From the NCBI RefSeq assembly GCF_023634805.2, contig NZ_CP106882.1:310001-374000 (forward strand): a stretch of 64,000 nucleotides of DNA, given 5' to 3'. A program made the position numbers and the translations under genes. Positions 1 through 64,000 of the stretch are shown here, in pieces; position 1 is the stretch's first letter, and every line of letters starts with the position of its first letter. Under the pieces are notes generated by a model, which worked only from the letters and a program-made list of their open reading frames with translations, had not been told where the DNA came from and searched no databases. The DNA comes from Comamonas endophytica. GTDB lineage: Bacteria; Pseudomonadota; Gammaproteobacteria; Burkholderiales; Burkholderiaceae_C.

Positions 1-75
1 GAACAGGCGCGCGCGCAGGCGGGCACGGCGCTGCAGGCCTGTGCCGCTGGCCCCGCCCAAGCGCCGTCTCAATGA
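1..75 (+). CDS. Possible 3' end of an upstream gene (partial)
   Basis: Frame 1 is open from the first base to a TGA at 73-75 and would encode the last 24 residues of a protein rich in Ala and Gln, ending in PSQ. It would overlap the 3' end of the convergent merR-type gene by 7 bases. So short an open frame in GC-rich DNA is weak evidence, and no family is recognisable. Confidence 0.25.
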   Translation, partial: EQARAQAGTALQACAAGPAQAPSQ

Positions 76-488
76 CAGGCGCACGCCTCCCCGTGCGCCG
101 CCCCCACCAGTTCCTTGAGGATGCCGCAGCTTTGATGGGCATGGTCGCCGCTGCAGGAGCGGCGCAGCTGCAGCAGTTGCCGCTCCAGCGCCTGCATGCT
201 CAGCAGCCGGGCGCGCACGCGCGCCAGCTGTGCGTCCACCAGGGCGTCGACATCGAGGCAGGCGGCGCCAGGCGCGTCGATGGCTTGCAGCAGGCGCCGC
301 ACATCGGGCAGCGCGATATCCAGCGCCCGGCAGTGGCGGATGAAGGCCAGCCGCTCCAGATGCAGCGGGGCATAGTCGCGGTAGCCATTGGCCAGCCGCG
401 CGGGCGCGGGCCACAGGCCCTGTTTTTCATAGAAGCGGATGGTTTCCATGTCCACGCCGGTGGCGCGCGCGAGTTCCTTGATCTGCAT
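69..488 (-). CDS. MerR family metal-responsive regulator (CadR/PbrR-like)
   Basis: A 139-residue transcriptional activator/repressor of the MerR family, expected to sense a soft divalent metal such as Cd(II) or Pb(II) and to control the divergent efflux gene. The N-terminal winged helix begins MQIKELARATG and continues with the family signature METIRFYEKQGL. A long dimerisation helix follows. The Cys residues in GAACLDVDALVD and in RRSCSG...HQSCGILKEL match the metal-binding positions of the CadR/PbrR subfamily, and a Cys/His tail (CACH) follows. The start at 488 is chosen because it matches the usual MerR N-terminus; an ATG at 500 and longer in-frame starts would add sequence with no family counterpart and run into the divergent promoter. 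Which metal is sensed is inference. Confidence 0.88.
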   Translation of the reverse strand: MQIKELARATGVDMETIRFYEKQGLWPAPARLANGYRDYAPLHLERLAFIRHCRALDIALPDVRRLLQAIDAPGAACLDVDALVDAQLARVRARLLSMQALERQLLQLRRSCSGDHAHQSCGILKELVGAAHGEACACH

Positions 489-535
489 GGCATTCCCCAT
501 TGCCTGATGGGCGTAAGTGTAATTCGCCAGAGCAC

Positions 536-566
536 TTGACCCTGTAGCCGCTCCAGGGTTTTCAAT
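536..566 (+). promoter_or_regulatory. MerR-type promoter/operator of the CDF exporter gene
   Basis: A TTGACC -35 box (536-541) and a TTCAAT -10 box (561-566) are separated by 19 bp, the over-long spacer typical of MerR-regulated promoters. Inside it sits the dyad ACCCTGTAG-CCG-CTCCAGGGT (539-559), whose 9-bp arms match at 8 positions and which resembles known CadR/PbrR operators. An AGGAG ribosome site at 582-586 precedes the CDF start at 593. Confidence 0.85.
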
Positions 567-592
567 GCGGGAATTCACTTCAGGAGTCCACC

Positions 593-1228
593 ATGTCCAG
601 CCATTGCTGCCACCATGAAACCCCGCAGATCAAGGATATCGAGAACCTGGGCCGCATGCGCCGCGTGCTCTGGGTCGCGCTGCTGGCCAACGCCGCGATG
701 TTCGTGGTCGAGATCGCCAGCAGCCTGGGCTCCGGCTCGCTGTCGCTGTTGGCCGATGCCATCGACTTTGGCGGCGACGCGCTGAACTACGGCATCTCGC
801 TGGCGGTGCTGGCCTCGGCGCTGGCCTGGCGCGCGCGCGCCGCGGTGCTCAAGGCGCTGTGCATGCTGGGCTTTGGCGCCTATGTGCTGGGCAGTGCGCT
901 GTGGGCCGTGTGGAGCGGCAGCGTGCCGAACGCCACCACCATGGGAGTCGTGGCGGTGCTGGGCCTGCAAACCAATCTGGGCGTGGCCTGGATGCTGTAT
1001 GCGTTCCGCCAGGGCGATGCCAACATGCGCAGCGTCTGGCTGTGCTCGCGCAACGATGCGATCGGCAACCTGGCGGTGCTGCTGGCCGCGGCCGGGGTGT
1101 TCGGCACGGGCAGCGCCTGGCCGGACCTGCTGGTGGCCAGCCTGATGGCGGCGCTGGCGCTGCATGGCGGCGCCAGCGTGCTGCGCCAGGCGCGCGCCGA
1201 ACTGCGCGCCCCGGCCCCGGCGCGCTGA
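593..1228 (+). CDS. Cation diffusion facilitator-type metal exporter
   Basis: A 211-residue inner-membrane protein of the CDF (cation efflux) family, probably exporting the metal sensed by the divergent MerR protein. The N-terminus carries a possible metal-binding CCHH. Five or six hydrophobic segments follow. TM2 carries a D-x3-D pair (ADAIDFGGDAL). At the TM5 site where CDF proteins usually have H-x3-D this one has C-x3-D (CSRNDAIGN), which suggests preference for a softer metal. The protein stops after the last transmembrane helix and lacks the usual cytoplasmic C-terminal domain. It has a good AGGAG ribosome site, and its stop lies 4 bp from the stop of the convergent oxidoreductase gene. 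Confidence 0.82.
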   Translation: MSSHCCHHETPQIKDIENLGRMRRVLWVALLANAAMFVVEIASSLGSGSLSLLADAIDFGGDALNYGISLAVLASALAWRARAAVLKALCMLGFGAYVLGSALWAVWSGSVPNATTMGVVAVLGLQTNLGVAWMLYAFRQGDANMRSVWLCSRNDAIGNLAVLLAAAGVFGTGSAWPDLLVASLMAALALHGGASVLRQARAELRAPAPAR

Positions 1229-1232
1229 TGCC

Positions 1233-3539
<2,307 letters not shown>

Positions 3540-3639
3540 GTGTCTAGCGATCCAGATGAAGGGCCACGCACCGCAAGCCGGAGCAGCCCGGACAGCATCC
3601 TATACGGATTGGACAGGCCGAATGCGACCCATGCAACTT

Positions 3640-3700
3640 GCGTGAAATAGTCAAATACTATTAAGATATAAATTCAGTTGATATAACAAATGCATCGAGT
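3640..3700. promoter_or_regulatory. A/T-rich promoter-like stretch upstream of the orphan acidic protein
   Basis: This stretch is sharply more A/T-rich than its surroundings, with runs such as AATACTATTAAGATATAAA (3655-3673), between the divergent oxidoreductase start (3539) and the orphan gene start (3806). It is a likely promoter region for one or both genes, but no well-spaced -35/-10 pair could be assigned. Confidence 0.35.
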
Positions 3701-3805
3701 GTGGCGATGTACTTCCCACACGGCTTGCCTGAGGGCCAACTGAACCAGACACGACCGGCGCATCGCGCCCGCCGTTCCTCCCGCTTCTTCAGTATTGGAA
3801 AACCT

Positions 3806-4564
3806 ATGCCTACCCCACCTCCGTCCCGCTTGCCCCCGGACTTCGACACCTTCGAGCTTCCTCCCTCCGTCTTCGGACTGGTGGCGCAGGAATTCGGCGG
3901 GCTTCCTCGTCCAGCCGACTTCAGTGCCTGGCTTGCCAGGCACCGGGAAGGCGGCGCCCCGGCCCACCACCCCGCGGCGCAGGCCGCCGAGCAGCCCGCT
4001 GAACCCAACCCGCCCGGCGCATGGAGCCCGGAACCGGCAGAGGTCGCCTATCGCGAGTTTCCCGCCTCGGCCGATGCCCGCCTTGCAGCCATGGAAAGCC
4101 TGGATCTCGGCCTCTCAGGCCATGAATGGGCGCGGCGCGAACTCGACTCCGAGGATTCCAGCCACACGTCGCCGGCCGCCGCGCAGCCGGGTCCAGCAGC
4201 GGAGCCCTATTATCTGACCCGATTGCAACTCCTTCAGGCGGCTATCGGACAACGGCAGGTCGAGCCCGGCGCCGACGATGCAGCTGCCGCCGGGGAAGTC
4301 GCCGAGATGGCGGATATGCCCGAGCTGGACGGGCTCGCGGCACCTGAAGCCCCCGAGGTGCCTGAAGGGGCTTTTTCACTGGATGCGCTCGATGCGCCGG
4401 AGGGGCCTGACGCTCCCATGACGCCCGATGCTCCCGCCACACCCGAGGCAGTGCTCCTGGAGGATGCAGCCGAGGCGCCTTTGACGCCAGTGGCAGGACT
4501 GCTGGGCGCCATGGCCCTTGCCGGACTGATCGGCCTCCAGCCCGAGGGCTTCAGCGGTTTCTGA
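3806..4564 (+). CDS. Hypothetical acidic Pro/Ala/Glu-rich protein
   Basis: A 252-residue protein of unrecognised family. The first 50 residues look folded (DFDTFELPPSVFGLVAQEFGG, then FSAWLARH). A low-complexity middle and C-terminal half follows, with irregular PE/PD/AP repeats (APEAPEVPEG, DAPMTPDAPATPEA) and strong negative charge, ending in a short hydrophobic stretch (LLGAMALAGLIGLQ). No signal peptide is visible. The ATG at 3806 is preferred because GGAAAA lies just upstream; a GTG at 3701 in frame would add 35 residues. Third-position GC bias supports coding. The composition suggests a disordered surface, scaffold or binding protein, but no function can be assigned. Confidence 0.6.
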   Translation: MPTPPPSRLPPDFDTFELPPSVFGLVAQEFGGLPRPADFSAWLARHREGGAPAHHPAAQAAEQPAEPNPPGAWSPEPAEVAYREFPASADARLAAMESLDLGLSGHEWARRELDSEDSSHTSPAAAQPGPAAEPYYLTRLQLLQAAIGQRQVEPGADDAAAAGEVAEMADMPELDGLAAPEAPEVPEGAFSLDALDAPEGPDAPMTPDAPATPEAVLLEDAAEAPLTPVAGLLGAMALAGLIGLQPEGFSGF

Positions 4565-4624
4565 AGGCGGCGCTGCGCGGCGCGCGGACTTTATCGGCGG
4601 CGGGGGTGCAAAGTTATCCAATAA

Positions 4625-5812
<1,188 letters not shown>

Positions 5813-5820
5813 GGAAGAAA

Positions 5821-5841
5821 GCGGCGCCGCAATGGCGCCGC
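5821..5841 (+). terminator. GC hairpin after frmA
   Basis: A perfect 8-bp inverted repeat, GCGGCGCC (5821-5828) and GGCGCCGC (5834-5841), with a 5-nt loop begins 9 nt after the frmA stop codon. There is no T-run after it, so it is a weak or Rho-assisted terminator candidate. Confidence 0.4.
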
Positions 5842-5854
5842 AGCTGTCGGGCGC

Positions 5855-6100
5855 TCAGCTCGGCAGCTTCATGAGCAGCAGGCCGGCGACGATCAGCACC
5901 GCCGCTAGCAGGCGCATCGGGCTGGCGGCCTCGCCCAGCACCGCGATGCGAAAACGCGCCCACGGCGCCAATGCCGCTCCAGATGATGTAGGCCGTGCCC
6001 AATGGAAGGGTGCGCATGGAAATCGACAGCAGCGCAAAGCTGACGAGCATGACGGCTTAATAGCCAGGATGGCCAGCAATGGCGGAGGTCGTCCCCAACC
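5855..6100 (-). pseudogene. Decayed small multidrug resistance (SMR/SugE-type) exporter
   Basis: Reading the minus strand, the segment [20 protein letters not shown] and [13 protein letters not shown] is a clear SMR TM2-TM3 block, ending at about 5952. The frame then shifts and continues [31 protein letters not shown] to the stop at 5855, which is the usual SMR TM4 end. A second shift lies just upstream, where [10 protein letters not shown] in another frame is fused to the MLVSF block; most of TM1 and its conserved Glu appear to be deleted. At least two frameshifts plus an internal deletion mean no functional transporter is made. The boundary at 6100 is approximate. Confidence 0.75.
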
Positions 6101-6339
6101 TCGAATTCCAGCGTCTTGGCCGCGGATGGAACGCAATGGCAGGCTCTTGAACCGAATGTTGCATCCTGTGCTGGGGGTGCGAGTTTTACCCTGGGGACGG
6201 CGGCCTGTTGTCTGACTTGGGCGCCAGTGGCACAGGCGTACTTTCAAGCTCGGGCCTCGGATCGGTTCCCCGCTCATCCGAGGCCTGGTCTGCCAAAAAC
6301 ACATCCACGCGTTGCCAAAACTACATGAAAGCCGAGCGC
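6101..6339. other. Gap between the SMR remnant and the S9 peptidase
   Basis: No gene is recognised here. The open frame of the peptidase extends back to 6208, but those codons have no family counterpart. The segment presumably contains the peptidase promoter, and no clear -35/-10 pair was found. Confidence 0.4.
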
Positions 6340-8289
6340 ATGAGCCAATCCTTCGAAGCTGCCGACCTGCTTTTGCACCGCCATGTGACCGACATCAGCT
6401 GCTCCTGGGACGAAGGGCTCGCCGCCTGCTGCGTCGAGTCGGTCAATGAGGCCAAAGACAGCACCACCAGCGCCATCTGGATCTATCCAGCCAACGGGGA
6501 CGCCCCCTGGCAGATGACTTCGGGCAACAACCAGGACAACCACCCGCGCTGGTCCCCCGATGGCAGCCAGCTGGCATTCATCTCCAACCGCAACGGCTCG
6601 ATGCAGCTGTTCCTGATACCGCGCGATGGCGGCGAGGCGCGCCAGCTGGGTCTGCTCGACGGCGTCACCACCACCTCCGAATGGAGCCTGGATGGCAAGA
6701 CCCTGCTGGTGATCGTCTCGGTGCAGGTGGACCCCAACCTGCGCGGCGCACGGCCCGGCCCGGATTCGCCGAAGCCGTCACAGGGCGACCCGCAGGTCGC
6801 CTGGAAGCTGCCCTACAAGGCGGACGGAATCGGCTACCAGCTCGGCAACGAAAGCCATCTCTTTGCCGTGGACGTCGCGACCGGCAAGGCCACACAGCTC
6901 ACCGACGGCCCCTTCGATGTGAAATGCGCGCTGTTCTCCGCCGACGGCAAGCGCATCCTCTACACCCGCTCGCGCGAGGGCGACGAGTCGCACCGCACCG
7001 ACCTGTGGATCATGGACCGCGATGGCTCCAACGCCCGGCAACTGACCACGACGCTGGCGCAGGTGCTGTTTCCCGCCTGGTCGCCCGACGAGCGCTGGGT
7101 GGTGTTTTCGGGCACGGTGGAAGAAGGCGACGCGCAGGTCCGGCTGTGGAGCCTGGAGCTGGAGTCGGGCGAGCTGCAGCCGCTGGGCGATGACTCGATC
7201 GAGATTTCCAACGAGGGCAGCAGCGTCCAGTTCGTCGGCAAGGACAGTTCGCGGGTGCTGGCGTTGATTGCCCGGCGCGGCGTGCATGCGATTGCCGAGA
7301 TCACGGTACCGCAGGGCGAGATCAAGTGGCTGGTGGAAGGCGAGCGGCAGCTGTCGCAACTGATCGCCACGCGCGATTTCCTGGTCTACACGGCGGAGAG
7401 CATCGTTTCGCCGATGGAAGTGCACGCCTGCCGCCACGACGGCTCCGGGGAGAAGAGCCTGAGCCAGCTGAACCCCTGGTGGCAGGAGCGCAGGCGTGCA
7501 ACAGTCGAGCGGCGCTACTTCGAGGTGCCCGATGGCAACGGCGGCACCGAGCGCATCGACGGCTGGCTGATACGGCCGGAAGGCACCAAGGGAGCCACGC
7601 CGCTGCTGGTGGATGTGCACGGCGGCCCGGCCAGCTTCACCCTGTTTGCCTATGCGCCCGCGGCCTACTGGTCCATGCTGTGGTCCAAGGGATGGTCGAT
7701 CCTGGCGCTCAATGCGGTCGGGTCGTCGAGCTACGGCCGCGAGTTTGCCGACCGGCTGCGCGGGCGCTGGGGCGACATCGACCTGCCGCAGCATCTGGCT
7801 GCGGTGAAGGCCCTGCAGGACGAAGGCCTGGCCGACCAGCGCGTGGCCATGGCCGGCAAGTCCTACGGCGGCTTCATGTCCTGCTGGGCAGCAGGCCATA
7901 CCGATGTCTTCAAGGCCGTGGTGCCGATGGCCTGCCTGACGCAGATCGACGCCCATTGGGGCACTTCGGACAGCGGCTACTACAGCGACAAATACGCCAT
8001 GAAGGGAGACGATGCCGAAGCCCGCGAGCGCATGCATGATCAATCTCCCGTGGAGTATCTGCGCGGCTCGATGGTGCCGACGCTGCTGCTGCACGGCAAG
8101 GAGGATCAGCGCTGCCCGCTGGGCCAGGCCGAAAGCGCGTTCGTTATGCTGCGCCGCGGCGGCAACCAGAACTGCGAACTCGTGATGTATCCGGAAGCGA
8201 GCCATACCTTCACCAAGGAGGCCAAGCCCAGCCATCGCGTTGACGTCATGCAACGCATCGTGGAGTGGGTGACGCGCTGGACCGAGTAG
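6340..8289 (+). CDS. S9 family (prolyl oligopeptidase-type) serine peptidase
   Basis: A 649-residue cytosolic serine peptidase of the acylaminoacyl-peptidase/dipeptidyl-peptidase group. The N-terminal half is a beta-propeller with TolB-like repeats (NHPRWSPDGSQLAFISNRNG and similar). The C-terminal half is an alpha/beta-hydrolase. The catalytic triad is visible as Ser508 in GKSYGGF, Asp589 in HGKEDQRCP and His622 in PEASHTF. No signal peptide is seen. The start at 6340 (MSQSFEA) is preferred; an ATG at 6325 would add five residues, and neither has a strong ribosome site. The gene is monocistronic. Confidence 0.92.
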   Translation: MSQSFEAADLLLHRHVTDISCSWDEGLAACCVESVNEAKDSTTSAIWIYPANGDAPWQMTSGNNQDNHPRWSPDGSQLAFISNRNGSMQLFLIPRDGGEARQLGLLDGVTTTSEWSLDGKTLLVIVSVQVDPNLRGARPGPDSPKPSQGDPQVAWKLPYKADGIGYQLGNESHLFAVDVATGKATQLTDGPFDVKCALFSADGKRILYTRSREGDESHRTDLWIMDRDGSNARQLTTTLAQVLFPAWSPDERWVVFSGTVEEGDAQVRLWSLELESGELQPLGDDSIEISNEGSSVQFVGKDSSRVLALIARRGVHAIAEITVPQGEIKWLVEGERQLSQLIATRDFLVYTAESIVSPMEVHACRHDGSGEKSLSQLNPWWQERRRATVERRYFEVPDGNGGTERIDGWLIRPEGTKGATPLLVDVHGGPASFTLFAYAPAAYWSMLWSKGWSILALNAVGSSSYGREFADRLRGRWGDIDLPQHLAAVKALQDEGLADQRVAMAGKSYGGFMSCWAAGHTDVFKAVVPMACLTQIDAHWGTSDSGYYSDKYAMKGDDAEARERMHDQSPVEYLRGSMVPTLLLHGKEDQRCPLGQAESAFVMLRRGGNQNCELVMYPEASHTFTKEAKPSHRVDVMQRIVEWVTRWTE

Positions 8290-8453
8290 GCCTTGGAGTC
8301 GTGCAATGGAGTCGCCAGACCTGTTGCACATAGCCAGCGACGTCATGCCGCCGGCTCCTCTGATCCCCTGCGATATCGCATGGGTCTTCGGCACCCGGCA
8401 TGGCGTCGAGCAGTTCTGCACGGACACCCACGCGCTGTGCCAACTCGGTCAAA

Positions 8454-8473
8454 ACTTATGCCTTTGTATAAGT
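8454..8473. repeat. Inverted repeat ACTTAT-N8-ATAAGT upstream of the BLUF gene
   Basis: ACTTAT (8454-8459) and ATAAGT (8468-8473) form a perfect 6-bp dyad in an A/T-rich patch upstream of the BLUF gene. It is a candidate regulator site. Confidence 0.4.
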
Positions 8474-8498
8474 ATCCGACCTTTTTATTGGCTCCAGG

Positions 8499-8515
8499 CC
8501 TACAATGCCTGTAGG
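8499..8515. repeat. Inverted repeat CCTACA-N5-TGTAGG upstream of the BLUF gene
   Basis: A perfect dyad (8499-8504 and 8510-8515) overlaps the -10-like hexamer TACAAT (8501-8506). It is a candidate operator covering the BLUF promoter. Confidence 0.4.
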
Positions 8516-8545
8516 TACAACCTCTATCGACCGTGAACACCGGCT

Positions 8546-9085
8546 GTGTCACGCCGCTACAGGCTGAACATACTGTTGCGGGGCACCGCACCGGTTCTGC
8601 CCAAGGATGCCAACCCATCCCCACGCGGCAAGCTCTCTGGTCTTCTGCACCAGAGCCCGTGCGCACACCTCCACGATCGGTTCGCCTTGAACTCCAAGCT
8701 TTATTGCATCCTCTACCACAGCCGGCTGGCGCCCGATGCGCCGCTGTCCTGTATCTCCGACATCATCAAGACCGCGCGCAGCTTCAATTCCGCCCATGGG
8801 CTGACCGGCGTCCTGGTGTTTGACGGGCAGCACTTCCTGCAATACCTCGAAGGCCCGCAGATGGTCGTGCAGGACCTGCTGGTGAGCATTGCCCGGGACC
8901 CGCGGCATATGAATTTAACCCTCCAGCACCAGGGCCCCTGCCCGGGCGAGCGCCTGTTCAGGAACTGGTCGATGGGCTATGCGCTGGTCGACGACGCCGA
9001 TCCCCTGGCCGACCTGGGCGAAGTGGTGGGCGAAGAGGCGCTGGCGCAGTTGCATGCGCTGGTGCCTACGCTGGATATTGCCTGA
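8546..9085 (+). CDS. BLUF domain blue-light sensor
   Basis: A small FAD-binding photoreceptor. The BLUF domain runs from about residue 48 of the longest frame: LYCILYHSRL carries the early Tyr, ARSFNSAHGLTGVLVF the flavin-contacting Asn, FLQYLEGP the signalling Gln, and RNWSMGY the Trp/Met region. There is no effector domain; about 25 residues of C-terminal helix follow, so it is a short BLUF protein that must signal through a partner. The start is uncertain: GTG at 8546 gives 179 residues, while TTG at 8687 would start right at the domain (LNSKLYC, 132 residues) and is the more family-like length. The stop lies 6 bp from that of the convergent pdeM gene. Confidence 0.85.
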   Translation: MSRRYRLNILLRGTAPVLPKDANPSPRGKLSGLLHQSPCAHLHDRFALNSKLYCILYHSRLAPDAPLSCISDIIKTARSFNSAHGLTGVLVFDGQHFLQYLEGPQMVVQDLLVSIARDPRHMNLTLQHQGPCPGERLFRNWSMGYALVDDADPLADLGEVVGEEALAQLHALVPTLDIA

Positions 9086-9091
9086 GAATGC

Positions 9092-9784
9092 TCACCCATC
9101 GCGCCCGCTCCAGGGCAGCGCGGTCACGGTCCCATCTCCCGTCGCATAGCAGCACAGCGTCCGCGCCGGCAGCTCCAGCGTGGTGCCGGTGAAGGCGCCA
9201 AAGGCAGGCAGGATCAGCAGCCCCGGGGCCTCGCAGAAGCACGGCAGGCGCGCGCGATCATAGGCGCGTCCGCGCAGCTGCACCGCCGGGTGCAGATGGC
9301 CGGCCAGTACCTGAGCCCCCTCCACCGTCTGCGGATGATGGCAGGCGGCAAAGGGGCCGATGCGAAAGGGCTCGTCCACGATATCGAAGCGCAGCGCGGG
9401 CGGCGGATCGCCCGCGTGGCTGTCGTGGTTGCCGCGCACCAGCACGCAGCGCAGCGCCGCATGCCGCTCGCGCCAGGTCGCCACCGGCGCGATGACCTGA
9501 GCCTGTTGCGCCGTGGCCGCATGCAGGAAGTCGCCCAGTACCACCAGGCTGCGCGCATCGAGCGTATCGATCAGGGTGCTCAGACGCTCCAGATTGTCGC
9601 GCGTGGTGCCCGAGGGCACGGGCTGGCCCAGCGCTCTGAAGCTGGCGGCCTTGCCCAGGTGCACGTCGGCGACGAACAGCGCGCGCTCGCGCGGCCACCA
9701 CAGCGCGCGCTCGGGCAGCAAGGCCACGGTTTCGCCCGCCAGCGACAGGGCCAGCGCGCCTTGGGGGGGTTCATAGGGTTTCAT
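9092..9784 (-). CDS. pdeM: Ligase-associated DNA damage response endonuclease PdeM
   Basis: A 230-residue calcineurin-like metallophosphoesterase. The metal-binding motifs are all present: D40-x-H42 (ADVHLGK), GDFLH (84-88), GNHD (118-121) and GHLH (162-165). It is the last gene of a four-gene operon, and its ATG overlaps the helicase stop by 4 nt (9781-9784). This arrangement is the conserved ligase-associated DNA repair cluster, in which PdeM is the phosphoesterase member. The repair role is taken from the family and the context. Confidence 0.92.
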
Positions 9785-12423
9785 TTTGTCGTGCGGCGCG
9801 TGCGCTCGCGCTTGCGCCGGGTGGGGGTTTCACTGCGGGTCTCGAGCGCCAGCGCGGCGTCGATGGCCCATTCGGGCGACTCGCGTTCGGCAAACACCTG
9901 CTGCGCCGGCGCATGCGCCGTGCCCACCGCCTCGCCGCCGGCGCTGCGCTCGAGCTCGGCCACCATGCGCGCGATGCGCTGCGCCAGCGGCTCGTTGCTG
10001 AGCTTTTCGCGAAAGCGCTCGACCATCAGCGGGAAGGCCAGTGGCGAGGGTTTTTGCAGTGCATGCAGCGACAGGCGCTGGCCCTGGATGCGCCCGAGCG
10101 CCGCCGCCAGCTGGCGCACATCGAGTTCCTGCGTCAGCAGCTCCTGCTCGGCCTGGGCCAGCAGGCCGTTGCGCGGGTCGTAGCGCTGGAACACCTCGTA
10201 GAACAGCGCGGCCGAGGCCTGCAGCTGGCGGTTGCTGCGGCGCTCGCCGGGGTGGCTCTGGAAGATCAGCCCGGCAATGCGCGCGATTTCCCTGAAGCGC
10301 CGGCGCGCCAGCTCGGTGGCATTGAGGCTGCCCAGCACCTCCACGAGCAGCTCATCGAGCGGCGGCAGCACGAGCAGCGAGGGCAGCCGCTCGGCCCAGT
10401 CGATGGGCGTGGCGCTCAGCAGCTCGAAGCCATAGTCGTTGAGCGCAATCGAGAAGGTGCCGGTCTGAGGCTGCGCGGCGCGCCAGGCGATCAGGCTGGC
10501 CAGGCCCAGGTGCACCTGACGCCCCGCAAACGGGTAGACAAACAGATGCCAGCCCTCGCGCGACTTGAAGGTCTCGGCCACCAGCGTCTGCGGCGTGGGC
10601 AGGCCCGACCAGCGCTGCTGGATCTCCAGCAGCGGCTGAACGCATTGCATCTCGGGGCTATTGAAACGTCCCTCGTCGGCAGCCTGCAGCTCGCGCAGCA
10701 CCGCATCGGCCAGCGTGTTCGACAGCGGCATGCGCCCGCCATTCCAGCGCGGCAGTGCCGCGCGCCCGCTTGCTGCGCGGCGCACCAGCGCCGTCATCTG
10801 CTCGACGCGCACGAGTTCGAGCAGCCGGCCGCCGAACATGAAGGCGTCGCCGGGCTTGAGCCGCGCGATGAAGCTTTCCTCCACCGTGCCGAGCTTGGCG
10901 CCGCCCAGGTACTGCACGCTGATCGAGGCGTCGCTGACGATGGTGCCGATATTGACGCGGTGGCGCCGCGCCAGGCGCGCATCGGGCACGCGCCACACGC
11001 CCTCCTCGTCGGGCACGACGCGGTGGTAGTCGGGATAGGCGGCCAGCGACGGCCCGCCCTGGCGCACGAAGTCCAGGCACCACTGCCACTGTTCCTCATC
11101 GAGCTCGGCATAGGCCACGGTGCCGCGCACCTCGGCGAGCAGTTCCTCGGGCTTGAAGCCCCCGCCCAGCGCCACCGTCACCAGGTGCTGGACCATGACA
11201 TCGAGCGGCGCGCGCGGGCTGGTGCGCGCCTCGATCTGCCCGGCATGCACCGCGGCGCGCGCCGCCGACGCTTCCAGCAGCTCCAGGCTGTGCGTCGGCA
11301 CCAGGGTGATGCGCGACGGCCGGCCCGGGGCGTGGCCGGCGCGGCCCGCGCGCTGCACCAGCCGCGCCACGCCCTTGGCAGAGCCGATCTGCAGCACCCG
11401 GTCCACGGGCAGGAAGTCCACGCCCAGGTCCAGGCTGGAGGTACATACCGCCGCCTTCACGCGCCCTTCCTTGAGCCCGACCTCGACCCATTCGCGCACG
11501 CCGCGGTCCAGCGAGCCATGGTGCAGCGCCAGCACGCCGGCCCAGTCGGGCCGCGCCTCGAGCAGCGCGCTGTACCAGCGCTCGGCCTGAGAGCGCATGT
11601 TGGTGAAGACCAGGCAGCTGGCGCTCTCCTCGATGGCCTGCACCACCTGCGGCAGCATGCGCAGCCCCATGTGGCCGGCCCAGGCGAAGCGCTCGGCAGC
11701 GGCCGGCAGCAGCGTGTCGATGACCAGCGTCTTGTCGGTCTCGCCCTGCACCAGCACCGCGGGCCGGCCGTCGGTTTCGGGCGCAGAGCCCAAAAGCGTG
11801 CGCAGCGCCTCGTCGAGATTGCCCAGCGTGGCCGACAGCCCCCAGGTCATCAACGCCGGCTGGAACGTGCGCAGCCGCGCCAGCGCCAGCTGCGTCTGCA
11901 CGCCGCGCTTGTTGCCCATCAGCTCGTGCCATTCGTCGACCACCGCGACACGCACGTTCTTGAGCAGCTCGCGCGCATCGGCGCGCGACAGCAGCAGCGT
12001 AAGGCTCTCGGGAGTGGTCACCAGCACCGTCGGCAGCCGCCGGTCCTGCGCGGCGCGCTGGCTGGAGCTCGTGTCGCCGCTGCGCAGGCCCGCGCTCCAG
12101 CCCGGGCACAGCGCCTGCATCGGCGCCTCGATGGAGCGCAGCGTGTCGGCAGCCAGCGCGCGCATCGGCGTGATCCACAGCACTGCCAGCGGCGGCGGCT
12201 TGCCCTTGGCGCCCTCGGGCGCGATCTCCTGGCGCAGCGCGCCCAGTGCACCGAGCCATACGGCCAGTGTCTTGCCGCTGCCGGTGCTCGAATGCAGCAT
12301 GCCGCTGGCGCCGCGCGCCATCTCCGCCCAGACCTGGCGCTGGAAGGGGAAGGCCTTCCAGCCGCGTTCATCGATCCAGGCTTCAAGGGCAGGGTCGGTG
12401 TTCGGCTTCTTGCGCGCCGCCAT
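9781..12423 (-). CDS. Ligase-associated DNA damage response DEXH-box helicase (Lhr-like)
   Basis: An 880-residue superfamily 2 helicase of the Lhr-like type found with bacterial ATP-dependent ligases. Walker A is STGSGKT (46-52), the Walker B/DEXH box is DEWH (163-166), and helicase motifs IV-VI are visible ([11 protein letters not shown] near the middle). The C-terminal half is the Lhr-type accessory region. The start codon overlaps the ligase stop by one base (TGATG at 12421-12425), and its stop overlaps the pdeM start, showing translational coupling across the operon. Confidence 0.93.
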
Positions 12424-14075
12424 CAGCCGGCTCCCGGCAGAAGCGCCTGCAGGGTCGCCAGCGTATCGGCCTCTTCCACCGGCTTGTCCTCACGGCGGCG
12501 CAGCATGCGCGGAAAGCGCACCGCGATGCCGCTCTTGTGCCGGCTGCTTTTGGCGATGCCCTCGAAGCCCAGCTCGAAGACCATAGTCGGCGTGACGCTG
12601 CGCACGGGTCCGAAGGTCTCCTGCGTGGTCTTGCGGATCACGGCATCGACGGCGCGGATCTCGGCATCCGTCAGCCCCGAGTAGGCTTTGGCGAAGGGCA
12701 CCAGCTGGCGCGCGGGATCGTCCTGCGGCCCGTTCCACACGGCAAAGGTGTAGTCGGTGTAGAGGCTGGCGCGCCGGCCGCTGCCGCGTTGGGCATAGAT
12801 CAGCACCGCATCGACCGACAGCGGGTCGATCTTCCATTTCCACCACACGCCCACATCCTTGGTGCGGCCCACGCCATACTGCGCATCGAGCCGCTTGAGC
12901 ATCATGCCCTCGACGCCCAGCGCGCGCGCCTGCTCGCGCTGCACCGCCAGCTCCTCCCAGCTGCCGGCGCGCAGCAGCGGGCTCAGCTCCAGCTGCGGAT
13001 GCGGGAAGGCCGCGGCCAGGTGCTCCAGCCGCGTGCGGCGTTCGTGCTGGGGCAGCGCGCGCAGATCGGCGCCGCCTTCTTCCAGCAGGTCGTAGACGCA
13101 CAGCACCACCGGCAGATCGCGCAGCAGCTTGGGGCCCAGCGTCTTGCGGCCGATGCGCTGCTGCAGCTCGGCAAAGGGCTGGGCCCGGCCGTCGCGCCAG
13201 ACCAGGATCTCGCCATCGAGCACCGTGCCGTCGGGCAGGCCCGCGCCCATGGCCTGCAGTTCCGGATAGCGGTCGCTGACCAGTTCCTCGCCACGGGTCC
13301 ACACGGCCACCTGCCCTGCCCGCTTGACCAGCTGCGCGCGGATGCCATCCCATTTCCATTCGACCAGCCAGCCATCGGACGGCCCGAGCGTGGCATCGAA
13401 CTGCGCCAGCGGGATGTTGAAGGGATGCGCCAGGAAGAACGGATAGGGCTGGCCGCCCTGCGCGCCGGTGCCGGCCTCTGCGTCCGCGGGCGCGACCAGC
13501 GCCGCATAGTCCTCGGCCGAGGGCTGCGCGCCGATGTGCGTGTAGCCCATCAGGCGCTGGGCGATCAGCTTGGCATCGATGCCGCTGACGGCGGCCAGCG
13601 CCTGCGTCACCTGCAGCCGCGATACGCCGACGCGGAAGGCTCCCGTGATCAGCTTGAAATACACCAGCCGCTGCCCGGGGGCCAGCATGCGCCACTGCGC
13701 CTGCAGCAGGCCCGCCAGTTCCTCGGGCGATTTGCCGCGCAGCGGCAGCAGGTGCTGCTGCATCCAGTCGGCCAGCGGCAGCTCCACGGCTTCCTCGGAT
13801 TCGGGCAGCAGCAGCGCAATCGTCTCGGCCAGGTCGCCCACGGCGTGGTAGCTCTCATCGAACAGCCACTCCGGCAGCCCGGCCGCCAGGCGCGCCTGCT
13901 CGCGCAGCAGCTTCACCGGCACCAGCTGGCGCGGCTTGCCGCCGGCCAGGAAATACACCGCCCAGGCAGCGTCGCGCGCGGGCGCGGCGCGCAGGTATTG
14001 CTGCAGCGCGGCCTGCTTGGCCAGGCTGGCCGTGGAGGCGTCGAGCTGGCGGTAGAGTTCGGCAAAGGCTTTCAT
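12423..14075 (-). CDS. ATP-dependent DNA ligase (ligase-associated repair cluster type)
   Basis: A 550-residue ATP-dependent DNA ligase. An N-terminal DNA-binding domain (about 1-200) is followed by the nucleotidyltransferase core with the adenylated lysine K241 in [10 protein letters not shown]. Motif III is seen in [10 protein letters not shown], motif IV in GVEGMMLKR, and motif V in [19 protein letters not shown], before an OB-fold domain. It seals nicks during repair together with the adjacent exonuclease, helicase and phosphoesterase. Its ATG overlaps the exonuclease stop by 4 nt (14072-14075). Confidence 0.93.
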
Positions 14076-15127
14076 TCGGACGCGGGCGCCTCCTCGGCAT
14101 CGGCGCGCGCCGCGGCATCGTCCGATTCGTCATGGTCGCCATATTCGGTGGTGAAGCCCTGGGCCTGCAGCCCCTGCTCGCAAAGCCAGCGCACCATCAC
14201 GGCGACGCTGCCATGGGTGACGAAGATGCGTTCGGCGCCGGTCGCGAGAATCGCGGACTGCAGCCCGGGCCAGTCGGCATGGTCCGAGACCACGAAGCCG
14301 CGGTCCACGCCGCGGCGGCGGCGCGTGCCGCGCAGCTTCATCCAGCCGCTGGCAAAGGCATCCGAGGGGTTGGGAAAGCGGCGCATCCAGCTGGTGCGCC
14401 CGGCCGAAGGCGGGGCAATGACCAGCGCGCGCGACAGCATGGCTTTGTCCAGCGCCGGATCGGTCGCATGGAAGGTCGGCGGCAGCGCCACGCCGGCTTC
14501 GCGGTAGATCGCGTTGATCGGCTCGACGGCGCCATGCGCGACGATCGGCCCTATCGAGGCATCGACGCCATATTGCAGCCGCTGCGCCTTGCCCAGCGCA
14601 TAGGCATAGAGCACCGACGCGCGCCCGGCCTCGGCGTTCGCGCGCCACCAGGCGTTGATGTCGGCAAACAGCTCGGGCTGCGTGGGCCAGCGGTAGATCG
14701 GCAGGCCGAAGGTGGATTCGGTGATGAAGGTATCGCAGCGCACCGGCTCGAAGGGCGCGCAGGTGCCGTCGTCCTCGAGCTTGTAGTCGCCCGAGGCGAC
14801 CCAGACGCGCCCGCCATGCTCGAGCCGCACCTGCGCCGAGCCCAGCACGTGGCCCGCCGGATGCAGCGACAGCCGCACGCCGTGGTGCTCTATGGCCTCG
14901 CCGTAGGCCAGCGTCTGCAGCGTGATGTCCTGGCCCAGGCGCCGGCGCAGGATCGGCGCGCTGTCTTGGTGCGCGAGGTAATGCGCGCTGCCATAGCGCG
15001 CATGGTCGCTGTGCGCATGGGTGATGACCGCGCGCTCCACGGGCCGCCAGGGGTCGATATAGAAATCGCCGGGCGGGCAGTACAGCCCTTCGGGGCGGGC
15101 AATGATCAGGTCCGCTTCAGCACGCAT
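14072..15127 (-). CDS. Ligase-associated DNA damage response exonuclease (MBL fold)
   Basis: A 351-residue metallo-beta-lactamase-fold nuclease, the first gene of the ligase-associated repair operon. The metal motif HAHSDH is at 37-42. The GHVLGSAQ and SESTFG-like segments (TESTFGLPIYRWP) are typical of the beta-CASP-related exonuclease group. The start at 15127 (MRAEADLIIARPEG) is chosen because the family begins here; an in-frame ATG 27 codons upstream adds unrelated sequence. It is preceded by 91 bp that must hold the operon promoter. Confidence 0.92.
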   Translation of the reverse strand: MRAEADLIIARPEGLYCPPGDFYIDPWRPVERAVITHAHSDHARYGSAHYLAHQDSAPILRRRLGQDITLQTLAYGEAIEHHGVRLSLHPAGHVLGSAQVRLEHGGRVWVASGDYKLEDDGTCAPFEPVRCDTFITESTFGLPIYRWPTQPELFADINAWWRANAEAGRASVLYAYALGKAQRLQYGVDASIGPIVAHGAVEPINAIYREAGVALPPTFHATDPALDKAMLSRALVIAPPSAGRTSWMRRFPNPSDAFASGWMKLRGTRRRRGVDRGFVVSDHADWPGLQSAILATGAERIFVTHGSVAVMVRWLCEQGLQAQGFTTEYGDHDESDDAAARADAEEAPASE

Positions 15128-15218
15128 GCTGTGGATGCTATGCGGGCCCTGGCAGGCGGGCTGTAGGACGGCGGCACGAAGCTCGGCAGTGCGCCACGGC
15201 GCTTGCAACCCGCAGTCC

Positions 15219-16562
15219 TCAGGCGATGCGCTCGATCCGCTGCATGGCCTGTTCCAGCTGCTCGGCAGTGGCCGCGACGCAAGGTGCGAAGCGCGGGCTC
15301 AGGCGCTTTTCGCCGCGCAGGCGCTCGGCATAGCGCAGCGCCAGCGCGTGCGCTTCGCGCCATATGGCCCCGCTGATCGCGGCAATGATGCGAGCGGGAC
15401 GCAGCGTATCGGCCATGGCACCGCCAGTACGCGGCGCAAATGCCATGGGCGTCATGTCATAGGCCGGTGCCAGTCTGTAGGGCCGGCCACTTTCCGAGGT
15501 GAACGACAGATTGCCCGCATGCATGTCGGTGTTGCCGATGAGCACCCCATAGGCCCACAGCAGCTGGACCTGCGCCACGGCCTCGGGCAGCACCTGGCCC
15601 TCGCGCGCCAGTGCCTGGGTGCTGTCGAACCAGTTGCCGCCCTGGCCGACGAACTCGGCATCGAGCGCGGCCAGGGACAGCAGCGCCGACCGGCCCAGCG
15701 CGCCAATGCGGTCGAAGCGCACCACTTCGAGAAAGCGCTGACCGGCGCTGTCCACTATCGCACTGCGCGCCGCGGGCACGCCGGCTGCATGCAGTGTCTC
15801 CAGCGCGTGATGCTCGGCCAGCAGCAGATCGCGCCAGCGCTCGGCCACGGCATTGTCCTCACGTGCGCTGAACTTGACGATCACGTGGGCCGGACCGCCC
15901 TGCGTCTGCACATAGGCCGTGAACTTGGGCTGCTCCCCGCCTGCCGAGGAACCGGGCAGCTCACCAGCATCGGCACTCGCCGCCAGCGCGACATAGGTGC
16001 GCGCCCGGCCCTGCAGCGCCACGGGCTCGGGCGCGGGCAGGTCTATGAACATCTGCTCGGCGCGTTCGCCCACCAGCAGATTGCCCGCAAGATCATGCCC
16101 ATGCTGCTGCAGCGCCTGGATCACATCCGCATCGCTCCAGTCGCCCAGCCGTTCGGGCAGACGCAGGACGGCGGCATTCCTGCGCGCATACGCACGGCCC
16201 AGATAACCCTGCGGGCGCATATCGAACAGCCACCAGGGCAATCCGTCGGTATAGCCGCTCTTGCCGCCCTCGGCAACCAGCACGAAGCCCTCGGGGCGCA
16301 CCGGCCGAAGCACGCCCAGGCGCTGCAGCTGTCCTTCGGCCGTCACCCGGGAAACCGGGGCAACGAGATGCGCGCGCGCCTTGTCCTGCAAGGCATAGTG
16401 AATAGCACCTTGAATAGCGACTTTCAAGACGTCTGTAGCGATGCTTTTGAGCACACGGGACATCGTGGGCTGGCTGACGGCGAGAGCGACGCAAAGCTCC
16501 TGGCTGGTGCGAGGACCGGAAGCCAGCAGCTGTTCGATACGTTGGGCATGGAGGTTGTTCAC
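15219..16562 (-). CDS. HipA-like kinase/toxin of the YjjJ type with N-terminal HTH
   Basis: A 447-residue protein combining an N-terminal helix-turn-helix (about 5-42, SQELCVALAVSQPTMSRVLKS) with a HipA-type Ser/Thr kinase domain. The HipA landmarks are the ejectable P-loop-like GSSAGGEQPKF (204-214), K230 in VIVKFS, the catalytic loop NTDMHAGN (344-351) and the metal-binding YDM (368-370). This matches the YjjJ family, a stand-alone HipA toxin carrying its own DNA-binding domain instead of a HipB partner. No hipB gene is adjacent. TGAATA repeats lie 19-59 bp upstream of the start, and a pair recurs inside codons 49-55, suggesting autoregulation by the HTH domain. The target protein is unknown. 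Confidence 0.88.
   Translation of the reverse strand: MNNLHAQRIEQLLASGPRTSQELCVALAVSQPTMSRVLKSIATDVLKVAIQGAIHYALQDKARAHLVAPVSRVTAEGQLQRLGVLRPVRPEGFVLVAEGGKSGYTDGLPWWLFDMRPQGYLGRAYARRNAAVLRLPERLGDWSDADVIQALQQHGHDLAGNLLVGERAEQMFIDLPAPEPVALQGRARTYVALAASADAGELPGSSAGGEQPKFTAYVQTQGGPAHVIVKFSAREDNAVAERWRDLLLAEHHALETLHAAGVPAARSAIVDSAGQRFLEVVRFDRIGALGRSALLSLAALDAEFVGQGGNWFDSTQALAREGQVLPEAVAQVQLLWAYGVLIGNTDMHAGNLSFTSESGRPYRLAPAYDMTPMAFAPRTGGAMADTLRPARIIAAISGAIWREAHALALRYAERLRGEKRLSPRFAPCVAATAEQLEQAMQRIERIA
16399..16418. repeat. Internal copy of the YjjJ upstream repeat
   Basis: TGAATAGCACCTTGAATAGC inside the YjjJ coding sequence (codons 49-55) matches the upstream element at 16581-16600 in 18 of 20 bases, with the same 12-bp period between its two TGAATA units. 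It is a candidate second operator. Confidence 0.55.
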
Positions 16563-16580
16563 CCACGCATGATGCCAGAA

Positions 16581-16621
16581 TGAATATCGCCTTGAATAGC
16601 TATGTGAATAAGCGATGAATA
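16581..16621. promoter_or_regulatory. Array of four TGAATA repeats at the YjjJ promoter
   Basis: TGAATA occurs at 16581, 16593, 16605 and 16616, a period of 11-12 bp (about one helical turn). On the coding strand of YjjJ the unit reads GCTATTCA or a near variant. The array fills the space between the YjjJ start and the end of the upstream lactonase gene and so is a probable operator for the HTH domain of YjjJ. Confidence 0.6.
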
Positions 16622-16628
16622 GCGATGT

Positions 16629-17741
16629 TCAGTCAGTGTCCACGATTTCCACCCAGTTGGCGCCCTTTCCGGCAGGCGCCGAATCAGCGCGCCGCAGCGC
16701 ACCCGTCTCGAAGTCGATCGCATAGAGCCCGACCTCAGGGCTTTTCTCGCCCGTGACGACCAGCCAGCGCCCGCGCGGATCGATGGCAATGCCGCGCGGC
16801 TGCTTTTCCACTTGTAAATACCCGCTGTAAATGAGCTCGCCGGATAGGGGATTGGCGCGGTACCAACTCACGGTGCTGGTGGTGCGCTCCGTGGCATAGA
16901 CAAAGCGGCCATCGGGCGAGACCTTGATATCCGCGGCCCAGATGCGCGGTGTGTCATCGACTGGCCCACCCGCGCGGATCATGCCCTTTGGCAGCTGCTG
17001 GAGCAGCGCTGGCTCATTGGCTGCCGATCCCAGCAGGCGCAGCGCCCCGGTGCCGCGGTCGATGGCATAGGTGCTCACGCCGCCGGACAGCTCATTGAGC
17101 ACATAGAGAAAACGGCCGTTGGGCGCCGGCGCGATATGCCGCGGACCCGTTCCCTGCTCTGCCTGGACAAAGCCCGTGCCAATGGGGGTCAGCGCGCCGT
17201 TGCGCTCATCGAAGGCCAGTTGCAGCACCCGGTCCGCGCCCAACAGGGCCACGTAGGCAAAGCGATTGCTGGGATCGACGACGATGGAATGTGCGTGTCG
17301 GCCGGTCTTGTGCAGCTCCAGCGGCTCACCCTGGACCACGCCACCCGGGCCGATGGGGCTCACGCTGATCTGGTCGCCGTCATAGGAGGCCGCCAGCAGG
17401 TAGCGCCCGCTGCGGTCGGTGGCGATATGGGGCATGTTCTGCGGCAGCCCGGTGGTCGCCACACGATCGAGCGCGCCGCTCGTGCCGTCGATGCGATAGC
17501 TGACCACCGCATGGGGCTGCGCGTAGAGGCTGGCATAGAGATGGCGCCCATCGGGGCTTTGCGCCAGCGGCATCACCAGCGGCCCAGCCTCGGTCGTCGC
17601 CAGGGGCTGCAGCCTGCCCTGGGCGCGGTCGATGCGGTAGCTGGAGATGGTGCCGTCCTCGGCATTGGAGACATAGGCAAAGGTTCCCGCCTGCGCCGCG
17701 AGGCTGCACGCTGCTGCCACTATCAAGGCAATGTGTTTCAT
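16629..17741 (-). CDS. Secreted lactonase-family beta-propeller protein (Pgl-like)
   Basis: A 370-residue protein of the seven-bladed 6-phosphogluconolactonase/lactonase family. A signal peptide is visible (MKHIALIVAAACSLAAQAG, cleavage near AQA), so it acts in the periplasm rather than in the cytosolic pentose pathway. Repeated blade motifs of the type DGRFVYATERTTSTVSWYR and PSNRFAYVALLGADRV run through the protein. The substrate is probably a lactone but is not identifiable from sequence. It lies upstream of YjjJ on the same strand, but the repeat array between them argues for a separate promoter for YjjJ. Confidence 0.85.
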   Translation of the reverse strand: MKHIALIVAAACSLAAQAGTFAYVSNAEDGTISSYRIDRAQGRLQPLATTEAGPLVMPLAQSPDGRHLYASLYAQPHAVVSYRIDGTSGALDRVATTGLPQNMPHIATDRSGRYLLAASYDGDQISVSPIGPGGVVQGEPLELHKTGRHAHSIVVDPSNRFAYVALLGADRVLQLAFDERNGALTPIGTGFVQAEQGTGPRHIAPAPNGRFLYVLNELSGGVSTYAIDRGTGALRLLGSAANEPALLQQLPKGMIRAGGPVDDTPRIWAADIKVSPDGRFVYATERTTSTVSWYRANPLSGELIYSGYLQVEKQPRGIAIDPRGRWLVVTGEKSPEVGLYAIDFETGALRRADSAPAGKGANWVEIVDTD

Positions 17742-17821
17742 AGTGAGCAGCAGTGTAGGTCGGCTGCTCGCTGCCGGCCTGCAGCGAGCTTGCGCGTGTT
17801 GCGGTTATTGGCTCGGCGGGT

Positions 17822-18889
17822 TCAGGCTGCCACGCTCTGCGCGAGGGTGGACATATCCACCACGAAACGGTACTTCACATCGCTCCTGAGCATGCGCTCA
17901 TAGGCTTCGTTGATCTGCGACATGGCAATCACCTCGATGTCCGAGACGATGCCGTGGCGCGCGCAGAAGTCGAGCATCTCCTGCGTCTCGGCAATGCCGC
18001 CGATCAGCGAGCCGGCCAGGCGGCGGCGCTTCATGATCAGGCTGAAGACCGAGGGCATGGGATGCGGCGTGGCGGGTGCGCCGACCAGTGTCATGGTGCC
18101 GTCGAGCTTGAGCAGCGCGAGGAATGGGTCGAGGTCATGCGAGGCCGCGACGGTGTTCAGGATGAAATCGAAGCTGTTGGCGTGCGCCGCCATCTGCGCC
18201 GGGTCCCTGGACACCACCACTTCCTTGGCGCCCAGGCGCAGTGCGTCCTCGGTCTTGCCGGGCGAGGTGGTGAACAGCACCACATGCGCGCCCATGGCGG
18301 CGGCGATCTTCACGCCCATGTGGCCCAGCCCGCCCAGGCCGACGATGCCGACCTTCTGGCCCGGGCCGACCTTCCACTGGCGCAGCGGCGAATAGGTGGT
18401 GATGCCCGCGCACAGCAGCGGCGCCACGGCCGCCAGCTCTGCTTCGGCATGCGACACCCGCAGCACGAACTTCTCGTGCACCACGATGTGGTCGGAATAG
18501 CCGCCCAGCGTGTTCTCGCGCGACACCTGCTCCGGGCTGTCGTAGGTGCCGGTGAAGCCGTTGTCGCAGTACTGCTCCAGGCCGTCGGCGCAGGGCTGGC
18601 AGCGCTGGCAGCTGTCGACCATGCAGCCCACGCCGACGATGTCGCCCACCTTGAACTTGGAGACGCCATTGCCGATGGCGCGCACGCGGCCGACGATCTC
18701 GTGGCCGGGAACGCAAGGGTACTTGGCCGGGCCCCATTCGCTGCGCGCCGTGTGCAGGTCGGAGTGGCAGACGCCGCAGTGCAGGATGTCGATGGCCACG
18801 TCGCGCTGCTGCGGCGCGCGCCGTTCGAAGGTGAAGGGCGCCAGCGGCGTGGTGGCGGACTGGGCGGCATAGGCGTGGGCAAGGGTCAT
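17822..18889 (-). CDS. NAD(P)-dependent zinc alcohol dehydrogenase (YahK/AdhC-like)
   Basis: A 355-residue medium-chain dehydrogenase of the cinnamyl-alcohol-dehydrogenase-like group, probably an NADPH-dependent aldehyde reductase. The catalytic zinc site is HCGVCHSD with the downstream GHEIVG. The structural zinc Cys cluster is CQRCQPCADGLEQYC. The nucleotide-binding motif is GLGGLGHMG followed by FTTSPGK, where a small/basic pair favours NADP(H). Length is typical. It is monocistronic with no informative neighbours. Confidence 0.9.
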   Translation of the reverse strand: MTLAHAYAAQSATTPLAPFTFERRAPQQRDVAIDILHCGVCHSDLHTARSEWGPAKYPCVPGHEIVGRVRAIGNGVSKFKVGDIVGVGCMVDSCQRCQPCADGLEQYCDNGFTGTYDSPEQVSRENTLGGYSDHIVVHEKFVLRVSHAEAELAAVAPLLCAGITTYSPLRQWKVGPGQKVGIVGLGGLGHMGVKIAAAMGAHVVLFTTSPGKTEDALRLGAKEVVVSRDPAQMAAHANSFDFILNTVAASHDLDPFLALLKLDGTMTLVGAPATPHPMPSVFSLIMKRRRLAGSLIGGIAETQEMLDFCARHGIVSDIEVIAMSQINEAYERMLRSDVKYRFVVDMSTLAQSVAA

Positions 18890-18966
18890 GAAGGCTCTCC
18901 GTGGTTGAACGCCGGAGCCGGCGCAAGGCCTTCAAGAATATCGGCATTGCGTGAAGGGCCAGCGGT

Positions 18967-18981
18967 TTTTAGCGGCTAAAA
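18967..18981. repeat. Palindrome TTTTAGC-G-GCTAAAA
   Basis: A perfect 7-bp dyad with a single central base lies between the OPT transporter stop and the alcohol dehydrogenase start. A near-identical core (TTTAGC-C-GCTAAA) recurs at 49491-49503. Confidence 0.45.
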
Positions 18982-19016
18982 CCCGTCACTGCGTGTTGCC
19001 TCCCCCTCCTGGCGCT

Positions 19017-21011
19017 TCATTTGCGCAGCACGCGCCGGTAGAAGAATGCGAACAGCGCCGCAAAGCAGCCCATCCCCAGCCACATGGCGGGCGTGAAGCC
19101 CTGCTCCACCAGCGCCAGCGGCGCATCCCTGCCGCTGAAACCGATCAGCGCGGCGATCAGCAGGCCGGTCAGGCTCTCGCCCACGATGAGCCCCGAAGCC
19201 AGCAGCAGTCCGCGCTCGCTGGCCGTGTCGATCCACGCCTTGCCGTGGCGCGCACCGTGGCGCTGGATGGCACGCTGCACCAGCCAGCCCAGCAGCGCGC
19301 CCAGCGCCAGCGTCATGCCGATGGTCGGCGGCAGGTAGATGCCCAGCCCCACGGCCAGCGGCGGCAGCGCGCCCTTGCCCGCGCGGCGCAACGCCACGTC
19401 GGCGAGGATGACCAGCACCCCGAGCGCCATGCCTAGCCCCAGCATGGTCCAGTCGAGGCCACCGGTGAAGATGCCGTTGGCGATCTGCGTCATCAGCGTC
19501 GCCTGAAGCGCGGCCAGCGCCTGTGCTGCATCCATGCCCTCGCGCGGCATGGCGCCGGCAAAGCCATAGGCGTTGTAGAGCAGATCGAGCACCGGCGGGA
19601 TGACCAATGCCCCGACCAGCACGCCGATGATCAGCACCGCCTGCTGCCGCCAGGGGGTCGCGCCGACGAGATAGCCGGTCTTCAGGTCCTGCAGGTTGTC
19701 GTTGGAGATCGCCGCCATCGCCAGCACCGACGACACCATGAACAGCACCAGCGCCACGCCCAGCTGGCCCGAAACGCTGTCCGCATAGGCCGGCGCCAGC
19801 GCATGCAGCGCCAACAGCGACAGGCCCATCAGGATGGTGGCGATGATGCCGATGCCCGAGATCGGGCTGGCCGAGGAGCCCACCAGCCCCGCCATGTAGC
19901 CGCAGGCCGCGGCCACCAGGAAGCCGAACACCGCAGCAAACACCACGCACAGCGCCGACAGGCCATGGCGCGCCGCGGCCGACAGCCCGGGCATGTGCTG
20001 GGCGATGAAGTAGTCCACCACGGCAAACAGCACGCCCAGCGCCGCCAGGCCGATCAGCAGCATCCAGCGGCGCGGCATGTCGCGGTCGGTTTCATCGGAG
20101 GCTGCCGGCGCGTCGGCGCGCCGGGCCGGCTGGTTGCGCATCGCCTGCAGGATCGGCCGGGCCAGCGTGGCCACGGTCCACAGCGCGGCAACGCCAATGA
20201 CGCCCGCGCCCAGGAAGCGTGCCTTGCCGCTCCACAGCTGCAGGGCCAGGGCCGATACCGCCTGGCCCGCCTCGGGCGTGGCCTGCGCCGTCAGCCATGG
20301 CACCACCAGGCCCCAGCACAGCACCAGGCCCAGCAGCACCGCCGCGCCCGCCGCTGCGCCCATCAGATAGCCCGCAGCCAGCAGCGCCGGCGAGAAGCCC
20401 GCGGCAAAGCGAAAGGCCACGCTGCCCGCGGGTATCCATACGTTGACCGCATCGCCCAGCACACGAAAACCGCTGCCGAACAGCCCGAACAGTGCCGCCA
20501 GCCCCGTGCCCCAGGCCAATTCGCGCAGGCCGCTGCTGCTGGGCGCGTCCTCCTCCTGGTGGCGCTGCGCATCGCCCACGCGCAGCACCTCGGCGGCCGC
20601 CAGGCCCTCGGGGTATGGCAGGTGCGGCGACTGCACGACCATCACGCGGCGCAGCGGCACGGTGAACAGCACGCCCAGCGTGCCGCCCGCCGCGCAGAGC
20701 AGCGCCGTCTGCCAGAACGGAAACCCGCTCCACAGCCCCAGCATCAGCAGGCCCGGCAGCACGAAGATCACCGAGGACAGCGTGCCGGCCGCCGAGGCCT
20801 GCGTCTGCACCATGTTGTTCTCCAGGATGTTGGAGTCCTTGAAGCGGTACAGCAGCGCCATGGAAATGACGGCGGCCGGAATGGCCGAGGCGAAGGTCAG
20901 CCCGACCTTCAGGCCGAGGTAGACATTCGCAGCGGTGAAGGCCAGGGTGATCAGCGCCCCGAGCACCACACCGCGCAGCGTGAACTCGCGCAGGGGTTGG
21001 GTGTTTGTCAT
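19017..21011 (-). CDS. OPT family oligopeptide/metal-chelate transporter
   Basis: A 664-residue polytopic membrane protein of the oligopeptide transporter (OPT) family. The N-terminus begins LREFTLRGVVLGALITLAFTAANVYLGLKVGLTF, the classic OPT opening, and at least 14 hydrophobic segments follow. SSASPISGIGI and GYLVGATPWRQQ are conserved bacterial OPT segments. It probably imports small peptides or peptide-metal complexes by proton coupling, but the substrate is unknown. It is preceded by a 253-bp gap (21012-21264) with no visible gene. Confidence 0.93.
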   Translation of the reverse strand: MTNTQPLREFTLRGVVLGALITLAFTAANVYLGLKVGLTFASAIPAAVISMALLYRFKDSNILENNMVQTQASAAGTLSSVIFVLPGLLMLGLWSGFPFWQTALLCAAGGTLGVLFTVPLRRVMVVQSPHLPYPEGLAAAEVLRVGDAQRHQEEDAPSSSGLRELAWGTGLAALFGLFGSGFRVLGDAVNVWIPAGSVAFRFAAGFSPALLAAGYLMGAAAGAAVLLGLVLCWGLVVPWLTAQATPEAGQAVSALALQLWSGKARFLGAGVIGVAALWTVATLARPILQAMRNQPARRADAPAASDETDRDMPRRWMLLIGLAALGVLFAVVDYFIAQHMPGLSAAARHGLSALCVVFAAVFGFLVAAACGYMAGLVGSSASPISGIGIIATILMGLSLLALHALAPAYADSVSGQLGVALVLFMVSSVLAMAAISNDNLQDLKTGYLVGATPWRQQAVLIIGVLVGALVIPPVLDLLYNAYGFAGAMPREGMDAAQALAALQATLMTQIANGIFTGGLDWTMLGLGMALGVLVILADVALRRAGKGALPPLAVGLGIYLPPTIGMTLALGALLGWLVQRAIQRHGARHGKAWIDTASERGLLLASGLIVGESLTGLLIAALIGFSGRDAPLALVEQGFTPAMWLGMGCFAALFAFFYRRVLRK

Positions 21012-21264
21012 GCGCTGAGATGTTAAGACCTGCAGCCGGCACCACTGCCATCAAGCCCATTGGCGCGTGCGCACGCGTGCGGCGAGCCCCGGCGCCGCCG
21101 CAGCGCAAGTGAGCGCCCCTTGCGAAAAGCGCCGCGAGCGCAGAGCCGATGCACATTGCCCGCTGGCGCATGACACGGCCTCGCTGGCGGCAGCCCAAGC
21201 CGTCACTGGGCAGCTGAATGTCTGCCGCTGGAAATTTCGAATCGACGGCTTCGATCCTTTGCAG

Positions 21265-22296
21265 TCACCGCTCCCGGCGGACCGACGCCATTCCTGTGTT
21301 TGCCAGCGCAGCGCCGAACATGCCACGGTAGGCCCTGGGCGTAAGGCCCAGCCTGGATTTGAAGTGATGCCTCAATGCCTGCGCACTGCCGAACCCCACT
21401 TGCATGCCAATGTCGTCCAACGGCATCGAACTGCTTTCAAGGAGCCGCTGTGCTTGCGCCACGCGTTCGGCGTTGAGCCATTGCCCTGGAGGCAGACCTG
21501 TTGCTGCGATGAAGCGGCGAAGGAATGTCCTTGGGCTCATGAGCACGATTTCCGCCATGCGGTCAACTGTCCAGTGGGCTTGGAGATCCGTCCGGATCTG
21601 CTCCAGCAAGTCGGAGAGCCGGCTCCATCGATGCGGCTGCACGGGGCGTTCGATGAACTGTGCTTGACCACCGCTGCGGTGAGGTGGCATCACCAGACGC
21701 CGGGCCACGCTGTTGGCGGCTGCCACGCCATAGTCGCTGCGCACGATGTGCAGCATCAGATCCATGCCGGCAGCGCTTCCTGCCGAAGTCAGAATGCGGT
21801 CTTCCTCGGCATAGAGCACTTCGGCATCGACCTCGATGGCCGGATGCCGACTGCGCAGTGCCTCGGCATAGCGCCAGTGCGTGGCGGCCCGACGGCCATC
21901 CAGCAGCCCGGTGGCGGCAAGGACGAAGGCGCCGGAGCAAATGGACGCCAGACGGGCGCCACGTTCCCAGGCCATGCGCAGGCGCTGCGCCAACTCCTCG
22001 GGTACTGGAACTTGCGGCCCCTTCCACCCGGCCATGACGATCAGGTCCGCATGCTCCAACAGATCGGCTTGTCCGTCGGCCATGACGCGCAGGCCGCCGT
22101 GCGCGCGCAAGACGCCAGGCTCGACGGCAGCACTGGCAAAGCGATACCAGCCAGGACCCATCTCCGGACGTGTCAACCCGAAGATTTCGGCCACGATGGA
22201 GAACTCGAAAGTACACAGGCCGTCATAGACCGGCGCCACGACCAGAGGTCCATGGGTGGAAACCGCAGTTGGCGTGATTTCATCGATGGCTGTCAT
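21265..22296 (-). CDS. GlxA family transcriptional regulator (DJ-1/PfpI + AraC)
   Basis: A 343-residue regulator. The N-terminal DJ-1/PfpI-like domain (about 15-190) has the Cys loop SICSGAFVLAATGLLDGR. The C-terminal AraC-type double HTH begins near WTVDRMAEIVLMSPRTFLRRF and ends with VGFGSAQALRHHFKSRLGLTPRAYR. The start at 22296 (MTAIDEITP) fits the family and leaves a 70-bp divergent promoter region facing the rhodanese gene; the open frame extends to 22632 but that part is the antisense of the rhodanese. It probably controls the divergent rhodanese gene and itself. Confidence 0.88.
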   Translation of the reverse strand: MTAIDEITPTAVSTHGPLVVAPVYDGLCTFEFSIVAEIFGLTRPEMGPGWYRFASAAVEPGVLRAHGGLRVMADGQADLLEHADLIVMAGWKGPQVPVPEELAQRLRMAWERGARLASICSGAFVLAATGLLDGRRAATHWRYAEALRSRHPAIEVDAEVLYAEEDRILTSAGSAAGMDLMLHIVRSDYGVAAANSVARRLVMPPHRSGGQAQFIERPVQPHRWSRLSDLLEQIRTDLQAHWTVDRMAEIVLMSPRTFLRRFIAATGLPPGQWLNAERVAQAQRLLESSSMPLDDIGMQVGFGSAQALRHHFKSRLGLTPRAYRGMFGAALANTGMASVRRER

Positions 22297-22311
22297 ATCC
22301 GCCAATTGTGA

Positions 22312-22332
22312 CTTGCCTGCCGCCAAGGCAAG
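22312..22332. promoter_or_regulatory. Palindrome in the glxA-rhodanese divergent promoter
   Basis: CTTGCCT (22312-22318) and AGGCAAG (22326-22332) form a perfect 7-bp dyad with a 7-bp spacer in the 70-bp gap between the divergent starts. It is a likely binding site for the GlxA-type regulator. Confidence 0.5.
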
Positions 22333-22366
22333 ATCAGCTTCATTGCACAAACACATCATCCCTGCC

Positions 22367-22789
22367 ATGTCGACCAAACCCACTGAAGTCACCGCAATTC
22401 CTGCCGCGCCGCCTGCCGTCGCAGAAGCCCATTTCGCCGCAGAATTCAGTTTTGAAACCGATTGCTGGGATGTCCATGACGGACTGCGGAAGGGGCCCGA
22501 TTTCGTGCTGCTCGACGTCCGGTCTCCGACGCTATTCGCCATGGGACATATTCCAGGAGCCATCAATCTGCCCCACGGCAAGATCGTCGAGAGCAAATTG
22601 ATGGATTGGCCCAAGCAAACGCTTTTTGTCACTTACTGCGCTGGACCTCATTGCAACGGGGCAGCCCGTGGAGCCTTGCGTTTGGCGCGCCTGGGGCGGC
22701 CGGTGAAGATGATGGCTGGTGGTGTCAGCGGATGGTTGGATGAGGGTTTTGAACTGGATAGAACAATGGCTGAAGTGCCTTCTGTCTGA
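22367..22789 (+). CDS. Rhodanese-like sulfurtransferase domain protein
   Basis: A 140-residue single-domain rhodanese. It has the substrate-domain signature FVLLDVRSPTLFAMGHIPGAINLPHG and an active-site loop with Cys96 in HCNGAARGA; the loop ends R-G rather than the classical R-S/T, so sulfur-acceptor specificity may differ. A second Cys (C91) lies five residues upstream. It has no signal peptide and is divergent from a GlxA regulator, a pairing that suggests inducible control. Confidence 0.85.
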   Translation: MSTKPTEVTAIPAAPPAVAEAHFAAEFSFETDCWDVHDGLRKGPDFVLLDVRSPTLFAMGHIPGAINLPHGKIVESKLMDWPKQTLFVTYCAGPHCNGAARGALRLARLGRPVKMMAGGVSGWLDEGFELDRTMAEVPSV

Positions 22790-23130
22790 AGATCACCGAC
22801 CAATGCCGACCGGCGACCTGCCGTCATCTCTTGCCATCAATACCTCCCAGCACTCCGAACCCGAGCACAGCCCGGCAACACCCTCCCCCTAAGCCGTCCG
22901 TTCTCCCAAACTGCACAAAACCCGCGCGCTCGCTCAGCCGCTCGTAGCACGCCCTGCCGATCCGCTGGTCCACGCGGGCGCGGGCCTGCGCGTGGGGCGG
23001 ATACAGGGCCGGCGGTGGACTGGAAACCCGCGCCCCCGTCTTCCTGCGCGAAGGGAATGTTCGGCTCGGCGCAGGTCCACGGCACCTTGCGTACGTCGAT
23101 GGAGCTTGTCTTTCCCAGGATTCGCAGCAT
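22790..23130 (-). pseudogene. Truncated glutathione S-transferase remnant
   Basis: From an ATG at 23128-23130 the minus strand encodes MLRILGKTSSIDVRKVPWTC followed by EDGGAGF, the N-terminal thioredoxin-fold strand and helix of a GST. After about 38 codons the frame breaks. A second frame gives HAQARARVDQRIGRACYERLSERAGFVQFG, which is GST-like C-domain sequence, before decaying. Most of the middle of the gene is missing, so this is a remnant left by an internal deletion plus a frameshift. The left boundary is approximate. Confidence 0.65.
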
Positions 23131-23235
23131 GTGTCGTTCCTTTTGCCTGATGGCCTGGACGGTGATTGCGCCGCTTAGGCAGCGGCGATGCCCAAAGGGC
23201 GATCCGGCGTCGAATGCCGAGCGCCCCGTGGAATC

Positions 23236-24426
23236 TCAGACGGCAGCTCCCTGCATTTCCAGGCTTCGAGCGTGCGACCACTCCACGCGGTTGCGCCCGC
23301 CGGCCTTGCCGCGGTAGAGGGCCACATCGGCTTCCTGCAGCGCGCCGTCCAGGGCCTGGGCGCTGCCGAACTGCTGCGAAACCCCGATCGTGGCGGTGAC
23401 GCGCAGCACGGCGGCGCAGCCGACGACTTCGATCGCCTGGTTTTCGATCTCCGCACGCAAACGCTCCGCGAGCCGCGCCGTGCCGGCGGCGTCGGTGTCG
23501 CTGCAGATGGCGACGAACTCCTCTCCGCCGATGCGGCCCGTCAAGTCACCCTGCCGCATCGCGCCGCGCAACACCTGCGCCACCTGGCACAGCACGGCAT
23601 CGCCGGCGTGGTGGCCATGGGTGTCGTTGATGCGCTTGAAATGGTCGACATCGATCAGCAGCAGGCATACGGGAGCCGCACCGGGGGCGCTGAAATGCAA
23701 CTCGAGCGCCTGCGCCAGCCCGCGCCGGTTGAGCAGTTGCGTCATGGGGTCGCAGGCCGCCATCTGGCGCAGCTCGTCCGTCAGGCGGCGCAGCACCAGC
23801 CAGACGATCGAGGGCGGCAGCACGGTGGTGAGGGAGCACATGTAGACGTAGAACACCAGCTGGAAGCGGCTGTCCATGTGCAGCGCTTCCAGCCCGCCAT
23901 CGACGATGCGCAGGAACTTGAGCGCGTTGAGCACGCAGATGCCGCCGATCAGCAGCGCGAAGAAGACCATCTCGCGCTGCAGGTCCCGCGCAAAGCTGCG
24001 CGCGCCCCGGACGACCGCGATGCCCATGACCAGGAACAGCAGCGCCGACACGCCGGCCAGCATGGCATAGCGCGCCACCGGCCCCAGGCTCCACTGCACC
24101 AGGACCTGCGCGGCGGCATAGGCCAGGGCAAATGCCGTCAGCGGGCGTACCAGTGCTCCGCCATACCCGAAGAAGCGCATGGCTCCGCAGGCATAGGCCA
24201 GGGGCGAGGCGATGGTGAGCGTGTGATTGACCACGCTCATGAGGCTCCAGGCAGGGCCGCCTTCGGCGAGCTGCAGCACATAGGCCAGGCCCAGCAGCAG
24301 GTTGCCCAGGGCAAAGAAATCCATCCCCAGCTTCCTGCCGTGCAGCCTGGTGCTGATGAGCAGGAACATCGCCGCGAAGAACAGCAGATGGGCACACAGC
24401 ATGCCAACAAGAATGGATGCAACCAT
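23236..24426 (-). CDS. Membrane-bound diguanylate cyclase (GGDEF)
   Basis: A 396-residue inner-membrane enzyme making cyclic di-GMP from GTP. About six transmembrane helices occupy residues 1-215. The GGDEF domain follows, with LIDVDHFKRINDTHGHHAGD (metal and substrate binding) and the active site GGEEF at 300-304. An allosteric I-site R291-x-x-D294 stands just ahead of it, so product inhibition is expected. There is no EAL domain. The start at 24426 (MVASILVGML) fits the first membrane helix; the frame extends further upstream without meaningful sequence. The input signal is unknown. Confidence 0.92.
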   Translation of the reverse strand: MVASILVGMLCAHLLFFAAMFLLISTRLHGRKLGMDFFALGNLLLGLAYVLQLAEGGPAWSLMSVVNHTLTIASPLAYACGAMRFFGYGGALVRPLTAFALAYAAAQVLVQWSLGPVARYAMLAGVSALLFLVMGIAVVRGARSFARDLQREMVFFALLIGGICVLNALKFLRIVDGGLEALHMDSRFQLVFYVYMCSLTTVLPPSIVWLVLRRLTDELRQMAACDPMTQLLNRRGLAQALELHFSAPGAAPVCLLLIDVDHFKRINDTHGHHAGDAVLCQVAQVLRGAMRQGDLTGRIGGEEFVAICSDTDAAGTARLAERLRAEIENQAIEVVGCAAVLRVTATIGVSQQFGSAQALDGALQEADVALYRGKAGGRNRVEWSHARSLEMQGAAV

Positions 24427-24575
24427 GGTGAAACAATGACAGAGGTCTGCGCAGCGGCGGGGGACGGCCTGCGATCCAAGGACCAGGCGGTGGATGCACG
24501 GCAATCCGTGCCATCGCGGGCTAGCGCGAGAACCGTCGAAGTTTAAGCAAATTGGCTGGCGCGTTGGCGCCGCGT

Positions 24576-25460
24576 TCAACGCAGCGCACGGAGCACCCTC
24601 TCGTTGAATGCCTCTGGTTGGTCGAGCATCACGAAATGCCGGCTTCCGTCGATCCGCACCAGGCGCACCTGGGCCAGCCCCGCATAGGCCGCGGCAAATG
24701 CCGCATCGACCTGCTCCGCCGGACCATAGGAGGGGTGGTGGGCATAGATGACGGTGGTCGGTGCCCCAATGCGCGGCAGCTCGGGGCGCAGGTCGGTGGT
24801 GGCCAGCTCATACATGGCGTCGGCCACGGTCCTGACATCGGATTGGCGGCCCCAGCGGCTGATGGCCGCGCGGCTGTCGGCGCCCAAGGACAGGCGCGCG
24901 GCGCCCGACTCCTGGATCGCCGCGCGCTGCGCATCGGTGGCCGCCAGCAACGTCTCGCGCCCCGCGCGGGCACCAGGCTCCGCGCTTTGGGCCGTTGCCG
25001 CCGGGTCGAACAGCAGACTGTAGAAAGGCAGCGCATCGACCACCACCAGCCGGCCGACGGCTTGCGGCTGCCGCGCACCCAGCATCAAGGCCACCGCGCC
25101 GCCAAAGGAATGGCCCACCACCGCCGGGCAGGACAGTCCATTGCGTGCGATGTAGCCAGCCAGCGCGGTGGCCAGATGGGCGGCCAGCGGCGCGGCGCCG
25201 GGCACCCGCGCGCGGCCGGCAAAGCCCGCGACGTGGATCAGATGCACGCGGTGGCGCACCGTCAACCGCGCCGCCAGCGAGGACCAGACTTCGGGGCTGG
25301 AAGCCAGGCCGGGAAGCAGCAGGACGTCGGGGCCGCTGCCCTGGATTTCCACACCGAAAAGCGTGCTTTCGCCAGCGGCCGCACAGGCCGCTGCGCCCAG
25401 GCAAGGCCCCAGCAGCAGGGTGAGGACGGCATCGCGGCGCGAAATGGGACGGTTGTTCAT
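24576..25460 (-). CDS. Exported alpha/beta hydrolase
   Basis: A 294-residue alpha/beta-hydrolase. The N-terminus carries a twin-arginine-like or Sec export signal (ISRRDAVLTLLLGPCLGAAACAAA). The oxyanion-side motif is LLLPGLASSPEVW, the nucleophile elbow GHSFGGA, and the C-terminal His lies in DGSRHFVMLDQPE. It probably cleaves an ester or similar bond in the periplasm. The substrate is unknown. It is divergent from katE across 229 bp. Confidence 0.85.
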   Translation of the reverse strand: MNNRPISRRDAVLTLLLGPCLGAAACAAAGESTLFGVEIQGSGPDVLLLPGLASSPEVWSSLAARLTVRHRVHLIHVAGFAGRARVPGAAPLAAHLATALAGYIARNGLSCPAVVGHSFGGAVALMLGARQPQAVGRLVVVDALPFYSLLFDPAATAQSAEPGARAGRETLLAATDAQRAAIQESGAARLSLGADSRAAISRWGRQSDVRTVADAMYELATTDLRPELPRIGAPTTVIYAHHPSYGPAEQVDAAFAAAYAGLAQVRLVRIDGSRHFVMLDQPEAFNERVLRALR

Positions 25461-25689
25461 GGGTACTGGTCAATGCGGGACGCCGGCGCATGCCGGACCC
25501 GGATGGCCACGGCATGGAGATGGGCGGCCATCCAGAAGGGTGCTTCATTGTGCCTGCGCCAGCGCTCACTCGCACGCGGCGCCCATGCCGGCGGCGCCCA
25601 AGTCTGCGGGCTCAACGCGACCTCGTCCTACGGAGAAATCGCAGGACGAATTTAGTCTAAGGAATTCCCCACCCTCCACGAAAGATCCC

Positions 25690-28095
25690 ATGACGAAAGA
25701 AAGCACAAGTTCGGGCGCCCAGGGCGCAAGTGCCGACAAGGCGGCGGCGAGGAACACCGACAGCGGCCCCTCGGCAATGGGTCCAGGCGGCGGCGACGCG
25801 CTGGCCGTGCAGGCGGTCGAGACCAACGACCTGGTGGCCGCCCGGCCCTACAACCCCAACAAGGCCGGCGAGCACGGCTTCAACAATGGCCTGGCACCGG
25901 CTCCGGGCGCCACCGCCGAGCCCGCATCGCGCCTGCCCACGGCCAGCACGCTGTCCGAAGGCAATTCGAACGAGAAGGTCGGCACCGTCGCGCCCGAGGG
26001 TGTGAACGCCACCATCGCGCCGCTGGACCGCGTGCGCGTCGATTCCTCGGGCCAGATCCTGACCACCAACCAGGGCGTGCCGATCGCCGACAACCAGAAC
26101 TCGCTCAAGTACGGCGTGCGCGGCCCGGCGCTGCTGGAAGACTTCATCCTGCGCGAGAAGATCACGCATTTCGACCACGAGCGCATTCCCGAGCGCATCG
26201 TGCACGCGCGCGGCTCCGCCGCCCACGGCTTCTTCGAGGCCTATGAGTCGCTCAGCGACCTGACGCGCGCTGCACCGTTCCAGGAAGCCGGCAAGATCAC
26301 GCCGGTGTTCGTGCGCTTTTCCACGGTGCAAGGCGAGCGCGGCTCCAAGGACACGGCGCGCGACGTGCGCGGCTTCGCCGTCAAGTTCTACACCGACGAG
26401 GGCAACTGGGACCTGGTGGGCAACAACATCCCGGTGTTCTTCATCCAGGACGCGATGAAGTTCCCGGACCTGGTGCATGCCGTCAAGCCCGAGCCGCACC
26501 ACCAGATGCCGCAGGCCGCCAGCGCCCACGACACCTTCTGGGACTTCGTCTCGCTGATGCCCGAGTCCACGCACATGCTGATGTGGCAGATGTCGGACCG
26601 CGCGATTCCGCGCAGCTACGCCACCATGCAGGGCTTTGGCGTGCACAGCTTCCGCTTCGTCAACGCCGCGGGCGAGTCGGTGTTCGTCAAGTTCCACTGG
26701 TCGCCCAAGGCCGGCACGCATTCGCTGGTCTGGGACGAGGCCGTGAAGATCTCGGGCGCCGACCCGGACTACCACCGCCGCGACCTGTGGGAGCGCATCG
26801 AGGCCGGCGCCTATCCCGAGTACGAACTGGGCGTGCAGGTGTTCACCGAGGAGCAGGCCGAGCAGTTCAGCTTCGACATCCTCGACGCCACGAAGATCAT
26901 TCCCGAGGAGCTGATCCCCGTGCGCCCCATCGGCCGCATGGTGCTCAACCGCAACCCGGACAACTTCTTCGCCGAAACCGAACAGGTCGCGTTCTGCACG
27001 GCCCATGTGGTGCCCGGCATCGATTTCTCCAACGATCCGCTGCTGGCCGGACGCATCCATTCCTATGTGGACACGCAGATCACGCGCCTGGGCGGGCCGA
27101 ACTTCCACGAGATCCCGATCAATGCGCCGGTGGCGCCGGTGCACAACAACCAGCGCGACGGCTTCCACCGCCAGGCCATCCACCGCGGCCGGGTGAGCTA
27201 CGAGCCCAATTCGCTGGCCGGGGGCTGCCCCTTCCAGGCGGGCGCCCAGGGCTTTGTCTCCGTGCCAGCGCGCATCGAGGCCAAGGAAGCCCAGGGCAAG
27301 GTGCGCGCCAAGCCGGAGAAGTTCGCCGACCACTACACCCAGGCTACGCTGTTCTATGAAAGCCAGACTCCGGTCGAGAAGGCGCATATCGCTGCCGCCT
27401 TCCGCTTCGAGCTGAGCAAGGTGACGGTGCCGGCCATCCGCGAACGCACGGTGGCCATGCTGCGCAATGCCTCCGAGGAGCTGGCGCAGAAGCTTGCGGA
27501 TGACTTGGGCATGGAGTTGCCCGAGGCATTGCCGAAGGCATTGGCCAATCCAGCCACGCCCGAGGTGACCCAGTCGCCGGCGCTGTCGCTGTTCGCGCGT
27601 CCTGGTGACGGCTCCATCATGGGCCGCAAGATCGCGATCCTGGTGGCCGACGGCATCGAAGGCCAGAGCGCCGTGGCGCTGCACGCGGCGCTCACCGAAG
27701 AAGGCGCGGTGCCGCGCTTCGTCGCCCCGCGCATCGGCCCGGTGAAGACCGCCGACGGCGTGGCCATCGATGCCGATGCCTCGCTGGAAAACGAGCCCGG
27801 CTTCCTGTTCGACGCGCTGGCGCTGCCCGATGGCGAAGCCGGCGTGAAGAAGCTCGCGGCCGATGGCCACACCATGGAGTTCATCACCAACTGCTACCGC
27901 CATTGCAAGGCCATCCTGGTGATGCCGGCCTCGCTGGAGCTGGTGCGCAAGGCGCAGGTCCCGGCCGAGCTGCCCTCGGGCGATCCGGATCCGGGCCTGT
28001 TCGTGGGCGCCGACGCGGCGCAGTTCGAGGCCTTCATCGAAGGTATCGCGCGCCACCGCCACCCCGAGCGCGAGACCGATCCGCCGATGGTCTGA
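25690..28095 (+). CDS. katE: Large-subunit monofunctional catalase HPII with C-terminal DJ-1-like domain
   Basis: An 801-residue heme catalase that converts hydrogen peroxide to water and oxygen. The catalytic His172 is in [16 protein letters not shown], the active-site Asn in [14 protein letters not shown] (about 245-246), and the proximal heme ligand Tyr459 in [19 protein letters not shown] class I glutamine-amidotransferase/DJ-1-like domain follows from about residue 645 ([14 protein letters not shown]), as in E. coli HPII. The N-terminal extension (1-90) is low complexity. The start at 25690 is chosen because the upstream open frame has no family sequence. A strong terminator follows. Confidence 0.95.
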
Positions 28096-28118
28096 TGCAT
28101 TCAGGTAGGCTGAAATAA

Positions 28119-28160
28119 CCGAAGGGCCGGGAAGCATGACTTCCTGGCCCTTCGGCGTTT
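28119..28160 (+). terminator. Rho-independent terminator of katE
   Basis: A 16-bp stem, CCGAAGGGCCGGGAAG (28119-28134) against CTTCCTGGCCCTTCGG (28140-28155), with a 5-nt loop and one G/T wobble is followed by CGTTTT. It starts 24 nt after the katE stop. Confidence 0.85.
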
Positions 28161-28194
28161 TGGGTCGCCTTTTATCGTGCAGGTGGCCCGTCAT

Positions 28195-28219
28195 CCTTCG
28201 ACAAGCTCAGGACGAACGG
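28195..28219. repeat. REP-like repeat, copy 1
   Basis: CCTTCGACAAGCTCAGGACG followed by AACGG is the same family of extragenic repeat that is present as composite units at 46990-47267. It lies between the katE terminator and a pseudogene. Confidence 0.7.
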
Positions 28220-28246
28220 TTTTACGGATGCCCCGGGGCAGACTTC

Positions 28247-28365
28247 ACGCCTCCCCCTCGGCGATCTCCACCAGCAGCACCACAAGGATGCCGACCCAGA
28301 TGAGGTCGAAACCCGCGAGCTGGATCATCGGCAGCACGACGGCGCTGGTGAACGAAGGCCGGCAG
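28247..28365 (-). pseudogene. Remnant of a TRAP transporter large permease (DctM)
   Basis: The minus strand encodes FTSAVVLPMIQLAGFDLIWV followed by GILVVLLVEIAEGEA and a stop. This matches the conserved late-helix region of DctM (normally followed by an LTPPVG segment), but no start, N-terminal two thirds or C-terminal end is present. It is a short leftover of a TRAP permease gene; the nearest intact TRAP gene in the window is the binding protein at 43661. Confidence 0.5.
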
Positions 28366-28389
28366 GAGGATTGGGCGGCAAGGCGCCGA

Positions 28390-29340
28390 TCATTCGGTCG
28401 CGGCTTCGGCGGCCATCAGCCGCAGCGCCAGCGCTGCATCGATGCGCGGCTGCTCCTGAGCGGAAAACAGCTGCTGGCGCAGCTGCAGCGCGGCGCCGTC
28501 GCGGCCCGGCTGTGCCAGCGCCTGGCTGTACTGCGCGAGCCGCTGCTGCCAGTGCTGCTCCTCGCGGTCCAGCGCCGCCAGCGCCTGCGCCGCGGCCTCG
28601 CCCCAGCGCGCGCTGCGCACGGCATGGCGTATGGCGGGATCCGCGTTGCGGGCGTCGAAGGCGGCAGTCTGCTCGGCGGCCGCCAGATGCTCGGTGATGG
28701 CGCTGTACTCGGCTCGCTTTTGCGTCGGCAGCAAGGCGTCCGCCGCCTGCAGCGCCAGCCTGCGCTGCTCAGGGTCCAGCCCGGAAGCCAGCGCGGCTTC
28801 CATCCGCGCCAGGGCATGGCGCTCCGTCTCGTCCTCGCGCGCAAAAAGCGCATCGTATTCGGCAATGTCGAAGTACCGCAGGCGCGTCGCATCGCGTGCC
28901 CGCAGCGCATGGCGCAGCGCCTGCGGATCGTCTGGGTCCTGCGGCGCGTTCAGCTGGCCCAGCGCGACGCGGTAATCCACATAGCGTTCGGCCAGCGCCA
29001 GCGCGCGTGCCGTCAGCCCGGCCGGGAAATGCGCGCCCACCAGGGCTGCGATGCGCTGCTTGAGCTGGGGCGGGTCACCGGCCTCCCCGGCTTCCAGCAG
29101 CAGCATCTCCAGCGTATGGCGCAGGCCCGGCGCGAGCAGCGGATCGGAGACAGGAGTGGCTTGCATGCGCGGTGCGCGAGCGGGCGGATGCACCGGCTGG
29201 ATGACAGCCGTTTCGCCCATCCTCGACAGCCGGACCTCGCCCCCGGGCGGTGCCGGCCGTGCCTGGCGCCAGAGCACCGCGGCCAGCGCCAGGGCCAGCG
29301 CGATGGCAATTGCCGCCCAGGCATGCGGATGGGTTGCCAT
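28390..29340 (-). CDS. lifO: Lipase-specific foldase (lipase chaperone)
   Basis: A 316-residue periplasmic steric chaperone, anchored by one N-terminal membrane helix (AIAIALALALAAVLW), that folds the lipase encoded immediately upstream. The extended all-helical body with EYDALFAREDETERHAL is typical of the family. The signature RxxFDYxLSAxGE is degenerate here: R74-HTLEMLLLEA-GE86 keeps the Arg, one Leu and the Gly-Glu but not the F-D-Y core. The gene starts 2 nt after the lipase stop, so the pair is co-transcribed and probably coupled. Confidence 0.85.
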   Translation of the reverse strand: MATHPHAWAAIAIALALALAAVLWRQARPAPPGGEVRLSRMGETAVIQPVHPPARAPRMQATPVSDPLLAPGLRHTLEMLLLEAGEAGDPPQLKQRIAALVGAHFPAGLTARALALAERYVDYRVALGQLNAPQDPDDPQALRHALRARDATRLRYFDIAEYDALFAREDETERHALARMEAALASGLDPEQRRLALQAADALLPTQKRAEYSAITEHLAAAEQTAAFDARNADPAIRHAVRSARWGEAAAQALAALDREEQHWQQRLAQYSQALAQPGRDGAALQLRQQLFSAQEQPRIDAALALRLMAAEAATE

Positions 29341-29342
29341 GG

Positions 29343-30284
29343 CTACAGCCCCAGCAGCTTCAGGCGGTTGGCATGCTGGCGGTACAGCGCCACCGGATCG
29401 ACCGAGAACCAGCCGCGCAGCCCCAGCATCTGGTTGATCTGGTCCAGGTGGTTGTGCGGATAGTCGCCCAGATGGGTTCCCAGCCGCGCGGAGCAGGCAG
29501 TGACCAGCCCGTCATTGGGTTCGTCGAACACCAGGCCCAACAGGCTCAGCGGAAGGTCGGAGGGGTCAAGCGGGTTGGTCAGCAGCCTGGTGCCGGTCCA
29601 TGAGTAGTAGCGCACACCGTCCACCAGCTCCTCTCCATGGCCGCAGCCGCTGGGCACGCCCTGCGGAAAGCGGCGGTTGAAGTCGGCAATGCCCGCGGTG
29701 GTGAATGAATTCAGCGCCGCTGCGGGCATCTGCGGCAGGCGCTCGCCACCAGAAAACAGGCCGATCAGCCCGACCAGCGCCCTGGCGGCGCCCTTGGCCA
29801 CGGATTCCGACACCGAGCCCGGCGGCGTGGCGTTGCGCACGATGTCCGCCAGGCGCGAGCCCCGGTTGGGCGCGGCAATGGCCGTGACCGAGGCCACCAG
29901 CTGCGGCGCCACGCCGGCCACATAGCGCGCGGTCAGCCCGCCATGCGAATGCCCGATCAGATGCACCTTGGCCGCGCCCGACAGCGCCAGCACGTTCCTG
30001 ACCTGCGCCAGCAGCTGCTCGCCGCGCACCTCGGTGCTGTGCGCGCCCGATACACGCGCCACGTAGACCCGCGCCCCGCCCTGGCGCAAGGCGCCGGGAA
30101 TGCCATAGAAATACTCCATGCCCAGCGTCGTGTCGAAGCCGAACAGCCCGTGCACCAGCATGATCGGATAACGCGTCTGCGTATAGCCGTCGCCGCCCTG
30201 CGCCTGCGCCATACCCGCCAGCAGCAGCCCGGCCGCTGCCATGAAAAGCAGCCGGCGCAGGACGCGGTGCAAACATCCAGTCAT
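29343..30284 (-). CDS. Secreted triacylglycerol lipase (subfamily I.1/I.2)
   Basis: A 313-residue true lipase. A signal peptide (about 1-28, ending GMAQAQ) directs Sec export and later type II secretion. The oxyanion motif is VHGLFGFD, the nucleophile Ser113 lies in GHSHGG, and the acid and base residues lie in the region PNDGLVTACSARLG and YPHNHLDQINQ. Two Cys (SGCGHGEE and VTACSARL) fit the conserved disulfide of foldase-dependent lipases. Length is typical. It is first in a two-gene operon with its foldase. Confidence 0.93.
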   Translation of the reverse strand: MTGCLHRVLRRLLFMAAAGLLLAGMAQAQGGDGYTQTRYPIMLVHGLFGFDTTLGMEYFYGIPGALRQGGARVYVARVSGAHSTEVRGEQLLAQVRNVLALSGAAKVHLIGHSHGGLTARYVAGVAPQLVASVTAIAAPNRGSRLADIVRNATPPGSVSESVAKGAARALVGLIGLFSGGERLPQMPAAALNSFTTAGIADFNRRFPQGVPSGCGHGEELVDGVRYYSWTGTRLLTNPLDPSDLPLSLLGLVFDEPNDGLVTACSARLGTHLGDYPHNHLDQINQMLGLRGWFSVDPVALYRQHANRLKLLGL

Positions 30285-30404
30285 GGGATTGTCTCGGTTG
30301 ACGAAACAATTCTAGAAGCCGGCTGGATGGCTGCCCTGAATGGCAGGACACGCAGTGATGCCAATAGGCCGAAGCCGGCGCGGCGCCCGGGCCGCACCCG
30401 GCTG

Positions 30405-31211
30405 CTAGTTCGCGTTGGGCACGCCCGCCGCCGCCTTGAAACCCAGCGCCGCCGAAAGCTGCTGCGCTTCGTGCATCAGCATCGCGCCATAGCGCTGCAC
30501 CAGTTCCTCGCTGAGCCGGGCGCTGGGGCCGAACAGGCCCAGCGAGCCCACGACGCGGCCGCTGCTCTCGAAAAAGGGCGCAGCGATCGCCACCGCGCCC
30601 TGGATCAGTTCGTCCCGGCTCATCGCGTAGCCCTGCTGGCGGATCTGCCCGAGCTGCTGCATCACGCGCTTGGCATCGGCTGCGTTCTGCGCACCGTAGG
30701 TGCTCAGGTCGGCGGCCTTGGGGTCGAGCCACGCCAGGATGGAGCGGCCGCTGGCGCCGCGCACCAGCATCTCGCGGTAGCCCACGCCGCGCCGAAAGCT
30801 CAGCGGCTGGGTGCTGGGAAGCTCGGCGACGCACACCCTGTGGGTGCCTTCCTGCACATGCAGCGAGACCGTCTCGCGGGTGCTTTCCCAGAGCCTGCGC
30901 ATCATGGGATGGGCCACGGTCTCGTAGCTCGTGCCCGAGGACCATGCATGCGCCAGCTGGGCGACGGCCGGCCCCAGCCTGAAGCGCTGGGGCTCGCCCT
31001 CGGAGACCAGGAAGCCCTTGGCATCGAGCGTGTCGAGCAAGCGGTACAGCGTGGGGCGGCTGAGGTCCACGCGCTTGAGCAATTCGGAAACCAGCAGCCC
31101 ATCGTCCGCCGGCTTGAATGCCAGCAGGATGTCCAATGCGCGCTGGACGGCACGCACGCCGCCTTCGGATTTGTCGGATTCGGCCTTGTCGGCAGCGTTG
31201 TTGTCGGTCAT
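30405..31211 (-). CDS. IclR family regulator of the Rieske oxygenase operon
   Basis: A 268-residue IclR-type regulator. The N-terminal winged HTH is at about 20-75 (VSELLKRVDLSRPTLYRLLDTL), and the C-terminal effector domain has EGTHRVCVAELPSTQPL and RGASGRSILAWLD. It is encoded just downstream of the ring-hydroxylating oxygenase genes on the same strand. The dyad TGTCC-N7-GGACA at 31231-31247, 20 bp before its start, recurs twice ahead of the oxygenase operon, so autoregulation and control of that operon are both likely. The effector is probably the aromatic substrate or a metabolite of it. Confidence 0.9.
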   Translation of the reverse strand: MTDNNAADKAESDKSEGGVRAVQRALDILLAFKPADDGLLVSELLKRVDLSRPTLYRLLDTLDAKGFLVSEGEPQRFRLGPAVAQLAHAWSSGTSYETVAHPMMRRLWESTRETVSLHVQEGTHRVCVAELPSTQPLSFRRGVGYREMLVRGASGRSILAWLDPKAADLSTYGAQNAADAKRVMQQLGQIRQQGYAMSRDELIQGAVAIAAPFFESSGRVVGSLGLFGPSARLSEELVQRYGAMLMHEAQQLSAALGFKAAAGVPNAN

Positions 31212-31230
31212 GGCAGCACTTTACCCTGAG

Positions 31231-31247
31231 TGTCCGCCAGACGGACA
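31231..31247. promoter_or_regulatory. Putative IclR operator at the iclR promoter
   Basis: TGTCCGCCAGACGGACA is a perfect 6-bp dyad (TGTCCG/CGGACA) with a 5-bp spacer located 20 bp upstream of the iclR start codon. It shares the TGTCC-N7-GGACA frame with the sites at 35407 and 35453. Confidence 0.65.
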
Positions 31248-31274
31248 ATGGCGTATAGCCTTCATGCTGCGGCC

Positions 31275-32252
31275 TCAGCAGTCCAGCACCAGCGTGCCCG
31301 AGCGGCAGCCCGAGACGCAGATCATCATCGACCGGTTGGCCGCCTGCTCCTGTTTCGTCAGGATCAGGTCGCGGTGCTCGACATCGCCCGAGATCACCTT
31401 CACCTCGCAGGCGCCGCAGACTCCCTCGCGGCAGCTGTAATCGGGGTTCAGGCCGGCGTCGATCAGCGCATCGAGCAGCGCCACGCCGGGCGCGACATGC
31501 ACCGCCTTGCCGGAACGGCGCAGTTCGACGCAATAACCTTCCCCGGGCGTTTGGTCCGGCGATCGCGGCCCGGCCCCGAAACGCTCCAGGTGCACCTGCG
31601 CCGGATCGCGCGCGGCGCAGGCGCGCTCGTAGTCATCGAGCATCGACTGCGGGCCGCAGCAGTAGAAATGCGCATCCGCGGGCTGGGCCGCCAGCAGCTG
31701 GTCCAATGCGGGGCGCACGCCGCGCTCGCTCCTGAAATGCCAGTCCACCGTCAGCAGGCCCTGCGAAGCGGCGGCCAGCGCCCCGATCTCGGAGACGAAG
31801 GCCGCGCCCTCGCGGCTTGCGGCGCAATAGATCAGATGCGCGGGCCGGCCCAGCGCGACCAGGCGCTGCGCCATGGCGTAGATCGGCGTGATGCCGATGC
31901 CGCCCGCCAGCAGCACGCTGCGCGGCGCGGCCTCCTGCAGGGCGAAATGGTTGCGCGGCGCGCCGATGGCGATCGTCTGTCCGACGCGCAGCCGCTCGTG
32001 CACATGGCGCGAGCCGCCGCGGCTGGCGCGATCGAGCGTGACGGCCACGACATAGCGGTGGCTTTCGCCGGGGTTGACGAGCGAGTAGCTGCGCACCAGG
32101 CCCTCGGCCAGATGCAGGTCGATATGCGCGCCCGCTTCCACCGCCTGCGCGAACCCGGTAGCGGGCGCCAGCGGGCGCAGCTCGATGCTGACGATGCCCA
32201 CTGCTTCGTGGCGCAGCTGGTGGACCAGGGCTTGGAGGGTATTGGAAGACAT
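31275..32252 (-). CDS. Phthalate-dioxygenase-type reductase (FMN/[2Fe-2S])
   Basis: A 325-residue electron-transfer reductase for the Rieske oxygenase encoded upstream. The flavin-binding barrel has RSYSLVNPGESHRYVVAV, and the NAD domain GGIGITPIYAMAQ with YCCGPQSMLDDYE. A C-terminal plant-type [2Fe-2S] ferredoxin domain has the Cys cluster CREGVCGAC and a final Cys in MMICVSGC. The order FNR-NAD-ferredoxin is that of phthalate dioxygenase reductase and VanB-like proteins. The start at 32252 (MSSNTLQALV) is 5 nt after the SDR stop. Confidence 0.92.
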   Translation of the reverse strand: MSSNTLQALVHQLRHEAVGIVSIELRPLAPATGFAQAVEAGAHIDLHLAEGLVRSYSLVNPGESHRYVVAVTLDRASRGGSRHVHERLRVGQTIAIGAPRNHFALQEAAPRSVLLAGGIGITPIYAMAQRLVALGRPAHLIYCAASREGAAFVSEIGALAAASQGLLTVDWHFRSERGVRPALDQLLAAQPADAHFYCCGPQSMLDDYERACAARDPAQVHLERFGAGPRSPDQTPGEGYCVELRRSGKAVHVAPGVALLDALIDAGLNPDYSCREGVCGACEVKVISGDVEHRDLILTKQEQAANRSMMICVSGCRSGTLVLDC

Positions 32253-32257
32253 GGCAA

Positions 32258-33037
32258 TCACATGATGTGCAGGCCACCATCCACCATCAGCGTAGTGCCG
32301 GTGATGAAGGAGGCTTCGCTGGAGGCCAGCCAGACGATCGGCCAGGCGATCTCCTCGGGCGCGGCCCAGCGGCCGATCAGCGAGGTGTCCTTGCGCTCGG
32401 TCTTGAGCTGTTCGATGCTCTTGCCCTTGTCCTGCGCGCGGCCGACGTGGAAGTCGGTCAGCGTCGAGCCCGGGCACACGGCATTGGCGCGCACGCCATG
32501 CGCCGCCTCCTCGAATGCCAGGCTGCGCGTATAGGCCAGCTGCGCGGCCTTGGTGGCGTCGTACAGCGCCATGCCCTTGCGCCCGGTCACCGCGTAGCAG
32601 GATGAGACGTTGACGATGCTGCCCGCGCCCGACGCACGCAGCGCCGGCAGCGCCGCGCGGCAGTAGTTGGACATGCCGACCAGGTTCACGCCGACCATGG
32701 CCTGCCATTCGGCCGCAGTGGCGTCGGCGGCGGCGCTGTAGTTGCGCATGGCGGCGTTGTTGACCAGGATGTCTAGGCCGCCCCACTGCGCCGTGCATTG
32801 CCGCACCGCGGCCAGCGCGGCGGCCTCGTCGGCCACGTCGGCGGCCAGGCAGGCCAGGCGCGCATCGGGCAGCGCGCCGCTGATCGCCAGGCGCGTGCGC
32901 TCGAGCGCCTGCGCGTTGGCATCGACCAGCAGCACGGCCGCGCCCTCGCGGCAAAACAGGTGGGCGGCCGCGGCGCCGATGCCGGCGCCGGCGCCCGTGA
33001 TCAGGGCGGTGCGTCCCGCCAGTCTGGAGTGGTTCAT
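32258..33037 (-). CDS. Short-chain dehydrogenase/reductase
   Basis: A 259-residue classical SDR. The NAD-binding motif is TGAGAGIG, the NNAA motif is NNAAM, and the catalytic Ser and Y-x3-K lie in NVSSCYAVTGRKGMALYDATK. It sits between a Bug protein and the oxygenase reductase, so it probably oxidises a dihydrodiol or an alcohol formed from the oxygenase product. The start at 33037 (MNHSRLAGRTAL) is 2 nt after the Bug protein stop; a much longer open frame upstream belongs to the shadow of that gene. Confidence 0.9.
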   Translation of the reverse strand: MNHSRLAGRTALITGAGAGIGAAAAHLFCREGAAVLLVDANAQALERTRLAISGALPDARLACLAADVADEAAALAAVRQCTAQWGGLDILVNNAAMRNYSAAADATAAEWQAMVGVNLVGMSNYCRAALPALRASGAGSIVNVSSCYAVTGRKGMALYDATKAAQLAYTRSLAFEEAAHGVRANAVCPGSTLTDFHVGRAQDKGKSIEQLKTERKDTSLIGRWAAPEEIAWPIVWLASSEASFITGTTLMVDGGLHIM

Positions 33038-33039
33038 GG

Positions 33040-34020
33040 CTAGTCCGCCTTCGCGCCGGTGGCCTTGATGACGCTGCCCCAGCGGCCGATCTCGGTGCCG
33101 ATCCAGTCGCTGAATTGCCTGGGCGTGCCCGCCACGGTCTCGAATTCCATTTCCTGCAGGCGTTTGCTGATGTCGGGGGAGTTCAGGATGCGCACCATCG
33201 CCTGGTGGTAGGTGTTGATGATGTGCGGCGGCGTGCGCGCCGGCGCCAGCAGGCCGATCCAGGAGGTGGCCTCGAAGTCCTTGAGCCCGGACTCGGCCAG
33301 CGTGGGGACGTCGGGCGTGCTGGGAAAGCGCTGGGAGCCGGTCGAGGCCAGCAGCTTGAGGCGCCCCTCCTTGACGAAACCCTGCACGTTGCCGGGCACG
33401 AAGAAGCCGGCGTGGATGTTGCCGGCAATCAGGTCCGTCACGGCCGGCCCCGCACCGCGGTAGGGCACGTGCGTCATCTGGAAATGCGCCGCCGACTTCA
33501 TCATCTCCATGGTCAGGTGCGAGGCGCTGCCCACGGCCACCGAGCCATAGGTGTACTTCTTCGGGTCGGCCTTCACCTTGGCGATGAAGTCCTTGATGTC
33601 GGTGAAGCCGCTGTCCGGGCTCACCACCAGGAACTGTGGCGACTTCACCGCCAGCGTGATGGGGGCGAAATCCTTTTGCGGATCGAAGGGCATCTTGTCG
33701 AACAGCGTCACGTTGATCGCCATCGGCCCGTTGTAGCCGATGAGCAGCGTGTGGCCGTCGGGCGCGGCGCGGCTGACCTCGTAGGCGCCGATGTTGCCGC
33801 CCGCCCCGGGCTTGTTCTCCACGACGAAGGGCTGCCCCAGCGCCTCCTGCAGCTTGGGCGCGATCAGCCGCGCCAGCACATCGTTGGTGCTGCCGGTGAT
33901 GGGCACGACAATGCGCACGGGCTTGGTGGGGCGCCACTCGGGCGCGGCCTGCGCCGCGGCCGCGGACATGGCGCAGGCGCATAACGCCAGGGCGGCGCCC
34001 AGCTTGCGGTGGATCTTCAT
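33040..34020 (-). CDS. Bug/TctC-type periplasmic substrate-binding protein
   Basis: A 326-residue tricarboxylate-binding-type receptor (Bug family). It has a signal peptide ending AAAQAAPEW, the family opening RPTKPVRIVVPITGSTNDVLAR, the ligand-contacting VENKPGAGGNIGAYEV, and VPYRGAGPAVTDLIAG. No TctA/TctB membrane genes are nearby, as is usual for expanded Bug sets in Burkholderiales. It lies inside the Rieske oxygenase operon, so it probably binds the aromatic acid substrate for uptake or sensing. Confidence 0.9.
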   Translation of the reverse strand: MKIHRKLGAALALCACAMSAAAAQAAPEWRPTKPVRIVVPITGSTNDVLARLIAPKLQEALGQPFVVENKPGAGGNIGAYEVSRAAPDGHTLLIGYNGPMAINVTLFDKMPFDPQKDFAPITLAVKSPQFLVVSPDSGFTDIKDFIAKVKADPKKYTYGSVAVGSASHLTMEMMKSAAHFQMTHVPYRGAGPAVTDLIAGNIHAGFFVPGNVQGFVKEGRLKLLASTGSQRFPSTPDVPTLAESGLKDFEATSWIGLLAPARTPPHIINTYHQAMVRILNSPDISKRLQEMEFETVAGTPRQFSDWIGTEIGRWGSVIKATGAKAD

Positions 34021-34081
34021 GGGTCTGTCTCCGTTGTTCTAATGGATCCGGCAGGGTCATGCGCCCTGCCGGGCGCGGGCA

Positions 34082-35344
34082 TCAAAGGCTGAAGACCGGC
34101 TTCTTCGTCGCGTCGGCCAGTTCCTCGCGCGCCCAGGCCACGGGGTCCTGCTCCTTCGGCAGCAGCACGCCCGCGGGGCGCACGTGCTGCGCGCCGGCGT
34201 CGAGCGCCGGCGGGGTCTGGCCCTGCTCCAGTCCCAGCGCGGCTTCATGCAGCATGCGCCGCGCCATGACGATGGCCTTGTCGGTGGGCAGCAGCCTTTC
34301 GGCCTCGTGGTCCTGGATCGTGCCCATGCTCTCCTGCAGCGAATAGTCCTGCGCCGAGAAGCCGAAGATGCCGCTGTACGAGCGTTCCTCGCGCTGGGCC
34401 ACGCGGTCCATGCCGTAGTCGTTGTCGCGATTGGCCTTCGGAATGAAACTGCCCGGCGCCTCGTATTCCACGTGGATGCCCTTGCCCTCCTCCATGGCCT
34501 GGCGCTCCTCGTCGGTCAGCGGCTGGCCCGGCTGCCAGTTGATGCTCCAGGCCCAGCAGCTGTGGTCGTCGATGGGCACCCAGACATGGCCGCCCAGCGC
34601 ATGGTTGCCGAAGGGCGCGATCAGCGTGAACCAGGGGAACAGCCACTGCGTGATGCGCCAGTAGTAGGAGTCGGGCTCGCCATTGCGCCGCCCGAACAGG
34701 CTCAGGCCGAAGGGCGTCTGCTCGATCTCGAACTTCACGTTGCCGTCGGCCTTGATGTAGTCGAGCGCCTTGACGCCCTGGTGCATCGGGTCGGTGTCCA
34801 CTTCGTAGCGGTGCACATAGGACACGTGCGCGGTGTCGATGCCGCCCTCCATTGCCTGCAGCCAGTTGCTGTACTGCAGGCGCTTGGAGACGAACACATG
34901 CTCCGGCGGCAAGGTGCACCACTCGAGCTCGGGCGGCGCGGGCTGCTCCTCGGCCGGGCCCATGTAGGCCCAGACGATGCCGCCGCGCTCGACGCAGGGG
35001 TAGCCCTTGATGTGCATGCGCGAGCAAGCCTGCGGCGACGAGGGAACGTCCACGCACTGCCCACGGCCGTCGAACTTGACGCCGTGGTAGGCGCAGCGGA
35101 TGCCGTTCTCCTCGTTGCGCCCGAAGTACAGCGACACGCCGCGGTGCGAGCAGAACTCGCCGATCAGGCAGGCCTGGCCATCCGTGTTGCGAAAGGCCAG
35201 CAGCTTCTCGCCCAGCAGCTGCACGCGCACCTGCGGGCCGTCGGGCTCGGGGATTTCACGCGATGCCAGCGCCGGCACCCAGTAGCGGCGCATCAGATTG
35301 CCCATGCGCGTGCCGGGACCGACGCGGGTGAGCGTTTCGGACAT
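34082..35344 (-). CDS. Rieske non-heme iron ring-hydroxylating oxygenase, alpha subunit
   Basis: A 420-residue oxygenase of the phthalate 4,5-dioxygenase-like group that hydroxylates an aromatic substrate using electrons from the reductase at 31275. The Rieske [2Fe-2S] ligands are C65-x-H67 and C84-x2-H87 (CSHRG, CAYHG). The mononuclear iron His pair is H173 and H178 in DTAHVSYVH. There is no beta subunit gene, as expected for this homo-oligomeric class. The start at 35344 (MSETLTRVGPG) fits the family. It is the first gene of the operon, with two operator-like dyads upstream. The substrate is not predictable beyond an aromatic carboxylate or ether. Confidence 0.93.
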   Translation of the reverse strand: MSETLTRVGPGTRMGNLMRRYWVPALASREIPEPDGPQVRVQLLGEKLLAFRNTDGQACLIGEFCSHRGVSLYFGRNEENGIRCAYHGVKFDGRGQCVDVPSSPQACSRMHIKGYPCVERGGIVWAYMGPAEEQPAPPELEWCTLPPEHVFVSKRLQYSNWLQAMEGGIDTAHVSYVHRYEVDTDPMHQGVKALDYIKADGNVKFEIEQTPFGLSLFGRRNGEPDSYYWRITQWLFPWFTLIAPFGNHALGGHVWVPIDDHSCWAWSINWQPGQPLTDEERQAMEEGKGIHVEYEAPGSFIPKANRDNDYGMDRVAQREERSYSGIFGFSAQDYSLQESMGTIQDHEAERLLPTDKAIVMARRMLHEAALGLEQGQTPPALDAGAQHVRPAGVLLPKEQDPVAWAREELADATKKPVFSL

Positions 35345-35406
35345 TTCTTTGTTCAAGGTCGTCTCCGTGGGACAGTTGGAATAATTTGTTCGTCTGGCAA
35401 GACTGC

Positions 35407-35469
35407 TGTCCATTTTATGGATAGTTTGTCTTGTGTCAAATTTTCATAAGACTGTCCATCTGACGGACA
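35407..35469. promoter_or_regulatory. Two IclR-type operators upstream of the oxygenase operon
   Basis: TGTCCATTTTATGGATA (35407-35423) and TGTCCATCTGACGGACA (35453-35469) lie 46 bp apart in an A/T-rich promoter region upstream of the oxygenase start at 35344. Both share the TGTCC-N7-GGAYA frame with the iclR promoter site at 31231-31247. Confidence 0.65.
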
Positions 35470-35587
35470 TCTCGAAGCGACCCGAGATGGATTCCAGAGC
35501 AACGAGGGGAAGAATGGCTGCACCCTGCCACGCAGCGGAGTGCGTGAAAGCTTGGGGGCCGGAGCAGCCACGGACAGGACTGGCTGT

Positions 35588-35645
<58 letters not shown>

Positions 35646-35880
35646 ATGAAGGATGCTGCTGGCGCGGGCTGCGGGAAAGCAGCGGCAATGGCTGCGCAGC
35701 AGGCAGGTGCGCAACAGCCGGAAGGAGGAAAGGAGGACAGCTGCAGCCCGAGGGAACAGGCAGGCTTGTTTCAGGGAGCGGGATGTGGGCCAGCGAGGCT
35801 GGCGCCCGGAGGCTGGAGCGCCACGGCTCCCATTGCATCGACGGCCCCCGCCCCTGGAGGCCGTCGTTCCTTGGGTGAAA

Positions 35881-35898
35881 CGCCGGCGAATGCCGGCG
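35881..35898 (-). terminator. Hairpin after the Bug gene at 35907
   Basis: CGCCGGC (35881-35887) and GCCGGCG (35892-35898) form a perfect 7-bp stem with a GAAT loop (ATTC on the minus strand), 8 nt beyond the Bug protein stop. On the minus strand it is followed by TTTCA, a weak T-run. Confidence 0.5.
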
Positions 35899-35906
35899 CC
35901 CGCCGC

Positions 35907-36875
35907 TTACTCGGCGCGGATATTGCCGTCGCGCATCACCTTGCCCATGCGCTGCACCTGCAGGTCGATGAACTTCTTCACTTCGGCGGGGCTGCCGGTG
36001 AAGGGCTCGCCGCCGACGCTGGTGATGCGTTCCTTGACATCGGGCGCGGCCAGCGCGGTGTTCAGCGCCTGGGTCAGCTTGGCGGCGACTGCGGGCGGCA
36101 CGCCGGCGGGCATGAACATGCCGTTCCATTCATAGGCTTCGGCGTTGGGCACGCCGGCTTCAGCCAGCGTCGGCACGTCGGGCAGCAGCGGCGAGCGGCG
36201 CGCGGCCATCACCGACAGCGGGCGCAGCTTGTTGGCCTTGATGTTGGACAGCGAGGAGCCGATGTTGGCGACGTAGACCGGCACATGTCCGCCCATGACG
36301 TCGGCCATGGCCGGGGTGCCGCCCTTGTAGGGGATGTGCGTCATCTTCACCTTGGCCTGCTGCAGGAACTGCTCGGTGGCCAGGTGCTGGGTCGAGCCCG
36401 TGCCGGGCGAGGCGTAGGAGATGGAGTCGGGCGCCGAGCGCGCCATCTGCACCAGGTCGGCAGTGGTCTTGGCCGGGTGGTTCGGCGTCACCGTCAGCAC
36501 CAGCGGGAACACGCCCAGGATGCCGACCGGCGTGAAGGCCTTGGCCGGATCGTAGGGCAGCTTGGGGAACAGCGTCGGGTTGATGGCGTAGCCACCGCCG
36601 TCCACCAGGATGGTGTAGCCGTCGGGCCGCGCCTGCGCCACATAGCCCGCGCCGATCTGGCCGGCGGCGCCGCCGCGGTTCTCGATCACGACGGGCTGGC
36701 CCAGCACCGCCGCCATCTTCGGCGCCACCAGGCGCGCCAGCATGTCGGCCGCGCCGCCGGCGGGATAGGCGACGACGATGGTGACCGGCTTGGCCGGCCA
36801 GTTGGTCTGGGCCGAGGCCGCAAAGGGCAACAGCGCCGCGAGGGCAAAGGCAGGGAATTTTAGGCGGAATGCCAT
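35907..36875 (-). CDS. Bug/TctC-type substrate-binding protein of the acid-sugar cluster
   Basis: A 322-residue periplasmic receptor. It has a signal peptide (LAALLPFAASAQT), then WPAKPVTIVVAYPAGGAADMLARL, VIENRGGAAGQIGAGYVA and IPYKGGTPAMADVMGG. It is third in a minus-strand operon after the SAF-domain oxidoreductase and the DeoR regulator, divergent from otnK-otnC, so a four-carbon or branched sugar acid is its likely ligand. The start at 36875 is preferred because the signal peptide begins there. Confidence 0.9.
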   Translation of the reverse strand: MAFRLKFPAFALAALLPFAASAQTNWPAKPVTIVVAYPAGGAADMLARLVAPKMAAVLGQPVVIENRGGAAGQIGAGYVAQARPDGYTILVDGGGYAINPTLFPKLPYDPAKAFTPVGILGVFPLVLTVTPNHPAKTTADLVQMARSAPDSISYASPGTGSTQHLATEQFLQQAKVKMTHIPYKGGTPAMADVMGGHVPVYVANIGSSLSNIKANKLRPLSVMAARRSPLLPDVPTLAEAGVPNAEAYEWNGMFMPAGVPPAVAAKLTQALNTALAAPDVKERITSVGGEPFTGSPAEVKKFIDLQVQRMGKVMRDGNIRAE

Positions 36876-36903
36876 GGGGATATCTCCAGTTTTTGAAAAA
36901 TGA

Positions 36904-37740
36904 TCAGTGCGGCTCTGCGGCCGCATCGGGCAGGGCGCGGGCGATCTCCAGATCGAGCCCAGCCTCGCGCATGCGCTGCGCCGCGGCTTCGGACAGCGTG
37001 TCGTCGGTGACGATCAGGTCGAACTCGCCGAGGGCCGCCACGCGGTAGGTGCCGTAGGTGCCGTATTTGGCATTGGTGGCCAGCAGCACGCGCTGCGAGC
37101 CGATGGCCATGGCCGCGCGCTTGACCTCGACCTTGGGCGCCGAGGGCGTCGTGACGCCGCGCTCCAGGTCCCAGGCGCTGGCCGAAAGAAAGGAAATGTC
37201 GGCGACGAGCTGGCGCAGCGTGGCCGCGGCCAGGGGGCCGATGCTCGAGCCGTTGCGGTGGTCGAGCACCCCGCCGGTGTGCACCACCGTGACCTGGGGC
37301 GCCTCGGCCAGCATCAGCGCGACATGGAAGTCGTTGGTGATTACCGTCATGTCGGCCAGCTCGACGATGCGCGGGATCAGGCAGGCCACCGTGGTGCCCG
37401 CGTCGAGGTAGACCGTCATGCCCGGCTTGAGCAGGCGCGCGGCCTGCGCCGCGATGCCGCGCTTTTGCGGCAGCTCGGTGACCGACTTGGCCTGGTGCGT
37501 GGGCTCGACGGTCTGGTGGCTGGCGATGCGCACGCCGCCCGGCACCGCATACACCCGCCCCTGCTCCTCGAGCGCCGCCACATCCCGGCGCACCGTCATG
37601 TGCGAGCAGCCCAACAGCTCGGTGAGCTGGTGCATGCTAAGCACCTGGTGCTTGTGCAGCTGGCGCACGATGGTCTCGCGGCGCTGCGCGGGAATCATCC
37701 CGGCAGCCCGGACGCTGGAATGCTCGACGGTCTCGCTCAT
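36904..37740 (-). CDS. DeoR/GlpR family transcriptional repressor
   Basis: A 278-residue sugar-phosphate-responsive repressor. The DeoR HTH is at about 15-65 (RRETIVRQLHKHQVLSMHQL, then LGCSHMTVRRDVAALEEQG). The DeoRC sensor domain carries YLDAGTTVACLIPRI and VITNDFHVALMLAE. It is encoded 13 nt after the SAF oxidoreductase and is the likely regulator of the divergent otnK promoter region, which holds several TCACA half-sites resembling GlpR-class operators. The start may instead be the internal Met at 37698. Confidence 0.9.
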   Translation of the reverse strand: MSETVEHSSVRAAGMIPAQRRETIVRQLHKHQVLSMHQLTELLGCSHMTVRRDVAALEEQGRVYAVPGGVRIASHQTVEPTHQAKSVTELPQKRGIAAQAARLLKPGMTVYLDAGTTVACLIPRIVELADMTVITNDFHVALMLAEAPQVTVVHTGGVLDHRNGSSIGPLAAATLRQLVADISFLSASAWDLERGVTTPSAPKVEVKRAAMAIGSQRVLLATNAKYGTYGTYRVAALGEFDLIVTDDTLSEAAAQRMREAGLDLEIARALPDAAAEPH

Positions 37741-37753
37741 GCTGCCGCCGGGA

Positions 37754-39124
37754 TCAGTCCTGCAGACCCGCCAGCCAGGCGGCGCGCAGCGCGGGATCGT
37801 CGCCGCTGATGTCGTCGAGCGTGATCAGCTCGCCGGCGCGGATCTCGCGCGCCGTCGTGGCGTGTGCCGCGAGGTACAGCGGCGCGACATTGGCGTCTGC
37901 CTCGGCGCGTGCCAGCAGCACCGGCTTGACGCCGGTCACGTCGTGGTGGTGGCCGCCCATACGCAGCACCGTGCCGGCGGGAATGTCCTCGATCGCGCGG
38001 CCGGCCAGGATCGCGTGCTGGGCCGGCTTGTCGCTGCCCGAGGCGCGGCCGTGCAGCACCGCGTTGAGCAGGCTGATCGGCGTTTCCACGCCCATGAAGT
38101 GGTAGGGCAGGTACATGCAGGCGTAGCGGCCATTGCGGCTGACCACATGGCCTTTCTGTGCCAGCAGCTGCCAGGTCGGGCCGTCGCCGGTGCGCACGAC
38201 GACGAACACGCCGCCGGCGAAGCTGGCCTCGTCGGCCAGGCGCAGCACGTTGAAGACGTCGATGACGCCCGGGCGCTGCACGATGCCGCCGTCTTCGCGC
38301 AGCGCGTAGATGTCGGCCAGCTCGGCGGTGCGCGCCACGGGATAGTGCATGGCTTCGACGTCGGCCGTCAGGCCGGTGTTCGATGCCACCACGGCCATCT
38401 CGCAGTAATCGGCGGTGGCGCTGGTCTTCCAGCCCTTGAGCGCGGCGCGACGCGCGGCCAGCGTGGCGGGAATGTCGTCGCCCAGCGCCAGCAGATCGCC
38501 CAGCTCGGGGATCGAGCGCGTCTCGTCCAGCTGGCGCACCTCGCCGCTGCGCGGATCGAACACCAGGTCGTACTCGCCCGACTTGCCGGCGGCGATGATC
38601 TCCAGGCCCAGGGTGCGCGCCCAGCTGACCCAGCCGATCAGGTTGGCGGGCTGGTCGCCGTCGGCGGTGGTGTAGACCACGCCACGGGCCTTGGCCAGGC
38701 GCGACATGGTGATGCCGGCGACGGTGTCGACTTCCTTGCTCACCATGGCGACATGGCGGCCGGCCTCGATGGCCTCGCAGGCCACGCGGTAGCCGACCTT
38801 GGGATTGCCCGTGGCCTCGACCAGGATGTCATGCGCCACATGGCGCAGCAGGCCGGCATCGGCCACCAGGCAGATGGCATCGGCGGGCAGCGCAGCGATA
38901 TCGTCGGCGCTGTGGCACTCGACCAGTTGCGCGGCGGGGAAACCCAGCTCCTCGCACATCGCGCGCAGGCCGGGCACGTCCAGATCGCACAGCGCGGACG
39001 GCACCAGGCGCGGCATCAGGCGCGTCTGCGCCAGCAGCGTGCGGGCAAAGCCGCCTTTGGCGCCGGTCAGGGTGTAGCGCACCTTGCGCTCGGGTTGGTC
39101 GGCAAACAGAAGCTCGAAATTCAT
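37754..39124 (-). CDS. NAD(P)-dependent homoserine-dehydrogenase-like oxidoreductase with SAF domain
   Basis: A 456-residue protein of the predicted homoserine-dehydrogenase-like group with a C-terminal SAF domain. The N-terminal part has a Rossmann-like region (RYTLTGAKGGFARTLLAQ, HDILVEATGNPKVGYRVA), and the SAF segment near the end includes AREIRAGELITLDDI. This superfamily also contains the Brucella DXR-like reductoisomerase (DRL). Here the divergent kinase/decarboxylase pair points instead to oxidation, or oxidation with skeletal rearrangement, of a sugar acid before phosphorylation. The start at 39124 (MNFELLFADQ) lies next to the operator array. The exact reaction is inferred from context. 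Confidence 0.8.
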   Translation of the reverse strand: MNFELLFADQPERKVRYTLTGAKGGFARTLLAQTRLMPRLVPSALCDLDVPGLRAMCEELGFPAAQLVECHSADDIAALPADAICLVADAGLLRHVAHDILVEATGNPKVGYRVACEAIEAGRHVAMVSKEVDTVAGITMSRLAKARGVVYTTADGDQPANLIGWVSWARTLGLEIIAAGKSGEYDLVFDPRSGEVRQLDETRSIPELGDLLALGDDIPATLAARRAALKGWKTSATADYCEMAVVASNTGLTADVEAMHYPVARTAELADIYALREDGGIVQRPGVIDVFNVLRLADEASFAGGVFVVVRTGDGPTWQLLAQKGHVVSRNGRYACMYLPYHFMGVETPISLLNAVLHGRASGSDKPAQHAILAGRAIEDIPAGTVLRMGGHHHDVTGVKPVLLARAEADANVAPLYLAAHATTAREIRAGELITLDDISGDDPALRAAWLAGLQD

Positions 39125-39165
39125 AGATGGTCCAGTGCATTGAAGGCAGCGCGTCCATCTATTAT

Positions 39166-39242
39166 TCACAAAACCTCACAAGAAATCACAGGAATAGCCC
39201 CAGGTTGTTCAAATTTGTGAAGTCGCGTACCATTTATTCACA
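39166..39242. promoter_or_regulatory. Array of TCACA half-sites in the otnK divergent promoter
   Basis: TCACA occurs at 39166, 39176 and 39186, exactly 10 bp apart, then inverted (TGTGA) at 39216-39220, and again at 39238-39242 within TTCACA. The 132-bp gap between the two divergent starts is otherwise A/T-rich. The half-site resembles those of the GlpR/DeoR class, fitting the DeoR repressor encoded in the operon. Confidence 0.6.
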
Positions 39243-39256
39243 TTTTTCAAACACCT

Positions 39257-40543
39257 ATGAACAAGCTTCCACCCCTGCTGGGCTGCATCGCCGACGATTT
39301 CACCGGCGCCACCGACCTGGCCAACATCCTCGTGCGCGGCGGCATGCGCACGGTGCAGACCATTGGCGTGCCTTCGGCCTCCCTCGCGGCCTCGCTGGAT
39401 GCCGACGCGATCGTCATCGCGCTCAAATCCCGTACCGCCCCCGTGGATGAAGCCGTGGCGCAGAGCCTGCAGGCGCTGCGTTGGCTGCAGGCGCAGGGCT
39501 GCACGCAATTCTTCTTCAAGTACTGCTCGACCTTCGATTCCACCGCCGAAGGCAACATCGGCCCCGTGGCCGAGGCGCTGCAGGAAGCTTTGGGAGCCGA
39601 CTTCGCCATTGCCTGCCCGGCCTTTCCCGGCGCCGGCCGCACCGTCTACCAGGGCCACCTGTTCGTCAACCAGCGCCTGCTCAATGAATCGGGCATGGAG
39701 AACCACCCGCTCACGCCGATGCGCGACCCGGACCTGGTGCGCGTGTTGCAGTCGCAGAGCCGGTCCAAGGTCGGGCTGATCGCCCAACCGGCCGTGGCGC
39801 AGGGCGCCGAGGGCGTGCGCGAGCGCATTGCCGCGCTGCGCGCCGAGGGCGTGCGCCTGGCGATTGCCGATGCCATCAGCGATGCCGACCTGGTGACGCT
39901 GGGCGAGGCCTGCGCCGATGCGCAGCTGATCACCGGCGGTTCGGGCGTGGCCCAGGGCCTGCCGGCCAACTTCCGCCGCCTGGGCAAGCTACGGGACAGC
40001 GACGCCGGACAGCTCGAGCGCATCGACGGCCCGGCCGTCGTGCTCTCGGGCAGCGCCTCCAAGGCCACCAATGGACAGGTCACGGCCTGGCTGCAAAGCG
40101 GCCGTCCGGCCTACCGCATCGACCCGCTGGCCCTGGCACGTGGCGAGGACGTGGTCAGCGCCGCGCTGGCCCTGGCGCGCTCGGGCGAGACCGCGCTGGT
40201 CTACGCCACCAGCAGCCCCGAGGAAGTGCGCCGCGTGCAGGCCGAGCTGGGCGTGGCGCGCGCCGGCGCGCTGATCGAGGAGGCGCTCGGCCAGGTGGCG
40301 GCGCAGCTGCGTGACTCCGGCACGCGCCGCTTCGTGGTGGCGGGCGGCGAGACCTCGGGTGCGGTGATCCAGGCGCTGCAACTGCAGGCGCTGCGCATCG
40401 GCCGCCAGATCGACCCCGGCGTGCCCGAGACCCAGTCGCTGGGCGACGACAAGGCGCTGGCCGTGGTGCTCAAGTCGGGCAACTTCGGCAGCGAGGACTT
40501 CTTCGACAAGGCCCTCAAGCGCCTCGATGGAGCCGCCGCATGA
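39257..40543 (+). CDS. otnK: 3-oxo-tetronate kinase (four-carbon acid sugar kinase, DUF1537)
   Basis: A 428-residue kinase that phosphorylates a 3-oxo-tetronate made by oxidation of L-threonate or D-erythronate. The opening GCIADDFTGATDLANILVRGGM is characteristic of OtnK. The C-terminal nucleotide-binding half has VVAGGETSGAVIQAL and DPGVPETQSLGDDKALAVVLKSGNFG. It overlaps otnC by 4 nt (ATGA), showing coupled expression. Family and partner gene support OtnK over the D-threonate (DtnK) subtype, which usually pairs with a PdxA-like enzyme. Confidence 0.9.
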   Translation: MNKLPPLLGCIADDFTGATDLANILVRGGMRTVQTIGVPSASLAASLDADAIVIALKSRTAPVDEAVAQSLQALRWLQAQGCTQFFFKYCSTFDSTAEGNIGPVAEALQEALGADFAIACPAFPGAGRTVYQGHLFVNQRLLNESGMENHPLTPMRDPDLVRVLQSQSRSKVGLIAQPAVAQGAEGVRERIAALRAEGVRLAIADAISDADLVTLGEACADAQLITGGSGVAQGLPANFRRLGKLRDSDAGQLERIDGPAVVLSGSASKATNGQVTAWLQSGRPAYRIDPLALARGEDVVSAALALARSGETALVYATSSPEEVRRVQAELGVARAGALIEEALGQVAAQLRDSGTRRFVVAGGETSGAVIQALQLQALRIGRQIDPGVPETQSLGDDKALAVVLKSGNFGSEDFFDKALKRLDGAAA

Positions 40544-41190
40544 CGGCCGCGTTCGGCGACGAAGTACGGCTGCGCGAGGAGATCTGCGAGGTCGGCGCGA
40601 GTCTGCACGCGCGCGGCTACACCACCGGCACTGCGGGCAACATCAGCGCGCGGCTGGAAGACGGCTGGCTCATCACCCCGACCGATGCCTGCCTGGGCAC
40701 GCTCGACCCCGCGCGCCTGGCCAAGGTGAGCGCGGCCAACGAATGGGTCTCCGGCGACAAGCCCTCCAAGACGCTGGCGCTGCACCGCGGCATCTACGAG
40801 CGCAACGCGAAGGCGCGCTGCGTGCTGCACACCCACTCGACGCACCTGGTGGCGCTGACGCTGGCCGGCGTGGCTTCGCCCGAAGCGGTGCTGCCGCCGA
40901 TCACGCCCTACCAGGTCATGAAGATCGGCCGCGTGCCCCTGATCCCCTATGCCCGCCCCGGCGCGCCCAGCGTGGCGGAGCAGGTCGCGGCGCTGGCGCC
41001 CGAGGTGCGCGGCGTGCTGCTCGAACGCCTGGGCCCGGTGGTGTGGGCGCCCAGCGTCACCCACGCGGCGCATGCACTGGAAGAACTGGAAGAAACCGCG
41101 CGCCTCTGGCTGATGCTGAACCCGCGCCCTGCCCCGCTCGCGCAGGAGCAGGTGGCGGAGCTGGAAAGCACCTTCAACGTGCGCTGGTGA
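40540..41190 (+). CDS. otnC: 3-oxo-tetronate 4-phosphate decarboxylase (class II aldolase family)
   Basis: A 216-residue class II aldolase/adducin-family enzyme that decarboxylates the OtnK product to dihydroxyacetone phosphate. The metal-binding motif is CVLHTHSTHL, and TTGTAGNISAR and PTDACLGTLDPA are typical N-terminal phosphate-binding segments. It is coupled to otnK and followed by a strong bidirectional terminator. An otnI isomerase gene is not in the cluster. Confidence 0.9.
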   Translation: MTAAFGDEVRLREEICEVGASLHARGYTTGTAGNISARLEDGWLITPTDACLGTLDPARLAKVSAANEWVSGDKPSKTLALHRGIYERNAKARCVLHTHSTHLVALTLAGVASPEAVLPPITPYQVMKIGRVPLIPYARPGAPSVAEQVAALAPEVRGVLLERLGPVVWAPSVTHAAHALEELEETARLWLMLNPRPAPLAQEQVAELESTFNVRW

Positions 41191-41224
41191 TTCGGGAGGA
41201 CAGGGCCGAACGCCCTGCGCCATG

Positions 41225-41264
41225 AAAAAAGCGCCGGCCGCGATCTCCCGCGGCCGGCGCTTTT
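41225..41264. terminator. Bidirectional terminator between otnC and ggt
   Basis: A perfect 12-bp GC stem (GCGCCGGCCGCG at 41231-41242, CGCGGCCGGCGC at 41249-41260) with a 6-nt loop is flanked by A6 on the left and T4 on the right. It serves otnC on the plus strand and ggt on the minus strand. Confidence 0.92.
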
Positions 41265-41282
41265 CATGGGGCAGGTGCTGCC

Positions 41283-43313
41283 TCAGGGCTGGATGGCGTC
41301 TCCCAGCACGATGCCTTCACGGCGCGGATCGGCGCCGCCCTGCAGCAGGCTCTGGCCGTTGCGCTGTACACGGATGATGGTGCCGATGCCGCTGGACTGC
41401 GCGCTGGTCGACACCGTGTGGCCCAGGCCGCGCAAGCCCATGATCAGCGGGTCGTCGGCGCCGCCGTTGGCGGTGTTGATGCTCGGATGCTCGCCGCCCA
41501 GCGAGGTGGTGGCGCTGTTGCTGGCGCCGAAGTCCACCAGGTTGGTTGCCTGCTGCGCGTCCAGTCCCCAGTCCAGGGCGCCGACCACGGTCTTGACCAC
41601 GTACTGGATGATGGTGCCGCCGCCGGGCGAGCCCGTGCCCATCAGGAAGTCGCCCATGCTGCCATCGGCGTTCTTCTTGAACACCAGGGTCGGCGCCATC
41701 GAGCTGCGCGGACGCTTGCCGGGCTCGACGCGGTTAGCCACGGGGGCGCCGGTGCTGTCCGTCGGCGTGGCCGAGAAGTCGGTCAGCTGGTTGTTCAGCA
41801 GGAAGCCCTGCGTCATGTGGTACGAACCCATGCCGGCCTCCACCGTGGTCGTCATCACCACTGCATTGCCCTGCTTGTCGACGATGCTGAAGTGCGTGGT
41901 GCCGCGCTCCTCGATCAGGCTCACGCCCGCGGGCGCGGTGCCGAAGACACCGGCGCTGGCCGTGCCCATGCTGCGGTCGAAGCGGATCAGGCCGGCGCGG
42001 CTGCGCAGGTAGTTCTTGTCCAGCATCATGGCCGGCGAGCCGCCGGGCAGCGACACGAAGTCGGTGTCGGCCACGTACTTGTCGCGGTCGGCATAGGCCA
42101 GGCGTTCGGCTTCGCTCACCAGATGCACGCCCATCACCGTGGGCTTGCCGCCTTCGATGTCGATGGCGGTGGGCTTGTGGATCGACAGGTCGAAGTTCTC
42201 CAGGATGCCCAGCGCCGAGGCGACGGCGATGCCGCCGGACGACGGCGGCGACATGCCGCAGACCCAGTAGGCGCGGTAGGTGGTGCAGACCGGATCGCGG
42301 CGCTTGGCCTGGTAGTTGGCCAGGTCTTCCATCGTGGTCAGGCCCGGGGTGATGGCAACCGCGGGCGTGCCGCCGCTGGTGACCCGGATCTTGTCGACAA
42401 TGCCCTGCGCCACGGCGCCGGTATAGAAACCATCGGCACCTTTCTCGGCGATGGTCTTGAGCGTTGCGGCATAGGCCGGGTTCTTGATGGTCGTGCCCAG
42501 GGCCCGGGGGCTGCCGTCGGCATTGAAGAAGTAGGCCACGGCCTCGGGGTCGCGCGACAGGCCGGTGGCGCCGCCGCGGATGGCGTCGGCCATGCGGCCG
42601 CTGATCTGGAAGCCATTGGAGGCCAGTTGCTCGGCCGAGCCGAACAGGCCATTCCATGCCAGCTTGCCGTGGTCCTTGTGCGCCATCTCCAGCATGCGCA
42701 CCGCGCCGGGCGTGCCGATGGAGCGGCCGCTGGCGCGCGCGCCTCCGGGCTGGGGCGCCGTGCGCTGGGTATCGCTGACCCAGCGCAGGTAGTTCTCGGT
42801 GGCCGCGGCGGGGGCCGTTTCGCGGCCGTCATAGGCCACCACCTTCTTCTGCGCCGCGTCGTAGTGCAGCATGAAGGCACCGCCGCCCAGGCCGGACGAT
42901 TGCGGCTCCACCAGCCCCAGCACCATCTGCACCGCCACGGCGGCGTCGACGGCCGAGCCGCCCTGCTTGAGCACGTCGCAGCCGGCGCGCGAGGCCAGCG
43001 GATTGGCCGTCACCACCATGTACTGCTTGGCATGCACCGCCGTCTTGCCCAGGCGGTAGCCCGATGCCGGTTCGGGCGCCGCGGGATCGCCCGGCAGCCC
43101 GGAGCCGACGACCACGGAGCCGCCGCTGTTGACCACCTCGCAGGCGGTATCGGGCACCGCCGGCTCGGTCACGGGCGGGGTCACCGGGGGGGTCACCACG
43201 GCATTGTCGACACCGTCGCCGTTGCCGCCGCCGCAGGCGGAAAGCAGCAGCAGGCAGGCTGTCAGGGTGGTGCTGAGGCGCCAGTCGGGGCGCCTGGAAG
43301 TGGCTAGGCTCAT
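41283..43313 (-). CDS. ggt: Gamma-glutamyltransferase, lipoprotein form
   Basis: A 676-residue gamma-glutamyltranspeptidase that hydrolyses glutathione and other gamma-glutamyl compounds and self-cleaves into two subunits. The N-terminus is a lipoprotein signal with lipobox LLSAC (Cys27), so it is anchored in the periplasm or outer membrane. Residues 30-70 are a Pro/Thr/Val linker (VVTPPVTPPVTEP). The large-subunit region has GLGGGAFMLHYD. The catalytic Thr that becomes the N-terminus of the small subunit lies in ERGTTHFSIVDKQGNAVVMT. The start at 43313 gives the lipoprotein signal directly. Confidence 0.92.
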   Translation of the reverse strand: MSLATSRRPDWRLSTTLTACLLLLSACGGGNGDGVDNAVVTPPVTPPVTEPAVPDTACEVVNSGGSVVVGSGLPGDPAAPEPASGYRLGKTAVHAKQYMVVTANPLASRAGCDVLKQGGSAVDAAVAVQMVLGLVEPQSSGLGGGAFMLHYDAAQKKVVAYDGRETAPAAATENYLRWVSDTQRTAPQPGGARASGRSIGTPGAVRMLEMAHKDHGKLAWNGLFGSAEQLASNGFQISGRMADAIRGGATGLSRDPEAVAYFFNADGSPRALGTTIKNPAYAATLKTIAEKGADGFYTGAVAQGIVDKIRVTSGGTPAVAITPGLTTMEDLANYQAKRRDPVCTTYRAYWVCGMSPPSSGGIAVASALGILENFDLSIHKPTAIDIEGGKPTVMGVHLVSEAERLAYADRDKYVADTDFVSLPGGSPAMMLDKNYLRSRAGLIRFDRSMGTASAGVFGTAPAGVSLIEERGTTHFSIVDKQGNAVVMTTTVEAGMGSYHMTQGFLLNNQLTDFSATPTDSTGAPVANRVEPGKRPRSSMAPTLVFKKNADGSMGDFLMGTGSPGGGTIIQYVVKTVVGALDWGLDAQQATNLVDFGASNSATTSLGGEHPSINTANGGADDPLIMGLRGLGHTVSTSAQSSGIGTIIRVQRNGQSLLQGGADPRREGIVLGDAIQP

Positions 43314-43660
43314 GGAGTACCTTTTGTGGTTTTTGCAAGGAAAACACGTGCCGTTGTCTCTGCGGCGGCTCAAGCATAAGCGCTGGACAGGTGCTTGGCT
43401 GACTTCGGCGCGACATTCGCGCACCGTTCAGGCACCGGTCCGGAGCGTCTGCCTTGCGCCGCGGGCAACGGCCTGCCAGGGCATGCAAGAACCAGGCCAT
43501 GCGGCGCATGCCGGATCCGCGCTCGCGCCATGCCCGCGAAGGAGCCGCCACGGCAGAAAAATCCCGCGCCGAAGCAAATTTCCGCCGCCATCCGGTTTAT
43601 CGTGCGCAAGCCTGCGCGGCCGGGGGCTGCGCACCCATCCAACGCATACCGGAGACAACC
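43314..43660. other. 347-bp divergent intergenic region
   Basis: This lies between the ggt and TRAP binding-protein starts. No gene, RNA or repeat is recognised. It must carry both promoters; GGAGA (43651-43655) ahead of the ATG at 43661 is the ribosome site of the TRAP gene. The open frames here are GC-bias shadows. Confidence 0.4.
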
Positions 43661-44647
43661 ATGAGCATCACCCGCCGTTCCTGCCTGACCCTTGCCGCCG
43701 CCGTGGGGCTGGCGCTTTCCAGCCAAGTGGGCGCGCAGCAGGCGCGCGAGATCAAGATCGGCTACGCCCTGGCGCAGAACTCGCATTTCGGCGCGGGCGC
43801 GCTGGCCTGGGCCGACAGCGTGGAGAAAGCCACCGGCAACGCCTTCAAATTCAAGCATTTCGCCTCAAGCGCGCTGGGCGGCGAGCGCGAGCTGATCGAG
43901 GGCCTGACGCTGGGCACCGTGGAAGCCGTGGTGGTCTCCAACGGCGCGGTGAGCAACTTCGTGCCCGAAGCCGGGGTGATGGACGTGCCCTTCCTGTTCC
44001 GCGACACGGCGCATGCGCGCGCGGTGCTCGACGGCAAGATCGGCGAGGAGCTGCTGGCCAAGTTCAAGAGCCGCGGCCTGATCGCGCTGGCCTGGGGCGA
44101 GCAGGGCTTTCGCCACCTGTCGAACAACAAGCGCCCGGTGGTCAAGCCCGCGGACGCCCAGGGCCTGAAGATCCGCGTCACGGAGAACCAGACGCATATC
44201 GCCGCCTTCCGCCAGCTCGGCATGGCACCGACCCCGATGTCCTGGCCCGAAGTCATCGGCGCGCTGCAGCAGGGCACCATCGACGGCCAGGAAAACCCGG
44301 TGTCGGTGTTCACCTCCGCCAAGCTCTGGCAGGTGCAGAAATACCTGTCGCTGACCAGCCATGTCTACGCGCCGATGGTGCTGATCGTCTCACCCTCGGT
44401 CTGGAACGGCCTGAGCGATGCGCAGAAGAAGGCCTTTGCCGACGGCGCGCGTGCCGGCAGCCTGGCGTCGCGCAAGTTCGTCGATGACGTCGAGAAGAGC
44501 GGCGTCGAGGAGATCAAGCGCCATGGCGTGCAGGTGGTGAGCGAAGTCGACCAGGCAGCCTTCCGCGCCGCGCTGGCCCCGGCCTACAAGCAGTTCGCCA
44601 CCAAGTTCGGCCAGAAGACGCTGGACGCGATCGCGGCCGTCAAGTAA
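43661..44647 (+). CDS. Orphan TRAP transporter solute-binding protein (DctP-type)
   Basis: A 328-residue periplasmic binding protein of the DctP family. It has a signal peptide (LAAAVGLALSSQVGAQ), the DctP segments FASSALGGERELIEGLTLGT, NQTHIAAFRQLGMAPTPMSW and LQQGTIDGQENP with its carboxylate-binding context. No DctQ or DctM gene is adjacent, so it must work with a permease encoded elsewhere. The neighbouring sugar-acid genes suggest a carboxylate ligand. Confidence 0.88.
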   Translation: MSITRRSCLTLAAAVGLALSSQVGAQQAREIKIGYALAQNSHFGAGALAWADSVEKATGNAFKFKHFASSALGGERELIEGLTLGTVEAVVVSNGAVSNFVPEAGVMDVPFLFRDTAHARAVLDGKIGEELLAKFKSRGLIALAWGEQGFRHLSNNKRPVVKPADAQGLKIRVTENQTHIAAFRQLGMAPTPMSWPEVIGALQQGTIDGQENPVSVFTSAKLWQVQKYLSLTSHVYAPMVLIVSPSVWNGLSDAQKKAFADGARAGSLASRKFVDDVEKSGVEEIKRHGVQVVSEVDQAAFRAALAPAYKQFATKFGQKTLDAIAAVK

Positions 44648-44669
44648 GCGAGGGCAGCGCAGTGGGTTC

Positions 44670-45821
44670 TCAGCCCCGCTGCCCCACCTCTGCCACTTCG
44701 CGCGTCCAGGCGCGCGCCTGCTCGCTCAGGGACAGGCCCAGGCCGGGGCGCGTGGGCACCAGCATACGGCCATCCTTGATCTCCAGGCGTTCGTTGAACA
44801 GCGGCTCGAGCCAGTCGAAATGCTCGACCCAGGGTTCGGTGGCATACACCGCAGCCAGGTGCACATGCAGCTCCATCGCGAAGTGCGGGCCCAGGCTCAG
44901 GCCGGCGTGCTCGGCCTGGGCCGCGATCTTCAGGAAGGGCGTGATGCCGCCCACGCGCGGCGCGTCGGGCATCAGGTAGTCGGCTGCGCGGTGGCGTATC
45001 AGTTCGCCATGCTCGGCGGCGCTGGTCAGCATCTCGCCGGTGGCGATCGGCGTGTCGAAGGTGGCGGCCAGCGCCGCATGGCCCTCGAAGTCATAGGCGT
45101 CGAGCGGCTCCTCGATCCACACCAGGTTGAATTCCTCGAAGATGCGGCACATGCGCTGCGCCGTGGGGCGGTCCCACTGCTGGTTGGCATCGACCATCAG
45201 CGGCACATGCTCGCCCAGATGCTTGCGCACGGTTTCCACGCGCTGGATGTCGAGCGCCCGGTCCGGCTGGCCGACCTTGAGCTTGATGCCGCCGATGCCG
45301 CGCTCGATGGAGGCACCGGCATTGACCACCAGCTGCTCGATAGGCGTGTGCAGGAAGCCGCCCGAGGTGTTGTAGCACTGCACGGAGTCGCGCTGCGAAC
45401 CCAGCAGCTTGGAAAGCGACAATCCGGCGCGGCGCGCCTTGAGGTCGTACAGCGCCACGTCGAAGGCGCCGATCGCCTGCGTGGACATGCCGCTGCGCCC
45501 CACCGAGGCGCCGGCCCAGCACAGCTTGGTCCACAGGCGCGAGATGTCGCTGGGGTCCTCGCCGATCAGCGCCGGCGCGATTTCCTTGGCATGCGCGAAC
45601 TGGCCCGGGCCGCCGGCGCGCTTCGAGTAGCTCAGCCCCAGGCCGCGGTGGCCGTCGCGGGTCTCGATCTCGGCAAACAGCATGGCGATCTCGGTCATCG
45701 GCTTCTGGCGCCCGGTCAGCACCTTGGCGTCGCTGATCGGGTTGGCCAGCGGCAGGTAGCAGGAAGAGACGCGGACCCAGGAAATGGCATCACTGGCGGC
45801 GGAAGGTGTGGAGGAGGACAT
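44670..45821 (-). CDS. Enolase-superfamily sugar-acid dehydratase (L-talarate/galactarate dehydratase-like)
   Basis: A 383-residue mandelate racemase/muconate lactonising enzyme family protein. Catalytic and metal residues are visible: K180-x-K182 (GIKLKVG), D211 (LMVDANQQW), E238 (WIEEPL), E263 (ATGEM) and H313 (GPHFAMELHVHLA). The C-terminal block EPWVEHFDWLEPLFNERLE is typical of the talarate/galactarate dehydratase subgroup. It is encoded 72 nt after a Bug protein gene in a LacI-linked operon, so it probably dehydrates an aldaric or aldonic acid taken up with that receptor. Confidence 0.85.
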   Translation of the reverse strand: MSSSTPSAASDAISWVRVSSCYLPLANPISDAKVLTGRQKPMTEIAMLFAEIETRDGHRGLGLSYSKRAGGPGQFAHAKEIAPALIGEDPSDISRLWTKLCWAGASVGRSGMSTQAIGAFDVALYDLKARRAGLSLSKLLGSQRDSVQCYNTSGGFLHTPIEQLVVNAGASIERGIGGIKLKVGQPDRALDIQRVETVRKHLGEHVPLMVDANQQWDRPTAQRMCRIFEEFNLVWIEEPLDAYDFEGHAALAATFDTPIATGEMLTSAAEHGELIRHRAADYLMPDAPRVGGITPFLKIAAQAEHAGLSLGPHFAMELHVHLAAVYATEPWVEHFDWLEPLFNERLEIKDGRMLVPTRPGLGLSLSEQARAWTREVAEVGQRG

Positions 45822-45893
45822 GGCAAAGCGGCTGAAAAAGGGAAAACAAGCGCCCGGGCAGTGGCCGATGCCGTGCCCGGAGCATGGGAGGCA

Positions 45894-46853
45894 TCAATCG
45901 ATGGTGATCTTTCCGGTCTCGATCACCGACTTCCACTTGGCGTATTCCTTGCGCTGGAACTCGGCAAACTGGGCCGGCGTATTGACCACCATCTCGAAGC
46001 CGATCGAGACGAACTGGTCCTTGACCTTGGGGTCGTTCAGGGCTTGGGCAAACGCAGCGTGCGCCTTCTCGCGCACTGCCGGCGGCAGCCCCTTGGGCGC
46101 GACGATGGCCTGCCAGGAGGTGACTTCGACATTCTTCACGCCGGCTTCGGCCAGCGTCGGCACCTCGGGCAGCACCGGCGAGCGCGCGGCGCTGGTGATG
46201 GCCAGCGCGCGCATCCTGCCGCCCTTGATGTACTGGACCACCGCGTTGATGTTCTGGAACGAGGCATCGACCTGCCCGCCCATCAGGTCGGTATGCGCGG
46301 GCGCGCCGCCCTTGTAGGGCACATGGATGGCTGAGGTGCCGGTCTGCTGCCAGAACAGCTCGGCCGTCAGATGGTCGCTGGTGCCGTGGCCCGCCGAGGC
46401 AAAGGTCATCTTGCCGGGCTGGGCCTTGAGATGGGCAATCACATCGGCCACCGTCTTGTGCGGCGAATGGGTCGGCACCACCAGCACATTGGGCGACTGC
46501 ACCGCTACCGTGATCAAGTCAAAGTCCTTGAGCGGGTCGTACTGCATGCCCTTGATCAGATGCGGCGTGATGGCCAGGGGCCCCAGCGAGCTGACCAGGA
46601 AGGTGTAGCCGTCGGCCGGCGCGCGCTTGACGTAGGTGGCGCCGATGGTGCCCGTGGCGCCGGGTTTGTTTTCCACCAGAAAGGACTGCTTGAGCGCATT
46701 GCCCATCAGCGGCGCCACCGCGCGCGCCACCTGGTCGGTCGAGCCGCCGGGCGGGAACGGCACCACCAGGGTCACGGCCTTGTCGGGCCAGGTCTGGGCG
46801 TGGGCTGCCAAGGCGGCGAAACCTAGGCAAAGCGCTGTCAGTGTCTTTTTCAT
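45894..46853 (-). CDS. Bug/TctC-type substrate-binding protein linked to the dehydratase
   Basis: A 319-residue periplasmic receptor with signal peptide (MKKTLTALCLGFAALAAHAQ), WPDKAVTLVVPFPPGGSTDQ, VENKPGATGTIGATYV and VPYKGGAPAHTDLMGG. It is the first gene of the operon with the dehydratase. A perfect 16-bp LacI-type palindrome lies 73 bp upstream (46926-46941). The ligand is probably the sugar acid handled by the dehydratase. Confidence 0.9.
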   Translation of the reverse strand: MKKTLTALCLGFAALAAHAQTWPDKAVTLVVPFPPGGSTDQVARAVAPLMGNALKQSFLVENKPGATGTIGATYVKRAPADGYTFLVSSLGPLAITPHLIKGMQYDPLKDFDLITVAVQSPNVLVVPTHSPHKTVADVIAHLKAQPGKMTFASAGHGTSDHLTAELFWQQTGTSAIHVPYKGGAPAHTDLMGGQVDASFQNINAVVQYIKGGRMRALAITSAARSPVLPEVPTLAEAGVKNVEVTSWQAIVAPKGLPPAVREKAHAAFAQALNDPKVKDQFVSIGFEMVVNTPAQFAEFQRKEYAKWKSVIETGKITID

Positions 46854-46925
46854 GCTTGTCTCCTTCGTTATAAAAATTGCGTGCTTGAATTCTCTGAAAG
46901 GCACCGTCGTTGATTGTTCTTCTGT

Positions 46926-46941
46926 ATGACAACGTTGTCAT
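46926..46941. promoter_or_regulatory. LacI-family operator upstream of the Bug-dehydratase operon
   Basis: ATGACAACGTTGTCAT is a perfect 16-bp palindrome with a central CG, typical of LacI-family operators. It matches the site at 47326-47341, upstream of the lacI-type gene, at 14 of 16 positions. Confidence 0.75.
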
Positions 46942-46989
46942 TTTTTAAAGATCAAATTGTTGCGATGCTGGCGAAGCTTGGCCAACAAA

Positions 46990-47267
46990 CCGTTCGTGGT
47001 GAACTCGTCGAACCATGAACGGCCTGGCCCTAAAACTTGAGCTCAGGCCCTTCATCCTTCGACGCGGCCGGCTAGGCAGGCTCAGGACGAACGGAGAACT
47101 ACCTAAATCCTGTTTTGGCGCCGTTCCCCAAACTGTTCGTGGTGAGCTTGTCGAACCATGGACGGCCTGCCCTCAAAACTTGAGCACAGGCCCTTCATCC
47201 TTCGACGGGCTCAGGACGAACGGAAGCTTCCTGGATCCATTTTTTGGCGCGCTTCCCAAATCGTTCG
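46990..47267. repeat. Tandem composite REP-like units (two complete, one truncated)
   Basis: Unit 1 (46990-47094) and unit 2 (47134-47223) each contain a GTTCGTGGTGARCTYGTCGAA element, a linker with AAAACTTGAG, and an inverted partner CCTTCGACG...GCTCAGGACGAACGG, so each can fold into a long hairpin. A third copy starts at about 47243 (TTTTGGCG...TTCGTGCCAAG) and breaks off. Unit 1 has an extra GCGGCCGGCTAGGCAG-like insertion in its right arm. Confidence 0.8.
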
Positions 47268-47325
47268 TGCCAAGAAATCCATCTTCAGCCGCATCTTGCG
47301 TTCCTAGGCTTACTTCGCTCGCCAA

Positions 47326-47341
47326 ATGATACCGTTGTCAT
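47326..47341. promoter_or_regulatory. LacI-family operator at the regulator's own promoter
   Basis: ATGATACCGTTGTCAT is a near-palindrome matching 14 of 16 bases of the site at 46926-46941. It supports autoregulation by the LacI-type protein. Confidence 0.7.
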
Positions 47342-47368
47342 TTATGGATGAACAACGGGTTTTCCCGG

Positions 47369-47385
47369 TGCCGGTAATACCGGCA
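47369..47385. promoter_or_regulatory. Second palindrome upstream of the lacI-type gene
   Basis: TGCCGGTAATACCGGCA is a perfect 8-bp dyad around one central A, located between the operator at 47326 and the regulator start. It may be another regulator's site or an auxiliary operator. Confidence 0.5.
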
Positions 47386-47484
47386 ACACCAGACACGCTC
47401 CGGACCCTGCCGAATTTGTTAAGGTAATGCCCTTCATCCATGCACTCCCTGCATGCCATCCCGCCTTCTGCCTTTTTTGATCCC

Positions 47485-48498
47485 ATGACCGCGCCCCCTC
47501 CCTACAAGCCGGCTACCTTGCGCGATGTGGCCAAGGCCGCCGGGGTGTCGCTGATCACCGCCTCGCGCGCGCTGGGCAATCCGGGCGTGGTGTCGGACAA
47601 GACGATCGCCAAGGTACGCCAGGCCGTCGAGGCCACGGGCTATATCCCGAATCTGCTGGCCGGTGGGCTCAAGTCCAAGCGCAGCCGTACCGTGGCGGTC
47701 ATCATGCCGGCGCTGTCGGTGGCCCAGTTCCTGCCCACCGTGCAATCGCTGAGCTCGGCGCTGGCCGCGCAGGGTTACCAGGTGATCCTCGGCGAAACCA
47801 ACTACGACGCTGGGCGCGAGGAAGCGGTGCTGAATACGATGATCGGCCGCCAGCCCGACGGCATCGTCATGATCGGCCTGGTGCATTCGCCCCGGGCGCA
47901 GGAGCGGCTGCGCCATTGCGGCATTCCGGTCGTGGAAACCTGGGACATGAGCGAGCGGCCGGTCGACACGGTGATCGGCTTTTCGCATGTGAAAGTCGGC
48001 GGCGCGGTGGCGGGCTACTTTCTGTCGCGCGGCTGGACCAAGGTCGGCATCGCCACCGGCAGCGACCACCGCGCCAGCCTGCGGCGCGAGGGCTTCCTGG
48101 CGACCCTGGGCCGCAGCGATGTGCCCACGGCCGTCGTCCCCTCGCCCAGCAGCATTGCGCTGGGGCGGCGCGCGCTGGCGGAGTTGCTCGAGCGCGAGCC
48201 CGGCCTGCAGGCCGTGAGCTGCAGCTCCGACATGCTGGCACATGGCGTGCTGGTGGAAGCCCAGGCGCGCGGGCTGCGCGTGCCCGGGGACCTTGCCGTG
48301 GTCGGCTTTGGCGATGCTGAGTTCAGCGCGCATGTGCTGCCCTCGATCACCTCGGTGCATGTCGATGGCCCGGAGATCGGGCGCATGGCGGCGCGGCTGA
48401 TCATTGCGCGCTGCAATGGGGAGGCGGTGGCGCAGCCGGTGGTGGATATGGGGTTTAGGCTGATCGAGCGGGAGTCGAGCCGGGCGCATGCCCCATAG
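47485..48498 (+). CDS. LacI family sugar-acid-responsive regulator (GntR-like)
   Basis: A 337-residue LacI-family repressor. The HTH and hinge are ATLRDVAKAAGVSLITASRA, and the periplasmic-binding-like sensor domain begins with RTVAVIMPALSVAQFLPTVQ and ends MAARLIIARCNG. It resembles the gluconate repressor branch. The start at 47485 (MTAPPPYKPATL) is the best fit; an ATG at 47440 would add 15 residues. Shared operators at 46926 and 47326 link it to the Bug-dehydratase operon and to its own gene. Confidence 0.9.
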   Translation: MTAPPPYKPATLRDVAKAAGVSLITASRALGNPGVVSDKTIAKVRQAVEATGYIPNLLAGGLKSKRSRTVAVIMPALSVAQFLPTVQSLSSALAAQGYQVILGETNYDAGREEAVLNTMIGRQPDGIVMIGLVHSPRAQERLRHCGIPVVETWDMSERPVDTVIGFSHVKVGGAVAGYFLSRGWTKVGIATGSDHRASLRREGFLATLGRSDVPTAVVPSPSSIALGRRALAELLEREPGLQAVSCSSDMLAHGVLVEAQARGLRVPGDLAVVGFGDAEFSAHVLPSITSVHVDGPEIGRMAARLIIARCNGEAVAQPVVDMGFRLIERESSRAHAP

Positions 48499-48525
48499 CG
48501 GCTTCCTGCCCGTGCTCAGGCGGCC

Positions 48526-49368
48526 TCAGCGCGCCAGGCGCCCGTCGGCCAGCGCATCCGCCGAGAACTCGAACACGATCTCCGGGTCCGGCGTGACCAG
48601 ATCCACGTCCTTGCCGGCGTAATCGAGCCGCGAAAGCAGGTCACGGATCAGGTTCAGCCGCGCCAGGCGCTTGTTGTCGGCGCGCACGACGCTCCAGGGC
48701 GTCACCGCGTTGTGCGTGTGCAGCAGCATCTCGTCGCGCGCCGCGGAATAGGCCTTCCAGTGCTTGAGCGCCACCGTATCCACGGCGCCGATCTTCCATT
48801 GCTTGAGCGGGTCGCGGCGGCGGTCTTCGAGTCTTTCCTTTTGCTCGGACTTGCTGATGTCGAGGTAGTACTTCAGCAGCTTGATCCCGGAGTCGACCAG
48901 CATCTGCTCGAAAGGCAGCACCGACTGCATGAACTCCGCATGCTGCGCCTTGGTGCAAAAGCCCATCACCTTCTCGACGCCGGCGCGGTTGTACCAGCTG
49001 CGGTTGAAGAGCACGAATTCCTGCGCGGTGGGCAGGTGCGCCACATAACGCTGGAAGTACCAGGCGCTGCGCTCGCGGTCCGAAGGCGCGCCCAGCGCCA
49101 CCACGCGCGTCTCGCGCGGGCTCAGGTGCTCGATGATGCGCTTGATGCTGCCGTCCTTCCCGGCCGCATCGCGCCCTTCGAACAGCACCAGGATCTTGTC
49201 GCCGCAGGCAATGAAATGGCGCTGCAGTTTGGACAGCTCGATCTGCAGCAGCTCCAGCTGCGCCTCGTAGGCCGATGCTGAAATGGAATCGTCCTCCGGC
49301 ACGCGGGGGGCGGCTTCTGCGTCGGACGCCTTGGATTTCTCGGATTTCTTGTGCGCTTTCTTGCCCAT
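48526..49368 (-). CDS. ppk2: Polyphosphate kinase 2 (PPK2)
   Basis: A 280-residue class I PPK2-type enzyme that uses polyphosphate to phosphorylate nucleoside diphosphates. The P-loop is GRDAAGKDG (65-73). The lid-region motif FNRSWYNRAGVEKVMGFC and LEDRRRDPLKQWKI are typical of PPK2. The N-terminal 30 residues are Lys/Glu-rich and probably disordered. It is monocistronic. Confidence 0.93.
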   Translation of the reverse strand: MGKKAHKKSEKSKASDAEAAPRVPEDDSISASAYEAQLELLQIELSKLQRHFIACGDKILVLFEGRDAAGKDGSIKRIIEHLSPRETRVVALGAPSDRERSAWYFQRYVAHLPTAQEFVLFNRSWYNRAGVEKVMGFCTKAQHAEFMQSVLPFEQMLVDSGIKLLKYYLDISKSEQKERLEDRRRDPLKQWKIGAVDTVALKHWKAYSAARDEMLLHTHNAVTPWSVVRADNKRLARLNLIRDLLSRLDYAGKDVDLVTPDPEIVFEFSADALADGRLAR

Positions 49369-49867
49369 GGTGGCCCTTGTGTGTCGATTGCGAAAGGCTT
49401 GGCGCCGGTGCCGCCGCGGCTGTGCTTGTTGGTCCAGAGCTTCATCGATGGTTGCGCTTTGCGCAAGCGCTTCTTTCAGGCGCGGCGATTTTTAGCCGCT
49501 AAATTTTTCAACGCGCCGGCTGCAGGAAGGCGGTTTGGCCTCCGGCCCAAGCTGGCGCGCGATGCGCTGCTGATCGGCCTGAGCCTTGGAAGCGCTGGCG
49601 TTCGAAGGGGGTACTAGGGTATCGAGGCTTTTCACCACGCAGGGCCTGCGCCCGGGCCCTGGAAACCGCAGCGCGCGCCGCCTCCAGCACAACTAGCATG
49701 CGGCCGGCAAGTCATCCGCGGCTGCGAGGGCTTGGCGGCCGGCATGGTGCCCCAGGTTTAGCATTTCCATGGCTGGCGGAATACATGCCGTGCAGCTGCC
49801 CCGGCCCGCGGCGCACCAAGCGCCTGCCCAGGTGCTGCGATGCGGGCACCCTTTCAAGGGAGGTCCC
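49369..49867. other. 499-bp intergenic region
   Basis: This lies between the divergent PPK2 and M4-like genes. It holds the TTTAGC-C-GCTAAA palindrome (49491-49503) but no recognisable gene. Short open frames on both strands lack family features. Confidence 0.4.
49491..49503. repeat. Palindrome TTTAGC-C-GCTAAA
   Basis: A perfect 6-bp dyad around one base, with the same core as the palindrome at 18967-18981, located 123 bp upstream of the PPK2 start. Confidence 0.45.
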
Positions 49868-50836
49868 ATGTACGTCAATCACAGCCAACTGGTTCCGGAC
49901 GAGGTGCTGCAACGCCTCAGCCGCGAGCCTGCCCCCGGCGCGCAGCCCGAACCATCTGCGCGCCACACTACGGAACAAGCCGAAGCGGCAACGCTCACCC
50001 GGCATGCCGAGCTGCTGGTGTTCGACTGCCGGCAGACGCAGAGCCTGCCCGGCCTGCGGATCGAGGACCCCGAGGCCGCGCAAGACGTCGCCGTGCAGCG
50101 CTGCGCGGAAGAAACCGCGCAGATGCTCCGCTTCCTGCAGGAGGCGTTCCAGCGCAACTCGATCGACGGCGCGGGCATGACGCTCCTCTCCTCGGTGCAC
50201 TACGGCCGCCGGTTCAACAACGCGATGTGGAACGGGCTGCAGGCGGTCTATGGCGATGGCGACGGCGCGCTGTTCGTCGACTTCACGCGGGGCGCCGACG
50301 TGATCGGCTGCGTGCTGGCCCATGGCCTGACCCAGCACACCCTGCAGCTGGACTATGCGGGCGAAGCCGGCGGCTTGAAGGAAAGCCTGTCGGATTGCCT
50401 GGGCGCGATGTTCCGCCAGTGGCGGCTGCAGCATGACGCGGCCGGCGCCGACTGGAGGATCGGCTGCGAAGTCATCGGGCCGGTGCTGCAGCAGCGCGGC
50501 TGCACTTGCCTGCGCGACATGTCCGATCCCGGCGGCGCGCATTGCCTTGCGCCACAACCCGTGCAATATGCCCAGCTGCAGCCGGGACTGGATCCGCACA
50601 GCGCCAGCGGGCCGCCGAACCTGGCGTTCTGCAGCGCCTGCCGGCAGCTCGGCGGCTACAGCTGGGAGGGTGTGGGCCAGGCCTGGTGGCGCGTGCTGGC
50701 CACTACTGGGCCGGCGCCGCGCCTGGGCCTGGCGGAGTTCGCCGCCAGGACCCGGCAGGCGGCCGCCGAGCTGTTCGGCCCGGCATCCGGCGCCGTGAGC
50801 GCGGTCGATGCGGGCTGGCGCAACGTCGGGCTGTGA
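49868..50836 (+). CDS. Thermolysin-like (M4) protein with a destroyed zinc/catalytic motif
   Basis: A 322-residue homologue of M4 metallopeptidases. The fold is clear from SSVHYGRRFNNAMWNGLQAVYGDGDG-type sequence (about 108-133), the third zinc ligand Glu172 in GGLKESLSD, His244 in DPHSASGPPNLAF (equivalent to the transition-state His in VHxNSGIPN), and the C-terminal GGYSWEGVGQAWW...LFGPASG block. At the HExxH position the sequence is C148-V-L-A-H152 (DVIGCVLAHGLTQ), so the first zinc His and the catalytic Glu are both gone. No signal peptide is visible. The start at 49868 (MYVNHSQ) follows a GGGAGG ribosome site. It is probably not a protease; a regulatory or binding role is possible. Confidence 0.85.
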   Translation: MYVNHSQLVPDEVLQRLSREPAPGAQPEPSARHTTEQAEAATLTRHAELLVFDCRQTQSLPGLRIEDPEAAQDVAVQRCAEETAQMLRFLQEAFQRNSIDGAGMTLLSSVHYGRRFNNAMWNGLQAVYGDGDGALFVDFTRGADVIGCVLAHGLTQHTLQLDYAGEAGGLKESLSDCLGAMFRQWRLQHDAAGADWRIGCEVIGPVLQQRGCTCLRDMSDPGGAHCLAPQPVQYAQLQPGLDPHSASGPPNLAFCSACRQLGGYSWEGVGQAWWRVLATTGPAPRLGLAEFAARTRQAAAELFGPASGAVSAVDAGWRNVGL

Positions 50837-50851
50837 CGCGGGCCGGCCTGC

Positions 50852-51670
50852 TCAGCGGTTGGCTTCCAGTACCAGCAGCGGCGCGATCTTCGCGGCCAGT
50901 TCCAGCATGGCCGGCGCGACGCTGTCGATCAGCTTGGTCGTGGACAAAGACGATTTCGCGCCGCCGCAGGTCAGCGCCATGGTCCGGTTGCCATGCGGCG
51001 AGATCACTGGCAGGCCGATCGCATTCACATCGCGGTGCGACTTGGCGAAGTTGAACACGAAGCCATGCTCGGCGTATTCCCGGAACGCTTCCTCGAGCTT
51101 GCGTTCGATGGCCGGCCACTGCGCAGCGTAATGCTGGCGCAGCTCCTCGACCGCGGCCGCGCGCACCTCGGCTGACTGCGCGGCCAGCCAGGCCCAGCCC
51201 AGCGACGAATCACCCAGCTCCAGCGCCGAGCCCACATGCATCTTCAGGTGCAGGATGCTGGGCGCCTCGATGCGCTGTACCACCACCATGTCGGTGCCAT
51301 GGCGCTCTGCCAGCGACACCGAGATGCCGAAGCGGTCGGCGACTTCGCGCATGAGCGGCAGCGCCGCGGCCGCAATGCCGGTGTGGGTGATCGCGGTGTG
51401 CCCCAGCATCAGCACCGCCGCGCCCACGCGCAGCCGGTCGGGCGACTGGCCCGGCACGAGGTAGCCGAGCTGCGACAGCGTCTTGCACAGGCGCCACACG
51501 GTGGGCTGCGGCAGCCCGGTCATGCGCGCGATCTCGCTGGTGCCCAGGTCCTTCTGCTCGGCGTTGAAGCAGCGCAGGATCGCCAGCCCGCGCGCCAGCG
51601 CGGTCACGAACAGCGGGTCTTTTTCCGCCGCGGCTGCATCGTCCGCAGGCATCTTTGTTGCTTTTTTCAT
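50852..51670 (-). CDS. IclR family regulator of the eight-gene catabolic operon
   Basis: A 272-residue IclR-type regulator. The HTH lies at about 25-80 (LGTSEIARMTGLPQPTVWRL), and the effector domain has LAERHGTDMVVVQRIEAPS and GDSSLGWAWLAAQ. It is divergent from the Bug-protein-led operon at 51817, and the 146-bp gap holds a long perfect palindrome, so it probably controls that operon. The effector is unknown. Confidence 0.9.
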   Translation of the reverse strand: MKKATKMPADDAAAAEKDPLFVTALARGLAILRCFNAEQKDLGTSEIARMTGLPQPTVWRLCKTLSQLGYLVPGQSPDRLRVGAAVLMLGHTAITHTGIAAAALPLMREVADRFGISVSLAERHGTDMVVVQRIEAPSILHLKMHVGSALELGDSSLGWAWLAAQSAEVRAAAVEELRQHYAAQWPAIERKLEEAFREYAEHGFVFNFAKSHRDVNAIGLPVISPHGNRTMALTCGGAKSSLSTTKLIDSVAPAMLELAAKIAPLLVLEANR

Positions 51671-51693
51671 ACCGGTGTCATCTTAAACAGGTC

Positions 51694-51723
51694 TTGACCT
51701 ACGCCAGCACGCGGCGCAGAATA
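51694..51723 (+). promoter_or_regulatory. Probable sigma70 promoter of the eight-gene operon
   Basis: TTGACC (51694-51699) and AGAATA (51718-51723) are separated by 18 bp. Transcription would begin just ahead of the palindrome at 51737-51757. Confidence 0.5.
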
Positions 51724-51736
51724 ATTCACAGAGCGG

Positions 51737-51757
51737 TTCATCTATTCACTAGATGAA
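51737..51757. promoter_or_regulatory. Perfect palindrome in the IclR-operon divergent promoter
   Basis: TTCATCTA (51737-51744) and TAGATGAA (51750-51757) form a perfect 8-bp dyad with a 5-bp spacer just downstream of the predicted start point. It is a likely IclR operator with repressor geometry. Confidence 0.65.
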
Positions 51758-51816
51758 TTGTACAGGCAGTTTGTGTGCTCAACGTCGTGCGTCCCATTCC
51801 ATTGAAAGGCCCCACC

Positions 51817-52803
51817 GTGTCATTGTCGAAATTCGCCTCCTGTACGTTCCACCGCTGGGGCATTGCTTTTGGCCTCGCCGCCCTGAGCCCAGCCCTGGTG
51901 CTGGCCGCCGATCCCTATCCCACACGCGCCGTGACCGTGGTCAACCCCTGGGCCGCGGGCGGGCCTTCGGACAGCTTCATCCGCCCCATTGCGCAGGAAC
52001 TGAGCGCGCGCTTTGGCCAGCCGGTGGTCATCGAGAACAAGTCGGGCGCCAACGGCACCATCGGCGCGTCCTTCGTGGCGCGCGCCAAGCCCGATGGCTA
52101 CACGCTGTTCTTCTCGCACCTGAACCCGATCGCCATCGCGCCCTCGCTGCAGCCCAAGCCCAGCTACGACGCCATCAAGGATTTCGCGCCGATCTCGCTG
52201 ATCGCCTCGGGGCCGGCGGTGCTGGTGGTGCGCAGCGACTTCCCGGCGCAGAACCTGCAGGAGCTGGTGGCCTACGCCAAGGCGAATCCCGGCAAGGTGT
52301 CCTATGGCTCGGTCGGCATCGGCAGCAACACGCACCTGGCGGGATCGATGCTGGCCAACGCCGGCAAGGTGGAGATGGTGCACGTGCCCTACCGCGGCTC
52401 GGGCGCCATCCAGACCGACCTGCTGGGCGGACAGATCACCACCGCCTTTGTCAACCTCAGCGGCGCGATGGGCCTGATCCAGGAAGGCAAGCTGCGCGCG
52501 CTGGCCGTGAGCACGCTCAAGCGCTCGAGCGTGCTGCCGCAGGTACCGGCGGTGGCCGAGACGCTGCCGGGCTTCGAGGTCAACGGCTGGTATGGCCTGA
52601 TGGCGCCGGCGGGCACGCCCGCGGAGGTCATCAGGAAGCTCAACACCGAACTCGTGGCGATCCTGCGCAAGCCGGAGATCGTCGCGCGCCTCAAGGACGG
52701 CGGCATGGAGCCCGCGCCGCTCACGCCCGAGGCCTACGCCGCCATGATCAAGAGCGAGATCCCGCGCTGGGCGCTGGCCGTCAAGGCCGCCAATATCGAC
52801 TGA
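51817..52803 (+). CDS. Bug/TctC-type substrate-binding protein of the eight-gene operon
   Basis: A 328-residue periplasmic receptor and first gene of the operon. It has a signal peptide ending ALVLAAD, YPTRAVTVVNPWAAGGPSDSF, VIENKSGANGTIGASFVA and VPYRGSGAIQTDLLGG. The start is GTG at 51817 with GAAAGG 8 nt upstream; an in-frame start at 51775 lacks a ribosome site. The ligand is presumably the substrate of the downstream pathway. Confidence 0.9.
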   Translation: MSLSKFASCTFHRWGIAFGLAALSPALVLAADPYPTRAVTVVNPWAAGGPSDSFIRPIAQELSARFGQPVVIENKSGANGTIGASFVARAKPDGYTLFFSHLNPIAIAPSLQPKPSYDAIKDFAPISLIASGPAVLVVRSDFPAQNLQELVAYAKANPGKVSYGSVGIGSNTHLAGSMLANAGKVEMVHVPYRGSGAIQTDLLGGQITTAFVNLSGAMGLIQEGKLRALAVSTLKRSSVLPQVPAVAETLPGFEVNGWYGLMAPAGTPAEVIRKLNTELVAILRKPEIVARLKDGGMEPAPLTPEAYAAMIKSEIPRWALAVKAANID

Positions 52804-52906
52804 GGCCGGGCGCGCGCCGCGCCCTTCACTCCCCATTCCAACCGCATGCTTTCCCGCGCCCTGCATGGCGCGGGCGGGCCGCTGCATCCATCACCAGGAG
52901 ACAAGC

Positions 52907-53779
52907 ATGAGTTACGACATCAAGGCGATCGACACGGTCGTCAATATCTGGACCGAGGAAGTCAAGGCCATCCGCCCGCCGCGCGATGCGTTCTACGGCG
53001 GCAAGATGAAGGTCAGCGAGGACACGCTGCGCGGGCTGAGCCACGAGGACATGCTGCGCCGCATGGACGCTGCCGGTATCGAGCGCTCGTTCCTGATCGC
53101 CGCCAAGAACGGCCCCTACCAGCACCGCGCGGCCTACCACATCCCCTACGAGATGGTGGCCGAGGCCGTGAACCAGTACCCGGACCGCTTCTCCGGCCTG
53201 GCGGGCCTGGACCCGACCGAAGGCATGGCCGGCGTGCGCCTGCTGGAAAAGGGCGTGAAGGAATACGGCTTCATCGGAGCGCATTTCTACCCGCACTGGT
53301 TCGAGCTCGCGCCGGACCACGCCAAGTGGTATCCGTTCTACGCCAAGTGCGTGGAGCTCGACGTGCCGGTGCAGCTGCAGGTCGGCCAGTCGATGCTCTA
53401 CGACCCGAACTACCGCCTGCGCAGCGTCGGCCGTCCGATCTCGCTCGACGCCGTGGCCTGCGACTTCCCCGAGCTCAAGCTGATCGGCATCCACGTCGGC
53501 ATTCCATGGACCGAGGAGATGATCGCCATGGCCTGGAAGCACCCCAACGTCTACATCGGCACCGATGCGCACAGCCCCAAGTACTGGCCCGAGGCCTTCG
53601 TGCACTACATCAACACCTTCGGCCAGGACAAGGTGATCTTCGGCACCGACTTCCCGGTGCTGGACTTCGAGCGCACGCGCGCCGAGATCGAGGCGCTGGA
53701 CCTGCGCCCGATCCCCAAGAAGAAGATGCTGCGCGACAACGCGCTGCGCATCTACGGCCTGAAGGACTCCGAAGCATGA
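52907..53779 (+). CDS. Amidohydrolase-2 (ACMSD-like) fold protein lacking canonical metal ligands
   Basis: A 290-residue TIM-barrel protein of the amidohydrolase-2 family, which includes decarboxylases and hydratases of aromatic-ring fragments. The strand 1 motif, usually IDxHxH, reads AIDTVVNIW, with V11 and N13 in place of the two His. The strand-end His usually found in PVxxHxG is Gln158 (PVQLQVGQ). H196 (GIHVGIPW) and D248 (FGTDFPV) are kept. Metal binding of the usual kind is therefore doubtful. It is followed with a 4-nt overlap by an acyl-CoA ligase gene. Confidence 0.85.
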   Translation: MSYDIKAIDTVVNIWTEEVKAIRPPRDAFYGGKMKVSEDTLRGLSHEDMLRRMDAAGIERSFLIAAKNGPYQHRAAYHIPYEMVAEAVNQYPDRFSGLAGLDPTEGMAGVRLLEKGVKEYGFIGAHFYPHWFELAPDHAKWYPFYAKCVELDVPVQLQVGQSMLYDPNYRLRSVGRPISLDAVACDFPELKLIGIHVGIPWTEEMIAMAWKHPNVYIGTDAHSPKYWPEAFVHYINTFGQDKVIFGTDFPVLDFERTRAEIEALDLRPIPKKKMLRDNALRIYGLKDSEA

Positions 53780-55245
53780 CGCGGCGCATCCCCAACCTTG
53801 CCGACCAGATCGCGCTGCACGGGCGCCAGCGCCCGACGCAGGCCGCGCTGATCCAGGGCGAACGCACGCTCGACTTCCGCCAGCTCGACCGAGAGATCAC
53901 GCAGCGCGCCGCCTGGCTGCAGTCGCGCGGCGTGCAGCCCGGCGCCGTGATCGGCCTGGCGCTCAAGGACCACATCGAGCATGTGCTGATGCTGTTTGCC
54001 GTGGCGCGCGCCGGCGCCGTGGTGCTGCCGGTGGACTGCCGCTGGAAGCCCTTCGAGAAGCAGCGCGTGACCGCGCATTTCGGCGCGGCATTGACCATGG
54101 TCGAGCCCGAGGGCGCCTTCGAGGGCCAGGACTGTCAGGAGATCGACGCGGCCTGGCTCGAAGCCGTGGCCCGCGCCAAGCCACAGGGCGAGTTTCCCGA
54201 TGGCGACCGCGGGCTGGTCATGTCGTTGTCCTCGGGCACCACCGGCCGCCCCAAGGGCCCGATGCTCTCGCACCAGCGCCTGATCAACCGCTTCTACACG
54301 CAGTGGGCCGACCTGGGCTTCGGTAGCCGCGAGCGCTATGTCAACGCCACGCCGCTGTATTTCGGCGGCGGGCGCACCTTCACGCTTTCGACGCTGTATG
54401 CGGGCGGCACCGTGGTGCTGTGCCCGCCGCCCTACTCGCCCGAGGAGCTGGCCGCCGAAGTCGCGCGCAGCGAGGGCAGCATCATGTTCCTGGTGCCGAC
54501 GCTGCTGCGCCGGCTGCTCGACTGCGATGCGGCAACGCTCGCGCCGCTGCGCCGCCTCAAGACCCTGATCTCCTCGGGCTCTGCGCTCGCCCCCGAGGAA
54601 CGCAGCCAGATCCGCGAGAAGATCTGCGCCAACTTCTACGAGTACTACGCCTCCACCGAGGGCGGCGGCGTCTCTGTGCTGTCGCCCGCCGACCAGTTGC
54701 GCTACGCCGACTCGGTCGGCCGCCCGGCGCTGGGTGTCGAGGTCTCGGTGGTCGACGACCGGCACCGGCCGGTGCCCGCGGGCACCACCGGCCGCATCCG
54801 CTACCGCAGCGGCTCGGTGGCCGAGGGCTTCCACAGCGACCCCGAGGCCAGCAAGGAGGCCTTCGTCGACGGCTGGTTCTATCCCGGCGATCTGGGCGCG
54901 ATGAACGACGAGGGCTATGTGTTCCTTAAGGGCCGCTCCAAGGACATGATCATCCGCGGCGGCGTGAACATCTATCCGCAGGAGATCGAGGCCACGCTGA
55001 TGAACCACCCGGCCGTGGCCGAGGCCGCGGTCGTCGGCTGGCCCTCGCGCCAGTTCAACGAGGAGATCGCGGCCTTCGTGATCCGCAAGGCCGAGGTCGA
55101 TTCCGCGACGCTGATCGCGCTGTGCCGCGAGGCGCTCGCGCCCTACAAGGCGCCGCGCGAGATCTTCTTCGTCGACGAGCTGCCGCGCAACTCGCTGGGC
55201 AAGGTGGTCAAGGCGCAGCTGTCCGAGCAGCTGCAGCCGGTCTGA
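53776..55245 (+). CDS. AMP-forming acyl-CoA ligase
   Basis: A 489-residue ANL-superfamily ligase that activates a carboxylic acid to its CoA thioester. The P-loop is SLSSGTTGRPKGPMLSH. The adenylate motifs are YYASTEGGG, WFYPGDLG and GRSKDMIIRGGVNIYPQEIE, and the C-terminal catalytic Lys lies in PRNSLGKVVK. It overlaps the amidohydrolase gene by 4 nt and is followed 12 nt later by an acyl-CoA dehydrogenase gene, so its product is probably dehydrogenated next. Confidence 0.93.
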   Translation: MTRRIPNLADQIALHGRQRPTQAALIQGERTLDFRQLDREITQRAAWLQSRGVQPGAVIGLALKDHIEHVLMLFAVARAGAVVLPVDCRWKPFEKQRVTAHFGAALTMVEPEGAFEGQDCQEIDAAWLEAVARAKPQGEFPDGDRGLVMSLSSGTTGRPKGPMLSHQRLINRFYTQWADLGFGSRERYVNATPLYFGGGRTFTLSTLYAGGTVVLCPPPYSPEELAAEVARSEGSIMFLVPTLLRRLLDCDAATLAPLRRLKTLISSGSALAPEERSQIREKICANFYEYYASTEGGGVSVLSPADQLRYADSVGRPALGVEVSVVDDRHRPVPAGTTGRIRYRSGSVAEGFHSDPEASKEAFVDGWFYPGDLGAMNDEGYVFLKGRSKDMIIRGGVNIYPQEIEATLMNHPAVAEAAVVGWPSRQFNEEIAAFVIRKAEVDSATLIALCREALAPYKAPREIFFVDELPRNSLGKVVKAQLSEQLQPV

Positions 55246-55257
55246 GGTGCAACCGCC

Positions 55258-56403
55258 ATGATCGATTTCGAGATCCCCGAAGACGACCGCGCGCTGCTCG
55301 ACTCCATCGACCGCATGATGGCGCGCGAGTTCCCGCCCGAGGCGCTGCGCAAGGCCGACGAAGCGCACGATACGCCCTGGCATCTGCTGCCGAAGATGGG
55401 CGAGCTGGGCCTGTTCGCGCTGCCCTTTCCCGAGGAGGTGGGCGGCCTGGGCAAGGACTGGCGCAGCGCGGCGCTGGTCAACGAGCGCCTGGCCTATCAC
55501 GCGGGCATTGCCGCGACGCTGTTCGGCACCACGGTGGGCTTTGGCGGCATGTCGCTGCTCAAGTACGGCTCCGAGGCGCAAAAGCGCGAGCTGCTGCCGC
55601 GCGTGATGGAGGGCCGCGCGCGCTTCGCGCTGGCGCTGACCGAGTCGCAGGCCGGCACCGATGCCGGCGCGATCATCACGTCGGCGCGGCGCACCGCCAG
55701 CGGCTGGGTCATCAACGGCCGCAAGACCTGGATCAGCAACGCCGATGCCGCCGACTATCTGGTGGTCGCCTGCCGCACCGAACCCGGCAGCCAGGGCTCG
55801 AAGGGCGTGACCATGCTGCTGGTGCCGCGCCAGACGCCCGGCATCGGCATGACGCCGCTGGCCAAGGTCGGCCACCACTGCATGCCTTCCTGGGACATCG
55901 GCTTCGACGAGGTCGAGGTCGGCGAGGAGGCACTGATGGGCGAGGTGGGCCAGGGCTTCAAGCACACCATGTCCACGCTGCACTACAGCCGCGCGGGCCA
56001 GGCGGCGAATGCCGTCGGGCAGGCGCAGAAGGCCGTGGACATCGCGGTGGCCTATGCGAAGGAACGGCGCCAGTTCGGCCAGGCCATCGGGTCATTCCAG
56101 GCCATCCAGCACAAGCTGGCCGACATGCAGGTGCGCGTCAACCAGGCGCGGCTCGCGCTCTACCATCTGGCCTGGCTGATCGCCACCGGCCGCCCCTGCC
56201 GGCTCGAGGCGGCGCAGGCCAAGCTGGTCGCTACGGAAGCCTTCCAGTTCGTCACGCGCAATGGCCTGCAGATCATGGCCAGCGCCGGCTATTCGATGGA
56301 AAGCGACATGCAGCGCATGTGGCGCGATGCCGGGCTCTACACCTTCGGCGAGGGCAGCAGCGAGCTGCAGCGCAACCTGATCGCACGGGAGCTGGGGCTG
56401 TGA
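55258..56403 (+). CDS. Acyl-CoA dehydrogenase
   Basis: A 381-residue FAD-dependent acyl-CoA dehydrogenase that introduces an alpha-beta double bond. The signatures are LTESQAGTDAGAI, TWISNADAADYLVVAC, RRQFGQAIGSFQAIQHKLADM and a C-terminal FGEGSSELQRNLIARELG. The usual catalytic Glu near the C-terminus fits the LYTFGEGSSE segment. It ends in TGATG shared with the next start. Confidence 0.93.
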   Translation: MIDFEIPEDDRALLDSIDRMMAREFPPEALRKADEAHDTPWHLLPKMGELGLFALPFPEEVGGLGKDWRSAALVNERLAYHAGIAATLFGTTVGFGGMSLLKYGSEAQKRELLPRVMEGRARFALALTESQAGTDAGAIITSARRTASGWVINGRKTWISNADAADYLVVACRTEPGSQGSKGVTMLLVPRQTPGIGMTPLAKVGHHCMPSWDIGFDEVEVGEEALMGEVGQGFKHTMSTLHYSRAGQAANAVGQAQKAVDIAVAYAKERRQFGQAIGSFQAIQHKLADMQVRVNQARLALYHLAWLIATGRPCRLEAAQAKLVATEAFQFVTRNGLQIMASAGYSMESDMQRMWRDAGLYTFGEGSSELQRNLIARELGL

Positions 56404-57263
56404 TGAACGACCAGGCCCCAGTCCGTATCCGCCGTGGTTTCGTCGATGTCGACGAAGGCCAGATCCACTATCGCGAGGCGGGACAGCGCACGCCGGGCGT
56501 TCCCACGCTGGTGCTGATCCATGCCTCGCCGGGCTCGGCGCTGACGCTGGAGCCGCTGCTGCGCGCCTTTGGCCGGTTCCGCCACGTGATTGCCACCGAC
56601 ACGCTGGGCAATGGCGACTCGAGCCCCCTATTGGGGGAAACAGTGAAGGTAGCCCAGTTGGCCGATGCCCATCTGCGCGCGCTCGATGCGCTGGGCATCG
56701 GGCGCTTCGATCTCTATGGCACGCATACCGGCGCCAGCATTGCCAGCGAGATCGCCATCGCGCAGCCGCAGCGCGTGCGCGCGCTGGTGCTCGACGGCAT
56801 CGGCCTCTATGCCGAAGACGAGCAGGCCGAGCTGCTGGCGCACTACGTGCCGCGCGTGGAGATCGACCAGAACGGCAGCCAGATCCACCTGCTGTGGACC
56901 TTCGTGCGCGATGCCTACCTGTTCTGGCCCTGGTACCGCAAGGACGCGGCGCACCGCCGCCCGACCGGGCTGCCCGGGGCCGACGCGCTGCACGACAAGT
57001 TCGTCGAGGTGCTCAAAGCGGCGCGCAGCTTCCACCTGCCCTACCGCGCGGCCCTGGGCCACGACAAGCGCGCGCGGCTGCCGCTGCTGGCGGTGCCCAC
57101 GCTGCTGACCTGCGCCGGCGACGACATGCTGCACCAGTACCTCGAGGCACTGGGCCGGCTGGTGCCGCAGGCGCGCTGCGTGACCCATGGCGGCACGGCG
57201 TCCACCGAGGCGCTGGCCCAGACCGTCGATCTCTTCCAGCGCCATTTCGCGGCGCAGGACTGA
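56403..57263 (+). CDS. Alpha/beta hydrolase with His at the nucleophile elbow
   Basis: A 286-residue alpha/beta-hydrolase fold protein. The oxyanion-side motif is LIHASPGSA, and the strand-5 elbow, normally G-x-S-x-G, reads G106-THT-G110, putting His108 at the nucleophile position. The C-terminal segment with the usual His (CVTHGGTASTEA) is present. Such elbows occur in non-hydrolytic members, so a C-C or C-N cleaving, lyase or decarboxylase role is as likely as esterase activity. Its start overlaps the dehydrogenase stop. Confidence 0.85.
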   Translation: MNDQAPVRIRRGFVDVDEGQIHYREAGQRTPGVPTLVLIHASPGSALTLEPLLRAFGRFRHVIATDTLGNGDSSPLLGETVKVAQLADAHLRALDALGIGRFDLYGTHTGASIASEIAIAQPQRVRALVLDGIGLYAEDEQAELLAHYVPRVEIDQNGSQIHLLWTFVRDAYLFWPWYRKDAAHRRPTGLPGADALHDKFVEVLKAARSFHLPYRAALGHDKRARLPLLAVPTLLTCAGDDMLHQYLEALGRLVPQARCVTHGGTASTEALAQTVDLFQRHFAAQD

Positions 57264-57291
57264 CCCTCCCATTCCATTGAAAGCCCCCCGC

Positions 57292-57972
57292 ATGCAAAGC
57301 TCCGACAAGACCGCACGCCAGCTGTTCGAAGAATTCAAGGCCAACCCCACGCGCAAACGCTTCGGCTTCGGCAGCCGCCCGGCGCTGATCAATGTCGATC
57401 CGCAGAAGGCCTACACCGCCGTGGGCGAGTTCGCCACCGCCTACGAGACCGATCCGCGCCAGATGGAATACACCAACCAGCTCGCGGCGGCGTTCCGCGC
57501 CAAGGGCTGGCCCGTGGTGTGGACCTATGTGGCCTATATGGAGTCCGGCGAGGACTGCGGCATCTGGGGCACGCGCAGCGACACACCCGACTCGCTGCAG
57601 AACATCAAGGTCGGCAGCCGCCGCAGCGAATTTGACGACCGCCTGGTCATCGACCGCGAGCGCGACATCATCGTCAACAAACGCATGGCCTCTGCCTTCT
57701 TCGAGACCAATCTGGGCTCGATCTTCAGCTTCCACGGCATCGACACGGTGGTGGTGACCGGCGGCTCGACCTCGGGCTGCGTGCGCGCCACGGTGGTGGA
57801 CAGCCTGCAGCGCAGTTTCCGCACCGTCGTCCCCGAGGAATGCGTGGCCGACAAGCACGAGAGCCCGCATTTCGCCAACCTCTACGACATGGCGGTGAAA
57901 TACGCCGATGTGCTGCCCGTGGCCGAGGTGCTGGAGCAGCTTTCTCGGGTGCCAGCCAAGGTCAAGCCATGA
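57292..57972 (+). CDS. Isochorismatase-family cysteine hydrolase (amidase-like)
   Basis: A 226-residue cysteine hydrolase. The triad is visible as D36 (LINVDPQKAY), K130 (VNKRMASAF) and C163 (GSTSGCVRAT), matching N-carbamoylsarcosine amidase and maleamate amidase relatives that cleave amide or ureide bonds. It overlaps the next gene by 4 nt, within the catabolic operon, so it probably releases ammonia or carbamate from a nitrogen-containing intermediate. Confidence 0.9.
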   Translation: MQSSDKTARQLFEEFKANPTRKRFGFGSRPALINVDPQKAYTAVGEFATAYETDPRQMEYTNQLAAAFRAKGWPVVWTYVAYMESGEDCGIWGTRSDTPDSLQNIKVGSRRSEFDDRLVIDRERDIIVNKRMASAFFETNLGSIFSFHGIDTVVVTGGSTSGCVRATVVDSLQRSFRTVVPEECVADKHESPHFANLYDMAVKYADVLPVAEVLEQLSRVPAKVKP

Positions 57973-58883
57973 AGCGCGATCCCGGTTTCTACGACTACCT
58001 GCCCTACCAGGGCCGCCCGCAGATCCGCTGGCCTGGCGGCGCGCGCGTCGCCTTCTGGGTCGCGCCCAATGTCGAGTTCTACGAGCTGAACCCGCCGCGC
58101 AACCCGGCGCGTGCCGCCTGGGCGCGCCCCGCGCCCGACGTGCAGAACTACTCCTACCGCGACTACGGCAACCGCGTGGGCTTCTGGCGCATGCTGGAGA
58201 CGATGAAGCGCTGCAACGTGCGCGGCAGCGTGTCGCTCAACGTGGCGATGTGCGAGCACCACCCGGAGGTGATCCAGGCCTGCGCCGACAACGGCTGGGA
58301 GTTCTACTCCCACGGCACCTACAACACGCGCTACCTGATGGGCATGGACGAGGCGCAGGAGCGCGCCGTCATCCAGGACTCGATCGACACCATCCGCAAG
58401 CACACCGGGCAGAAGCTCGACGGCTGGCTCGCGCCCGCGCTGACCTATACCGATCGCACCATGGACCTGGTGGCGGAAATGGGACTGACCTATGTGTGCG
58501 ACCTGTTCCACGACGACCAGCCGGTGCCGGTGAAGACGCGCTCGGGGCGCCTGACCAGCATTCCCTATTCGCTGGAGATGAACGACACCATCGTCTACAA
58601 CGTCAACCAGGTCTCGCCGCGGCGCTACGGCGACATCATCAAGCGCCAGTTCGACCAGCTCTACCGCGAGGGCGAGCATTCCGGCACGGTGATGTGCATT
58701 CCGCTGCACCCTTATCTCATCGGCCAGCCCTACCGCCTGGCGGCCTTTGAGGAGGCGCTGCAGTACATCACCGGCCACGACAAGGTCTGGCTGGCCACCG
58801 GCCGCGAGATCGCGCAGTACTACAACGAACACTACTACGACGCCTTTGCCCAGGCGGCGCACCCCGTCGGAGAGGCCCCATGA
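57969..58883 (+). CDS. Polysaccharide-deacetylase-family hydrolase, first copy (PuuE/cyclic imidase-like)
   Basis: A 304-residue NodB-fold protein of the PuuE-like group, which includes allantoinases and cyclic imide hydrolases. Recognisable segments are DYGNRVGFWRMLETM, then GWEFYSHGTYNTRYLMGM with H115 in the SHG motif, DGWLAPALTYTDRTMDL and CIPLHPYLIGQPYR. No signal peptide is present, so it acts in the cytosol on a small molecule rather than a polymer. It overlaps its neighbours on both sides by 4 nt. Confidence 0.88.
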   Translation: MKRDPGFYDYLPYQGRPQIRWPGGARVAFWVAPNVEFYELNPPRNPARAAWARPAPDVQNYSYRDYGNRVGFWRMLETMKRCNVRGSVSLNVAMCEHHPEVIQACADNGWEFYSHGTYNTRYLMGMDEAQERAVIQDSIDTIRKHTGQKLDGWLAPALTYTDRTMDLVAEMGLTYVCDLFHDDQPVPVKTRSGRLTSIPYSLEMNDTIVYNVNQVSPRRYGDIIKRQFDQLYREGEHSGTVMCIPLHPYLIGQPYRLAAFEEALQYITGHDKVWLATGREIAQYYNEHYYDAFAQAAHPVGEAP

Positions 58884-59830
58884 GCACGCTGCCCGAAGAT
58901 TACCTGGACTACCCGCTGCGCCGCTACGGCATGGACCATGCGCGCTACGACTGGTCGATGCTGCCCCAGCGCCCGCCCGTGGCCTGGCCCGATGAGGCGC
59001 GCATCGCGCTGTGGATCGTGCCCGCGCTCGAATGGTTTCCGCTCGACATGCAGGGCAAGCCCTTCAAGCCGCCGGGCGCGATGCAGACCGCCTACCCGGA
59101 TTTGCGCCACTACACGCTGCGCGACTACGGCAACCGCGTGGGCATCTTCCGCATCATGCAGGCGCTCGAACGCCACGGCCTGCGCGCCAGCGTGGCGATG
59201 AACGCGGCCGTGGCCGTGCGTTATCCGGCGCTGGTGCAAAGCGTCGTGCAGCGCGGCTGGGAGGTGATTGCCAACGGCCTGGACATGGACCATCTGCACC
59301 ATGGCGGCATGGCCGAGGAGGACGAGCGCGCGCTGATCGCGCAGACGCTCGGGATCCTGCGCCAGGCCAGCGGCCAGCCGGTGACGGGCTGGCTGTCGCC
59401 CGCCAAGTCGCAGTCCTGGAACACCCCGGACCTGCTGCGCGAGGCCGGCATCGAGTACGCCTGCGACTGGGTCAACGACGACATGCCCTACGCGATGCGC
59501 ACGCGCGCCGGCACGCTGCATGCGATGCCGCACCCGATCGACATCGACGACGCGACCATCCTGGTGCAGAACCACCACACGGAGGACGACTTCCGCGACC
59601 AGCTGATCGACCAGTTCGACCTGCTGTACCGCGAAGCGCGGCCCGGCGACGGCCGCGTCATGGCGATTTCGCTGCACCCCTGGGTGAGCGGCCAGCCCTA
59701 CCGCATCCGCGCGCTGGAGGAGGCGCTGGCGCATATCGTGCGGCATCGCGGGGTGTGGTCGGCGACCGGGGGGGAGATCCTTGAAGCCTGGAAAGCCACG
59801 CAGGTCGATGGAAGGAGCGTTGCACTCTGA
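58880..59830 (+). CDS. Polysaccharide-deacetylase-family hydrolase, second copy with altered metal motif
   Basis: A 316-residue paralogue of the preceding protein, last in the operon. It shares DYGNRVGIFRIMQAL, GWLSPAKSQSWNTPDL and ISLHPWVSGQPYRI. The SHG motif of the first copy is replaced by N132-G (IANGLDMDHLHH), and His residues further on (H138, H140) could substitute or the site may be inactive. The two copies may form a hetero-oligomer or act on successive substrates. A deletion or gene-fusion origin is not indicated; both are full length. Confidence 0.87.
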   Translation: MSTLPEDYLDYPLRRYGMDHARYDWSMLPQRPPVAWPDEARIALWIVPALEWFPLDMQGKPFKPPGAMQTAYPDLRHYTLRDYGNRVGIFRIMQALERHGLRASVAMNAAVAVRYPALVQSVVQRGWEVIANGLDMDHLHHGGMAEEDERALIAQTLGILRQASGQPVTGWLSPAKSQSWNTPDLLREAGIEYACDWVNDDMPYAMRTRAGTLHAMPHPIDIDDATILVQNHHTEDDFRDQLIDQFDLLYREARPGDGRVMAISLHPWVSGQPYRIRALEEALAHIVRHRGVWSATGGEILEAWKATQVDGRSVAL

Positions 59831-60132
59831 CGCTTGCGCACGATATGGCGGTTAACTATCCTTTAGGTCATTTCAACCTCTGACCGCGCGCGGCATTCAG
59901 CAACTCATGGGAGCAGCAGGGCAAAATTCGGCCCCAAAATGGCCGTCCGCACACATTTAGGAAAATATACTGTGGGACGGCCCGCTGAAGCTTTCGACAC
60001 ATCGTCGGCCTGTGCGTAGAGACGGCTCGACAATCAAAGCGCGTGGTAAGTCGAGCGGCGAACCACCGTGTATCTGCGATCATTGCTTTGACAACGTCCA
60101 GCTTGTGCTAATTCAATCTCGAAGTTCACAAC
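59831..60132. other. 302-bp junction between GC-rich operon and A/T-rich island
   Basis: Composition changes within this stretch. No gene is recognised; short frames here lack family features. A GCGCGC-rich end at about 59885-59895 gives way to A/T-rich sequence with the protease promoter at 60088-60117. No direct repeats or tRNA were found, so the island edge is undefined. Confidence 0.4.
60088..60117 (+). promoter_or_regulatory. Sigma70-type promoter of the trypsin-like protease gene
   Basis: A consensus TTGACA -35 box (60088-60093) is separated by 18 bp from TTCAAT (60112-60117). The predicted transcript would start only about 8 nt before the ATG at 60133, with no Shine-Dalgarno sequence, suggesting a very short or leaderless message. 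Confidence 0.55.
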
Positions 60133-61035
60133 ATGAGTATTGCCGTGGAAACCACACTTACCTGTTCAACGGTGCGCATCGAGACGCCTGAGACCGGGGC
60201 GACAGGTACGGGCTTTTTCTATCGTATCCACTTCGGTAACAACATCGCAAAGCAATATATTGCTACCAACCGACATGTAGTAAAGGGGGCCACTTTTATT
60301 GATTATGTTTTGACAACAGCATCTGACGTCAGTCAGACAAGCGACAGCGGCGCTTTCGTTGACGAGACGCACCATCTGCTGCGGACAAGCTTAGGGAAAT
60401 ATGTAGATTTCAGCGTCCCGATTTCTATGGACATCCTCATTCCGCATCCAGATCCAGATCCAGACGTGGACTTAGTGTTGATTGACGTTACTATTCCTAT
60501 TGGGATCTATCTCGCAAGCCGCAAACTGCGTATTGCCTCGTTGGATCGTTCGTGGCTGCCCAAGAAGGGGGACAGGGCACTGAGGAGCATTGAGCCACTC
60601 AAGATCATTGGCTACCCCATAGGGATGTGGGACGAGCACAACAATATGCCCATCGCTCGGTCGGGCAGCACTGCTACGCACCCATTGGCCAGCTTCAATG
60701 GAGATCGTAACTTCCTGGTGGACGGCGCTGTTTTTGCAGGTTCTTCTGGGTCACCTGTGTTCGGCTACGAGAGTCCGATGTACCTCATCCCAAACGGCGG
60801 ATTCACGCCAGGGACCAAGGCCGTTCTTTTAGGGATCCTTTGGGGAGTGATGGAGGCGGACACTCTTGGCGAGATGGTCATCGATCAGATTCCTGCCGCC
60901 AAGCGCAGGTCGCCACAGCTAAAAACCTCCTTGCATCTTGGCGTAGCTCTACATGCCGACCGCTTGCTCGAGATCGAAGAGTTCATAAGCCCGGGCGTGA
61001 CCTCGGAATCGGGTACGAATACGAACAGAGCTTAG
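60133..61035 (+). CDS. Trypsin-like serine protease in an A/T-rich island
   Basis: A 300-residue chymotrypsin-fold protease. The triad is H48 (ATNRHVV), D113 (DVDLVLIDV) and S205 (AGSSGSPVFGY). No signal peptide or PDZ domain is present, so it is expected to be cytosolic, unlike DegP-type enzymes. Its codon use differs from neighbours, with TTA leucine codons (three at least) and frequent ATT and TTT, and the stretch is visibly richer in A/T. Its 3' end overlaps that of the convergent membrane-protein gene by 4 nt. The context suggests a conflict or defence module, which is inference. Confidence 0.85.
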   Translation: MSIAVETTLTCSTVRIETPETGATGTGFFYRIHFGNNIAKQYIATNRHVVKGATFIDYVLTTASDVSQTSDSGAFVDETHHLLRTSLGKYVDFSVPISMDILIPHPDPDPDVDLVLIDVTIPIGIYLASRKLRIASLDRSWLPKKGDRALRSIEPLKIIGYPIGMWDEHNNMPIARSGSTATHPLASFNGDRNFLVDGAVFAGSSGSPVFGYESPMYLIPNGGFTPGTKAVLLGILWGVMEADTLGEMVIDQIPAAKRRSPQLKTSLHLGVALHADRLLEIEEFISPGVTSESGTNTNRA

Positions 61036-61832
61036 ATCGCAGATTCGACTGGAATCGGCAGCGGAATTCCCGCTTCAGCAGGCGTCAGTTTGATGTACTG
61101 GATGTTCAGCGTAAGCACCTGGTCATACTGGATGACGAATGAGTCGCCTTCGACTGGATAGAAGCGAGATTCATCATCGTTGGCTCCTTGACCTCCGGCA
61201 TCGGCACTTCCCTTGTCCCTGGACAGGGGACGTCTCATCGTCTGTCCAAGAATGAGACGGTCCAAGCTGCCATCGGACTTGAAATAGAAAGAGTCGAGCA
61301 CCCCTTTGAAGAGGATAGCCTCCCCGGCGATAGAAACCACTGCCGAGGCCACGATCATATCTGGCTGCTCGTCATCCTTGAAGTCAGCTCCAGTTAGAAG
61401 GTAATACCACGGGGCATCGTTGAAACGAAAAAGGAAACTGAACAGGCTTTCCTGACGGTCTGCTCGGAAGCGAGTGATCAGATATCGGATTACAGACGGA
61501 ATAGCGAACGAGGCGACGTAGAGGCTTGCAAAATAAAGCGCGACTTGATGAATCTGCCTGCTGATCGTCTTGAGCGCCTCGCCGTGAAGAGTCAAATTGG
61601 AGGATAGAAGCTCCAGTAGCACTCCCAGGTCGACAGTTTTTCCCGCAAGGCGGCAAACCACAACAATCCAAAACAGATGCAGCAGTGCAGCCCAAATAAT
61701 CGCTTCCGTAGCTACGCGACCAAAAGGGGAATAATCCAGAGATATGCTCTCGACGCGCTTGAGCCGGCTTCGAAAGATGAAGCCTGGCAATAAACATGCA
61801 AAGACGACGAGCGCCGGAAGCGCAATGTTCAT
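61032..61832 (-). CDS. DUF6338-like membrane protein
   Basis: A 266-residue protein with hydrophobic segments near the N-terminus (LPALVVFACLLPGFIF), at about 43-63 (AIIWAALLHLFWIVVVCRL) and at about 97-117 (VALYFASLYVASFAIPSVIRYL). A soluble C-terminal half with WYYLLTGADFKDDEQPDMIV and LILGQTMRRP follows. The layout and these motifs fit the DUF6338 family, of unknown function. It is convergent with the protease (4-nt overlap) and 9 nt downstream of the 61-residue gene, so the two minus-strand genes form an operon. Confidence 0.75.
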   Translation of the reverse strand: MNIALPALVVFACLLPGFIFRSRLKRVESISLDYSPFGRVATEAIIWAALLHLFWIVVVCRLAGKTVDLGVLLELLSSNLTLHGEALKTISRQIHQVALYFASLYVASFAIPSVIRYLITRFRADRQESLFSFLFRFNDAPWYYLLTGADFKDDEQPDMIVASAVVSIAGEAILFKGVLDSFYFKSDGSLDRLILGQTMRRPLSRDKGSADAGGQGANDDESRFYPVEGDSFVIQYDQVLTLNIQYIKLTPAEAGIPLPIPVESAI

Positions 61833-61841
61833 CTAAAGCGC

Positions 61842-62027
61842 TCAGGCCGCCTTCGGCACAATAGTCGCCACATAGCGCTTGACCGTCGAAGATTTGGCCT
61901 CTCTGACCGTCACTACACTGCGCGATGCCTTGGCTGAAGTAGCCTCTACCGTGACTCGCCGAAGCTGTTCTCTGCTCTCGGGGTTAGCCAGAAGGCTTTT
62001 AGCGAGTGGGCTTTTCAGTGCTTTCAT
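61842..62027 (-). CDS. Small basic protein of 61 residues
   Basis: A strong ribosome site (GGAGG about 7 nt upstream) precedes the ATG at 62027. The protein is Lys/Arg/Ala/Ser-rich (MKALKSPLAKSLLANPESRE, then KSSTVKRYVATIVPKAA) with no signal or family match. It is first in a two-gene unit with the DUF6338-like protein. Its length and charge suit an antitoxin-like or nucleic-acid-binding partner, but this is speculation. Confidence 0.6.
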   Translation of the reverse strand: MKALKSPLAKSLLANPESREQLRRVTVEATSAKASRSVVTVREAKSSTVKRYVATIVPKAA

Positions 62028-62538
62028 CAGGACCTCCGAACTTATTTTGACGGCGGCTGGCGGGCATGTTCGAAATGGCATGCGCCCATAGCTAACAAAG
62101 GGATGCTTTGGATCCAGCCCTCCGCTGGCTTTGCACATTGCTGCTGTTGTCAAGGTATCCCACCATCCGCGTTCACATCCTAGCAGCGCACATAGCTATG
62201 CTGCAAAAGCAGCATATCCATTCCCACTTCGAGCGGAGCGCCTCTGCGCTCCACCGCCCTGCGCTCCCATTTCTTCTTAGCGCCGCGGATGACTTCATAC
62301 CCCAACTAGGCTGACGCAGCTTCGCCGAACAAGACGAAAGATGAGTGACCACGAACGCAGGCAAAGTAGCGTTTCATATCAGAGTCTCAAGGCGCCGCCC
62401 AGAGCAGCCCGAAGCACAGCGCGGCGCGGCGCACAGGCACCGCCTTAGCGCCTAAATCCCTTCGCCTTGAAAGCCGAGCAATGTGAGTGGCTGACGCTAA
62501 GCGGAAATAATAGCGCCCTTCCGTCAGATCCACTCCCT
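62028..62538. other. 511-bp intergenic region
   Basis: This lies between the divergent small gene (62027) and the M20 peptidase (62539). It contains the hairpin at 62197-62216 and becomes GC-rich again after about 62390. No gene is recognised; short frames here lack family features and good ribosome sites. Confidence 0.4.
62197..62216. repeat. Perfect hairpin TATGCTGC-AAAA-GCAGCATA
   Basis: An 8-bp perfect stem with an AAAA loop lies 170 bp upstream of the small-protein start. It has no T-run, so a regulatory palindrome is more likely than a terminator. Confidence 0.5.
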
Positions 62539-63756
62539 ATGAGCTCCCTGCAATCCCCCGGTCCTTCGTCTTCGGAAACAGGACTGCTCTCCCCGGCTTC
62601 CACTTCTCCCGAGACCGCCCAGGCCGTCCTCGACTGGCTGGCCACGCAGCAGCAGGCCATGACCGATCTGCTGGCGCAGATCGTCAATATCGACAGCGGC
62701 AGCGGCCATGAAGCCGGCGTGCGCGAAGTGGCGGCCGTGCTGCGCGGGCGGCTCGAGTCCGCCGGCATCGCGGTGCAGACGCTGCCCGAGCCCGGCTGGG
62801 GCGAGTGCCTGCTGGCGCGCGTGCCCGGCAGCGATGCGGCCGCCGACGGCCACCTGCAGCTGATGGGCCATATGGACACCGTGTTCCCGCTGGGCACCGT
62901 GGCCGAGCGCCCCTGGCGCGTGCAGGAGGGCAAGGCCTATGGACCGGGCGTGGCCGACATGAAGTCGGGCCTGGTGATGAACGTGTTCGTGGCCGAGGCG
63001 CTGGCGCGCTTTGGCGGCAACGCCCGCCCGGTGCACCTGCTGTTCACCTGCGATGAAGAGGTGGGCTCGCCCGCCTGCCGCCATGTGATCCGCAAGCATG
63101 TGCAGGGCGCGAGCGCCGTGCTCAACGCCGAGCCCGGCCGCATCAGCGGCAACGTGGTCAACGAGCGCAAGGGCTCGTACCGCATCGATTTCGAGGTGCA
63201 GGGCGTGGCCGCGCACGCGGGCATCAATCCGGCGCAGGGCGCGAGCGCGATCGACGCGCTGGCGCGCAAGATCCTGGCGCTGCATGCGCTCACGGGCTGC
63301 GAGCCCGGCATCACCGTCAACGTCGGTTTCATCCAGGGCGGCATGGCCTCCAATGTGGTCGCGCCGCTGGCCAGCGCGCATGTGGACCTGCGCTACTCGG
63401 CCGACAACGACGTGCAGGCCGTGCTGGCGCGCATCCAGGCGATCATCGAGGAGGAGTCGCTGCCGCGCACCAGCGGGCGCATCCTCGAGTCGCGCGGCGC
63501 GCTGCCGATGGCGCGCACGCCCGCGCATATCCTGGAGCTCTACCAGCGCAGTGCCGCGCAGGTCGGCTTTGCCGTCGAGGCCGAGGCCACGGGCGGCGCG
63601 GCCGACAGCGGCATCACCTCCGACATGGGCATCCCCAGCCTGTGCGCCCTCGGGCCCGTGGGCGGCTACCCGCACAGCGAGCGCGAGTTCTGCGACCTGA
63701 GCAGCTTCGTGCCGCGCGCCCAGGCGCTGGCGCTGACCCTCATGAACCTGCGCTGA
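62539..63756 (+). CDS. M20 family carboxypeptidase (glutamate carboxypeptidase/CPG2-like)
   Basis: A 405-residue dinuclear zinc peptidase that removes C-terminal Glu or similar residues from acyl-amino acids. The zinc motifs are GHMDTVFPLG, YGPGVADMKSG and CDEEVGSPA, the bridging region NAEPGRISG follows, and the final His lies in YPHSEREFCD. The N-terminal 30 residues are Ser/Pro-rich without a clear signal peptide. The start at 62539 is the best fit; an in-frame ATG at 62467 lacks family sequence. It is followed by a Bug protein gene 38 nt later, suggesting uptake of its substrate. Confidence 0.9.
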   Translation: MSSLQSPGPSSSETGLLSPASTSPETAQAVLDWLATQQQAMTDLLAQIVNIDSGSGHEAGVREVAAVLRGRLESAGIAVQTLPEPGWGECLLARVPGSDAAADGHLQLMGHMDTVFPLGTVAERPWRVQEGKAYGPGVADMKSGLVMNVFVAEALARFGGNARPVHLLFTCDEEVGSPACRHVIRKHVQGASAVLNAEPGRISGNVVNERKGSYRIDFEVQGVAAHAGINPAQGASAIDALARKILALHALTGCEPGITVNVGFIQGGMASNVVAPLASAHVDLRYSADNDVQAVLARIQAIIEEESLPRTSGRILESRGALPMARTPAHILELYQRSAAQVGFAVEAEATGGAADSGITSDMGIPSLCALGPVGGYPHSEREFCDLSSFVPRAQALALTLMNLR

Positions 63757-63794
63757 GGCGCGGTCCGATTTCCATTTCAATCCTGTCTATTCCT

Positions 63795-64000
63795 ATGTCC
63801 AACTTCTCCCCCATTTCCTCAGCACTGTCGCGCCGCCAGATCCTGGCCACCGGGCTGGGCCTGGCCGGCGCCGCCGCGCTGCCCGCCCTTGCCGCCGACA
63901 AGTATCCGACCCGTCCGATCACGCTGGTCGTGCCCTTCCCGCCCGGCGGCTCGGTCGACGTCATGGCGCGCCAGTACACCGAGGCGCTGGGCCGCACGCT
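63795..64000 (+). CDS. Bug/TctC-type substrate-binding protein (partial, runs off window)
   Basis: The first 68 residues are present. A twin-arginine-type signal (SRRQILATGLGLAGAAALPALAA) is followed by DKYPTRPITLVVPFPPGGSVDVM, the Bug family opening. It lies just downstream of the M20 carboxypeptidase and is probably co-transcribed with it. Confidence 0.9.
   Translation, partial: MSNFSPISSALSRRQILATGLGLAGAAALPALAADKYPTRPITLVVPFPPGGSVDVMARQYTEALGRT

Follow-up and report, generated by a model that had tools for sequence, protein, structure and literature searches.

The eight-gene operon in the window (64,000 nucleotides of Comamonas endophytica contig NZ_CP106882.1, positions 310,001 to 374,000) is, judging from the neighbourhoods of its relatives, a composite of two modules and not one conserved unit. 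We lean towards a reading in which a trio of imide-hydrolysing enzymes has been joined to a module for the uptake and activation of acids, a substituted maleimide being the likeliest substrate.

Layout of the operon and its regulator

Open reading frames and Pfam domains agree with the eight same-strand genes described in an earlier, sequence-only reading of this DNA. The recomputed junctions from Bug to Pde2 (in order 103, -4, 12, -1, 28, -4 and -4 bp) bear out its four overlaps of 1-4 nt and its gaps, all under 30 bp save the first (103 bp), and the divergent IclR gene and perfect palindrome that it placed ahead of the operon are likewise present. The features are:

50852-51670, minus strand: divergent IclR-family regulator (Pfam IclR_C 66.9 bits, HTH_IclR 61.1 bits)
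51737-51757, unstranded: perfect 8-5-8 palindrome, presumed operator, TTCATCTA-ttcac-TAGATGAA
51817-52803 (alternative start 51775), plus strand: Bug/TctC periplasmic binding protein (Pfam TctC 254.6 bits)
52907-53779, plus strand: AmH2, amidohydrolase-2 family (Pfam Amidohydro_2 153 bits)
53776-55245, plus strand: acyl-CoA ligase (Pfam AMP-binding 220 bits)
55258-56403, plus strand: acyl-CoA dehydrogenase, ACAD (Pfam Acyl-CoA_dh)
56403-57263, plus strand: alpha/beta hydrolase, abH (Pfam Abhydrolase_1 52 bits)
57292-57972, plus strand: CysH, isochorismatase-type cysteine hydrolase, predicted half-amidase, core gene 1
57969-58883, plus strand: Pde1, PuuE-like NodB-fold hydrolase, predicted imidase, core gene 2 (Polysacc_deac_1)
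58880-59830, plus strand: Pde2, PuuE-like paralogue of Pde1, core gene 3 (Polysacc_deac_1)

At up to 3 mismatches the palindrome has one site in the window, against 0.02 expected. A genome-wide scan found an exact copy at 51737-51757 only, and three further sites with 3 mismatches each, the reversed-pattern control giving two. Since the exact copy is single and near-matches are about as frequent as in the control, the palindrome looks like a candidate operator for this operon alone, and both modules would be under one IclR-type regulator. We rejected a regulon site common to the operon and the LeuC2 locus on replicon C1 (see below), as that locus has no copy.

No conserved eight-gene unit found

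That the eight genes form one conserved pathway, as the sequence-only reading had it, was not borne out: the same eight families were found at no other locus. With a threshold of 150 bits, AmH2, abH and IclR were missing from every one of the 80 trio loci (the best 80 of at least 575 relatives), and on this ground a single conserved pathway was rejected. A near-identity search returned no plasmid record covering 80% of the operon DNA, and in a literature search of open-licence PMC papers we recognised no characterised pathway equal to the whole neighbourhood.

Bug, AmH2, CoA ligase, abH and IclR recur together, with no trio nearby, on two plasmids, Variovorax sp. PBL-E5 plasmid 3 (NZ_LR594673.1) and SRS16 plasmid 4 (NZ_LR594669.1). 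On the PBL-E5 plasmid the IclR, Bug, abH, AmH2 and CoA ligase relatives are 59-84% alike to those of the window, and the annotated gene order on the SRS16 plasmid is the same. By gene, the similarities to the Variovorax counterparts are 63% for Bug, 84% for AmH2, 70% for the ligase (compared with the one adjoining AmH2), 61% for abH and 59% for the divergent IclR. The Variovorax module differs from the window operon in that the trio is absent from the 18.9-kb stretches around it on both plasmids, and in its ACAD, merely 32% alike. Bug, AmH2, ligase and abH, with ACAD, would serve the uptake and activation of organic acids. By eye, the N-terminal HxH of AmH2, which we take to be the metal motif of its family, is apparently lost (the stretch reads IDTVVNIW), the sequence having been viewed together with its orthologue from genome G275. 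ACAD reads GIAATLFGTT where six aligned relatives of the glutaryl-CoA dehydrogenase (GCDH) type keep the Arg-bearing SGYRSxMSVQ. We take this Arg to be a functional mark of GCDH, and a GCDH role for ACAD was rejected for want of it.

Could the eight genes be a chance collection, the trio merely lying behind a separately acting Bug/AmH2/ligase module? The missing AmH2, abH and IclR at trio loci and the Variovorax module without a trio would fit, but we consider this quite improbable: the genes overlap behind one intergenic region with a palindrome, and AmH2 and the trio co-occur. Four of the five AmH2 genomes carry the trio, against 10/399 overall, and so do 3/3 AmH2-bearing genera (the Fisher tests for this pair, and for LeuC2 and the trio below, ignore the shared descent of genomes). 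In three of these genomes besides this one the two lie on separate contigs.

CysH, Pde1 and Pde2 form a conserved core

CysH-Pde1-Pde2 is a widespread, conserved core whose order and strand are kept. Among the best 80 of at least 575 relatives, a set weighted to close relatives and with many loci from related MAGs, hence not independent, CysH is directly upstream of Pde1 in 74/75 loci with room, and Pde2 directly downstream in 76/79. The complete trio was found in none of three Bacteroidota-type loci (L123, L124 and L138).

In the PDB, CysH scores highest with 4l07/4l08 (113/109 bits), which we take to be maleamate amidase, as we do 3ot4/3uao, followed by N-carbamoylsarcosine amidase 26st (107 bits). 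Its D36, K130 and C163 are invariant in 75/75 aligned sequences; CysH therefore keeps the Asp, Lys and Cys that we take to be the catalytic set of isochorismatase-type amidases. Pde1 and Pde2 match the fold of PuuE/HP0310-like hydrolases well above that of ordinary CE4 deacetylases. Pde1 is closer to PuuE-type PDB chains than to HP0310, and Pde2 scores 98 bits with PDB 3cl6. Against the PuuE allantoinase model TIGR03212 they reach 142.8 (Pde1) and 125.6 bits (Pde2), below its cut-off of 424.6. The Pde2 residue at the position of Pde1 H115 is Asn in 39/74 sequences (window included), His in 30/74 and another residue in 5/74. Gene content, conservation, linkage and these intact catalytic residues are direct observations. 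In a public record, genes of the trio type are called polysaccharide deacetylase and isochorismatase family.

Genes linked to the trio in relatives

Within at most 10 kb of the trio we found LeuC, LeuD and methylisocitrate-lyase-like genes in 23/80 loci each, and an FAD oxidoreductase in 18/80 (again the best 80 of at least 575 relatives); each was present in 0/20 control 20-kb stretches, drawn mostly from Burkholderiales relatives with phyla not matched to the trio loci. Against this linkage, in the same 80, LeuC, LeuD and lyase were all absent within reach in 53 loci, though many contigs are short, and 23 loci held none of seven partner families. Recurring partners also include MmgE/PrpD and others, with Asp_Glu_race homologues near 28/80 trios.

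All 25 lyases carry KRCGH (22) or KKCGH (3), and the two scored against prpB reached 307 and 280 bits, both under the cut-off of 354. A Lys/Arg stands in the LeuD loop of 24/25 sequences. Ordinary bacterial LeuD may likewise carry it, and as a mark of a substrate carboxylate it was set aside as weak. Of 86 loci (the 80 best of at least 575 relatives, the window stretch and five further loci), seven have a GCDH-type gene close to the trio; the motif SGYRS-x-M-x-VQ is exact in six of the seven, and locus L120 has the variant SGLRSMVSVQ. GCDH was found at E 1e-90 in 28/30 trio genomes, so its mere presence in a genome is no evidence.

On Burkholderia plantarii plasmid p1, a run of CaiB-GCDH-ETF-ETF-porin-lyase-FAD-LeuD-LeuC-GntR is divergent from a CysH-Pde1-Pde2 that is 87%, 88% and 80% alike, respectively, to that of the window. 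Chitinasiproducens palmae has the same gene set in one cluster, where its sole GCDH at E 1e-90 sits. By our assignments, the whole predicted chain is held in one cluster by this plasmid and by C. palmae. A literature search on citrazinate, dimethylmaleate enzymes, imidase/half-amidase and homoaconitase loop motifs gave no match.

A probable hydratase and lyase set on another replicon

The genome under study has its own Bug-LeuC2-LeuD2-lyase set, adjoining a GntR gene, at 2607598-2610265 of C1, a replicon other than that of the operon. Its LeuC2 is 67% alike to the trio-linked LeuC2 of loci L059 and L051. Among same-genus genomes, LeuC2 was found in 0/22 (E 1e-60) and a close Pde1 in 0/36 (best E 1.9e-25); across genomes, LeuC2 is commoner with the trio (5/10) than without it (15/389). 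An FAD oxidoreductase was not found in this genome at E 1e-40, an empty search result that shows little. Given the unlinked hydratase and lyase, the missing FAD oxidoreductase match and an ACAD lacking the GCDH arginine, the operon here may act on another substrate than the relatives do.

Proposed pathway and alternatives

We infer all functions, and the substrate, from homology and context. Pde1, probably with Pde2, would open a cyclic imide to a half-amide, which CysH would convert to a dicarboxylate and ammonia. Ring opening followed by deamination, already proposed in the sequence-only reading, is supported by the conserved PuuE-like pair and by an enzyme of the maleamate/N-carbamoylsarcosine amidase group; its suggestion that the ring product itself is CoA-activated is not, as relatives appear to hydrate and cleave the dicarboxylate first. 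A substituted maleimide is proposed because many trio relatives adjoin LeuC/LeuD-type and methylisocitrate-lyase-like genes. Hydrolysed to a cis-maleate, it would be hydrated by the LeuC/LeuD-type hydratase and cleaved by the lyase-like enzyme to a 2-oxo acid and a carboxylic acid, the latter then being CoA-activated and dehydrogenated. In relatives the carboxylic acid is probably glutarate, because GCDH and a CoA-transferase are in the cluster, and the 2-oxo acid probably pyruvate; in this genome the C1 set would provide both hydratase and lyase in trans.

Hematinic acid, the methyl-carboxyethyl maleimide that remains when chlorophyll and heme are broken down oxidatively, is our prime candidate: this tetrapyrrole fragment would be expected to give pyruvate and glutarate. 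The predicted route runs from imide to amide to methyl-homoaconitate, which would be hydrated and cleaved to the two products, with glutaryl-CoA ending as crotonyl-CoA. Only tentatively do we propose that trio, LeuCD, lyase and GCDH together are a bacterial hematinic acid pathway, and that the operon in the window is a variant of it for the same maleimide or a sister one.

Two matches count against the maleimide reading: Pde1 fits PuuE, a cyclic-ureide enzyme, better than HP0310, and CysH fits N-carbamoylsarcosine amidase almost as closely as it fits 4l07/4l08. With the Asp_Glu_race homologues near the trio, they would suit a hydantoin (cyclic ureide) pathway, in which Pde1/Pde2 act as hydantoinase, CysH as N-carbamoyl hydrolase and an Asp/Glu/hydantoin-racemase homologue as racemase, yielding an amino acid. 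We regard this as unlikely, as it leaves no role for the linked LeuCD, methylisocitrate-lyase-like enzymes and GCDH, the presumed maleamate amidases are the best CysH matches, and 143 and 126 bits against TIGR03212 are far below 425. Moreover, the racemase family also includes maleate isomerases. A six-membered imide (glutarimide, glutaconimide or citrazinate type) giving glutarate or a tricarboxylate directly, for use by GCDH, has a precedent in HxnM, which opens 3-hydroxypiperidine-2,6-dione, and HxnN, which deaminates the product (excerpts of PMC9304392). The GCDH-type genes near trios are in line with it as well. Still, glutarimide would make the linked LeuCD and lyase superfluous, and citrazinate would yield cis-aconitate, already served by core enzymes; we rate this reading as improbable.

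Significance of a hematinic acid route

Chlorophyll synthesis and breakdown run at a scale of 10^12 kg per year, and hematinic acid has been found in leaves, where other maleimides were not detected; the same source cites finds of maleimides and of hematinic acid in senescent leaves of barley and radish and in lake sediments (PMC7318184). Our literature search, judged from titles and abstract openings, found no bacterial route for hematinic acid. If true, the route would be a counterpart of the 2-methylcitrate cycle, longer by one carbon, would in at least one species reside on a plasmid predicted to be conjugative, and would assign a function to genes bearing only family names in a public record. 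The conserved gene set and the stepwise product prediction make bacterial hematinic acid breakdown directly testable.

Comparison with known systems

A precedent for the imide reading is the fungal nicotinate pathway, with HxnM as cyclic imidase and HxnN as amidase and HP0310 as the closest structural relative of HxnM (PMC9304392, in excerpt). There too an imidase related to the PuuE/HP0310 type precedes an amidase, giving ammonia and a dicarboxylate. However, the HxnM imide is six-membered, Pde1 is nearer PuuE than HP0310, and the Pde pair and the LeuCD/lyase/GCDH linkage are features of the trio that the excerpted account of HxnM/HxnN does not hold.

CysH shares the cysteine hydrolase family and the Asp, Lys and Cys with maleamate and N-carbamoylsarcosine amidases (26st, 1nba), but the similarity is moderate (85-113 bits) and CysH is paired with Pde1 at nearly all loci with room among the best 80 of at least 575 relatives. 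From PuuE allantoinase (3cl6), Pde1 and Pde2 differ in falling short of TIGR03212, in being two divergent tandem paralogues, and in their partners, LeuCD, lyase, MmgE/PrpD and others. Eubacterium barkeri, with its dimethylmaleate hydratase and dimethylmalate lyase, and the 2-methylcitrate cycle resemble the LeuCD/lyase set in pairing an aconitase-family hydratase with a PEP-mutase/ICL-family lyase for methyl-branched acids, whereas LeuCD and lyase go here with imide hydrolysis, and in some of the relatives with GCDH as well.

Two modules in one operon

The eight genes of the operon and their order, as proposed in the sequence-only reading (Bug protein, amidohydrolase-2 AmH2, acyl-CoA ligase, acyl-CoA dehydrogenase ACAD, alpha/beta hydrolase abH, the cysteine hydrolase CysH and the PuuE-like proteins Pde1 and Pde2), were borne out by an ORF and Pfam domain check of the window, as was the divergent IclR gene. 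Gap measurement returned the same four overlaps of 1-4 nt and first gap of 103 bp. The palindrome at 51737-51757 is indeed perfect (8-5-8), and a genome pattern search found no other exact copy. The genome spans 4.49 Mb in three contigs, and the window sits on C2 (647,507 bases). Because identically scoring match pairs on C2 stand 592.6 kb apart, C2 probably represents a circular replicon of ~593 kb whose ends overlap in the assembly; this overlap may inflate the contamination value of the genome (4.93).

At 80 loci of the CysH-Pde1-Pde2 trio, the best 80 of 575 relatives, AmH2, abH and IclR had no match of at least 150 bits, the ligase had one in three loci (28-29% identity) and ACAD in one (28%). 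Plasmid 3 of Variovorax sp. PBL-E5 carries a module (IclR / ACAD-Bug-abH-AmH2-ligase), with identities to the window of 84% for AmH2, 70% for the ligase, 63% for Bug, 61% for abH, 59% for IclR and only 32% for ACAD. Variovorax SRS16 plasmid 4 has the same annotated order. On two further plasmids, one from Roseomonas and one from Rhizobium, AmH2 and ligase lie near isochorismatase-type hydrolases. AmH2 was found in 5 of 399 genomes (E 1e-60), four of which have the trio (Fisher p 1e-6 counting genomes and 3e-5 counting genera, kinship ignored), adjoining in this genome and on separate contigs in the other three. The operon thus appears to be a local fusion of two co-occurring modules.

The N-terminal stretch of AmH2 (52907-53779) reads IDTVVNIW (IDIVVNIW in the G275 orthologue). 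Judged by eye, the usual HxH metal motif at the N-terminus seems lost, and AmH2 may therefore be a metal-poor enzyme of unusual chemistry.

Hydratase- and lyase-type genes near the trio in some relatives

Partner families up to 10 kb away from the trio (best 80 of 575 relatives)
LeuC: 23/80
LeuD: 23/80
PEP-mutase/ICL-family lyase: 23/80
Flavocytochrome-c-like FAD enzyme: 18/80
Asp/Glu/hydantoin-racemase homologue: 28/80
MmgE/PrpD: 27/80
Glutaryl-CoA dehydrogenase (GCDH): 4/80

None of these seven families occurred in 20 control stretches of 20 kb, nor near the trio in 23 of the 80 loci. Most Rhizobium-type loci (L125-L135) read CysH-Pde1-Pde2-LeuC-LeuD-Liv transporter-lyase-FAD enzyme, and, depending on the start codon, LeuD and CysH of L102 overlap by 4 nt or leave 5 nt between their frames. 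Two lyases scored 307 and 280 bits against prpB (cut-off 354); by sequence, both are methylisocitrate-lyase-like. In an enlarged set, 7 of 86 loci had a GCDH-type gene near the trio; GCDH is common in trio genomes (28/30 at E 1e-90), so its position is what counts.

On a Burkholderia plantarii plasmid, predicted to be conjugative, and in Chitinasiproducens palmae, CoA-transferase, GCDH, two ETF proteins, porin, lyase, FAD enzyme, LeuD, LeuC and GntR genes stand divergent from the trio. The C. palmae genome has no second GCDH outside the cluster (E 1e-90). In locus L166 (NZ_CP066800.1, 19215-44126), the B. plantarii cluster precedes an IS6 transposase and Tn7-like genes annotated as Mu transposase C-terminal, TniB and TniQ.

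Other loci vary. Comamonadaceae-type loci (L061, L063-L066, L070-L073, L087, L089-L091), many from MAGs, hold an enlarged cluster with extra Pde proteins, joined in varying combinations by a second isochorismatase, a racemase homologue, a PhyH dioxygenase, a SnoaL protein, MmgE/PrpD and a Liv transporter. In Burkholderia sp. SRS-W-2-2016 (L059:12626-15563), genes for a Rieske oxygenase of VanA type, an SDR and a reductase with Fer2 come after the trio and racemase homologue; they may serve as a front end that oxidises a ring. In L123 and L138, from MAGs labelled Cytophagales and Bernardetiaceae, CysH-Pde1 has no Pde2 next to it.

In the genome of the window, such genes lie on contig C1, in the order Bug-LeuC2-LeuD2-lyase, then GntR:
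C1 2607598-2610265: LeuC2, LeuD2 and lyase
We propose that these three act in trans for the window operon. LeuC2 shares 67% identity with its trio-linked counterparts in L059 and L051, and the lyase 63% and 68%. LeuC2 (at E 1e-60) was absent from 22 same-genus genomes, and a close Pde1 from 36. Across the order, 20 of 399 genomes have LeuC2, five of them among the ten trio genomes (p 4e-5 counting genomes and 0.012 counting genera, kinship ignored). A CaiB-GCDH pair lies ~12-14 kb from the C1 locus, perhaps by chance.

A candidate substrate

Hydrolysis of a maleimide would yield a cis-configured maleate, and cis-maleate geometry is that used by aconitase-family hydratases. A methylisocitrate-lyase-type enzyme would then split the methyl-branched hydroxy acid into pyruvate and an acid. 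An ethyl side chain would release butyrate, within reach of a general ligase and ACAD like the window's; a carboxyethyl side chain would release glutarate, which would account for the GCDH and CoA-transferase in relatives' clusters. We infer that hematinic acid (methyl-carboxyethyl maleimide) is the natural compound of best fit. One study reports hematinic acid in leaves, with the other maleimides undetected there, and refers to previous work that had found maleimides and hematinic acid in senescent leaves and in lake sediments (PMC7318184).
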